Shown here: positions 1-44,114 of the stretch, in pieces
Position numbering within the stretch: the first letter of the stretch is position 1
Layout of the letters: the number at the start of each line of letters is the position of its first letter
Made by a program: the position numbers and the translations under genes
The notes under the pieces: model-generated
The model's database searches: none
Told to the model about the DNA's origin: nothing
Seen by the model: only the letters and a program-made list of their open reading frames with translations
Source: an uncultured Saprospiraceae bacterium
GTDB lineage: Bacteria; Bacteroidota; Bacteroidia; Chitinophagales; Saprospiraceae
Length of the DNA: 44,114 nt
Reading direction: 5' to 3'
Assembly (NCBI GenBank): GCA_937921555.1
Contig: CAKZUV010000132.1
Span: 1-44,114, forward strand

Positions 1-2
1 CT

Positions 3-110
3 CATTTTGGCAAGGGAATTTTGGTTCAAGATGAGGCAAAAAACGTAGACGATGCCGTAGCATCGGCGAGGCTTTTTAACGAAATATTGGATCAAAAGGG
101 CCAGCCATAA
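3..110 (+). CDS. C-terminal tail of an unidentified protein (partial)
   Basis: Reading from base 3, an open frame of 35 codons runs from the left edge of the window to a TAA at 108-110. The peptide begins HFGKGILVQDEAKNVDDAVA and ends in a hydrophilic helix-like segment. I do not recognise the family from so short a tail. It is convergent with the GbsR-like gene that ends at 177. The 66-base gap between them has no strong terminator hairpin. The other two forward frames stop within the first 50 bases, which supports this frame. Confidence 0.5.
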   Translation, partial: HFGKGILVQDEAKNVDDAVASARLFNEILDQKGQP

Positions 111-176
111 ATCGGGAAGTTATTGTTTTACCATTACTAAAAAGTGACTTTAGTCAAAAAAGAATTGTGCAAAATC

Positions 177-677
177 TTATTTCATCATTTTCATGAATTT
201 ACTGATAAACCAGTTATTGTCTGCTTTGATCAGCTTATCTAAGGTAGAATCTGCTTTATTGGAAATTACTTTCATATCCTGGATGACTTTGCAAAATTCT
301 TCCGAGTGGCTGCACATACCATCGACACTGCTAACCTCTTCAAGTACCTTGAGCATCGGTTCGAGTTCTTTTTTCTTCCGCTGAATGATAATGCGGCGAA
401 ACACTTCCCACATATCTTTTTCGGCAATAAAAAATTCTTTCCGTTCTCCTGGCTTGAGCTCTTTATATACCAAACCCCAATCGATCAATGCCCGAATATT
501 CATATTGGCATTACCACGGGAAATTTTCAATTCATCCATAATCTCATCCGCAGACAGACATTCAGGCGCCAGTAACAACAGGGCGTGCACCTGTGCCATT
601 GTACGACTGATACCCCAACTCGATCCCAGACTGCCCCAGGAATTAATAAACCGATCTCTACCTTCGCGAACTGTCAT
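177..677 (-). CDS. GbsR/MarR-family transcriptional regulator
   Basis: This is a 166-residue DNA-binding protein of the GbsR branch of the MarR family, with an N-terminal winged helix-turn-helix and a helical dimerisation tail. Residues 1-30 (MTVREGRDRFINSWGSLGSS and following) match the opening of GbsR-like proteins. The segment LSADEIMDELKISRGNANMN is the recognition helix region, and the C-terminal third is charged and helical. An upstream in-frame ATG would add ten residues (MKTLFFKRKI); I prefer the internal ATG because family similarity starts there. The gene lies 86 bases downstream of gcvT on the same strand and may be the last gene of that transcript. GbsR members often control osmolyte or cell-envelope genes, but nothing here shows the target. 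Confidence 0.8.
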   Translation of the reverse strand: MTVREGRDRFINSWGSLGSSWGISRTMAQVHALLLLAPECLSADEIMDELKISRGNANMNIRALIDWGLVYKELKPGERKEFFIAEKDMWEVFRRIIIQRKKKELEPMLKVLEEVSSVDGMCSHSEEFCKVIQDMKVISNKADSTLDKLIKADNNWFISKFMKMMK

Positions 678-763
678 GATTTTTCGTTTAAAAAACAATG
701 TCTTCAATGGAAATAGGATTTTACGTGGTATTGTTCATGGAAGAGGCCTAATAATTTCAATTA

Positions 764-1870
764 TTATTTCGTTTTGTAAAATGGCAGTTTTGTCACCACC
801 GCAGGAAGGCGTTTTTTACCTACCACTATCATCACTTCTGTCCCCGCCTGATCGAATCCTTTTTTCACGTAGCCCATTCCGATTGGTATATTCAGTGACG
901 GAGATTGCGTTCCGGAGGTTACCTCCCCGATGGAATTTCCGGCCATATCTTCAATTTGGTAACCGTGGCGGGGTACTCTGCGGTCAGACAAGGTAAATCC
1001 TACCAGTTTCCGGTCAACTCCATCCGCACGTTGTGCCCGGAAAATATCAATAGAATTAAAATGATCTTTTTTGGTTTTGGTAATCCAGCCCAGTCCGGCT
1101 TCGATGGGAGAAGTTGTATCGTCGATATCATTACCGTACAGGCAGTAGCCCATTTCGAGTCTCAAGGTATCCCGCGCACCCAATCCGATAGGCATTACTT
1201 CTACGGCCGGATTTTCAAATAATGCTTTCCACAAGGCCAGAAGCTGGTCACTGTTTACATACAATTCAAATCCACCCGCACCCGTATATCCCGTTGCCGA
1301 AATCAGAACATTATCCAGCCCGGCTAGTGTTCCTTTGGTAAAAGTATAGTAGGAAAGACTGCTCAAATCTACTGCTGTGAGCGGTTGTAACAATTCAATT
1401 GCCTGTGGACCCTGTACGGCCAACAGCCCGGTACGGTCAGAAATATTGATCATCTTGGCATCAAAGGTATTTTGCTCCGCAATCCAGTTCCAGTCTTTTT
1501 CAATATTAGAAGCGTTCACAACCAGCATATAAGCTTGTTCGCCTTCAGAACAATTGTCTTCCGTCAGCCGGTACACTAACAAGTCATCTACTATTCCACC
1601 ATTTTTATTGGGCAAACAAGAATACTGCGCGTCGCCTATTTTTAACTTACTGACATCATTAGAGGTAACGAGTTGCAGCAAATCCTGTGCTTCTTTACCC
1701 CGGACGATAAACTCTCCCATGTGTGATACGTCGAAGACCCCTACTTTATTTCGGACAGCGGCGTGTTCATCTTTGATTCCCTGATAAGAAATAGGCATAT
1801 TGTAACCGGCAAAACTTGCCATTTTCGCACCCAGTTCTTCGTGAATCGTAGTTAGTGGTGTATGTTTCAT
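764..1870 (-). CDS. gcvT: Aminomethyltransferase, glycine cleavage system T protein
   Basis: GcvT is the cytoplasmic tetrahydrofolate-dependent component of the glycine cleavage system. It releases ammonia from the aminomethyl group carried by the H protein and makes 5,10-methylene-THF. The 368-residue length is typical of the family. It opens with [20 protein letters not shown], has [11 protein letters not shown] around residues 91-101 with the catalytic aspartate, and [11 protein letters not shown] around 231-241 in the folate-binding core, followed by the usual C-terminal barrel. The genes for the P, H and L proteins are not in the window. It starts 47 bases after the stop of the cyclophilin gene, so it may be read through from that transcript. 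Confidence 0.96.
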
Positions 1871-1917
1871 TGTATGGTTGGCGTAATTTGGTTAAAAAAA
1901 TAAGCGTTAAGTACGTT

Positions 1918-3939
1918 TTAGTTTTGTATTTTGATATCAGTGATCCGGTCTCCGATTTGGAGTTGATTGACAACCTCCATTCCTGATTTTACTTTGGCAA
2001 AAATGGTATAGTTACCATCCAGATGCGGAGTAGGAGTATGAGTGATAAACCATTGAGTACATTCAGTATGGTTTCCGGCGGAAGCCATTCCTACGTATCC
2101 CGCATCATTGTAGTAAGCCATTCCAAGTTCGGAGCGAATCGTATAATCCAGCCCCCCGTATCCGTCTCCGCGCGGGCATCCCCCCTGAACGACAAAATTA
2201 GAAATTACCCGGTGAAAGTTTTTGTTATCATAAAAATTATTCCGTGCCAGCTGAACAAAATTAGCTACGGTTGCCGGAGCGTGTTGTAACATCAGCGACA
2301 AGGTAATTTCTCCTTTTGGTGTAAATATTACTGCTTCCGCGTCCGGATTAATTCCGCCAATCAAGTCCCAGTCAATGGGATGATTGTAGCGAGGTGGTTG
2401 ATTTGCGGGAGCTGTGACGCCCTTAAAATAATCAACCGTTTTTTGCAGCTCATATTTTATTTCAATTTCCTTTGGCAATTCCAGTTTGCTCATCGCCGTT
2501 GTCATATAATCGATGCTATCCACCACAGATTTAAAATCCAGTGAAGGCATTCGCAATACTTTGGCTGCGTAAGCAATCATGGCAATATCTCCCTTTTCAA
2601 TCGCTTCCTGAAAATAGCCCGCTAATTCTTTTTTTACCCGAAGGGCGCGTCCACCAAAAAAACTTTTAAAATTAGGATTCATCGCAATTTCAGCCAGCGC
2701 ATCTACACTGGCCGACCGGATGATTGTTTGCTCGGACTGATATCCTTTTTGATAAATGTAATTGTAGTTCCAGCCGTATTCTGAGAGTGCTTTCAGTAAT
2801 CCGGCTTTTTCGTAAACATTATCACTCGGTGCCTCAAACCTCGCTTTTATTTCTCCGTTGATATTCGCTACCCTGTTTGCATAATATTTTGGCACGTGCC
2901 GGTTTGCCGCCCGCAAGAGGTTGTTACGAACTTGCCAGGAAAGATTCTCGGTATTTTTAATGTTAGAAAAATAAGCACTGGCATTCCGGGCATTTCCATA
3001 GTCAATAAAAAATTGACTGGCCGTTTGAGCAATATGCTGATTATCGCTTTTCAAGGCATCAAGAACCAGGTCTTTTACCTCATCGTGTTCGTAATTCCCC
3101 ATGGCTCGAATTACATTCACCCGCACTTGATAATTATCAGATTTTCCGTAGATATATCTGAGTGCCTCCAGACCGACGGGCTTCTTGGTTTTTCCGATGG
3201 CGATAGCCAAAGCCTGTAATATTTGTGGATTAACTTCCCGCTGAGCGACCTGATAAAATTCTCCTGCAAAGGTATCAATCTGTATATCTCTGGTCCGATA
3301 AAGATAATTTGCAGCAATCAACCGGACCGACTCGGGATATCCTTTTTTCGTAAGCAAGTCCACCATCCGTTGAGTACCGGCAGGGGAAGTGATTCCCCGC
3401 AATGCGTAGCGGTAAATAGCGTAAGCTTGCCCTTCCAGAAGCATCGTATCACTTCGGAAATAACTTCTCACATTACTGAGGTTATCAAGATATTCGCCCG
3501 ACGCAGATTTTCCAATGGCCTCCAGGGTGATTTTTTTAAACTTCTGAGAAGTAGCCAGGGTATCAGACGCAAATGCTTTTACAAGGGCAGGACCGGATTT
3601 TTCACTGCCGATCTGTCCCAGGGCGTAGGCTGCTGCCACTTTTACTTCCTGCACCTCATCGTCCAGTAATTGAATGAGCGAGTCGATTACCAATGGGTCT
3701 TTGTTAGAAGCAAAGGCAAGTGCCGCTGCGTAACGGTAACTCGGGTCACGATCATGAAAAAAAGGCAGAATACTGTCCGTTAGCAGCTGATCCTGATAAT
3801 CGTATATTTGTCGGTAGACCGGGTCTTTAAAATCCAGGTTAACATCTGTCAGAATTTCTTTGTTGGCAGGTACGCATTGCGTAAGGGTAAAGATTAATAT
3901 TCCGGATAACAGTAAACCAGGCAGCAAATTTCTCAACAT
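1918..3939 (-). CDS. HEAT-repeat lipoprotein with C-terminal cyclophilin peptidyl-prolyl isomerase domain
   Basis: The predicted protein has 673 residues. It starts MLRNLLPGLLLSGILIFTLT followed by Cys, a type II signal peptide, so it is probably a membrane-anchored periplasmic lipoprotein. Residues about 60-480 consist of helical HEAT-like repeats (for example DEVQEVKVAAAYALGQIGSE). The last 160 or so residues are a cyclophilin domain with FHRVISNFVVQGG and HLDGNYTIFAKV, which bind and isomerise proline peptide bonds. A longer frame reaches upstream to 4095 but would overlap the PBP gene and bury the signal peptide, so I chose the ATG at 3939. The usual cyclophilin tryptophan before LDG is replaced (PHLDG). 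It sits 52 bases after the PBP gene, which suggests a role in envelope protein folding or assembly; that link is inference. Confidence 0.9.
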   Translation of the reverse strand: MLRNLLPGLLLSGILIFTLTQCVPANKEILTDVNLDFKDPVYRQIYDYQDQLLTDSILPFFHDRDPSYRYAAALAFASNKDPLVIDSLIQLLDDEVQEVKVAAAYALGQIGSEKSGPALVKAFASDTLATSQKFKKITLEAIGKSASGEYLDNLSNVRSYFRSDTMLLEGQAYAIYRYALRGITSPAGTQRMVDLLTKKGYPESVRLIAANYLYRTRDIQIDTFAGEFYQVAQREVNPQILQALAIAIGKTKKPVGLEALRYIYGKSDNYQVRVNVIRAMGNYEHDEVKDLVLDALKSDNQHIAQTASQFFIDYGNARNASAYFSNIKNTENLSWQVRNNLLRAANRHVPKYYANRVANINGEIKARFEAPSDNVYEKAGLLKALSEYGWNYNYIYQKGYQSEQTIIRSASVDALAEIAMNPNFKSFFGGRALRVKKELAGYFQEAIEKGDIAMIAYAAKVLRMPSLDFKSVVDSIDYMTTAMSKLELPKEIEIKYELQKTVDYFKGVTAPANQPPRYNHPIDWDLIGGINPDAEAVIFTPKGEITLSLMLQHAPATVANFVQLARNNFYDNKNFHRVISNFVVQGGCPRGDGYGGLDYTIRSELGMAYYNDAGYVGMASAGNHTECTQWFITHTPTPHLDGNYTIFAKVKSGMEVVNQLQIGDRITDIKIQN

Positions 3940-3991
3940 TGAAGGTGTTTGTTTTGTAAGTTGTTTCGATGTTTTTTTTGAAAAAGCTTTT

Positions 3992-6697
3992 CTAAAATTC
4001 TTCCCCAAACTCTTCATTTTCTTCGGCAATTTGTTTGTTTTTAGTCGTATCGCCGGCTGCGGGATTTTCATCACCAAAAAAGTCATCATCACCAAAGCTC
4101 TCGTTTTCTTCTACTGGCTCCATATCATCAAAATTGAGTGGGCTTTCTCCATTGTAGTCGTATTGTTCACAATCGATTACGATTCCGAGATCGCCGGTTG
4201 GCTCGGCAAAACGAGCATTGATATCATAATCAATGGTTTCGTCCTGTTCGAGACTACGCAATAATTTTGCAAAGAAAGGACGTGCCATCTTGGCACCAAT
4301 TCCTAAATTCAAGCTTCGGAATCTCACCCAGCGATTGTCTCCTCCTACCCAGGTAGTAACGACCAGATCGGGCGTCAATCCAACAAACCAGCCATCCACA
4401 TAATTATTGGTCGTTCCGGTTTTTCCACCTACTTCACTTTTTATATTTCCAAAACCAGGCAAACCCTGATTCATTACATTCTTCATCATGTTGACCATGA
4501 CATAATTGGCATTAGGATTCAGTGCTCTGCGCTCTTCCTGAATTTCTTCGTAAATAATCTGACCATTGCCATCTTCTATTCTATTAATAAAAACTGGTTT
4601 GTTGTAAATACCATCATTAGCAAAAGTAGTATACGCACCGGCCAGTTCCTGTACCGTTAATTCACAGGAACCAAGACAAATTGAAGGTGCATGTGGCACT
4701 ACGTAGGTTCCGTTGCTGCGCTTGGCATCTTTCGGCAATCCCATGTTATCCACCAGGTCCCGGACGGGTTCCGCGTCTCCGAGTTGTTTCATCAAGTAAA
4801 CAGAAATCGTATTTTTAGAGTGTTGTAAACCCTTAAATAAAGTATAAGGAGCACCGCTGTATTCTCCATTGGCATTGTTAGGTGTCCAGTCTTCTTTCAG
4901 ATGGAAATTTCCTTCGCCCGCATGGATCGTATAAGGCAGGTCGTACACTTGCATACAGGGAGAAACCGACTGCTGAGCAATAGCGGTGGCATAGATAAAT
5001 GGCTTAAAAGTAGAACCTACCTGCCGTTCGGAAGTCACGTGATCAAACTGAAAATATTTGTGATTAATTCCGCCTACCCACGCTTTTACGTAGCCCGTTT
5101 TGGGATCTACGGCAATAGAGCCTAATTGCAAAAACATCTGGTGATACTTGATAGAATCCAGTGGCGCCATCGTGGTATCTTTTTCCATTTTGTCATTATA
5201 AGCAAACACCCGCATTTTGGTAGGTGTATTAAAACTCTCGGTAGCTGCTTTTCGCAGCGCAATAAATTTCGCTTTTACTTCTTTCCATTCGTCGGCCTTC
5301 ATCAGTTTTTTGTACTTGGCGGCCAGTGGACTTCCTACCAGTTTTCTGGAAACCAGTTTGGCGATCGTCCCCTTTTCCCGCTCTTCCTGAATCATCCGGT
5401 CAATATCGTGATCTCTTAATTCAAAACCATCCAGTTTTTTTGCGGCAGTCTTAATGGCAGGTTCCAGAATTTCGGCGCGTAACCGCTGATAGCGATCTGA
5501 TTCCCGGATACTTTTCTGGAGGGAACGTGCCCGGATGGCCAGATCCTGTTCCATTTCTTCGGGTTCCATCTCCTCGTCGGCATCTTCGTAAGTCCACGGA
5601 TCTTTTCCCTTCCAGTGACGATTAAAGGTCCGCTGCAATTTTTCCATGTGCTTATACATAGCCGCTTCTGCGTGTGCCTGAATCTTCGGATCAATGGTCG
5701 TATAGATTTTTAATCCGTCCCGGTAAATGTCGTAAGATTCTCCGTTGGTTTTTAAATTTTCGGGACGGTTCAGGATTCGGCTTAATTCTTTTCTCAGTTC
5801 CATTCTGAAATAAGGAGCAGGGCCGTCTGCGTGAGTTTTCCGGCGAAAATTGGTCATATCGAGTGGTAACTGCCGTAACATGTCATAATCTTCCCGGGAA
5901 AGATGCCCCGCTTTTTGCATTTGCTTTAAAACAACCTCTCTCCGTTTGGTCGTAATATCGGGACGTCGGATCGGATTATACAGGGAGGGATTTTTTAACA
6001 TTCCTACCAGCGTGGCCGCCTCTTCTATCCGCAAAGAATCCTGACTGGTTCCAAAATAAATTTCAGAAGCGGCTTTAATACCGTAAGCACCGTTCGTAAA
6101 ACTGAATTTATTGAGGTACATCGCCATGATCTCCTCCTTGGTATAACTACGTTCGAGTTTGACGGCCGTAATCCATTCTTTGAATTTACGGGTTCCCAGC
6201 GCAAAGATTTTTTCAATAAAATTCATACCGGCGAAATTCCGGTCAGAGTAAAGCAATTTGGCCAGCTGCTGGGTGATGGTACTACCACCACCGGCACTTC
6301 TCTGCCCCATCAATCCGGTACGTACAACTACCCGGGAAAGCGCCTCGAAGTCAATTCCGGAATGGCTGTAATAACGTTCATCTTCGGTAGCAATCAATGC
6401 TTTAACCAGGTAAGGTGACAGTTGGTCAAAATCAACCGGAATACGATTTTCAACGTAGTACCGGCCAAGTACATCCCCGTCGGCGGCGTATACTTCGGAA
6501 GCGAAGTTACTGTTTGGATTTTCCAGTTCTTCGAAGGTAGGCAAATCCTGAAAAGAAAGAACGACAAATAGTAAGGCTACTCCCAGTATGCCTAAAATGG
6601 TCGCTCCCCACATCAACTTTACGATTTTCCGGTATTTTGGATATCGTTGCTGACGAATCGAATTTCCGCTGTCCGCATTGTTATTTGGCTGATCCAT
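3992..6697 (-). CDS. Class A penicillin-binding protein (glycosyltransferase/transpeptidase), PBP1A type
   Basis: This 901-residue inner-membrane enzyme polymerises lipid II and cross-links peptidoglycan. There is a short cytoplasmic tail, a membrane helix at about 28-48, a GT51 domain with the catalytic glutamate in IATEDERYYSHSGID (Glu105) and GGGSTITQQLAK (137-148), and a transpeptidase domain with SxxK at Ser562 (GSTFK), SxN at 627-629 (SKN) and KTG at 759-761. An unusually long helical charged insert, about 350-490, separates the two domains. The tail is acidic and Phe/Gly-containing. It is the first of two class A PBPs in the window; the other is at 35026-37488. A possible promoter -7 element lies at 6769-6776. 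Confidence 0.95.
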   Translation of the reverse strand: MDQPNNNADSGNSIRQQRYPKYRKIVKLMWGATILGILGVALLFVVLSFQDLPTFEELENPNSNFASEVYAADGDVLGRYYVENRIPVDFDQLSPYLVKALIATEDERYYSHSGIDFEALSRVVVRTGLMGQRSAGGGSTITQQLAKLLYSDRNFAGMNFIEKIFALGTRKFKEWITAVKLERSYTKEEIMAMYLNKFSFTNGAYGIKAASEIYFGTSQDSLRIEEAATLVGMLKNPSLYNPIRRPDITTKRREVVLKQMQKAGHLSREDYDMLRQLPLDMTNFRRKTHADGPAPYFRMELRKELSRILNRPENLKTNGESYDIYRDGLKIYTTIDPKIQAHAEAAMYKHMEKLQRTFNRHWKGKDPWTYEDADEEMEPEEMEQDLAIRARSLQKSIRESDRYQRLRAEILEPAIKTAAKKLDGFELRDHDIDRMIQEEREKGTIAKLVSRKLVGSPLAAKYKKLMKADEWKEVKAKFIALRKAATESFNTPTKMRVFAYNDKMEKDTTMAPLDSIKYHQMFLQLGSIAVDPKTGYVKAWVGGINHKYFQFDHVTSERQVGSTFKPFIYATAIAQQSVSPCMQVYDLPYTIHAGEGNFHLKEDWTPNNANGEYSGAPYTLFKGLQHSKNTISVYLMKQLGDAEPVRDLVDNMGLPKDAKRSNGTYVVPHAPSICLGSCELTVQELAGAYTTFANDGIYNKPVFINRIEDGNGQIIYEEIQEERRALNPNANYVMVNMMKNVMNQGLPGFGNIKSEVGGKTGTTNNYVDGWFVGLTPDLVVTTWVGGDNRWVRFRSLNLGIGAKMARPFFAKLLRSLEQDETIDYDINARFAEPTGDLGIVIDCEQYDYNGESPLNFDDMEPVEENESFGDDDFFGDENPAAGDTTKNKQIAEENEEFGEEF

Positions 6698-6768
6698 AAT
6701 GATTCAAATTTGTGTTTTCTCCAGTTGTATGAAAGGAGAACATTTAGCACGCGCCCCTTATTTTCTTA

Positions 6769-6776
6769 CAAATATA
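6769..6776 (-). promoter_or_regulatory. Possible -7 element for the class A PBP gene
   Basis: On the minus strand the bases read TATATTTG, a full match to the Bacteroidota -7 consensus TAnnTTTG, placed about 70 bases before the ATG at 6697. No good TTTG -33 element is seen at the usual 19-21 base spacing, so only half of the expected promoter is visible. The leader also contains short inverted repeats, including CTTAC/GTAAG around the -7 element. Confidence 0.35.
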
Positions 6777-6817
6777 CGCTTCGTAAGGAGGATTTTGATA
6801 AAATAAGGGTAAAGAAG

Positions 6818-7873
6818 TTATTGCTGCCGATAATAATCGAGGCTCTCAGCAATTTCAGCCTCCTTCGCAATCTGGTTAAATAACGCTTCTCCCGGTGATT
6901 TTAGCATGGTAAAATTAATCTCCGCTGTGTCATTTTTTTTGTCTTGCTGCATCAAAGCCAGCAATTTTTGGTAGCTGTCCGTACCAAAGTCGTGTTTTCC
7001 GTATTGTTTTAACAAAAAACGGGTAATCTGATCCAAATCCCGGGGTAATAGTCCTTTTTTCAGGCTGAGATAACTTTCACAAATCATTCCGGCAGCAATC
7101 GCTTCTCCGTGTAATAGTGGCCGGTCCGTATTCAGGGCATTGCTCTCCAATGCGTGACCGATGGTATGACCGAAGTTGAGCACTTTACGTAATCCAGCCT
7201 CAAAAGGGTCCGCTTCTACGATATTTTTTTTGATTAAAATTGATCTTTCTAAAAATTTCACGGCGTGTGATACCTCCATTTTTTCGATTTGCTGTAATTC
7301 CGTCCACTGTCCGGCATCCGCAATCAAACTGTGTTTGATGACCTCGGCGAATCCACTGCGCAATTCCCGGGGCGACAGGGTCTTTAGAAATTCAGGGCAG
7401 ACTATGACCGCTAACGGGTTTTTAAATAATCCAATACTGTTTTTTATTTCGGCAAAATCAATTCCCAGTTTACCGCCCACCGAGGCATCTACTTGTGATA
7501 AAAGCGTCGTTGGCATTTGGATAAAATCCATACCCCGCTTAAAAGTACTGGCACAAAATCCGCCCATATCTCCGATCACGCCACCACCCAAATTGATGGT
7601 CAGATCGCGGCGTCCACCTCCCTGCGCCATCATCTGTTGCCAGATTTGGGTGCAGGTACTGATATTTTTATTGGTTTCGCCCGACTGAATTTCAATTATT
7701 TCAAATGGAATTTCACCCGCCTCTTTTTCTAAAAGCGGCAAACAATCCGCCCGGGTATTTTCATCCACGATAATAAAGACCTGATTATAATTACCTTTCC
7801 GCAAATAACCCCGAAAGTTTTCGCCTAACGGTCCGAGATGGATACTGTAATCGTCCAGTTTGATGGTATTCAT
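6818..7873 (-). CDS. aroB: 3-dehydroquinate synthase
   Basis: AroB catalyses the second step of the shikimate pathway, converting DAHP to 3-dehydroquinate with NAD and a divalent metal in the cytoplasm. The 351-residue protein has the NAD-binding glycine motif LGGGVIGDMGGF (about 95-106), PTTLLSQVDASVGGKLGID (121-139) with active-site residues, and the metal-ligand motif NFGHTIGHALE near residues 232-242. The length is normal. The gene stands alone between the PBP gene (120-base gap) and the monooxygenase-fold gene (110-base gap). aroA lies 2.8 kb away on the opposite strand. Confidence 0.96.
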   Translation of the reverse strand: MNTIKLDDYSIHLGPLGENFRGYLRKGNYNQVFIIVDENTRADCLPLLEKEAGEIPFEIIEIQSGETNKNISTCTQIWQQMMAQGGGRRDLTINLGGGVIGDMGGFCASTFKRGMDFIQMPTTLLSQVDASVGGKLGIDFAEIKNSIGLFKNPLAVIVCPEFLKTLSPRELRSGFAEVIKHSLIADAGQWTELQQIEKMEVSHAVKFLERSILIKKNIVEADPFEAGLRKVLNFGHTIGHALESNALNTDRPLLHGEAIAAGMICESYLSLKKGLLPRDLDQITRFLLKQYGKHDFGTDSYQKLLALMQQDKKNDTAEINFTMLKSPGEALFNQIAKEAEIAESLDYYRQQ

Positions 7874-7983
7874 GTTTACAAATTTAAATTTATTTCGTCG
7901 GTTAGCTGTTGCTTTTTTGAGGTTATTGAATCAAAAAAGAGTATTCGCACGAATTGAGGAATTATTCGTAAAAAATGGTTTGG

Positions 7984-8283
7984 TTAAGGCAGGACAATAT
8001 CGTACATCGTGAGCGTGTGGGCTAGTGGCTTCTCCGCAAACCGGGCCTTTGTTTCCGCCCAGGTCGCTTTAAATAAATCGGAATGGCGGTATTCGTTTAA
8101 TGCAGTTTCATCGGTCCAGAAGCTGTAGGTAAAAACAATGTTGGGTTGGGCCTTGTCCTGAAATACTTCCAGATAATGACATCCGGGAAAATTCCGGATC
8201 GCCCTTTTCTTTTTTTCAAACATGACAAAAAAATCCGCCAGTTCTTCGGGCTTAAAAGTCATTCGGACAATGCGCTTAATCAT
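7984..8283 (-). CDS. Antibiotic biosynthesis monooxygenase (ABM)-fold protein
   Basis: This is a 99-residue protein of the dimeric alpha/beta ABM fold. Recognisable features are the opening MIKRIVRMTFKPEELADFFV, GCHYLEVFQDKAQPNIVFTY and SFWTDETALNEYRHSDLFKA, which follow the YgiN/ABM pattern. Members include small heme or quinone oxygenases and many proteins of unknown role, so the substrate cannot be named. Its start overlaps the end of the SAM hydrolase gene by 8 bases, which implies translational coupling and co-expression. No cofactor-binding residues are diagnostic. Confidence 0.8.
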   Translation of the reverse strand: MIKRIVRMTFKPEELADFFVMFEKKKRAIRNFPGCHYLEVFQDKAQPNIVFTYSFWTDETALNEYRHSDLFKATWAETKARFAEKPLAHTLTMYDIVLP

Positions 8284-9052
8284 TTTGAAAATCTATTTGA
8301 ACGTGTTCGTCAATTTCCATTCCCAGCATACTGGAAGCCTTTCCCAGGTTGATGGCAATTTCGAGATAGTTGGCAGAATTTACGAGGCAAAGCATCTCGC
8401 CGACGGGAACTTCCGCGTAATTTTGCCGGATGACCGTCAGTGGTTCGTGCCGTTTAAAATATATTTTAAATGGTCTGCCTTTTCCTATTTTTTCCAGCAG
8501 GTCTCCACTGATGTTGGTAATGGCATTTTCGTAATTATCCACGTGAATAACAGCGCCGCGAATACGATCTACCGTTGTGACGGGCTGAATGCTGATTCTT
8601 TCTTCGATCGTCTCAATGGGAATACCGATTTCGTTAAAAGGCATTTCACTCAAAATATGACGGACGCCCTGCGCGAAAACCTCTCCTAGTGGATTGGCAG
8701 CTTTTGGGTTGTACGTAAGTTCATAAACGCTGGTTAACTGCTCTTTGTCAAATGCCAGGGCAAACAAACCATTGTCCGGACCAATAAAATAATGGTCATC
8801 GTAACGAATGGCTAAAAAACAGTGATTCGGTGCGTAAAAATTGTTTACACTCACCAGATGAATCGTGCCGGCAGGGAAATGCTGATAGGCGTTTTTAAGG
8901 ACAAAAGCACCCTGAACTATATCGTAAGTTTTAATGTTATGGCTGATATCAATCAGGTTGAGTTGTGGGTCTTCACAAAGCAATGCTCCTTTGATAACGG
9001 CACTGTAATAGTCCGTGGTACCAAAATCCGAGATAAAAGTAACAATTGCCAT
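8276..9052 (-). CDS. S-adenosylmethionine hydrolase (DUF62 / SAM hydroxide adenosyltransferase family)
   Basis: The 258-residue protein belongs to the chlorinase/fluorinase-like DUF62 family. Most bacterial members hydrolyse S-adenosylmethionine to adenosine and methionine. It opens MAIVTFISDFGTTDYYSAVI, with the family aspartate near residue 10, followed by FIGPDNGLFALAF, and a C-terminal beta domain with VDNYENAITNI. It lacks the flanking genes seen in halogenation clusters, so hydrolase is the conservative call. It is the first gene of a two-gene unit with the ABM-fold protein (8-base overlap). It is divergent from phoH across 177 bases. Confidence 0.88.
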   Translation of the reverse strand: MAIVTFISDFGTTDYYSAVIKGALLCEDPQLNLIDISHNIKTYDIVQGAFVLKNAYQHFPAGTIHLVSVNNFYAPNHCFLAIRYDDHYFIGPDNGLFALAFDKEQLTSVYELTYNPKAANPLGEVFAQGVRHILSEMPFNEIGIPIETIEERISIQPVTTVDRIRGAVIHVDNYENAITNISGDLLEKIGKGRPFKIYFKRHEPLTVIRQNYAEVPVGEMLCLVNSANYLEIAINLGKASSMLGMEIDEHVQIDFQND

Positions 9053-9229
9053 ACTGATAAAAGTTTTTTAAAATTGTATACACAATGATCCGCAACGCAG
9101 TAAAATTTAGATTAAATTTACCTCTGCGTTAAGCGGCCAAATGGTATATCCCCGACAAATGTACGCAGTCTGGCCGAAAGAAAGTAACTGATACGATTTC
9201 TAATTAATTTTTTAAAAAAATATATTCTA

Positions 9230-10270
9230 TTGAGTGAAATAATTCTAACCATTGACGGCATTGATCCCGTAGCACTCTACGGTGAAAAAAATGTCAAACT
9301 AAACCTGATCCGAAAAGCCTATCCCGATATTACCATTACCTCCCGTGGCAACAGTCTGAAAATAGCCGGAGACAAAAAGCAGGCACAAAAAGCAAAAAAT
9401 AAATTTGAACTGATGGTCCGTCTCCTCCGGGAACAACACGAACTAAGCGTTCAGACGGTGGAAGAACTAATTGGCGGAACCAATCCTTTCGACAGCAAGC
9501 TGGGCAACGGAAACAGTAATGCTACGCTGGTCCACGGCCGGGGCGGAAAAGCCATCAAAGCAAAGACGATTAATCAGCGAAAACTCATCGCCTCTTCGGA
9601 TGAAAATGACATACTTTTTGCGATTGGTCCCGCGGGTACCGGAAAAACATATACGGCCGTAGCGCTGGCAGTACGGGCACTTAAAAACCGGGTCGTCAAG
9701 AAAATTATTCTGACGCGTCCGGCGGTGGAGGCCGGCGAAAGTCTTGGGTTTTTACCAGGTGATCTGAAGGATAAAGTAGATCCTTATTTGCGTCCACTGT
9801 ACGACTCACTGGACGATATGCTGCCATTGGATAAGCTGAATTATTTTATGACCAACCGGATTATTGAGGTGGCACCGCTGGCGTTTATGCGGGGCCGGAC
9901 CCTGGACAATGCTTTCATCATTCTGGACGAAGCACAGAACGCCACATCTATGCAAATTAAAATGTTTTTGACGCGTATCGGTCCTTCGGCCAAATGCATC
10001 ATCACGGGGGATCTTTCTCAGATTGATTTGCCGTACAACCAGAAATCAGGATTACGACATGCGATGAATATTCTCACAGATGTGAAGGGTATCGGGATTG
10101 TAAAATTAACCGCAGAAGATGTGGTGCGCCACCGTTTGGTAAAGGAAATTATTGTGGCGTACGACAAATCTGATCAGATCCGGCAAGAGCGGCGGGAAAA
10201 AGAAAAACAGGAACGCGAAGCGGATAAAAATAAAACGGAGCAATCAAAAAACAAGAAAAAAGATGACTAG
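9230..10270 (+). CDS. phoH: PhoH-family ATPase
   Basis: This is a cytoplasmic ATPase of the PhoH (PhoH-like) family, thought to act in RNA metabolism. The 346-residue protein has an N-terminal KH-like segment (about 1-70), a Walker A motif GPAGTGKT at 133-140 and a Walker B motif FIILDEAQN near 228. It ends in a highly charged Lys/Glu-rich tail. The start codon is TTG: the reading MSEIILTIDGIDP gives the usual PhoH opening and no ATG lies nearby. The last 8 bases overlap the OsmC-like gene, so the two are probably translated together. Confidence 0.92.
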   Translation: MSEIILTIDGIDPVALYGEKNVKLNLIRKAYPDITITSRGNSLKIAGDKKQAQKAKNKFELMVRLLREQHELSVQTVEELIGGTNPFDSKLGNGNSNATLVHGRGGKAIKAKTINQRKLIASSDENDILFAIGPAGTGKTYTAVALAVRALKNRVVKKIILTRPAVEAGESLGFLPGDLKDKVDPYLRPLYDSLDDMLPLDKLNYFMTNRIIEVAPLAFMRGRTLDNAFIILDEAQNATSMQIKMFLTRIGPSAKCIITGDLSQIDLPYNQKSGLRHAMNILTDVKGIGIVKLTAEDVVRHRLVKEIIVAYDKSDQIRQERREKEKQEREADKNKTEQSKNKKKDD

Positions 10271-10664
10271 CAAAATCACTTACCAAAACAATCTCAGAAC
10301 GGCCGCGGTACATCTACAATCGGGTAATGAAATTTTGACGGATGCGCCCGTGGATAATCGTGGCAAAGGGGAAGCGTTTTCCCCCACCGATCTGCTCGCG
10401 ACTTCTCTGGGAAGTTGTATTTTGACCATCATGGGAATCAAAGCGGCGGATAAAGGGATTGATATGACCGGAGCTACGGCTGAGGTAAATAAAATCATGG
10501 GAAGTAATCCGCGCAGAATCGTACGACTGGAGGTGACTATTCAAATGCCCGACAATGGATTTACAGAAAAAGAAAAAACACTATTGGAGGCAGCATCTCA
10601 CGGATGTCCCGTGGGTAAAAGTCTGCACCCGGATTTAGAAGAGGTTATTAAAATTAATTGGTAA
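10263..10664 (+). CDS. OsmC-family peroxidase-like protein
   Basis: This is a 133-residue OsmC/Ohr-fold protein. The start at the ATG within phoH's last codons gives MTSKITYQNNLRTAAVHLQS, the usual OsmC N-terminus. The two redox cysteines expected for the family are visible: Cys52 in ATSLGSCIL and Cys115 in ASHGCPVGKSL. Such proteins reduce organic hydroperoxides, but members of this subgroup are poorly characterised, so the substrate is not assigned. Its frame is open further upstream inside phoH; that extension is only basic phoH-tail sequence and is not credible as protein. Confidence 0.9.
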   Translation: MTSKITYQNNLRTAAVHLQSGNEILTDAPVDNRGKGEAFSPTDLLATSLGSCILTIMGIKAADKGIDMTGATAEVNKIMGSNPRRIVRLEVTIQMPDNGFTEKEKTLLEAASHGCPVGKSLHPDLEEVIKINW

Positions 10665-10725
10665 TTTTTTGTAAAAATTCCTGGCCAGATAAGAGCTTGT
10701 CTAATCTATTTCACATTTTATTTTT

Positions 10726-11958
10726 ATGATTTATCAATTAAAAAAAACGGATTCAAAAATTGTTGGAAACCTGACACTGGATGGCTCAAAAAGTATCAGC
10801 AACCGGGTATTGCTGATTAATGCGCTGTGCGAAGGCAATTTTAAGATTGACCGTCTTTCCACTTCTAAAGATACGACTACGCTTCAGCATCTTCTGACAC
10901 TTAACGAGGGAACGTTTGACGCGGGTGCTGCTGGGACAACTTTTCGCTTTATGACGGCGTATCTCGCCTTACAGCCGGGCACACAGATACTGACGGGTTC
11001 GGAACGAATGAAGCAGCGGCCAGTGGGCGTACTGGCGGAAGCGTTGAACGAACTGGGCGCAGATATTCAATTTTTAGAAAAACCCGGGTATCCGCCGTTG
11101 TCTATTGGTACGGGTAATTTTGGTTCCGTGAACGAGTTGCGGATTCCGGCCAATATCAGCAGTCAGTTTATTTCAGCCCTGCTGATGATTGCTCCTGTTC
11201 TGCCAAATGGTCTGACATTGCACCTGGAAGGCGAGATTGTCTCGCGGCCTTATATTCAAATGACATTGAGTCTGATGAAACGCTTTGGCGTACACGCGCA
11301 GTGGGTGGGTCCGACGATTGAAATAAAAAAACAAAGCTACCGGGCAAAAGATTTTATCGTAGAGGCTGACTGGTCCGCAGCGTCATATTATTACGCACTG
11401 GCCGCATTTTCGGAAGAACTTCATCTTCATCTGGGAGGTCTGTTTGAGGATAGTTTACAAGGTGATTCGGTGCTGGCCGAGATGATGACTCAGTTCGGTG
11501 TAGATACGGAATTTGTGTCGGACGGAGCAGTCCTGACCAAAGGAAAACCTTCTTCGGTAGATTCTTTTCAGTGGAATTTTATCAATTGTCCGGATATTGC
11601 CCAAACGCTGGCAGTGGTCTGCGGTGGTCTGGGCGTAGAGGGTTATTTTACCGGATTGCGTACGCTGAAAATAAAGGAAACAGACCGGGTACAGGCGTTG
11701 CAGGATGAACTAAAAAAAATTGGGGTAGACTTTGGGGAAACGGAAGTCCGCCAGGGAGTGAGTTGTCAGGTAAAAGGGAAAGCAGTGATCCAAGATCCCG
11801 AATTTGCCACGTACGAAGACCACCGGATGGCTATGGCTTTTGCGCCGCTGGCGATGTTTGGAACAATAAAAATTGCGGAACCCATGGTGGTGGTAAAATC
11901 TTATCCCCACTTTTATGACGATCTGAAAAAACTCGGATTTACGGTAGAAAGTGTATAG
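10726..11958 (+). CDS. aroA: 3-phosphoshikimate 1-carboxyvinyltransferase (EPSP synthase)
   Basis: AroA transfers the enolpyruvyl group of PEP to shikimate 3-phosphate in the sixth step of the shikimate pathway. The 410-residue length is slightly short for the family but normal in Bacteroidota. Visible motifs are LDGSKSISNRVLLINALCEG near 18-37 (shikimate-3-phosphate binding), AGAAGTTFRFMTAYL near 67-81, and LRTLKIKETDRVQALQDEL near 310 with the conserved KETDR. The pabB-like gene starts on the very next base after its stop, so the two chorismate-related genes form one transcriptional unit. Confidence 0.96.
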   Translation: MIYQLKKTDSKIVGNLTLDGSKSISNRVLLINALCEGNFKIDRLSTSKDTTTLQHLLTLNEGTFDAGAAGTTFRFMTAYLALQPGTQILTGSERMKQRPVGVLAEALNELGADIQFLEKPGYPPLSIGTGNFGSVNELRIPANISSQFISALLMIAPVLPNGLTLHLEGEIVSRPYIQMTLSLMKRFGVHAQWVGPTIEIKKQSYRAKDFIVEADWSAASYYYALAAFSEELHLHLGGLFEDSLQGDSVLAEMMTQFGVDTEFVSDGAVLTKGKPSSVDSFQWNFINCPDIAQTLAVVCGGLGVEGYFTGLRTLKIKETDRVQALQDELKKIGVDFGETEVRQGVSCQVKGKAVIQDPEFATYEDHRMAMAFAPLAMFGTIKIAEPMVVVKSYPHFYDDLKKLGFTVESV

Positions 11959-13290
11959 ATGAAGGAAGTGATTGACCGACAAAAACAAACCTTTAAGATA
12001 ACATCGCTGCCAAAAATAAAGCAGCAGTTATTTCGCTGGGCACAAGGTTTCAATCCTGTTTGCTATCTGGATAGTAATGCTTATGGTCAGGGCTTGTACG
12101 GTAATTACGAAGGATTGCTGGCTGTGGGCCAGCAAGATCAATTTTCTTATCATTTGAGTCAACCTGCTCCTTTTCAGCAATTACGGGATTTTCATAAAAA
12201 AACAGGCGGCTGGTTATTTGGTTATTTAAGTTACGACCTGAAAAACAAGATTGAAAAGCTCCATTCCCGGAATCCGGATTATATTCAGTTGCCGGAAATG
12301 CATTTTTTTCAACCCGTTTATTTGATACAAATTTTTTCTGACAAAGTAGAAATTAGTAGTTGCAAAGAATCTCCGGCTGAAATCTGGAAAACTATTCAAA
12401 CTTTTCCGGACACGCCTATATCCGATTTTACTACGATTGATCCGACCCAGATAAAACCCAGAATTAGTAAAGCGGATTATTTAGATACCGTTACAAAAAT
12501 AAAAGACCATCTTTTGCGTGGCGATATCTACGAAATGAATTTCTGCCAGGAATTTTATGTCGATGATATTGACCTTTCTCCCACTGCTCTTTTTTACAAA
12601 TTTAATAAAATCAGTCAGGCTCCTTTTTCAGCCTTTTACCGGTTGGATAATAAATATTTGCTTTGCGCCAGTCCGGAACGATTTCTAAAAAAAGAAGAAT
12701 CACAACTCATTTCTCAACCCATCAAAGGAACCATCAAACGTGGAAAAACGGCTTCCGAAAATAAAAAACTGACACAACAATTACTGACCAGCCGAAAGGA
12801 CCGTTCCGAAAATGTGATGATTGTGGATCTGGTCAGAAATGATCTTTCCCGCACCTGTATACCGGGTTCGGTGCAAGTAAAAGAATTATTTGGTATCTAT
12901 CCTTTCGCGCAGGTTAATCACCTGATTTCTACCGTCACGGGTACTCTGGCTCCGTCTTTCGACTTTGCGGATGTGCTCAAAAATGCTTTCCCGATGGGAT
13001 CCATGACCGGAGCCCCAAAAATCCGGAGTATGGAACTGATAGAACAGTACGAACAGTCCAAACGCGGGCTGTACTCAGGGGCCGTTGGGTACATCACACC
13101 GGCAGGGGATTTTGATTTTAATGTGGTTATCCGGAGCATGCTGTACAACGCAGCGGAGCGTTACCTTTCGTTTCAAGTCGGCGGAGCCATTGTGAACGAT
13201 TCCGTTCCGGAGCTGGAGTACGAGGAGTGTCTGCTGAAAGTGACGGGAATCCGGCGCGCATTATGTGAACAGGAAGATTTTCCGGAATAG
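11959..13290 (+). CDS. pabB: Chorismate-binding enzyme, aminodeoxychorismate synthase component I type
   Basis: This 443-residue protein of the anthranilate synthase component I/PabB family acts on chorismate made downstream of the neighbouring aroA product. The C-terminal chorismate-binding domain is intact: QPIKGTIKRGKTA near 253-265, ENVMIVDLVRNDLSRTC near 282-298, GSMTGAPKIRSMELIEQYE near 350-368 and SGAVGYITPAGDFDFNVVIR following. The N-terminal domain is the diverged PabB-like type. No glutamine amidotransferase partner (pabA/trpG) is in the window, and trp genes are absent, so folate-branch PabB is preferred over TrpE. The start codon abuts the aroA stop with no gap. Confidence 0.85.
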   Translation: MKEVIDRQKQTFKITSLPKIKQQLFRWAQGFNPVCYLDSNAYGQGLYGNYEGLLAVGQQDQFSYHLSQPAPFQQLRDFHKKTGGWLFGYLSYDLKNKIEKLHSRNPDYIQLPEMHFFQPVYLIQIFSDKVEISSCKESPAEIWKTIQTFPDTPISDFTTIDPTQIKPRISKADYLDTVTKIKDHLLRGDIYEMNFCQEFYVDDIDLSPTALFYKFNKISQAPFSAFYRLDNKYLLCASPERFLKKEESQLISQPIKGTIKRGKTASENKKLTQQLLTSRKDRSENVMIVDLVRNDLSRTCIPGSVQVKELFGIYPFAQVNHLISTVTGTLAPSFDFADVLKNAFPMGSMTGAPKIRSMELIEQYEQSKRGLYSGAVGYITPAGDFDFNVVIRSMLYNAAERYLSFQVGGAIVNDSVPELEYEECLLKVTGIRRALCEQEDFPE

Positions 13291-13385
13291 TATCAAAACT
13301 GGCTAACTCCAATCCCCAAAATTTATCACCTGTGCTAATATTACATCAGGCACCTTCCGGGCCGGTTACCTTCCTCCTTTTTGTT

Positions 13386-13393
13386 TAATTTTG
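13386..13393 (+). promoter_or_regulatory. Possible -7 element for the radical SAM gene
   Basis: TAATTTTG fits the Bacteroidota -7 consensus TAnnTTTG and lies 7 bases before the ATG at 13401. A transcription start about 5-7 bases downstream would make the mRNA nearly leaderless. No TTTG -33 element is evident at the usual distance, so this is a weak call. Confidence 0.25.
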
Positions 13394-13400
13394 TTCTATC

Positions 13401-14423
13401 ATGAATATCTACTTCAACGATACAATGGCATTTTTGCGAAAGCTGACCATCCGGCGGCTTTGGAACATCACCAAGGTGTTTGTCTCCTTCTATGTAACAA
13501 AATGGACGCGTAAGCCGATTCAGTGGGGAATGCCGATGACGATCAGTATGGAACCGACAACTGCCTGTAACTTACGTTGTCCGGAATGTCCCAGCGGATT
13601 GCGGGCTTTCAGCCGTCCTACGGGAAATCTGAAAGAAGATTTTTTCCGGGATACGATCGACGAACTACACAAGGAACTACTCTACCTCATCTTTTATTTT
13701 CAGGGAGAACCTTACATCAATCCGAAATTTCTGGAGATGGTAAAATATGCCGACGAACGGGGAATTTATACCATCACCTCCACCAACGCGCATTTTCTCA
13801 ATGATGAAAATGCCCGCAAGACGATTGAGTCTGGCTTAAACAGACTTATTATTTCGGTGGATGGCACGACGCAGGAGGTATACGAAAATTACCGAAAAGA
13901 GGGAAAACTGGAAAATGTCCTCATGGGCGCCCGAAACGTAGTGAAGTGGAAAAAGAAATTAAATTCTAAAACGCCACACATTATTTTTCAATTTTTGGTG
14001 GTTAAACCAAATGAGCATCAGATTCCGGAAATTTATAAACTGGCCGAAGAAATCGGTGTGGATGAGGTAAAATTAAAAACGGCGCAGGTTTATGATTATG
14101 AGCACGGAAATGAGCTGATTCCTACGATTGATAAATATGCCCGGTACCGGCAAACGTCCGATGGCACCTACGAAGTAAAAAACGAATTACTGGATCATTG
14201 CTGGAAGTTGTGGCACGCCTGTGTGATTACCTGGGATGGTTTAGTCGTTCCCTGTTGTTTCGATAAGGATGCTACGCACCGGCTGGGAGATTTAAAAAAA
14301 GAAAGTTTCAGAGAAGCATGGCAAGGTCCCACTTACCAGGGTTTCAGAGCAAAACTCTTAAAAGGACGAGACCAGATTGACATCTGTAAAAACTGTACGG
14401 AAGGTTGCAAGGTGTGGGCTTAG
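13401..14423 (+). CDS. Radical SAM/SPASM-domain protein
   Basis: The 340-residue protein carries the radical SAM cluster motif CxxxCxxC at Cys56, Cys60 and Cys63 (TACNLRCPECPSG), which binds a [4Fe-4S] cluster used to cleave S-adenosylmethionine. A C-terminal SPASM domain with cysteines in CWKLWHACVITWDG, VPCCFDKD and CKNCTEGCKVWA would hold auxiliary iron-sulfur clusters. The N-terminal 45 residues are basic and amphipathic. There is no candidate peptide substrate or maturase partner next to it, so the reaction is unknown. It is a single gene, following pabB after 110 bases and preceding a 317-base gap. Confidence 0.9.
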   Translation: MNIYFNDTMAFLRKLTIRRLWNITKVFVSFYVTKWTRKPIQWGMPMTISMEPTTACNLRCPECPSGLRAFSRPTGNLKEDFFRDTIDELHKELLYLIFYFQGEPYINPKFLEMVKYADERGIYTITSTNAHFLNDENARKTIESGLNRLIISVDGTTQEVYENYRKEGKLENVLMGARNVVKWKKKLNSKTPHIIFQFLVVKPNEHQIPEIYKLAEEIGVDEVKLKTAQVYDYEHGNELIPTIDKYARYRQTSDGTYEVKNELLDHCWKLWHACVITWDGLVVPCCFDKDATHRLGDLKKESFREAWQGPTYQGFRAKLLKGRDQIDICKNCTEGCKVWA

Positions 14424-14443
14424 AACCAGTTCTTAGTGAGGCT

Positions 14444-14464
14444 CCCCGAGGCAAGCCGTCGGGG
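14444..14464. repeat. Small imperfect inverted repeat
   Basis: CCCCGA and TCGGGG pair around a 9-base middle segment, just 20 bases after the stop of the radical SAM gene. It has no following T-run on the plus strand. It could still slow transcription or mark a decayed intergenic repeat. Confidence 0.3.
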
Positions 14465-14527
14465 TATCGCTCAGCGCTTAACACAGTTAATCGGTAAATG
14501 AGTTAATCAGTCCCGCTGGCGTGTTCA

Positions 14528-14546
14528 TCCGAGGTAGAGCCTCGGA
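14528..14546. repeat. Small hairpin between the radical SAM and exonuclease genes
   Basis: TCCGAGG and CCTCGGA form a perfect 7-bp stem with a 5-base loop. The rest of the 317-base gap (14424-14740) is AT-rich toward the exonuclease start, and I see no gene or tRNA in it. Confidence 0.35.
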
Positions 14547-14740
14547 GAGTTCTTATTGATTAAAACAAAAAATCCCGTTTAAACATCGTAAATGCTCAAA
14601 TAGGATTAGGTGTGTTATAAAAGCTGTATCAGGCTTTCCAATACGCTTTGGGACTTGGAAGTTTTGTAAAAACTCCGACGGTAAATTTAGACATATATCC
14701 GGAAAGCATGCTATTTTTTTGAGAAAATTTAAATTCTAAA

Positions 14741-15511
14741 ATGAAAAAATCCATTGTTAGCTATAATGTAAATGGTATTCGCGCAGCGGTAAAAAAAGGA
14801 TTACTCGACTGGATGAAAGCCGGGCAGTATGATATTGTTTGTCTGCAGGAAACCAAGTGTCAGCCCGATCAGGGCCCCATCGAAGAACTCGAAGAGATGG
14901 GCTATCACCATTGCTGGCACAGCGCTCAGAAAAAGGGTTATAGCAGTGTGGCTACCTTTTCAAAAGTAAAACCAGACCATGTTGTTGCCGGTACCGGAAT
15001 AGAAAAATATGACCTGGAAGGCCGGGTGCTGAGAACTGATTTTGGCGACGTAACGCTGCTGAATTGTTACTTTCCCTCGGGATCAAGTGGCGAAGAAAGA
15101 CAGGGTTTTAAATACGAATTTCTGAATGATTTTTATCCCTGGATTGAGAAACTCAAAAAGGAACGACCCAAGCTAATCGTCGTCGGGGACTATAATATTG
15201 CCCACGAGGATATCGATATTCACAATCCAAAAGGAAACAAGAATTCTTCCGGTTTTCTCCCCGAAGAACGGGCCTGGATGACCAAATGGCTGGACAGTGG
15301 GTTTACCGACAGCTTCCGGTATTTGCATCCCGAAAAACAGGAATTCAGCTGGTGGACCTACCGCTTTAATTGTCGTGCAAAAAATAAAGGCTGGCGGATT
15401 GATTATCAGTGTATCACAAACAATCTGAAAGACCAGTTAAAGACTGCCCGGCAACTGGGGGATGCAGTGCATTCCGATCACTGTCCCGTTTTGATAGAGA
15501 TTGATTTTTAG
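14741..15511 (+). CDS. xth: Exodeoxyribonuclease III (AP endonuclease, ExoA type)
   Basis: This 256-residue base-excision-repair nuclease cuts at abasic sites and degrades DNA 3'-5'. Motifs of the EEP superfamily are in order: SYNVNGIRAAVKKGL near 7-21, LQETKCQ near 35-41 with the metal-binding Glu, GDYNIAHEDIDIHNPK near 148-163 and a C-terminal SDHCPVLIEIDF with the catalytic Asp-His pair. The length is full. It is convergent with the thioredoxin-fold gene, whose stop lies one base beyond its own, so the two 3' ends nearly touch. Confidence 0.94.
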   Translation: MKKSIVSYNVNGIRAAVKKGLLDWMKAGQYDIVCLQETKCQPDQGPIEELEEMGYHHCWHSAQKKGYSSVATFSKVKPDHVVAGTGIEKYDLEGRVLRTDFGDVTLLNCYFPSGSSGEERQGFKYEFLNDFYPWIEKLKKERPKLIVVGDYNIAHEDIDIHNPKGNKNSSGFLPEERAWMTKWLDSGFTDSFRYLHPEKQEFSWWTYRFNCRAKNKGWRIDYQCITNNLKDQLKTARQLGDAVHSDHCPVLIEIDF

Positions 15512-15512
15512 T

Positions 15513-16694
15513 TTAATTTTCGGCTGGCTCCGGATTATTAATTTTTTCTAACAATTCCTTCGTTGCACTATTATCAATCGACTCTTTTTCGGCAAGAACG
15601 ATCGCTTTGTTAGCCGTCTTGATCGCTTTACGCTTTTTGCCAAGACCGTAATACAAGTGCGCCATTGTGTCGTTATTGTAATAATTATTGTCCAGTTTGA
15701 CTGACTGCTTTGCAAACTTCACTGCCTGCTTTAATCTTTTTTTATCCTTGGTGATTTTATAAAATGTCCAGGCAACTTCGTTGAGTTCGGCCTGATCATC
15801 GGCCTTGTATTTTTTATAATAAGCCGTGGCGGCGTCCATATATTTTTCCCGGTCTCCGGCCTGCCGGTAGTACGTCATAGAAAAACGCGCCGTCATTTGT
15901 TCGGCCCGGTCCGGATAAGCTTTTTGGAATAACCGCTCAATTTGAGCCAGGCTGCTATCGTCTTTTGTGTCTTCGATGGAAGCGTAAATCACTTCCTGAA
16001 CTTTCGCCATCACCGCATTCTGTCCGTACATATCAGCGAATAACTGTTTGTTTTCCAAAAGGTAATCAAACAATTCAGAATCAGCATTGACGATATAATT
16101 GAAAAGGAAAGTCCGGTTTTCTTCCGTTCCCCAGTCTTCCTGCGTCTTTAAATATTCGAGCGCGATATCGTCGTGACTGCCATCCGCAATATCATAGCGA
16201 ATCCTGGTATATTTTTTTAGAAATTCAGGATCACGATCTCCGTCCTGATATTGTTTCTCGAATGCAGACAATCTTCCCGTTGGATTTACGGCTTCATTAC
16301 CGAGCGCAATAAACTGGCTGACATCGTGAAATCCCGCGGTACGGTGCATTATTTTTCCATTACCATCAATAAATAAAAAAGTGGGAAAAGCATTGACATT
16401 ATAATCTCTGGCCAGTTTTATTCCCTGCCCTTTTTCCATATCCATTTTTACGTTGATAAACATGGCATTATAAAAACTACCGACTTCCATTTGTGGAAAA
16501 ACGTCCCGGTCCATTTTTTTACAGGGACCACACCAGGTCGTGTAAGCATCCACAAAAATCAGTTTATCTTCCGCTTTGGCCTGCGCCAAAATAGAAGACC
16601 AATCATCTTTTTTAAATACAATACCATCACTGCCCTGCGCCATCAGGCTACAAGTTATCAGGCATAGAAAAGCCAGAAAATTTAATTTTTTCAT
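15513..16694 (-). CDS. Secreted thioredoxin-fold protein with TPR-like C-terminus (copy 1)
   Basis: The 393-residue protein begins with a signal peptide (MKKLNFLAFLCLITCSLMAQ). A thioredoxin domain follows, with the redox motif WCGPC at Cys55 and Cys58 and a cis-proline region (NAFPTFLFIDGNGK). Residues about 160-390 are helical, with TPR-like repeats near the end (NDTMAHLYYGLGKKRKAIKT). It probably acts in the periplasm as a thiol-disulfide reductase or chaperone. Its neighbour at 16768-17928 is a paralogue with the same architecture, 73 bases upstream on the same strand, which suggests tandem duplication and co-transcription. The exact partner is unknown. Confidence 0.85.
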   Translation of the reverse strand: MKKLNFLAFLCLITCSLMAQGSDGIVFKKDDWSSILAQAKAEDKLIFVDAYTTWCGPCKKMDRDVFPQMEVGSFYNAMFINVKMDMEKGQGIKLARDYNVNAFPTFLFIDGNGKIMHRTAGFHDVSQFIALGNEAVNPTGRLSAFEKQYQDGDRDPEFLKKYTRIRYDIADGSHDDIALEYLKTQEDWGTEENRTFLFNYIVNADSELFDYLLENKQLFADMYGQNAVMAKVQEVIYASIEDTKDDSSLAQIERLFQKAYPDRAEQMTARFSMTYYRQAGDREKYMDAATAYYKKYKADDQAELNEVAWTFYKITKDKKRLKQAVKFAKQSVKLDNNYYNNDTMAHLYYGLGKKRKAIKTANKAIVLAEKESIDNSATKELLEKINNPEPAEN

Positions 16695-16767
16695 GTTCGT
16701 TTGATTGTGTAAATAACTGCTAAGCGACTAAGAGCATGTCTAAAATCAGGCAAGACGGTCCATGTAC

Positions 16768-17928
16768 TTATTTACCCAAAGACTGCATCAACTGTTCGGC
16801 GGCTTTTTCCTGTGTCGCATCTCCCTGTGCCATTTTTTTGGCCTTCTCCGCTACCTTAATTGCATCTTTAGATTTGCCCATTTTCTTTAAAATCTGAGCC
16901 TGCGTAAAATAATAGGCAATATCGGTGCCACTACTGGCAGCAGATTTAGCATATTTCTCGGCTTGTTTGAGTGCCTGAGGATTTTTTTCGTATTGCTTTA
17001 CAACCACTATTGCCAGTTTGTGCAAGTTGTCGGGATTTTTCTTGTAGATTTTAGCCAGGGCATCGGCGGATTTTAGGTACGCGGCCGGCTCCTGATCCGC
17101 CGCGTGGTAACGCATGGCCTGGGTATGTTCAAATGCCTCCGCTTTATCAGGTGCCACGAGTCTTAATTTACCAGTCGCCTCGGTGATTAAGTCATAATAT
17201 TTATATTCGATGGCTTTGTCAGCCGTTCGGATACAGGCCGCCTCAATCCGGTCATTCACTGCGGCTTCGGAGGTCAGTTGTACAATGGCTGGTTTGTGCT
17301 TCATCAATAAATCGAAGATGCGGGAATCCGCTTCCGTGGTTGCCTCCAGGATGAATCGCAGATTTTCTTCGGTCGTTAAATCTTTTTGTGATTTGATGTA
17401 GTCATTGGCAATTTTCAGACTTGGCTTACCGGCTTTATTGAGTGCTTTGACATAATTGTAGACGAGATCGTAGTCTCTTTTTCCTTCGTTATACTCCGCC
17501 TCGTAATCTCCACTCTTGTCGTTTTTTTTCATCGCCATCTGGCCCAACTGGATAAATTGTTCCGGACTTTTTCCGCCTTTGGTTACGTGGGCTACCTTTC
17601 CATCTCCGTCGATATAGTACAAAGTTGGAAAAGCCGATACGGGATATTTTTTTTGAAATTTTCTGCCGGGTGTTTTCTCCATGTCTATTTTCATGGCGAT
17701 GAAATTCTTATTATAAAACTCCCCAACTGCGTCCTGCGTAAATACCTGCTTGGACATTCGCTTGCACGGTCCGCACCACGTAGTGTAGGCGTCAACAAAG
17801 ATTAATTTATCTTCTTTTTTTGCCTTTTCCAGTGCTTCTTCCCAGGTTCCCTGAAAAAAGTCAATTCCGCCAGCGTGTACAGCAGTGGCGGCCAGTAAAA
17901 TGAAAAGACTGAAAATGAGTTGTTTCAT
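16768..17928 (-). CDS. Secreted thioredoxin-fold protein with TPR-like C-terminus (copy 2)
   Basis: This is the paralogue of the downstream gene, 386 residues from the ATG at 17928. That start gives a clean signal peptide, MKQLIFSLFILLAATAVHAG; an ATG ten codons upstream only adds a charged leader. The motif WCGPC (Cys52, Cys55) sits in a thioredoxin domain very similar to copy 1 (KLIFVDAYTTWCGPCK is identical in both). The C-terminal part is helical and repeat-like (SAASSGTDIAYYFTQAQILK). The helical parts of the two copies have diverged much more than the thioredoxin domains, so the partners may differ. Confidence 0.85.
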   Translation of the reverse strand: MKQLIFSLFILLAATAVHAGGIDFFQGTWEEALEKAKKEDKLIFVDAYTTWCGPCKRMSKQVFTQDAVGEFYNKNFIAMKIDMEKTPGRKFQKKYPVSAFPTLYYIDGDGKVAHVTKGGKSPEQFIQLGQMAMKKNDKSGDYEAEYNEGKRDYDLVYNYVKALNKAGKPSLKIANDYIKSQKDLTTEENLRFILEATTEADSRIFDLLMKHKPAIVQLTSEAAVNDRIEAACIRTADKAIEYKYYDLITEATGKLRLVAPDKAEAFEHTQAMRYHAADQEPAAYLKSADALAKIYKKNPDNLHKLAIVVVKQYEKNPQALKQAEKYAKSAASSGTDIAYYFTQAQILKKMGKSKDAIKVAEKAKKMAQGDATQEKAAEQLMQSLGK

Positions 17929-18129
17929 GATGGATAATTTTTTATAGTTTTTTGCCAAAAAGCTGCACCTGTCATTTATTACAGGTTCTTATATGTTTTA
18001 AAGTTCTAAGATAATACTATTCTGAGATACCTGCCAATCGACGGTGCAGATAGAAGGTCGGCCAAGGCAGGAAGAAGAAAATTTAACAAAAATCTAACAA
18101 TTCCGGGACTGGTAAATCCTTTTTTAAGC

Positions 18130-18843
18130 TTACCTGGCGGCGGTAGCCGGACTGGAGAAAGGTGAAATAGTGATGGATAAGAGATCCGTATGTGTCCCCT
18201 GAAAAACGTTTAAATCAACGGCACCGTTAATACCAGCAATTCTTCCCCGGTTACCATATTGCCAAAAGTCCCAGTTTCTATCTTTGGAAAGTTCGGGTGT
18301 TTTTTTGTCATTATACCGAGCGATCCACAGCGTATGCTCCGCAAAATCTTCCGCCAGGTAATGGTTATAATATTTCATATTGGTATAAATGATGGGACGC
18401 ACACCAAAGGCTTCTTCGACCATTTCCAGCCAGATTTTTAACCGGGCAACCATCACATCTTTATTTACATCATCCAGCACTTCCACGTCCAGTACGGGAG
18501 GTAAATCACCGTACTGCAAATCCACATTTTCGATAAAATGCTGCGCCTGTGCAATAGCCGAGGTGCCGGGCCGGAAAAAATGATAAGCGCCGCGAATGAT
18601 ACCTGCATTTTCCATTTCCAGCCAGTTCTGACAAAAAAGCGTATCATTCATAGTAGCTCCTTCGGTCGCTTTTACAAACCCAAAATCAATACCTTCCGAC
18701 GCTACTTCGTACCAGTTTATGTGTGACTGATAGTGCGAAACATCTACTCCGTGCACCGAAAAATCAGGCATTCTTTCCGTTACCTGATTACAGGAAAAGA
18801 AAGAAATTGTGATGAGGATGACAAAAATGAGTAAATATCTCAT
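18130..18843 (-). CDS. GH25 lysozyme-like lipoprotein
   Basis: This is a 237-residue glycoside hydrolase family 25 (Chalaropsis-type muramidase) protein. A lipoprotein signal ends ITISFFSC with the lipid-modified Cys18. The catalytic barrel shows GVDVSHYQSHINW (Asp34), FGFVKATEGATMNDTLF, RGAYHFFRPGTSA, PPVLDVEV with the catalytic Asp119 and Glu121, and FWQYGNRGRIAGINGAVDLN near the end. It should cut the beta-1,4 bond of peptidoglycan from the periplasmic side. There is no immunity gene or secretion marker beside it, so cell-wall remodelling is more likely than an antibacterial effector role. Confidence 0.92.
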   Translation of the reverse strand: MRYLLIFVILITISFFSCNQVTERMPDFSVHGVDVSHYQSHINWYEVASEGIDFGFVKATEGATMNDTLFCQNWLEMENAGIIRGAYHFFRPGTSAIAQAQHFIENVDLQYGDLPPVLDVEVLDDVNKDVMVARLKIWLEMVEEAFGVRPIIYTNMKYYNHYLAEDFAEHTLWIARYNDKKTPELSKDRNWDFWQYGNRGRIAGINGAVDLNVFQGTHTDLLSITISPFSSPATAAR

Positions 18844-19153
18844 GTGTTTATGGTTGATAAACGTTTGTATTCAGCATTCTCTAATGCTTCCATAAAGAGG
18901 GGAGATTGGTCACGAATAATAATTTTGTGGGCATCGGAGCTGCTATTAAAACGTAAATTCAGGATAAAATTACATATTTATCTGATCAATTTGGTTTTTG
19001 AACGCTGAGCGACAATAGTTTTTTTGAAAAAAATAACCGCGAAATGGCAGTATATTCATTATTTAGTTGACAAGATTTATACCGTATTTCTGCTTTTCGA
19101 TTTTACAGTTGAGAATAAAGTATTTTCGTATTTTATTCAAAAAAACATCATTT

Positions 19154-20344
19154 ATGCCCAATTTAAGGCAAGTATTTCTTAGTCATCTGGCTCAAACCAG
19201 TGAATTTCCGATGCTCCTGGAAATTGAGCGGGGAGCTGGTATTTATCTGTACGACCCACACGGTAAGTCTTATCTCGATTTGATCGCCGGGATTGGGGTG
19301 AGTGCATTGGGACATTGTCATCCGGCAGTGGTAGCAGCCATCCGGGAACAAAGCGAGCGGTATTTACATACGATGGTCTACGGAGAATATCTGTTGAGTC
19401 CACAGGTAAATTTAGCGAAGGCGCTCACGGAATTACTACCTGATTCGCTGGATAGTGTATATCTGGTCAATTCAGGAACCGAAGCTACGGAGGGTGCCAT
19501 GAAACTGGCCAAACGCTACACCGGACGGGCCGAAATTATTTCCTGTTACAAAGCTTATCACGGCAGTACACAGGGTGCGGCCAGTCTGATGAGCGACGAT
19601 TATTTTACGGGACCGTATCGTCCTTTATTGCCGGGCATCAGCCATATTGAGTTCAACTGTGATTTTTGTTTGCAGCGAATTACTGAAAAAACAGCGGCTG
19701 TCATCGTCGAAACTGTACAGGCCGAATGGGGTATCCGAAAACCAATAAACAATTATCTTACAAAACTAAGAAACCGTTGTACTGAAACAGGTACGCTGCT
19801 TATCTTTGATGAAATACAGGCGGGTTACGGACGAACGGGAAGCTTTTTTGCCTTTGAGCAATATGATGTTGTTCCCGATATTTTACTGCTGGCCAAAGGC
19901 ATGGGCGGCGGTATGCCGATCGGTGCGTTTGTGGCCAGTCAGCAGGTAATGAAAGTTTTTTCTAACAATCCTTTGCTGGGACATATTACCACGTTTGGCG
20001 GACATCCGGTGAGCTGTGCGGCGGCATTGGCCACCCTGAATTTCATCAAATCATCCGGTATTATTGATTCGGTAAAAATGAAGGAACAACTATTTCTGAA
20101 AAAATTGGTACATCCCGAAATTCGGGCCGTACGTAGCGCCGGATTGTGGTTGGCGGTGGAACTGGATAGTTTTGAAAAGGTCCAAAAGGTGATTAAAATC
20201 TGTCTGGAAAAAGGATTGATTACGGATTGGTTTTTATTTAACGACCGTTCGATCCGGATTGCTCCGCCGTTGATTATTACGGAGGCGGAGATTGAAAAGG
20301 CTTGCGGGATTTTATTGGAAGGATTGGATGGGTTGGTTGATTAG
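19154..20344 (+). CDS. Class III PLP-dependent aminotransferase (acetylornithine/4-aminobutyrate type)
   Basis: The 396-residue cytoplasmic enzyme uses pyridoxal phosphate. The lysine is Lys248 in LLLAKGMGGGMPIGAFV, the cofactor-binding aspartate lies in LLIFDEIQAGYGRTGSFFAF (216-235), and NSGTEATEGAMKLAKRYTGR (106-125) is the phosphate-binding loop. An upstream in-frame ATG at 19067 would add 29 residues of low-complexity leader; the internal ATG gives the normal MPNLRQVFLSHLAQTSEFPM start. Similarity is to ArgD/GabT-like enzymes, but no arginine genes are nearby, so the amino donor and acceptor are not assigned. Confidence 0.9.
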   Translation: MPNLRQVFLSHLAQTSEFPMLLEIERGAGIYLYDPHGKSYLDLIAGIGVSALGHCHPAVVAAIREQSERYLHTMVYGEYLLSPQVNLAKALTELLPDSLDSVYLVNSGTEATEGAMKLAKRYTGRAEIISCYKAYHGSTQGAASLMSDDYFTGPYRPLLPGISHIEFNCDFCLQRITEKTAAVIVETVQAEWGIRKPINNYLTKLRNRCTETGTLLIFDEIQAGYGRTGSFFAFEQYDVVPDILLLAKGMGGGMPIGAFVASQQVMKVFSNNPLLGHITTFGGHPVSCAAALATLNFIKSSGIIDSVKMKEQLFLKKLVHPEIRAVRSAGLWLAVELDSFEKVQKVIKICLEKGLITDWFLFNDRSIRIAPPLIITEAEIEKACGILLEGLDGLVD

Positions 20345-20346
20345 TG

Positions 20347-20398
20347 GATGTGCGGATTTTTTTGATGTGCGGATGTGCGGATTTTTTGATGTGCGGAT
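20347..20398 (+). repeat. Tandem GATGTGCGG repeats after the aminotransferase gene
   Basis: Four copies of GATGTGCG(GAT) separated by T-runs begin two bases after the stop of the aminotransferase gene. The region 20345-20685 otherwise holds no credible gene, only degenerate GTTTA-rich DNA and two imperfect copies of a CTCC-CGGGGTC-GGGT motif at about 20444-20465 and 20642-20664. Confidence 0.6.
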
Positions 20399-20685
20399 CT
20401 AAACCAAGTCAGCTGGAACAAGGTGAAAAATTACGGGAACTCCCTCCTCGGGGTCGGGGTAAATTTCTGTCATTTTTTGCCGATGTATGGAATCGTTGAA
20501 TCGTATTTAACAAAAATGAGCTGTATGCTTTTTTCACAATAAAAGATATACACGATCGCTCAGCGTTTTCTGTTTCTCTGCGTGAAAAACACTTTTTAAG
20601 GCAAGCTAAACGATTAAACATTTTAAACAAATAAACAACCTTCTCCCCGGGGTCCGGGTTAAAATTTTGGACAAGCCCGTGGGAT

Positions 20686-21066
20686 TTATACTAATGCCTC
20701 TATCCGTTTCTGCCTTTCCACCAGTTCCCACATAATCCGCGATCCGATTGTCATCACGATTGCAAAAAGCGCCATCGGTGCTATTCCGTCTCCAACCATA
20801 TAATGTGCAGTGAAAGCCATGACACCATCGAAGAAAAATCCGGCGTACGCCCATTCTTTGAGCATTCGGCTTAGATTTGAAACAACGGCAATGACTCCCA
20901 AAATTTTGGCAACGGCTAGCGGATAAACCATCCACCCCGGAAATCCCATGTGGTTTTCAAAATAGCCAGTGACCATTTCATAATTTCTGAAATACATTTG
21001 TGCTGAAAAAAGGAACATTCCACACATTCCCACCGTGAAAATCCAGTAAGGTATTTTAAATTTCAT
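20686..21066 (-). CDS. DoxX-like integral membrane protein
   Basis: From the ATG at 21066 this is a 126-residue membrane protein with about four hydrophobic helices. Recognisable pieces are KFKIPYWIFTVGMCGMFLFS, VYPLAVAKILGVIAVVSNLS and ALFAIVMTIGSRIMWELVER, the DoxX/DoxX-like pattern. The family is membrane-bound and often linked to redox or thiol stress, but this subfamily has no firm role. An alternative ATG 17 codons upstream would add a hydrophilic leader. It is a single gene between a repeat-rich spacer and the rpoN terminator. Confidence 0.75.
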   Translation of the reverse strand: MKFKIPYWIFTVGMCGMFLFSAQMYFRNYEMVTGYFENHMGFPGWMVYPLAVAKILGVIAVVSNLSRMLKEWAYAGFFFDGVMAFTAHYMVGDGIAPMALFAIVMTIGSRIMWELVERQKRIEALV

Positions 21067-21179
21067 AAGTTTTGAGTTGAATCTATAGTTTGAATACAAG
21101 AATTCATTGATTCCCATAAAGGTAAAAACTTAGCTTAGTATTTTCAAACAAACTTATTTCATGGTCCGCCCCAAAACAA

Positions 21180-21215
21180 TTTACCCTCACCGTGATTCAG
21201 CACGATGAGGGTAAA
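21180..21215 (-). terminator. Hairpin terminator after rpoN
   Basis: TTTACCCTCA pairs perfectly with TGAGGGTAAA (10 bp), and inside it CGTG pairs with CACG after one mismatch, giving a long stem with a 6-base loop. It lies 26 bases past the rpoN stop. The T-rich stretch on the minus strand is short, so it could also mainly stabilise the mRNA end. Confidence 0.7.
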
Positions 21216-21240
21216 TAATAATCCTTAGTGTATAATTTCA

Positions 21241-22761
21241 CTAGAGTTCTTTACGCAATCTGGCGACGGAAATATTGAGTTGCTCGCGGTATTTTGCGAC
21301 CGTTCTCCGCGCAATGTTGTAGCCTTTTTCGCGTAGAATATTTTTAAGCTTTTCGTCAGAAAAGGGCTTTCGCTTATTTTCTTCGTCAATAATATCTGTG
21401 AGGATTTTCTTTACTTCCAAGGTAGAAACCTCTTCCCCAGAACTGGTTTGTAAAGATTCAGAAAAGAAATCTTTTAGCCGTTTAGTTCCGAATTCTGTTT
21501 GCACAAATTTACTGTTGGCAACCCGCGAAACGGTCGAAATATCCAGGCCAGTAATATCAGCAATGTCCTTCAGAATCATCGGACGCAACATCTTCTGATC
21601 ACCCGTTCGGAAAAAATCATACTGGTATTGCATAATCGAGTACATCGTCTTATACATCGTTTGCTGTCTTTGCCGGATGGCATCAATAAACCATTTGGCC
21701 GAGTCAATTTTTTGCTTGATAAAGAGGACCGCTTCCTTTTGCTGCTTATTACTACGCGGGTCTTTACGGCTCGCTTTGTAAGATTTCAGCATGTCTTTAT
21801 AATGTTCGTTGATTCGCAAGTCAGGTGCGTTACGGGAATTAAGCGTCAGGTCGAGTTCTCCGTCCCGGTTGACAATCGTAAAATCAGGAACAATATACTG
21901 GGAAGAACGGGAATTTCCGGAACGGTGTCCGCTGGCGGGTTTTGGATTTAATTTTAAAACCTGCTCAATACAGGATTTAAGTTGTCCTTCGGTGATATTG
22001 AGTTGTCTTTGCAATTTCTGATAATGCTTTTTAGAAAACTCATCAAAGTATTCTGAAATAATCCGAATGGCAATACGAATAATTCTTTCTTCTTCGTCAT
22101 CGATATCCGTGGCAGTTTCCAACCGGTGGCGCAACTGTAATTCCAGACATTCCTGCAGATTACGGGATCCGATACCCGGTGGATCAAAACGCTGAATTAA
22201 TGACAACAACGCATTTATTTCTTCTACGTTTGTCTCTACATTTTGTGAAAAGACCAGATCATCCTTGATCGCTTCCGGTTCCCGGCGCAGATAACCGTCA
22301 TCATCGATGCTCCCGATGATTTGTTTAGCTACCTTCTCTACCCTTTCGTCGGCCAGTTTCAGCATCCCAAGCTGTTGCTCGAGATATTCGTGAAAAGTAT
22401 CTTCGACCGCAATCGGAACTGTTTTGTCCTCATCGTCGGCAGAATAATTATTAGCGTTTAATTTATAACTGGAAGGATCATCTTCTATATACTCGGTGAG
22501 GTAGTCATCCAACTCATATTCGTCGTCCCGTTCTATCTCTTCGTTATCCGCTTTTTCTTTCTCATCCTCTTTATCCTTTGCGAAAGCATCTTCGCCGTCT
22601 TCGTATTCCTCTTCTCCTTCATCCAGGGCAGGATTGGCTTCCAATTCCTCTTTAATCCGTTGATCCAAAGTAGCAGTAGGAATCTGCAGCAACTTCATTA
22701 ATTGAATTTGCTGAGGTGATAATTTTTGTAAAAATTTCTGATTTAGGCTTTGCTTAAGCAT
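21241..22761 (-). CDS. rpoN: RNA polymerase sigma-54 factor
   Basis: This is a 506-residue alternative sigma factor that directs RNA polymerase to -24/-12 promoters and needs an AAA+ activator. Region I (LNQKFLQKLSPQQIQLMKLLQIP) is at the N-terminus. Region II, about residues 46-105, is unusually rich in Asp and Glu. The core-binding and HTH regions follow, and the RpoN box ARRTVAKYRE is at 484-493 near the C-terminus. No sigma-54 activator or obvious -24/-12 site was found in the window. It is transcribed alone, with a hairpin terminator after it. Confidence 0.96.
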   Translation of the reverse strand: MLKQSLNQKFLQKLSPQQIQLMKLLQIPTATLDQRIKEELEANPALDEGEEEYEDGEDAFAKDKEDEKEKADNEEIERDDEYELDDYLTEYIEDDPSSYKLNANNYSADDEDKTVPIAVEDTFHEYLEQQLGMLKLADERVEKVAKQIIGSIDDDGYLRREPEAIKDDLVFSQNVETNVEEINALLSLIQRFDPPGIGSRNLQECLELQLRHRLETATDIDDEEERIIRIAIRIISEYFDEFSKKHYQKLQRQLNITEGQLKSCIEQVLKLNPKPASGHRSGNSRSSQYIVPDFTIVNRDGELDLTLNSRNAPDLRINEHYKDMLKSYKASRKDPRSNKQQKEAVLFIKQKIDSAKWFIDAIRQRQQTMYKTMYSIMQYQYDFFRTGDQKMLRPMILKDIADITGLDISTVSRVANSKFVQTEFGTKRLKDFFSESLQTSSGEEVSTLEVKKILTDIIDEENKRKPFSDEKLKNILREKGYNIARRTVAKYREQLNISVARLRKEL

Positions 22762-23124
22762 CTGATTGTTTTTTTCAATAAAAGTTTAACAATAATCACA
22801 GCGCTTTGGTTCGTAAATAAAAAATTGTAAGATGCTAAGTCATGGTTGATTGTTAAATCTTTAACGTAAATCATAAAGACTTTAAAATCAGATGGTTATG
22901 AGGATTCTCGACTACTAAAAATAATAACAAAGTAAGTTGGTTTTAGTTGAGAATTATTGCAATATAAATCAATTATTCTAATATGTCCAGTTTTCGCGAA
23001 TTTTTTTCTCAAAAAATATGCCAAATAAACACATTTAATTATATCTTATAACAAATATTACCTATGCGTTAACGGCTGATAATGAAAAAAAGATGCAGAT
23101 ATGAACTGGTAAATAAATTTTATA

Positions 23125-23132
23125 TATGTTTG
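23125..23132 (+). promoter_or_regulatory. Possible -7 element for the aminopeptidase gene
   Basis: TATGTTTG matches TAnnTTTG and is 36 bases before the ATG at 23168. A -33 TTTG at standard spacing is not seen. The 406-base gap 22762-23167 between rpoN and this gene (divergent) is very AT-rich and shows no gene or RNA that I can support. Confidence 0.4.
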
Positions 23133-23167
23133 GGACAAAAAGAGAACCAATATAATTCAATACATTT

Positions 23168-24958
23168 ATGGAAATATCAGCAAAAATAGCCGCGCTCCGG
23201 GCATCTATGAAAGCCCGCAATCTGGCCGCCTATCTCATTCCTTCGAGTGATCCTCATCAAAGCGAATACGTAGCTCCCCACTGGGAAAGTCGAAAATGGT
23301 TGTCCGGTTTCACCGGATCTGCGGGTGTACTCGTCGTCACAATGGATCATGCCGGTCTGTGGACCGACTCCCGGTATTTTATTCAGGCCGAACAAGAACT
23401 TTCCAATACCCCGATTCAACTCCATCGCCTGGGCCCAGCCCGCGGACCGGAATACATCGAATGGCTGGTGAAAAACCTTCCCAAAGGTTCGACCCTGGGA
23501 ATAGACGGCATGCTTTGTTCCCTCAACCAAAACCGGCATATTGCTAAAATCCTGCATCAGTATGGACTCGAATTTGAAAACAATCATGATCTCATCGGGG
23601 AAATATGGCCCGATCGTCCACCTATTCCGGACGCCGCTATTTTTGCACTCCCTCCTGCTTTTGCCGGCCTGACCAGAAGTCAAAAATTTGCGCAAATCCG
23701 CCAGGCAATGAAAACACAGAAAGCGGATCATTATTTACTCTCCGCACTCGATGAAATTGCCTGGACCTTTAATCTGCGCGGGAGAGATATCGCCTTCAAT
23801 CCAGTCTTTATAGCTTACGCAATTGTTGCAATAGATAAAGTTTATTTATTTACAGATGTTCAAAAAATATCGCAAAATTTAAGAGAAAAATTAAATACGG
23901 ATGGGGTGATCCTGAAAGATTATTCATCGATTACCGCTTCTTTGGAAAATCTTCCCGCTACGGTAAATTTACTAATCGATAAAAATACTACCAGTATTGG
24001 TTTACACCAGAAAATTACCAACGCTCATATTATTGCGGAAGGATCTATTGTTCAGAAACTAAAGGGGAAAAAGAACGAAACCGAAATCAAACATATCCGG
24101 CAGGCCATGCGATACGATGGTGTTGCACTGACCCGGCTGTACCGGTGGCTGGAAGAAAAACTGACTTCAAACACACCAGTAACCGAAGCAGCATTAGCCG
24201 ATCAACTGGCCGCTTTCCGGGCTGAACAACCTGGCTACTACGGAGAGAGTTTTCCGGCTATCGTGGGATATCAGGCCAACGGAGCAATCGTTCATTACCG
24301 TCCTGAACATGGAAAATCTGCGACTATTCAGCCTGAAGGTCTGTTACTCCTGGACTCGGGCGGACAATACGAGAGCGGTACGACGGATATCACCCGGACG
24401 ACCGCTTTGGGACTGGTGACGGACGACCAGCGGCTGCATTATACGTTGGTATTGAAAGGACATTTGGGCATAGCCATGCTGCATTATCCCGAAGGAACAA
24501 AAGGCTATCAGATTGATACGCTGGCGAGACAGGATTTGTGGAAGGCACATTTAGACTACGGCCATGGTACGGGGCATGGGGTTGGTTTTTTTCTGAATGT
24601 TCACGAAGGGCCTCAGAGTATTTCATCCTCTGCGGGCAGGGGCAGTGTACCACTCGAAACGGGAATGCTTACGTCCAACGAACCGGGCCTTTATCTGCCG
24701 GATCGCTATGGGATTAGAATTGAGAATCTCGTTCTAACCACGTCGGCGGGCGAATCTGCTTTCGGTCGTTTTTTAAAATTTGATACGGTTACTTTATTTC
24801 CGATTGATCTTAGTCTGGTGAAAAAAGAATTGCTAACTGAAACGGAAAGAGCGTGGTTGAATGATTATCACCAAAAGGTATTTTCGGAATTAAGCCCTTT
24901 ACTGAATCCGGAAGAAAAAGAATGGATGAAAGCAAAATGTGCCCCGCTGAAAATCTGA
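23168..24958 (+). CDS. Xaa-Pro aminopeptidase (aminopeptidase P, M24B)
   Basis: This 596-residue cytoplasmic metallopeptidase removes an N-terminal residue preceding proline. Two creatinase-like N-terminal domains (opening AALRASMKARNLAAYLIPSS) precede a C-terminal pita-bread domain. The metal ligands are visible in LLLDSGGQYESGTTDITRT (two Asp), YGHGTGHGVGFFLNVHEGPQ (His), TSNEPGLYL (Glu) and YGIRIENLVL (Glu). The length and three-domain form resemble eukaryotic-type APP1 rather than the shorter E. coli PepP. The small membrane-protein gene follows after 106 bases. Confidence 0.94.
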   Translation: MEISAKIAALRASMKARNLAAYLIPSSDPHQSEYVAPHWESRKWLSGFTGSAGVLVVTMDHAGLWTDSRYFIQAEQELSNTPIQLHRLGPARGPEYIEWLVKNLPKGSTLGIDGMLCSLNQNRHIAKILHQYGLEFENNHDLIGEIWPDRPPIPDAAIFALPPAFAGLTRSQKFAQIRQAMKTQKADHYLLSALDEIAWTFNLRGRDIAFNPVFIAYAIVAIDKVYLFTDVQKISQNLREKLNTDGVILKDYSSITASLENLPATVNLLIDKNTTSIGLHQKITNAHIIAEGSIVQKLKGKKNETEIKHIRQAMRYDGVALTRLYRWLEEKLTSNTPVTEAALADQLAAFRAEQPGYYGESFPAIVGYQANGAIVHYRPEHGKSATIQPEGLLLLDSGGQYESGTTDITRTTALGLVTDDQRLHYTLVLKGHLGIAMLHYPEGTKGYQIDTLARQDLWKAHLDYGHGTGHGVGFFLNVHEGPQSISSSAGRGSVPLETGMLTSNEPGLYLPDRYGIRIENLVLTTSAGESAFGRFLKFDTVTLFPIDLSLVKKELLTETERAWLNDYHQKVFSELSPLLNPEEKEWMKAKCAPLKI

Positions 24959-25064
24959 ACAATTTTCAACAAAATTGCCAGTGCTCACGTTTCTTTGCTT
25001 GTTAACTATATTTTCCTTTATTTTGTAGCAAGTTTTTAAAAACTTTTTTGAAAAAATTAATACA

Positions 25065-25196
25065 ATGAGTGAAGAAATTCAAAACGCAGGACTAAAAGGC
25101 AAAGCGATCGCTATTTTTGTAATTGCTTTTATCCTATTTATCTCTCTCTGGAGATATGTGTATCGCGTCAATGCGGTCATGGAATTCCCGTACTAG
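25065..25196 (+). CDS. Small single-pass membrane protein, 43 residues
   Basis: A short frame from ATG to TAG encodes 43 residues: a charged start (MSEEIQNAGLKGKA), one hydrophobic helix of about 17 residues (IAIFVIAFILFISLW) and a short tail ending in MEFPY. It is followed 29 bases later by a good rho-independent terminator, which supports it as a real transcript. I do not recognise the family. The topology (negative N-terminus, Arg-rich C-side of the helix) suggests a small inner-membrane protein. Codon use is like its neighbours. Confidence 0.65.
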   Translation: MSEEIQNAGLKGKAIAIFVIAFILFISLWRYVYRVNAVMEFPY

Positions 25197-25225
25197 ACCT
25201 ATCCTACAAAACGAAAAATTAAAAA

Positions 25226-25260
25226 GGGTTGCTTACGTTTCAGTGAGCAGCCCTTTTTTT
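25226..25260 (+). terminator. Rho-independent terminator
   Basis: GGGTTGCTTAC pairs with GTGAGCAGCCC (two G-T pairs) around a 6-base loop, followed by seven or more T. It is the textbook form and ends the small membrane-protein transcript. Confidence 0.9.
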
Positions 25261-25310
25261 GTCTGTTGGAATGTGGGGGTGTTTAATTGTTTGTGATTTG
25301 TTTAACCTGC

Positions 25311-25330
25311 CTTCCTGCGTCGGCAGGAAG
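25311..25330. repeat. Short palindrome
   Basis: CTTCCTGC and GCAGGAAG pair perfectly around a 4-base loop. It sits in GTTTA-rich intergenic DNA. A related CCTGCC...GGCAGG pairing occurs near 18030-18075. Confidence 0.45.
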
Positions 25331-25424
25331 ATCGTTTAGTTGTTTAGGCTGTTTCAAGGGTAAAAACACGTCGAAAGAATATTAATTGACCACCACCAGC
25401 CAAACAGTATATGTTAAGATTTCT

Positions 25425-25467
25425 GCAAAGACGGTGTCCCGAATCAAGTTCGGGACACCGTCTTTGC
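25425..25467. repeat. Perfect 19-bp inverted repeat
   Basis: The two arms, GCAAAGACGGTGTCCCGAA and its exact complement, are separated by 5 bases (TCAAG). It lies 26 bases past the stop of the OmpA-like gene on the minus strand. It may serve as that gene's terminator, but no T-run follows it on the minus strand, and its perfection suggests a repetitive palindromic element. Confidence 0.85.
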
Positions 25468-25493
25468 AAAAATACTTTTTTAGAGTAATGCCG

Positions 25494-26300
25494 CTAGTTC
25501 ATTTCTTTTGACATTTCAAATAAAGGAGCTACGTCTGCCATCAGAATAAATTCGGTACGGCGGTTCATGGCGCGGATTTCTTCCGAATCACTCTCATCCT
25601 GAAATTTAGGCATCGTATCTCCGCGTCCGGCGGCGGTAAGCTGGGTTGGACTTACGCCCATTCTGACGAGTTCGGCTACCACCTGATTAGCGCGGGCGGT
25701 GCTCAGTTCCATGTTGTCACGAAATCTGGCACCTTCCTTCATAGGTACACTATCGGTGTGACCTTCCACGAGGAGTTTTACGCCCGGATTCTGCTTCAGT
25801 TTGGTAGCAAGGTCGTTTAGTACCATCTGACTTTCCTGGTCTACCCTCGTAGAACCGCTGCGAAAGCGAATAGGGGAAGGCGTATTTACGGTCAATCCGT
25901 CACTATCGGCTGTGAGGTCAAACCCACCTTTGCGGTAAGCTTCAAAAGTAGCACTTACTTTTTCCTGTACCATGGTCAATTGTGAATCTCTGGCAGCTAC
26001 GACCGCTTCCATTTCTTCCAGTGATTTTTTAGTATTCATCAGTTCATCATTGGCCGCAGAAATTTCATCGGACAATTCACTGGTTTTTTCTTCCATGATT
26101 TTGCCCAGTTCTTCTTTTTCTGATTCGAGGGTAGCGATATTTTTTTCCAGGTTTCTCACTTTCTCCTGATTTTCTGCCAGTACCTGATCAATAGTCGTTT
26201 TGTCACTCATTAATTGCTCGAATTTCTTTTTAGAAACACAAGACGAAAGAAGGCAGCCGAAGGCCATACACACTAATAGTGATTGGATAAGTTTTCTCAT
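25494..26300 (-). CDS. OmpA-family lipoprotein
   Basis: This is a 268-residue lipoprotein with a signal peptide ending CLLSSC (lipid Cys21). Residues about 30-110 are a Glu/Lys-rich coiled coil (EKEELGKIMEEKTSELSDEI). The C-terminal OmpA domain carries LLVEGHTDSVPMKEGARFRD, LSTARANQVVAEL and NRRTEFIL, the motifs that bind peptidoglycan. The start at 26300 is chosen over an ATG 12 codons upstream because the lipoprotein signal begins there. It probably links the outer membrane to the cell wall through a coiled-coil spacer. The 392-base upstream region carries a DnaA-box cluster. Confidence 0.9.
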   Translation of the reverse strand: MRKLIQSLLVCMAFGCLLSSCVSKKKFEQLMSDKTTIDQVLAENQEKVRNLEKNIATLESEKEELGKIMEEKTSELSDEISAANDELMNTKKSLEEMEAVVAARDSQLTMVQEKVSATFEAYRKGGFDLTADSDGLTVNTPSPIRFRSGSTRVDQESQMVLNDLATKLKQNPGVKLLVEGHTDSVPMKEGARFRDNMELSTARANQVVAELVRMGVSPTQLTAAGRGDTMPKFQDESDSEEIRAMNRRTEFILMADVAPLFEMSKEMN

Positions 26301-26514
26301 TTTAGTTGTTTTAATAAAATCAAATTGTTTACACACGCGAGGTGCATTGATATAATGTAATTACTCTTTTATTGGAAAAGTTAGTGGGACGGATCAGAAT
26401 GTCTTAGTACGGCATTAGGTGGGTTTCAGTACAATAATACTGGATAGCCGTGGTAAAAAAGAAAAAAATTACCAACAGTCAAATGTTTATATTTTAATAA
26501 AACTTAATTCGTTT

Positions 26515-26523
26515 TGTGGAAAA
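26515..26523 (-). promoter_or_regulatory. Single possible DnaA box, opposite orientation
   Basis: The minus strand reads TTTTCCACA, which fits TTWTNCACA. It lies about 100 bases from the three perfect boxes and on the other side of an AT-rich segment. Confidence 0.35.
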
Positions 26524-26625
26524 CTATTTTTTTCACCCTGTTAATAATTATTAAGCAAACAGTCGTAAAAAACATATAATCAGTTAATTACAAAATTTAT
26601 TGTGAAATAAAAATTGGGTTTATAG

Positions 26626-26671
26626 TTATCCACATTTTTAAGTTATCCACATTCTGAAAAAATTATCCACA
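26626..26671 (+). promoter_or_regulatory. Cluster of three perfect DnaA boxes
   Basis: TTATCCACA occurs at 26626-26634, 26643-26651 and 26663-26671, all in the same orientation with start-to-start spacings of 17 and 20 bases. The 190 bases before it (26440-26625) are very AT-rich, like a duplex-unwinding region. The site lies in the non-coding gap 26301-26692 between the yjbQ stop and the OmpA-like start. It is a strong candidate for DnaA binding; whether it is an origin is unproven. Confidence 0.7.
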
Positions 26672-26692
26672 TTCTAAGCTAACAGGAGAATA

Positions 26693-27103
26693 CTAGCTGT
26701 AAACAGAGGCTATCAGCTTACGTCCGCTGGCGTGGTTACGAAATTCACATAAATAAATGCCCTGCCAGGTTCCTAAATTAAGGCGATGATCAGTGATCGG
26801 AATCTGAACGCTGTGGCCAATCAATGCGGCCTTGATGTGGGCAGGCATATCATCGGGCCCTTCCATCGTATGGGTTAGAAAGGGCAGATTTTCCGGTACG
26901 AGTTGATTGAAAATATTTTCAAAGTCTACCCGTACGGAAGGGTCGGCATTTTCATTGATGGTGATGGCCGCAGAAGTATGCTGAATGAACAGGTGGATAA
27001 ATCCGGTTGCTGGCAAAGATCCGAGATGGGTTAGCACTTCGTGTGTGATCAGGTGATAGCCACGGGAATAAGCGGGGAGGTGGATAGTGGTTTGGTTGAC
27101 CAT
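26693..27103 (-). CDS. yjbQ: YjbQ-family protein (secondary thiamine-phosphate synthase-like)
   Basis: This is a 136-residue UPF0047/YjbQ protein. Typical pieces are FIHLFIQHTSAAITINENAD, EGPDDMPAHIKAALIGHSVQ and LNLGTWQGIYLCEFRNHASG. Family members show weak thiamine-phosphate synthase activity, but the natural role is unsettled. The length is full. A G-rich tract on the plus strand begins 7 bases upstream of its start codon. It is separated by 117 bases from the DUF6089 gene. Confidence 0.92.
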   Translation of the reverse strand: MVNQTTIHLPAYSRGYHLITHEVLTHLGSLPATGFIHLFIQHTSAAITINENADPSVRVDFENIFNQLVPENLPFLTHTMEGPDDMPAHIKAALIGHSVQIPITDHRLNLGTWQGIYLCEFRNHASGRKLIASVYS

Positions 27104-27109
27104 TTTTGC

Positions 27110-27146
27110 GGGGCGGGGGTTTGGGTTTTGAGTTTTGGGTTTTGGG
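27110..27146 (+). other. G-run tract with quadruplex potential
   Basis: Runs of 4, 5, 3, 3 and 3 G are separated by 1, 3, 11 and 4 bases. Four short-loop runs are not quite met, since one loop is 11 bases, so this is a relaxed G-quadruplex pattern. The G strand is the template strand of yjbQ. Confidence 0.45.
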
Positions 27147-27220
27147 TTACGTGATCGCGTACCGTACCTTATTCGATAGACGGGTATTTTTCATTGTAAA
27201 ATTATTCATTATCACTACCA

Positions 27221-28033
27221 CTAACGTGTGATGGGCGGACATTTCAGGCTACCGAAATAATAAACGATTCCGACTCCCAGCGTAGCGTAGCTGTCATTTC
27301 TACGGCCATTGCCACGCTGTCGTCCTTCCTGCGCGATGGCGACCCCTTCGGCCCCTACGGAGCGGTCAGAAAGTGCTACGGCAATATCACCCCGGAGACT
27401 CTCCAGGTCGTTAAAGTCCGGATATACGCCACTGACATCATCCAGGTAATCGGTAAATATTTTACGTCCGCTGAGTTGAACATTGACACTCCAGCGGTAA
27501 CTCAGGTCGATCTTAAGGCCCACTCCGTAATTCAGTCCTCCGGAAACGGTAGAGTATTCTTCTCCCCGGAATTGTCCCTCGGTCCCGAAAGCGCGTAATT
27601 CGTAGGTTTCACCGTCCAGCTCCGTGGTTGGATTATATTGAAAAATAGAAAAACCTGCAAAAAGATACGGCGTAAAAAATTCATCACTGGAACCGTGGAC
27701 GTAGTTCAGGAAGTTAAATTCAAAATTAAAACTACCATCCCAGACGTCGGAACGAAAATCCAGATTCCGGGTTCGCTCAAACGTATTATCGGAATCAGCA
27801 TCCGAAGCGGCTACGCGCAAATAGTTGAAGGTAGCCTTCATACAAATTCGGGTATTGAAATTATACCGGGCGATGACGCCTGCCGCTAATCCCGCATCTC
27901 CTACGTCAAAAGTCGTATTCAGATCCCCGAAATAATTAGCAGTACCGACCCATCCTCCCAGTTCCCACCCCTCCTGAGCGGAAAGAGTTGATCCAAAAAG
28001 AAAAAACGCAAAAAGCAGACAAAGATTTTTCAC
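27221..28033 (-). CDS. DUF6089-type outer-membrane beta-barrel protein
   Basis: This is a 270-residue protein with a signal peptide (MKNLCLLFAFFLFGSTLSAQ) and a beta-strand-rich body of alternating hydrophobic and aromatic residues. The opening GWELGGWVGTANYFGDLNTT matches the pattern of the Bacteroidota DUF6089 family. The C-terminus ends in a strand (YATLGVGIVYYFGSLKC), as expected for an outer-membrane barrel. The function of the family is unknown. The gene stands alone, with 218 AT-rich bases upstream holding no other recognisable feature. Confidence 0.82.
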   Translation of the reverse strand: MKNLCLLFAFFLFGSTLSAQEGWELGGWVGTANYFGDLNTTFDVGDAGLAAGVIARYNFNTRICMKATFNYLRVAASDADSDNTFERTRNLDFRSDVWDGSFNFEFNFLNYVHGSSDEFFTPYLFAGFSIFQYNPTTELDGETYELRAFGTEGQFRGEEYSTVSGGLNYGVGLKIDLSYRWSVNVQLSGRKIFTDYLDDVSGVYPDFNDLESLRGDIAVALSDRSVGAEGVAIAQEGRQRGNGRRNDSYATLGVGIVYYFGSLKCPPITR

Positions 28034-28251
28034 CGGGATTTAGATTTAAATGTTCATGAAGGTATATAAATACTGGCAGGTAAGTTTGCAGTTGCAAAGT
28101 TAAGATAAAAACGCCTTATTAGAAAGACTATTAATACAACCTGTCTAAAACGGCCAAGTGTACTGGTTTGGTATGATTTTTCAAAGAAATGGTGAGAATT
28201 TTAAAATATGCCAAAATGCAGGCCAAAAACGGTGGAGGTGGGGTGGGATGG

Positions 28252-30498
28252 TTATAAAACTAAAACTACATTCCCTTTGAGGTAGGCTGGATCTTCATTA
28301 AGAAAAGAAACAATCCCCTGATACGTATAGACTCCCGGAGGCATTTGCTTTCCGACATTCTGGTAGCGACCATTCCAGCCAATATTCGGGTCAGTAGATG
28401 AAAAGACCTCTTGTCCCCACCGGTCAAAGATGCGTATCTGAAAAGATTGAATATTATCAAATACCCCTACTCCTACGAATATTTCGTTATTACCATCTCC
28501 ATTCGGGGTAAAAGCATTGGGTAAAAAGTAGGTGGAAGGATTTGTAAAAGATAATATCTGTGAGATAGAATCTACACAATCGTATTGATCCCAGGCAAAT
28601 AAAGTAATAACCAATTTTCCGGTATCAATAATCCGGTAAGTTAAATTTTCACTACTGGTATATAAAACGTCATTGAACAACCAGGATTGACCAACTGCTC
28701 TTTCGGATTTGTTGAACAACTCAATTTCATCAGTGGTAAAATCCAATATTTCCGGCAGGTATTCGAAATTAGCCACTACGGAGGTATCCACCTGAATCCA
28801 GTTTTGGTATATCGTATCAATCCGACAACCCAAGGGAGAAGTAACCGACAGGCTGATGGTATAAGTTCCTGGTACGGTATAAGTATGCTGCGGACTAATC
28901 TCCGTTGACTCAGTTCCATCACCAAAATCCCAACGGGTTTGGTAAGTCGTATCAACTGGTGTGGATAGATTAGTTAACGAAACTTCCAGAGGAGTACAGC
29001 CGGCAAAGCTGCTGGGATCGACAATCAACAAAGCCGGGGCTGGTTGCCAGTTAATCATTTCGATCAGAGAATCCCGGCAACCATATTCGTCTTCAATCTC
29101 TAAAATCACCGGATAGCTTCCCGGAGCGGTATAGCGATAGACTGGATTACTAAAACTGGAAAAATCCTGATTGCCAAAATCCCAGGACCAACTAATAATC
29201 GGTACTTCTTCACTAGAAGAGGCATCTAAAAAACTCACTGCCCCTGCCACACAGGTGTCGTAGCTGTAAGTAAACTCAGCTGTCAAAGCAGTATTTACTC
29301 TTACCAGCACTGGTGCAATTTCATCACATCCATCTTCTGATTCCAGAAATAACTGGCCATGATAATCACCCGACACACCAAAATCAATCGTTGGTTTCCA
29401 TTGATAAAAAGTATCCAGCCCTTCTGCTGTTTCAAAAATCCAGAAATAATTGGTAATGAAATTAGTATCGGTACTTTCATTTGGAATCGTGAGGGTCGTT
29501 TCATTGCAAAGGGGGAAAACTGCGGTATCTCCTTTCATTTCGGGAGCAGGAATCCTTGCTTCTACTTTGGGAATACAATCCACGACGTAAAATTGTGCTT
29601 CCCGGCGCATGATACTTAACAAGGCTCCATCACGATATTCCTCCAAACAAATACCTACCAAAAATCTTCCTTCCTGTTCAGGTATCACCGTTATTTCTCC
29701 CGTCAGAGGATCCATTTCTAAAGTAGAATTCAGCCCCAATGGGCGGGTAGGTGTATATTCCGGAAAATTATAGGAGATTTCTTCGAAGGGCGGACAAATG
29801 GGGACTGCTCCTGTACAAAATTCATCTTCGTGATTATTTCCCAGTAACGGTGCACAAAATTTAAATACTACCTGATCTCCTTCTTCATCCGTCATCGGTT
29901 GCTGAATCACCGTAGAAACTCCTTTGCAGAATATGGTGGGAATTTCATCCACTACAACTGGGCTTTTATTATGGGAAGCAATAGCTTTTCCAGTAACCGT
30001 AAAGTTTACTAACAATCGACGAAAATGATTACTCGAAATCACATCAACATTTGTAAAATCAGCATCTCTACAACAACGATCATCCGCTATTAATATTAAT
30101 TGATCATCTGCAAATTTTGGAATCGTAAACTCAACATTACTTCTGGTACTGAGATGAAACAAATTATAACAAGGAGGATCAGGAATAATCAGACAAGAAT
30201 AATCCGGGTTTTCGACTGGAGTTATTGAATCAAACATCGCCCGAATATTATAGCCTGGATATTCAGAGTAAAAAGTATCTGCCACCGCCATATAGAAATT
30301 GTTGACGGCTGATATTCCACTTTCACAACGTCTTGTATTGTTGGCACGAACCCTGATTATTACTTCTTCTGAATTATCCGGATCATCTCCGATTATTTCA
30401 TATTGACAACTAAAGCCGGTAATGATACTCTGTCCAAATGATACGCTGTATATTTGACAGATAGAAAGAATAGTTACTATTAACATTCTTAGAAACAT
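28252..30498 (-). CDS. T9SS type B-sorted PKD-domain secreted protein
   Basis: The 748-residue exported protein has a signal peptide ending YSVSFGQ. The N-terminal 400 residues are beta-rich with many cysteines (for example CCRDADFTN). Three PKD-type domains follow at about 410-650, with DFGNQDFSSFSNPVYRYTAP and RWDFGDGTESTEISPQHTYT as clear markers. The last 95 residues are a type B sorting domain (gliding-motility C-terminal type): FLPNAFTPNGDGNNEIF, IRIFDRWGQEVFSS and MPPGVYTYQGIV. The type IX machinery should carry it across the outer membrane. It is the last gene of the secreted-protein cluster and is separated from the one before by a hairpin. Confidence 0.92.
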   Translation of the reverse strand: MFLRMLIVTILSICQIYSVSFGQSIITGFSCQYEIIGDDPDNSEEVIIRVRANNTRRCESGISAVNNFYMAVADTFYSEYPGYNIRAMFDSITPVENPDYSCLIIPDPPCYNLFHLSTRSNVEFTIPKFADDQLILIADDRCCRDADFTNVDVISSNHFRRLLVNFTVTGKAIASHNKSPVVVDEIPTIFCKGVSTVIQQPMTDEEGDQVVFKFCAPLLGNNHEDEFCTGAVPICPPFEEISYNFPEYTPTRPLGLNSTLEMDPLTGEITVIPEQEGRFLVGICLEEYRDGALLSIMRREAQFYVVDCIPKVEARIPAPEMKGDTAVFPLCNETTLTIPNESTDTNFITNYFWIFETAEGLDTFYQWKPTIDFGVSGDYHGQLFLESEDGCDEIAPVLVRVNTALTAEFTYSYDTCVAGAVSFLDASSSEEVPIISWSWDFGNQDFSSFSNPVYRYTAPGSYPVILEIEDEYGCRDSLIEMINWQPAPALLIVDPSSFAGCTPLEVSLTNLSTPVDTTYQTRWDFGDGTESTEISPQHTYTVPGTYTISLSVTSPLGCRIDTIYQNWIQVDTSVVANFEYLPEILDFTTDEIELFNKSERAVGQSWLFNDVLYTSSENLTYRIIDTGKLVITLFAWDQYDCVDSISQILSFTNPSTYFLPNAFTPNGDGNNEIFVGVGVFDNIQSFQIRIFDRWGQEVFSSTDPNIGWNGRYQNVGKQMPPGVYTYQGIVSFLNEDPAYLKGNVVLVL

Positions 30499-30515
30499 AG
30501 TACCTTAGAATATGT

Positions 30516-30555
30516 AAAACCACTCATTCAGATATAAATCTCCATGAGTGGTTTT
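30516..30555 (-). terminator. Hairpin between the two T9SS cargo genes
   Basis: A 12-bp stem (AAAACCACTCAT with its complement) encloses a loop that itself pairs AGAT with ATCT. On the minus strand it follows the stop of the type A gene at 30564 and is followed by TTTTACATATT. It lies only 17 bases before the start of the next gene, so it may act as a partial terminator between them. Confidence 0.65.
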
Positions 30556-30563
30556 TTAAATGA

Positions 30564-31562
30564 TTAATGAATAATCGTTTTCGTATAACGATTGCCCTCT
30601 TGATCCAGGATCGTCAAAAAATAAGATCCTTGCGGTAATTCTTTGGTTGTTTCTACTTGAAGATTATTCACCCCTTTAGTCAGTGAATATTCTTTCTCTA
30701 ACAATAACTGGCCTGATAGATTTAATAATTGTACTTGTACCTTCTCTTCTTTAACGCCATTCACCGATATATTAATCAGCGACTCAAAGGGATTCGGAAA
30801 AATGGCAGTTATTGCCAGTTTTGTATTTTCAATTGATACAGGTAATTGACGCTCATTGGACGAGGATCTCTCTTTTGCGGTAATTTTTTCAGGATACTGT
30901 TGTACGAGCCATTCCATTTCACCGGCTTCGTTAAATTTATAAACGAATCGGGCGTCCGTATTAATCTCTTCTTGCGCTGGTATTTCAAAATTAGAGGTGC
31001 CTCCCGTCAATATTTTATTGGTTTCAACAGATATTTTATTTTCCATTTTTTCAGAAAGCGCGTTTAATTGTGCCTCCTTCATGTTTGTCATTCTGGCTAA
31101 ATCTAAAAAGTACCCTGGACTACTTGGTTCTCCTACTGGATCACCAATATAAACTGCTTTTTTCGAGTCAGTACCAGTACCCGGTGCTGGTTCAACAGGT
31201 AAGCTCACAATTGAACACGGACGATTGTTACTACTATTAACACACTTGATAAGTCCTGACCATCCAGCCACACAGTTTTGTCCATTATTGACGATTACTT
31301 CATATTCCCCTGGAGCCATACCAGAGAAAATTTTAAAATTTTCTGGTCTATTAAATTCAAAATCAACGGTTACTCCCTCTTTATCAAGAACACGATAATC
31401 GTAGTTTCCAAAAGTTCCAAATACTTCGATGGTTAAAACGCCATTATTGTTTCCATTGGTGGCGTTTTGCACAGTGACCTCTATACGGGCCTGTGCGAAG
31501 GTGTTTATTGGTATCCAAAGAATGGATAGCATGATTGTTAGTATAATATTTATTTTTTTCAT
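30564..31562 (-). CDS. T9SS type A-sorted secreted protein of unknown function
   Basis: From the ATG at 31562 it has 332 residues. A signal peptide (MKKINIILTIMLSILWIPIN, cleaved after about TFAQ) precedes a small beta domain with VTVQNATNGNNNGVLTIEVF, resembling the short Ig-like insertions seen in Bacteroidota adhesins. A middle helical part follows, and the last 80 residues are a type A sorting domain (FPNPFESLINISVNG, PQGSYFLTILDQEGN). No catalytic motif is visible. The start lies one base after the lipoprotein stop at 31564, so the two are coupled; a longer frame would overlap that gene. It may be switched together with the repeat-bearing protease upstream. Confidence 0.85.
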   Translation of the reverse strand: MKKINIILTIMLSILWIPINTFAQARIEVTVQNATNGNNNGVLTIEVFGTFGNYDYRVLDKEGVTVDFEFNRPENFKIFSGMAPGEYEVIVNNGQNCVAGWSGLIKCVNSSNNRPCSIVSLPVEPAPGTGTDSKKAVYIGDPVGEPSSPGYFLDLARMTNMKEAQLNALSEKMENKISVETNKILTGGTSNFEIPAQEEINTDARFVYKFNEAGEMEWLVQQYPEKITAKERSSSNERQLPVSIENTKLAITAIFPNPFESLINISVNGVKEEKVQVQLLNLSGQLLLEKEYSLTKGVNNLQVETTKELPQGSYFLTILDQEGNRYTKTIIH

Positions 31563-31563
31563 T

Positions 31564-32091
31564 TTATTTGTTTTTGTTATTTTTACTTTTCCTATAATTT
31601 TCATATAATTTATTTTTATAATCTATTAGGTATTCAATATCACCTTGATCGTAAAAAAAATTCATAGAATAATTGAGTCCAAGATGGGTAGGATTCCAAA
31701 CTATGGTGTAATTACCAAAAGATAATTCGTCCATTTTAGCCTCTTTCAGAGCACTTTGAACTATGATAGTCATAAAATCTGAAATTATAATTCTTTCTCC
31801 TGGAGCCACAAAAACACTACTACAAGCAGTTCCGTTAACTCGATTAAGTTGATTTCCATCCTTATCAAATATCATAAATTCAACATCATAATCTCCATAA
31901 GATTTCCCAATTGCTGTATGTTGATCAGTATCATTTATGTAAATCAATTCAAATAAAGCAGTATCTTTAGGATTCAACCTCAAAGTTGTTTTTGAAATTT
32001 TATCAGCGGGCAATTCGAAATTTAGCTTTTTAGTTGTCAAACAACTTGATAAAATCAGTATGATTATAATAAAAATAATTAGATTTTTCAT
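31564..32091 (-). CDS. Small lipoprotein of unknown function
   Basis: This is a 175-residue protein with a very hydrophobic signal (MKNLIIFIIIILILSSC) and lipid Cys17. The rest is beta-rich, with a run NPKDTALFELIYINDTDQHT and a basic tail (YENYRKSKNNKNK). I do not recognise the family. Its position between the protease and the T9SS type A gene (gaps of 19 bases before and 1 base after) places it in the same transcript. The base composition is more AT-rich than most neighbours. Confidence 0.75.
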   Translation of the reverse strand: MKNLIIFIIIILILSSCLTTKKLNFELPADKISKTTLRLNPKDTALFELIYINDTDQHTAIGKSYGDYDVEFMIFDKDGNQLNRVNGTACSSVFVAPGERIIISDFMTIIVQSALKEAKMDELSFGNYTIVWNPTHLGLNYSMNFFYDQGDIEYLIDYKNKLYENYRKSKNNKNK

Positions 32092-32110
32092 TTATCTTGT
32101 TTTTAATTGT

Positions 32111-33753
<1,643 letters not shown>

Positions 33754-33852
33754 TACATAATGGATTTATGGATATAAGATGGTATTATCTATATCCGATG
33801 AGCAAAAGGAAGAAATTATGTAATTCGGGGTTAAAACAACAAGAATGTAAGA

Positions 33853-33884
33853 TAAATGTACAAACCGTTTTTCGCTATTCCAAA
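33853..33884 (-). promoter_or_regulatory. Possible Bacteroidota promoter of the protease operon
   Basis: On the minus strand TTTG (33884-33881) is followed by exactly 20 bases and then TACATTTA (33860-33853), close to TTTG-N19-21-TAnnTTTG with one mismatch in the last base. It would give a leader of about 90 bases before the ATG at 33753. Confidence 0.45.
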
Positions 33885-33939
33885 TAAAATGAAATATTTT
33901 TGTTAAAAATATTTATTCTTTGTAGTGTTTAAAACCCTG

Positions 33940-34638
33940 CTACCCAATCAAAAAAATCGCCGGTCGTTTATGCAATTCCGGCAATTCCGCCTTCTTCCAT
34001 TCCTTAATCGATTGAGTTTTAATATATTCGGTGGGTAAGGTTAGGTCGGCGGCGATACAAAATTGGGTATTGGGATTTAATTGTTGGAAAGCAGTTTCCA
34101 GAACGCCCCGGTTGCGGTAGGGTGCTTCGATGAATAGTTGGGTTTGTCCTTGTTTTCTGGCGGTGGTTTCGAGGCGTTTCAGGGCGTTGGCCAGTTCCGG
34201 TTTTTTGGCAGGAAGGTAGCCCCGGAACGCAAAATTTTGTCCGTTAAGGCCGGAGGCCATCAGCGCTAGTAAAATCGAGGACGGCCCGACGAGGGGAACG
34301 ACCTGCATTCCTTTCTGATGCGCATACTTTACAACGAGTGCTCCGGGATCGGCCACGCCGGGACAACCGGCTTCGGATAGGACACCAATGTCTTTCCCGG
34401 TTTTGACTGCGGCCTGAAAAGCTTGTTGGGCGGCTTGTGGATCGTGTTTGTCCAGCTCAAATATTTCTAATTCCGAAATCGGCAGCCGGGGCTGCATCGC
34501 TTTGATAAAATGTCTCGCGGTTTTTGCCCGCTCTACAATAAAGACTTCCAGCTCCCGAATCTGGGTTCCTACCATTTCTGGTAAGGTGTGGAGACTATCA
34601 GGGCCAAGCGGACAAGGAATGAGGTATAGTTTTTTCAT
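33940..34638 (-). CDS. RsmI-like SAM-dependent methyltransferase (tetrapyrrole-methylase fold)
   Basis: The 232-residue protein has the fold of RsmI, which 2'-O-methylates C1402 of 16S rRNA. LSEAGCPGVADPGALVVKYA (near 97) and VVPLVGPSSILLALMASGLN (near 123) match the family core. The N-terminal motif is LYLIPCPLGPDSLH instead of the usual TPIGNL-type sequence, and the protein is shorter than classical RsmI (about 280 residues). This is a known variant in Bacteroidota, so rRNA methylation is likely but the exact target is not certain. Confidence 0.82.
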   Translation of the reverse strand: MKKLYLIPCPLGPDSLHTLPEMVGTQIRELEVFIVERAKTARHFIKAMQPRLPISELEIFELDKHDPQAAQQAFQAAVKTGKDIGVLSEAGCPGVADPGALVVKYAHQKGMQVVPLVGPSSILLALMASGLNGQNFAFRGYLPAKKPELANALKRLETTARKQGQTQLFIEAPYRNRGVLETAFQQLNPNTQFCIAADLTLPTEYIKTQSIKEWKKAELPELHKRPAIFLIG

Positions 34639-34652
34639 GTTTTTTATCTGTT

Positions 34653-34754
34653 GTTGAAACGCTTCACTTGTTGAATCGCTTCGCTTGTTGAGTCACTTCG
34701 CTTGTTGAGTCACTTCGCTTGTTGAGTCACTTCGCTTGTTGAGTCACTTCGTTT
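34653..34754 (+). repeat. Six tandem 17-bp repeats
   Basis: Six adjoining 17-base units of the form GTTGAGTCACTTCGCTT fill 102 bases exactly. The middle three are identical, and the outer ones differ at one to a few bases (first: GTTGAAACGCTTCACTT). They lie upstream of the RsmI-like gene start. Confidence 0.9.
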
Positions 34755-34957
34755 ATGAAAATAGAAAAACCGTATTGGGACTGTTCAATCAACTGTGTCT
34801 AAAATAATAGGTCTGCATTGAGTATTAAGTGACTAATAACTAATAAACTGATTAACAATTCTTTATGTAGATCATATAAAAATATAGGATGCAGAATAAT
34901 GAAGCAGACACAGTTAGTTGAACACCCTCCCGTATTTACGTCTTTATACGATAGCAA

Positions 34958-35007
34958 AACTCAACGAGCGTAGCGTTTCAACATTTCAACAAGCGCAGCG
35001 ATTCAAC
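34958..35007 (-). repeat. Inverted, degenerate counterpart of the 17-bp repeats
   Basis: Read on the minus strand this contains GTTGAATCGCTGCGCTT and GTTGAAACGCTACGCTC, two to three base changes from the 17-bp unit above. It faces the direct array across about 200 bases, with the class A PBP stop 19 bases beyond. The intervening 34755-34957 has no gene that I can support. Confidence 0.7.
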
Positions 35008-35025
35008 ATCCAATGGCATTATTCA

Positions 35026-37488
35026 TTACCCACCCCCAAATACTTTATCAAAAAACTTCTTCCGCTTTTCCTTTCGTTTCGTTTTCCGTTTTTTCTTCTC
35101 CTCCTTTTTCCTTTCTTCTTCGGCTTCATCGCTGTCGTTGTCCCGGTTTGTTTTTTTCTTTTTGAGAGACTCCAGGAGTTTGTCAATTTGAGCATTGATT
35201 CCTTCGACTACCTCTTCGATAATTTCCTCTTCTTCCGTTGGTTCGGGTGGTCGTTCCTCCGCGAAGTCCGGACAATCGAGCAGTTCCAATATTTCGACCG
35301 AAGGTACGGGAAATACACTGCGCTGCCAACTTTTAAAGTCTTTATCCCGATCCGCAGCGGCGGCAAATTTCCCCCAAATCGGCAGTGCCGTATTTGCGCC
35401 CTGTCCCAGCGATAAACTTCTGAACCGTACTTTCGGAGATTGTCCCCCGACCCAGGCACCGGCTACCATGTCCGGCGTAAAACCAATAAACCAGCCATCG
35501 GCCTGTGATTGAGTCGTACCCGTTTTTCCGGCAATGCGTCCGTTTAGTTTGTAAACCGATCGTAACCGGCGGGCGGTTCCGCTATCTACGACCCCTTCCA
35601 TCATTTTTACCATAATATCCGCTTCGAAGGGTTCTAGGACGCGTGTTCCCTCCTCCTCGGGAGCAGCTTCGAATAGTACTTTACCATCTGCGGTTTCTAT
35701 GCGCGTCAGGTAAATCGGCTTTTTTCGAACGCCCCGGTTGGCAAAAGTACTGTAGACCTGTACCATTTCGTAGAGCGAGGCGTCGGTGGCTCCAAGCGCA
35801 ATCGCCGGTACTTTTGGAATCTCACTCGTGATGCCCATTTCCTGCGCCAGCTCCCGTACGGGGTCTACGCCGGTCTGCATGATGAGGTTGACCGCTACGG
35901 AGTTGACCGAATTTCTCAGCCCGCCCGCCATGGAGTAAACACCGCCGTAAACGCCATCCGCGTTTTGTGGTTGCCAGTCTTCGTAGTCGGTATAAGTCAC
36001 CAGCCGGTTATCAAAAAAGGTACAAGGCAACACTTCTTTACGGATCGCACTCGCATACACAATGGGCTTGAAGGTAGAACCTACCTGCCTTTTGGATTGC
36101 GTGTGATCGTATTGAAAATAATGATGATCAATACCTCCGACCCAGGCCAGCACTTCTCCCGACCGGGGATTCATAGCTAGAAATCCAGCATTCAGAAGAC
36201 TGTAATAAAATTGAATAGAATCGAGTGGAGACATTTTTTTACGCACTTCTCCCTTCGGACTATAGATGGTCATATTGACGGGCGTTTCAAAACTCTTTTT
36301 TATCTCCGCATTGGACTTGCCCGCTTCTTTCATTTTTTTATAGCGGACAGATTTTTTTACTTCTTTTTCAATCACCGAATCATCTCCCCAGACTTTCCGT
36401 CCCTTCCAGTGCTGGTCAAAATCTTTTTGGAGTTTTGCCAGATGGACGGTCAATGCCTTTTCCGCGTAGGTTTGCAGACGGGAGTGAATCGTAGTATAAA
36501 TTTTTAATCCATCGGTGTAAATGTTATAAGGTTCGCCGTCTGGATTCTTGTATGTTCTAACTAATTTTGCCAATTCGCCCCGCAGGTGTTCTCTGAAATA
36601 AGGAGCCAGTCCGTCGTGGTGACTTTCTTTTTGATAGTCCAGTTTCAGTGGAATGGTCTGCAGCGAATCGCGTTCGCGGGCGGAGATATAGGCGTATTTT
36701 TCCATTTGCTGTAAAACAACATTCCGGCGTTTCTCGGCCCGTTCGGGATGCCGGACCGGATGGTAATAGGTATTTGCTTTTAGCATTCCAACCAAAACCG
36801 CAGCGGCTTCCGGTGATATTTCTTTGGCTGTTTTATTAAAAAATTGCCGGGCCGCTACTTCTACGCCGTAGATATTTCCACCGAAAGGTACCGTGTTGAG
36901 GTAGAGGCTGATGAGTTCATTTTTAGCATAGACCTTCTCTAACCGGCGGGCGATATAGGTTTCCCGAATTTTATTAATAAGAATAGAAAACAGCTTATAG
37001 CGCTTACGCGGAAAAAGGTTTTTTGCCAGTTGCTGACTCAGTGTACTTCCGCCACCGGCCGACTCGTCGCTCAGCATAATTGTTTTGCCAATCACCCGCA
37101 GCCAGGCCCTGGTATCTACGCCACTGTGTTCAAAAAAACGGGCATCTTCCGTAGCGATTAAAGCATTTACAAGGTAAGGAGAAATATCTTCGTAGGGAAT
37201 ATTGATTCTGTTTTCGGTGTAATATTTTCCCAATATAACGCCATCGCTGGAATAAATTTCGGAGGCGGTATTGTTTTGGATGAGTCGTAAATCGTGGGTC
37301 GTCGGTACTTTCCCAAAGGCATTTAAATAAACCAATAAAAAAAGGATTCCGACGAAAGCGATCCCGATAAAGGGCAGATATAAAAGTGCTTTAGCTGCTT
37401 TGGCCAACCGGGGAGATTGGGTACGAAATGTTTTCCATTTTTGGGTCAACCGTTTTCTCAGGTTATTTTCAGATTGCGTATTATTCAT
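35026..37488 (-). CDS. Class A penicillin-binding protein, second copy
   Basis: The 820-residue bifunctional peptidoglycan synthase has one membrane helix at about 33-55. The GT51 domain has IATEDARFFEHSGVD (Glu114) and GGGSTLSQQLAK (146-157). The transpeptidase domain has SxxK at Ser471 (STFK), SxN at 527-529 and KTG at 655-657. It is closely related to the protein at 3992-6697 but has a shorter linker between domains and a different tail, which is strongly basic (KKKRKTKRKEKRKKFF). The two may divide labour between elongation and repair or division; that is inference. It is followed by recO upstream on the same strand, 86 bases apart. Confidence 0.95.
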   Translation of the reverse strand: MNNTQSENNLRKRLTQKWKTFRTQSPRLAKAAKALLYLPFIGIAFVGILFLLVYLNAFGKVPTTHDLRLIQNNTASEIYSSDGVILGKYYTENRINIPYEDISPYLVNALIATEDARFFEHSGVDTRAWLRVIGKTIMLSDESAGGGSTLSQQLAKNLFPRKRYKLFSILINKIRETYIARRLEKVYAKNELISLYLNTVPFGGNIYGVEVAARQFFNKTAKEISPEAAAVLVGMLKANTYYHPVRHPERAEKRRNVVLQQMEKYAYISARERDSLQTIPLKLDYQKESHHDGLAPYFREHLRGELAKLVRTYKNPDGEPYNIYTDGLKIYTTIHSRLQTYAEKALTVHLAKLQKDFDQHWKGRKVWGDDSVIEKEVKKSVRYKKMKEAGKSNAEIKKSFETPVNMTIYSPKGEVRKKMSPLDSIQFYYSLLNAGFLAMNPRSGEVLAWVGGIDHHYFQYDHTQSKRQVGSTFKPIVYASAIRKEVLPCTFFDNRLVTYTDYEDWQPQNADGVYGGVYSMAGGLRNSVNSVAVNLIMQTGVDPVRELAQEMGITSEIPKVPAIALGATDASLYEMVQVYSTFANRGVRKKPIYLTRIETADGKVLFEAAPEEEGTRVLEPFEADIMVKMMEGVVDSGTARRLRSVYKLNGRIAGKTGTTQSQADGWFIGFTPDMVAGAWVGGQSPKVRFRSLSLGQGANTALPIWGKFAAAADRDKDFKSWQRSVFPVPSVEILELLDCPDFAEERPPEPTEEEEIIEEVVEGINAQIDKLLESLKKKKTNRDNDSDEAEEERKKEEKKKRKTKRKEKRKKFFDKVFGGG

Positions 37489-37574
37489 GATCGTGGCAGT
37501 TCTACCGCTTTGTTTTGCATAAAATAGCAGGATAACCTACTTGAAGGTTAAAGAACGTTTGGGATGTTTGCTTA

Positions 37575-38303
37575 TTATCCTCCCAGGACAGTTTTTAATA
37601 TTTTATGTGCATTAATTTCTGGCAGACCTTCGACGTGAAAACGGTAATAATCGATCAATCCGGTGAGTAGATTTTCCCGGTTTTGCCGGGTTATTTGAAT
37701 CTCGTGAGCATTTTCAATATTATTTTTCAAAAAAACATCTAACAGCTGACTTGTTTCTTCCTCCAGATATTTGCCATTCGGAGGAGGAATCTCTGTAAAT
37801 GTTCCTTCCTGCAAATCGAAAAAAGGTGTTTGTGCGGTATATTTCCCGGAAGGAAAAAATCCCAGATAAGCGGATAATTTCAGCATGACGGCCAGATGGA
37901 AGTTATAGATCGGATCAGTAGTTTTATCCAGATAACAAATTGTATTGAATAAAAAACTGAATAGTGGTTGATTTTTTTCCCGCTCTTTGATCGTTTTTTG
38001 CATGATCTCCAGCAGGAAAAGACCGATTGCGCCTTTTTTGATATCAAAGGGGATAGACTCGAACAAATAGGCTGCTTTTATTTCTTTAATCCGGCAGAGG
38101 TCTTTATCTTCCCGGTGGTAGACGACTGTCTCAACAAGGGACATTACTTGTAGTAATCCCGCGCTAACTTTTGCTTTTTTACTGCGTACACCACTAATGA
38201 TATAAGAGCGCAGGCCAAGTTCTTCGGTAAAAATGTCCGTTATTATACTTGTTTCAGAATATTTGATAGATCTGAAGACGATACCTGAGGTTTTAACTAG
38301 CAC
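37575..38303 (-). CDS. recO: DNA repair protein RecO
   Basis: RecO helps load RecA at single-stranded gaps by displacing SSB with RecR and RecF. The 242-residue protein has the N-terminal OB fold (MLVKTSGIVFRSIKYSETSI, IITDIFTEELGLRSYIISGV) and a helical C-terminal domain. The zinc-finger cysteines of some RecO proteins are absent here, as in many Bacteroidota. It is divergent from the response regulator across 247 AT-rich bases in which I find no clear promoter pair. Confidence 0.92.
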   Translation of the reverse strand: MLVKTSGIVFRSIKYSETSIITDIFTEELGLRSYIISGVRSKKAKVSAGLLQVMSLVETVVYHREDKDLCRIKEIKAAYLFESIPFDIKKGAIGLFLLEIMQKTIKEREKNQPLFSFLFNTICYLDKTTDPIYNFHLAVMLKLSAYLGFFPSGKYTAQTPFFDLQEGTFTEIPPPNGKYLEEETSQLLDVFLKNNIENAHEIQITRQNRENLLTGLIDYYRFHVEGLPEINAHKILKTVLGG

Positions 38304-38550
38304 AATTTTTGCATTAAAATATCACTAATAAAGGGATAATAATTCAAATTATAAGGATGTTTATCTAAAAATTTAGTATCTATCATGTCACTTTTATCTA
38401 TTTTTGTGAAGCTTTTTCGGATGTTGTAGAACAATATTTGCTTTGTATCTTGTATCTGTTTAACCAGGATCAACAATTATATTTTTCTGGCACCAATAGA
38501 AAAAAATTTAAAAAAAGTAACCTAAAATCACTACTTAACCTATCAAGCTA

Positions 38551-38973
38551 ATGATCAAAAGAAAAAAAATTCTACTCGCAGAAGACAATCTTGCCGACGT
38601 AGAACTTACTAAAATGGCGCTCAAGGAAATTGGTCTTCCCCTTGATCTCATCCATTTTTTTGATGGACAAGAATTGGTGAATCATATTCAAAATAACTCT
38701 TTAGAAGATATTGCTTTGATTTTGCTTGACCTTAATATGCCCCGTATGGGTGGGGTAGATGTGCTTCGCACGTTTTCTTTAAATGAAGATTTTAAGAAAA
38801 TTCCAGTAGTGGTTTTTTCCTCTTCTACCCACGAAAATGACGTAAATACCTGTTACGATTTTGGTGCCAACGCTTATGTTTGTAAGCCTATTGATATCAA
38901 TGATTTTACCAGAACAATTAATTCGATTACCCAATTCTGGGGAGCCATTAATGTACTTCCTACCTACGCCTAA
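38551..38973 (+). CDS. Single-domain response regulator
   Basis: This 140-residue receiver-domain-only protein has the acidic pair in [10 protein letters not shown], the phosphoacceptor aspartate in [14 protein letters not shown], Thr/Ser in [13 protein letters not shown] and the conserved lysine in [11 protein letters not shown]. It resembles Rcp1-type regulators that work with a phytochrome or hybrid histidine kinase, but no kinase gene is adjacent, so its partner is elsewhere. Its stop codon overlaps that of queG on the other strand by four bases. Confidence 0.93.
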
Positions 38974-39902
38974 TCTTTACTAAGAAAGTCAATATTCCTT
39001 TTCAATCCCGAAAATTTGGTTCTTTTAACCGCTGACTTTTTAAATACTTTCCGAAATACGCTTTCTGTTATTTCTTCCCAATCTTCTTTATGCATTTCCA
39101 ATAAGTCCGGATGTGGTTCAAAGGATGGTTCATTGTGTCTTTTCGCAAATCGGTTCCAGGGACAAACTTCCTGACAGATATCGCAGCCAAACATCCAGTT
39201 TTCAAATTTACCCTGATATTCCACCGGGAGTGCTTCTTTTAATTCGATTGTAAAATAAGAAATACATTTGCTACCATCCAACACATAACCTTCCGGTGAA
39301 ATTGCTTCCGTCGGACAAGCATCAATACATTTGGTACATCGTCCACAATAGTCTTTGATGGGATGATCGTATACCAATTCTAAATCAATAATCAGTTCTG
39401 CCAAAAAAAAGTATGACCCCTGTTTGGGCGTAATCAACAATGTATTTTTTCCGACCCATCCCGTACCGCTGCGCCGGGCCCAGTCTCTTTCCAGCACCGG
39501 AGCGGAGTCCACAAAACATCTTCCCTCAACCGGCCCTATCTTGTTACGAATACCATCCAGCAATTTCCGCAACTGGTCTTTGACTACGAAGTGGTAGTCT
39601 TTTCCGTAGGCATATTGAGAAATTTTTGGGGCGGCGGAATCTTTTTGTTTTTCCGGATTATGATAATTGTATAACAATGAAATAACGGTCTTTGCGCCGG
39701 GCACTAATTTTCGGGGATCAATTCTTTTCTCAAAATGATTGGCCATGTAATGCATTTGACCGTGTTTACCCTGATTCAACCAGGCTTCGAGGCGTTGTGC
39801 TTCCGGTTCCATTTTTTCAGCTTTCGCAAAACCAGCTGCGTGGAATCCCAAATCTGTAGCCATTTGGCTAATCAGACTGGTGTATTGTTGTTTGTTAACC
39901 AC
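38970..39902 (-). CDS. queG: Epoxyqueuosine reductase
   Basis: QueG reduces epoxyqueuosine to queuosine in tRNA, using cobalamin and two [4Fe-4S] clusters. The 310-residue protein has the N-terminal cobalamin-binding region ([20 protein letters not shown]) and two ferredoxin-like clusters, [16 protein letters not shown] and [13 protein letters not shown]. The length fits the short form without the HEAT-repeat extension. Its start is 3 bases after the stop of the helicase gene, so it is co-transcribed with it. Its end overlaps the convergent response-regulator gene by 4 bases. Confidence 0.95.
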
Positions 39903-39905
39903 GGG

Positions 39906-42209
39906 CTATTCTACGATTTGCAACTTCGCAAATTTGAGCATGAGGCGTCGCTCCGGTGAATCGATATTTTCAAATAAAATAGTGGCTACTTTATTCTTTT
40001 CGTTACCATCGATGTTCATTACTTTGCCTTTTCCAAACTTCATGTGTAGTACCTCCATTCCTTCTTCAATCGCCGAACCGGGACTGGGTTTAAAGTCTTT
40101 CGGATCAATTTTAAATTCGTTGACCCGATTCATTTTACGTTTCTTGAAATTTCCCACCACGCCGGAACTTCTTCTTTTGGCAGCAATGGTTGCACCTCCT
40201 CCCTGCGCCGTCGATCCGCCTCCGGTATCATGCAGGTGAGACGGAGCGATTTCCAGTAAGAAACGGCTGGGTTTATTATATTTCATCTCCCCAAACTTAT
40301 AGCGGCTATTCGCGAAAGTCAGCGTCAGATTGGTTTCTGCCCGGGTAATTGCTACGTAGAACAATCTTCTCTCTTCGTCCATTTGCTCCATATCATCCAC
40401 CGCCCGGAAAGAAGGAAATAATTTTTCTTCCAATCCTACTACAAAAATAGATTTGAATTCAAGTCCTTTCGCCGCATGAACCGACATCATGGTGATATAA
40501 TCGTCGTCTTCCTCTTTTTTATCGGCATCGGTGAGCAGTGCAATGTTTTGAAGATAGGCAGACAATGATTTTTCAGAACTTCCGTCTTCTCTGACTTCAT
40601 CATCTTCCACAAAATCTTTGATACCGTCCAGCAGACTATTGATATTTTCCATACGTCCCATACCTTCAATGGTGGTATCTCTTTTCAACAAGTCCAACAG
40701 TCCGCTTTGGCGGGCGATATACGAAGCGGCCTCGTGCGCATTATGTCTTTTCATCCGGTCTGCAAATACCTTGATCGTTGACTTAAAATCCAGCAGGCCT
40801 GATTTGGCTCTACTTTTTGCGGGAAAAGTTTTAATAGCTTCCCAGATATTCAAATTTTGTTCGCTTGCGTGAGCGCTTAAATTGGCAATGGTTGTAGCGC
40901 CAATTCCCCGTCGCGGATAATTTACGATTCGTCGGAAAGCTTCTTCGTCAGCGTGGTTGACCGTGAGGCGGAGGTATGCAATGAAATCTTTTATTTCCTT
41001 TCTTTGGTAGAAAGATTGACCACCGATTATTCGATATGGCAGATTGTACCGGCGTAAAAATTCTTCAAAAATTCTGGACTGGGCGTTGGTCCGGTAAAGG
41101 ATGGCGATATCGCTGTTGCGAAAATGAATTCTATTTTTTTGTTCAACAATCAAATCTGCAACCCTCCTTCCTTCGTCGGTATCAGATACACAACGGATGA
41201 TTTTTATTTTATCTCCTACGCCCTTGTGCGACCATATTTTTTTAGGAATTTGTTTTGAATTATTCTGGATCACTTCGTTGGCAGCCTGAACGATATGCTC
41301 GGTGGAACGATAGTTTTGTTCCAGTTTAAACGTCTTCAGGTCTTTAAAATCTTTTTCAAAATCAAGAATATTCTCAATCGTTGCGCCCCGGAACGCGTAG
41401 ATACTTTGAGCATCATCTCCAACCGCACAAATATTATTAGGACTATCTTTGTAGACGGTTAATTTTTTTAGAATACTGTATTGTAAATAGTTCGTATCCT
41501 GAAACTCATCCACCATCAGGTACTTGAATTTTTGCTGATATTTTTCACAGACATTGTCTTTATTTTCGTGTAACAAGACAAACAACTTATAGAGTAAATC
41601 ATCAAAATCCATCGCATCTGCCCGTTTGCAACGAGACATATATTTTTTATATATCTCCAAGAAATGCGGCATTTTGGAAGCCCGGTCCTGCGTAAGTAAC
41701 TGCTGATCCCGTTCGTATAGTTTTGGGGAAATCAAATTACTTTTTGCCGAAGAAATTCGAGAACGAACGGTATTTACGTTATAGTTATCTTTATTAAGAT
41801 TGAGTTCTTTGATAATCGATTTGATAACGCTTTTACTATCATCGGAATCATAGATCGTAAAGTTTGATTTATATCCTAATTTATCGGCTTCCACTCTGAG
41901 GATTCTCGCGAAGATAGAGTGAAAAGTTCCAGCCCAAACACTTCTGGCTTTTTCTCCAACGACCGCAGCGATTCGATTTTTCATTTCCTTGGCTGCCTTG
42001 TTTGTAAAAGTAAGAGCGAGGATTTCCCAGGGAGCGGTGCCCTGTTCGATCAGATAAGCAATGCGGTAAGTCAGCACCCTTGTCTTTCCGGAACCCGGAC
42101 CTGCCACTACCAGGACAGGACCTTCGGTAGTAGTGACCGCGGCTCGTTGTACTTCGTTGAGTTCATTTAAGTAACTCGAAGTTACCTGCTCCTCTTTTTT
42201 TTCAGACAT
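39906..42209 (-). CDS. UvrD/PcrA-type superfamily 1 DNA helicase
   Basis: The 767-residue ATP-dependent 3'-5' helicase has Walker A GPGSGKTRVLTYRIAYL at about 37-53, motif Ia LTFTNKAAKEMKNRI, the DExx-box MVDEFQDTNYLQYSIL, motif III AVGDDAQSIYAFRGA and the C-terminal motifs TMMSVHAAKGLEFKSIFVVG and ERRLFYVAITRAETNLTL. A linker rich in Gly and Lys precedes a short C-terminal domain. It belongs to mismatch and nucleotide-excision repair or replication-conflict roles. It follows the AhpD-like gene by 17 bases on the same strand. Confidence 0.95.
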   Translation of the reverse strand: MSEKKEEQVTSSYLNELNEVQRAAVTTTEGPVLVVAGPGSGKTRVLTYRIAYLIEQGTAPWEILALTFTNKAAKEMKNRIAAVVGEKARSVWAGTFHSIFARILRVEADKLGYKSNFTIYDSDDSKSVIKSIIKELNLNKDNYNVNTVRSRISSAKSNLISPKLYERDQQLLTQDRASKMPHFLEIYKKYMSRCKRADAMDFDDLLYKLFVLLHENKDNVCEKYQQKFKYLMVDEFQDTNYLQYSILKKLTVYKDSPNNICAVGDDAQSIYAFRGATIENILDFEKDFKDLKTFKLEQNYRSTEHIVQAANEVIQNNSKQIPKKIWSHKGVGDKIKIIRCVSDTDEGRRVADLIVEQKNRIHFRNSDIAILYRTNAQSRIFEEFLRRYNLPYRIIGGQSFYQRKEIKDFIAYLRLTVNHADEEAFRRIVNYPRRGIGATTIANLSAHASEQNLNIWEAIKTFPAKSRAKSGLLDFKSTIKVFADRMKRHNAHEAASYIARQSGLLDLLKRDTTIEGMGRMENINSLLDGIKDFVEDDEVREDGSSEKSLSAYLQNIALLTDADKKEEDDDYITMMSVHAAKGLEFKSIFVVGLEEKLFPSFRAVDDMEQMDEERRLFYVAITRAETNLTLTFANSRYKFGEMKYNKPSRFLLEIAPSHLHDTGGGSTAQGGGATIAAKRRSSGVVGNFKKRKMNRVNEFKIDPKDFKPSPGSAIEEGMEVLHMKFGKGKVMNIDGNEKNKVATILFENIDSPERRLMLKFAKLQIVE

Positions 42210-42226
42210 TCGATTGATGTATAGTA

Positions 42227-42580
42227 TTATGAGTTTGTTTTTTCTTCTTCCAGTGCTTCCCAGTATTCCAGTGCTCTTCGGGTGTGTGGAATACAGATAG
42301 AACCTCCGACCAGGTTTGCGATCGCAAAAACTTCAAAAGCTTCCTCTTTGGTAACGCCCAGTTCAAAGCAAGTTCCCAGATGATAGGCGATGCAATCATC
42401 ACAACGCAGCACCATAGAGGCCACCAATCCTAGCAATTCTTTTGTCTTTGAAGGTAATGCACCATCCTGATATGCGTTGGTATCCAGATTAAAAAAACGC
42501 TTCAGCACTTTGTTATCACTCGCAAGGAGTTTTTCGTTCATTTTTTTTCTGTACGAATTAAATTCTTCTACTTTATTCAT
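42227..42580 (-). CDS. Carboxymuconolactone decarboxylase/AhpD-like protein
   Basis: The 117-residue protein has the AhpD-like redox motif CDDC (Cys60, Cys63) followed by IAYH with the conserved histidine 67. The segment GVTKEEAFEVFAIANLVGGS is the usual helical core. Family members act as peroxidase partners or decarboxylases, and this one has no assigned substrate. It is the second gene of a likely unit of membrane protein, AhpD-like protein, helicase and queG, with gaps of 9, 17 and 3 bases. Confidence 0.88.
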   Translation of the reverse strand: MNKVEEFNSYRKKMNEKLLASDNKVLKRFFNLDTNAYQDGALPSKTKELLGLVASMVLRCDDCIAYHLGTCFELGVTKEEAFEVFAIANLVGGSICIPHTRRALEYWEALEEEKTNS

Positions 42581-42589
42581 TTTCTTTAT

Positions 42590-43060
42590 TTATACGGTTC
42601 CACGATTTTTCCATCGCCATAACGATATGACTAATCTGAATGGTAAGACGATTGCAGCCATAACACTACCTACCCCAAATAGTATTAATTCATTTCTGAT
42701 AAAACTACTAATCTGTTGTTGATTAAGGGCCGAGCCGGAAGACAGGAACGAATCCATTCCATTTTCGTCTATGTAAGTCTGAAAAAAATTTATTCCGCTG
42801 ATCAGGTAGGCGATAAAAGGAATACTCAATAGGATGATCGCTACTTTTACTAAATGCGCGTTTGCCAGAATGGTAAATCTCAGTAGAAAAATATACCGGC
42901 TAAAAGTTACAAATACAATTATGTAGATGATATTCAGTGTTAGAAAAGGATAATTGTCCGTGTATTGCAGAATTGGATAAATGATCGCAGTCACGAGTAA
43001 CACCGTGACCAACCACCAGATTAATTCCATTTTTATTGACAAATTTCTTGACTGATCCAT
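42590..43060 (-). CDS. Membrane protein of unknown function
   Basis: The 156-residue protein has about four hydrophobic segments, at about 13-30, 39-57, 71-91 and 128-145 (for example LIWWLVTVLLVTAIIYPILQ). A polar loop with FLSSGSALNQQQISSF lies between the third and fourth. I do not recognise the family; it has the look of a small Yip1-like membrane protein. It is the most upstream gene of the helicase unit and is separated from the rRNA operon by 260 bases with only a terminator in them. Confidence 0.7.
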   Translation of the reverse strand: MDQSRNLSIKMELIWWLVTVLLVTAIIYPILQYTDNYPFLTLNIIYIIVFVTFSRYIFLLRFTILANAHLVKVAIILLSIPFIAYLISGINFFQTYIDENGMDSFLSSGSALNQQQISSFIRNELILFGVGSVMAAIVLPFRLVISLWRWKNRGTV

Positions 43061-43283
43061 ACAACATTTTGTTTTGGCAAAGTAAGAATTTTTTTCCGAA
43101 ACTCTTAGTCAGTACGCTGTAATTATAACTGAAAATCAGCAGATTTTCTCAGAAGTGTGATTTCCGTTTTTTTTTACCTTCGGGAAGTATAAAATTGTAG
43201 AATGGGATTCAGGATTTTTTGAGTTGCGGATGGAGTAGATGTATGAATTTTTGGTTTGGTAGAATGGTATGTCTATAAAAGGA

Positions 43284-43316
43284 GAAGGCCCGCATTCGAT
43301 TGAATAACGGGCCTTC
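43284..43316 (-). terminator. Terminator of the rRNA operon
   Basis: GAAGGCCCG pairs with CGGGCCTTC, with a further ATTC/GAAT pairing inside. On the minus strand it is followed by TCCTTTTATAG. It lies just after the 5S gene. The rest of 43061-43283 has no supported gene. Confidence 0.85.
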
Positions 43317-43322
43317 ATAAAG

Positions 43323-43433
43323 TTTGGCGGCGACCTACTCTCCCACCTTAATCGGCAGTACCATCGGCGCTGAGGAGCTTAACTACTCTGTTCGGAATGG
43401 GAAGAGGTGATCCTCCTCGCTGTAGCCACCAAA
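43323..43433 (-). rRNA. rrf: 5S ribosomal RNA
   Basis: On the minus strand the block begins TTGGTGGCTACAGCGAGGAG and contains the conserved CCATTCCGAACAGAG loop and the closing GGGAGAGTAGGTCGCCGCCA. It is about 111 bases long, the normal size. The ends are estimated from pairing of the terminal stem. It belongs to the same leftward rRNA operon as the 23S gene, separated from it by about 200 AT-rich bases without a tRNA. Confidence 0.95.
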
Positions 43434-43636
43434 ATTCTTTCGAGATCATTACTCTGATTTTCATCAAAACAACCCCTCGCTTATTTCTTTTTGTTAAATA
43501 ATTAATTAGTTAATTAACCATTTAACATTGAACAGTATTGAAAGTAGTAAAACACGCTCATCAAAGCGTCATAAAAGCAAAATTGAAAACTTAAACTCAC
43601 TCCATTTTAATTTCTAATCGAAATCTGAAAAAAAAT

Positions 43637-44114
<478 letters not shown>

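Follow-up and report, generated by a model that had tools for sequence, protein, structure and literature searches.

DnaA-modulating loci such as datA and DARS have been worked out in Escherichia coli and its relatives. In Bacillus subtilis, too, intergenic gaps at a distance from oriC contain tight clusters of consensus boxes, which are not known to include an IHF-like site. The E. coli datA locus combines DnaA boxes (five or four, depending on the source) with an IHF site at a critical spacing, and the ATP bound to DnaA is hydrolysed on the IHF-bound DNA; DARS2 has a layout that is in part similar (PMC4585315, PMC8407004).

The window analysed here, 44,114 bp long, is the whole of contig C132 from the 5.44-Mb, 403-contig draft genome (G000) of an uncultured member of the Saprospiraceae. 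A gap of 392 bp between an OmpA-family gene and a UPF0047/YjbQ gene, both on the minus strand, hosts an element in which three direct boxes and one inverted box flank an AT-rich spacer of fixed length (102 bp) with a putative IHF-type bending site. It is tentatively read as an off-origin DnaA assembly site that would modulate DnaA and that is datA/DARS-like in layout, with the following features:

26515-26523, minus strand: inverted DnaA box TTTTCCACA, by sequence match
26524-26625, no strand: AT-rich spacer, 78% A+T, 102 bp without an indel in 6/6 genus genomes
26578-26590, plus strand: IHF-consensus-like site AATCAGTTAATTA (pattern WATCARNNNNTTR), consensus match in 6/6 genomes
26626-26634, plus strand: DnaA box 1, TTATCCACA, exact match
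26643-26651, plus strand: DnaA box 2, TTATCCACA, exact match
26663-26671, plus strand: DnaA box 3, TTATCCACA, exact match
25494-26300, minus strand: OmpA-family gene, 268 aa (PF00691, E 2.4e-18, Pfam), downstream of the element
26693-27103, minus strand: UPF0047 (YjbQ-like) gene, which ends at the element (PF01894, E 3.7e-38, Pfam)

The initial annotation had described three perfect boxes in one orientation, a looser box in the other and an AT-rich region between them, and all three parts of this description were recovered. The three exact copies of TTATCCACA fall within 46 bases, all on the plus strand, and no other exact copy occurs in the window; the looser box is the minus-strand TTTTCCACA, and the 78% A+T applies to the DNA between it and box 1. 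The accompanying claim that such a cluster is unlikely by chance also held: among 20,000 random gap-like sequences (first-order Markov sequences modelled on the gap at 26337-26692), none had two or more exact boxes and 94 had one. Throughout the draft genome (403 contigs), 71 exact boxes were counted versus 31 for the reversed pattern, and no second triple within 46 bases occurs among these 71. Four of 199 family genomes, the window genome being one of the 199, have a triple of exact boxes with no gap above 30. Boxes with one mismatch are not enriched across the whole window (15 seen versus 12.7 expected).

The OmpA-family product comprises a coiled-coil-like stretch and the OmpA domain, with the ATG placed at 26300-26298 from the sequence. 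No hidden small gene was found in 26441-26651, where all six frames contain stops in all six genomes, and the variable sites of this stretch show no 3-base period in the six genomes. A structured RNA was considered and rejected, the RNAalifold consensus having zero pairs changed on both sides on either strand; an Rfam search gave no match above any family's own threshold.

Further along the window, four genes at 28252-33466 (a PKD/CHU_C protein, a Por_Secre_tail protein and two without a Pfam match) sit between a DUF6089 gene and an rsmI-like methylase gene (TP_methylase). The latter two genes are 229-433 bp apart in five relatives versus 5.9 kb here, so approximately 5.5 kb has been gained here or lost in the relatives.

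Conservation of the element was assessed in a gap alignment of the six genus genomes, out of seven and including the window genome, that have the OmpA orthologue; G201, which is 64% complete and in which no such orthologue was found, was left out. The orthologues in the five other genomes, all of them Saprospiraceae metagenome-assembled genomes, are 81-90% identical. In every one of the six genomes exactly 102 bp separate the inverted box from box 1, so that the spacing appears to be constrained, as it is at datA, although the spacer has a mean pairwise identity of just 0.61 (minimum 0.52). Toward the ATG, 40/148 columns of the alignment contain gaps. As a baseline, other gaps of the same loci were aligned in three to six genomes, mostly three (gaps 18-19, 19-20 and 20-21 were compared by length alone), and indel-free windows of 102 bp were seen there only at an identity of at least 0.81; for the element's gap the identity is 0.63 in those three genomes and 0.61 across the six. 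A constant length is not peculiar to the element's gap, because gap 20-21 is also nearly constant (247-252).

The boxes themselves are more variable. The position of the inverted box reads TTTTCCACA in three genomes and TTATCCACA, TTATTCACA and TTCTCCACA in one each. Box 1 is exact in three of the six and TTATCAACA in the other three; box 2 is exact in three, TTATCAACA in one and TTACTAACA in two; box 3 is exact in the window genome alone, TTATTCACA in one and ATATCCACA in four. Taken by genome, G202 and G035 each have two exact boxes at the ompA-side gap, G199 has one (the inverted box) together with TTATCAACA twice and ATATCCACA, and exact boxes are absent from the aligned gap in G137 and G200. 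All four positions are nonetheless recognisable as DnaA-box spellings in 6/6 genomes, with two boxes each in G137 and G200 lying more than one common variant away. The spelling TTATCAACA may still be a weak DnaA site, because it is also present inside the box cluster next to ctaA (at 27946 on contig C80). In G137, G200 and G199, where the element carries TTATCAACA, TTACTAACA and ATATCCACA, the boxes at ctaA and dnaB are exact, which indicates that strong DnaA binding at the element is not strictly selected; the weaker boxes of some relatives argue against an indispensable role.

This pattern bears on a reading in which another regulator or nucleoid protein uses the spacing, and the exact boxes arose late, as a largely incidental product of small duplications. 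Variable boxes at a constant spacing fit that reading, as does the sharing of bases beyond the 9-mer by the three units (TTATCCACATT). The array is, however, matched nowhere else in the genome for number and tightness of boxes, its four positions keep DnaA-box spellings in 6/6 genomes (if more loosely at two boxes each in G137 and G200), and boxes recur together with the IHF-like site at ctaA, so that an incidental origin appears improbable. Beyond the genus, 30 yjbQ loci were examined, out of 153 genomes with a yjbQ match. An OmpA orthologue lies nearby in three, and exact boxes were seen in the window genome and G035, plus one single box at locus L034 (G039). No exact box was found at 13 distant OmpA homologues. 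The element therefore looks confined to the genus, as far as these loci indicate.

Within the spacer, the 13-mer at 26578-26590 fits WATCARNNNNTTR in 6/6 genomes; this is the E. coli IHF consensus as given in PMC8407004. Eight of its nine specified columns are invariant, compared with 21 of the 93 other spacer columns (Fisher p 1.4e-4, an optimistic value because the test was made on a site that had already caught attention). All four N columns vary, and the R column shows A in some genomes and G in the others. Such a column pattern is as would be expected of a binding site, and the conserved spacing together with the IHF-like site makes a genuine DnaA site likelier. Proteins with the HU/IHF fold (PF00216) are encoded in 4/4 genomes searched, with one strong and one weak match in the window genome. 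The genome also encodes a DnaA protein, whose C-terminal helix-turn-helix contains GGRDHSTV, a motif that goes with the usual DnaA-box preference.

Beside ctaA, 7/7 genus genomes have a site of this form exactly 69 bp past the start of a DnaA box; at dnaB, the IHF-like site is not kept in position among the genus genomes. The composite ATCARNNNNTTR-N30-59-TTATCCACA, searched as the motif followed by an exact box 30-59 bp further on, in that order only, has eight matches in the seven genus genomes, and the reversed control has three. Three of the eight are at the window element (G000, G202 and G035), four are approximately 450-520 bp upstream of ctaA on the SRAP side (G199, G200, G035 and G137), and one is elsewhere (G035:C147). 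A longer motif derived from these sites, AATCARNNNNTTAYAAA, is over-represented, matching 97 times versus 22 for its reverse in the seven genomes. It fits the element in four of six genomes, the exceptions being G202 and G035, and its 17 matches in the window genome comprise three on the ctaA contig, one at the element and 13 elsewhere. The sequence elements, their conserved geometry and the presence of the same components at the ctaA origin locus are direct observations.

The cluster lies beside AT-rich DNA in a gap, as is typical of an oriC, and the initial annotation had listed oriC first among its possible roles. GC skew is -0.006 to the left of the site and -0.042 to the right, whereas an origin requires a switch from minus to plus, and 12/13 long ORFs to the right lie on the minus strand, pointing toward the site. 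The observation that the rRNA operon is transcribed toward the site was borne out, the 5S gene and the 23S end being located on the minus strand at 43.3-44.1 kb. The local sequence thus has neither a skew minimum nor a strand switch, and the comparison of boxes with those of related genomes likewise goes against an origin, the orthologous boxes being weakened in 3/6 genus genomes.

The origin was instead located beside ctaA in three complete or nearly complete members of the family (G062, G057 and G127). The genes are named from Pfam matches to COX15-CtaA and SRAP in the window genome and G057, and to CtaA in G062, and from tblastn elsewhere. In G062 (7.5 Mb, one contig), 20 sampled stretches place the minus-to-plus switch in skew somewhere within 1.995-2.35 Mb, and in a contiguous 395-kb stretch the minimum is at 2,349,196, among TTWTNCACA boxes at 2,347,678-2,349,377; the minimum and boxes adjoin ctaA and an SRAP gene. 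The minimum of G057, from a contiguous 800-kb stretch, is at 2,052,643, between ctaA and SRAP and within 15 TTWTNCACA boxes in less than 800 bp; an earlier minimum at 1,821,898, from a partial stretch, was discarded as an edge effect when the longer stretch moved it. In G127 the skew is -0.079 at 340-360 kb and +0.046 at 366-386 kb, so that its sign changes between these two pieces. Close by, 12 boxes lie between ctaA and SRAP at 378,397-379,086; the lowest cumulative skew of the second piece is at its left edge (366,042), 12 kb from the boxes, and does not pin the minimum. In both G062 and G057, dnaA is found where the record begins and not at the skew minimum, and dnaB is 0.7-1.5 Mb from the ctaA origins in the three genomes. 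The distance of yjbQ from these origins is 144 kb in G062, 657 kb in G057 and 2.7 Mb in G127 (circularity assumed). An oriC beside ctaA rather than dnaA in three Saprospiraceae genomes should help origin calling in the family. A ctaA match was found in 15/18 genomes searched, the three without one being G043, G122 and G085.

Within the genus, 7/7 genomes have two or more exact boxes in the gap 3' of ctaA and three in the gap upstream of dnaB. The window contig, the ctaA contig (C80) and the dnaB contig (C365) are separate contigs of the draft; a datA-type element would be expected near oriC. Skew on C80 is +0.006 to the left and +0.014 to the right of the box cluster, with no switch, and its ORFs show no strand switch (15 plus/5 minus on the left, 12 plus/5 minus on the right); the lowest cumulative skew is at 14,985, 13 kb from the contig's own cluster. 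On C365 the gene strand does switch (2 plus/10 minus on the left, 8 plus/5 minus on the right), and the skew is below zero on either side (-0.038, -0.011), its lowest point lying 5 kb off. The genus origin could be at dnaB, because C365 switches strand and C80 does not, or at ctaA, because that locus is orthologous to the skew-placed origins of the relatives. We are less sure which of the two it is; either way, it is very probably not the window site.

The skew, the gene strands, the rRNA direction and the placement of the relatives' origin at ctaA, far from yjbQ, make it very probable that the window site is not oriC. The box cluster next to AT-rich gap DNA and the IHF-like site are what an origin there would have in its favour, and the clusters at ctaA and dnaB are exact in 7/7 genus genomes, the window cluster only partly so. 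A chromosomal oriC at this position is accordingly the least probable reading of all. The site might alternatively be a second origin, either relic or auxiliary, that was copied from the one at ctaA or derived from it; the two have boxes, an IHF-like site and AT-rich DNA in common. The order, orientation and spacing of its boxes are unlike those at ctaA, however, and a skew or strand switch is absent at the site, which leaves this reading highly improbable, if slightly less so than oriC itself.

Several further clusters were noticed at these loci. In G057, ten more TTWTNCACA boxes (L135 4974-5370; 2,044,974-2,045,370) lie approximately 7 kb from the 15-box origin cluster and are possibly part of a bipartite origin or a titration site. 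Triple exact boxes stand directly upstream of dnaB (DnaB by Pfam) in L010 and L012 (G177 and G047, from two other genera), as on C365, and may mark a DnaA-dnaB regulatory link or, in some members of the family, an origin. Another Saprospiraceae draft has an array of 28 exact boxes within 1.4 kb, some of them arranged as a 21-bp repeat (L009 313-1743; G046:C139, approximately 81.6-83.1 kb); neither ctaA nor SRAP was matched in the 20 kb examined there. The DnaB helicase encoded on C365 (L014 7945-9996) contains an intein (Pfam Intein_splicing at residues 417-586; insertion at approximately 408-585), which G202 and G199 are without; in G201, G200 and G035 the insertion at this position is longer.

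Of the other roles proposed initially, DnaA titration and a DnaA-controlled ompA promoter are both retained, and the sequence data do not choose firmly between them. In the main rival to the preferred reading, DnaA and an IHF-type bend would regulate transcription of the OmpA-family gene in time with the replication cycle and leave DnaA itself unaffected; control of ompA and modulation of DnaA are not mutually exclusive. The element lies in the sole gap upstream of the gene and accompanies it in 6/6 genus genomes that have the gene, and the stretch that separates the boxes from the ATG is also conserved (identity of 0.77-0.79). The gap must also hold the promoter of the OmpA gene, so its conservation may be for transcription. 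Within a conserved stretch, TATTATTG at 26432-26439 is one of 11 one-mismatch matches in the gap to the Bacteroidota -7 element. None of the 11 has a -33 TTG at a suitable spacing, however, and the boxes, which precede the start codon by 215-371 bp, are remote from the candidate promoter, whereas the DnaA boxes of E. coli mioC are within or close to the promoter (PMC4585315). Regulation of the gene alone is a possible reading, and a somewhat less probable one than the DnaA assembly site.

If the element is an off-origin DnaA assembly site, an HU/IHF-type protein would bend the spacer, and the bend would bring together the DnaA bound on its two sides. The resulting complex may titrate DnaA or shift its ATP/ADP state, and initiation at the true origin elsewhere could thereby be limited or timed, as with datA and DARS in E. 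coli. The binding of DnaA and of an IHF-type protein, the bending and the effect on DnaA are what we infer from the arrangement. A link to dnaA autoregulation was considered and rejected, there being at most one loose box at each of six dnaA loci (G000, G199, G202, G035, G057 and G062).

Were the element to modulate DnaA, off-origin control of initiation by DnaA and an IHF-type protein would extend more widely than E. coli and its relatives, and the fragment in hand is short and amenable to test. A stronger claim is that this is the first datA/DARS-type switch in Bacteroidota, beside an OmpA-family gene, in which an IHF-type protein would bend a length-locked AT-rich spacer and the DnaA complex formed from its two sides would reset DnaA activity. 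We regard it as doubtful; if it were true, the position of the switch at ompA could link initiation control to envelope gene expression. The parts are of the same kinds as those of the ctaA origin, and off-origin DnaA-box clusters are a type already known.

Like the ctaA-SRAP oriC, the element comprises DnaA boxes and an IHF-like motif, the spacing at ctaA being fixed at 69 bp in the genus; unlike the element, that oriC is at the skew minimum in complete relatives and differs in box order, orientation and spacing. The clusters of B. subtilis resemble it as tight intergenic boxes away from oriC, at unrelated loci. DARS1 and DARS2, the DnaA-reactivating sequences of E. coli, are likewise off-origin clusters, and the likeness is one of layout. 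The DARS core of three DnaA boxes drives nucleotide exchange; the element, for its part, has three boxes in direct order. With datA, the element differs in box number (four here, compared with five or four) and in phylum, and the likeness is again one of layout: both are off-origin and intergenic, with boxes placed around a site that matches the IHF consensus, here by sequence pattern, and at a spacing that is apparently constrained.
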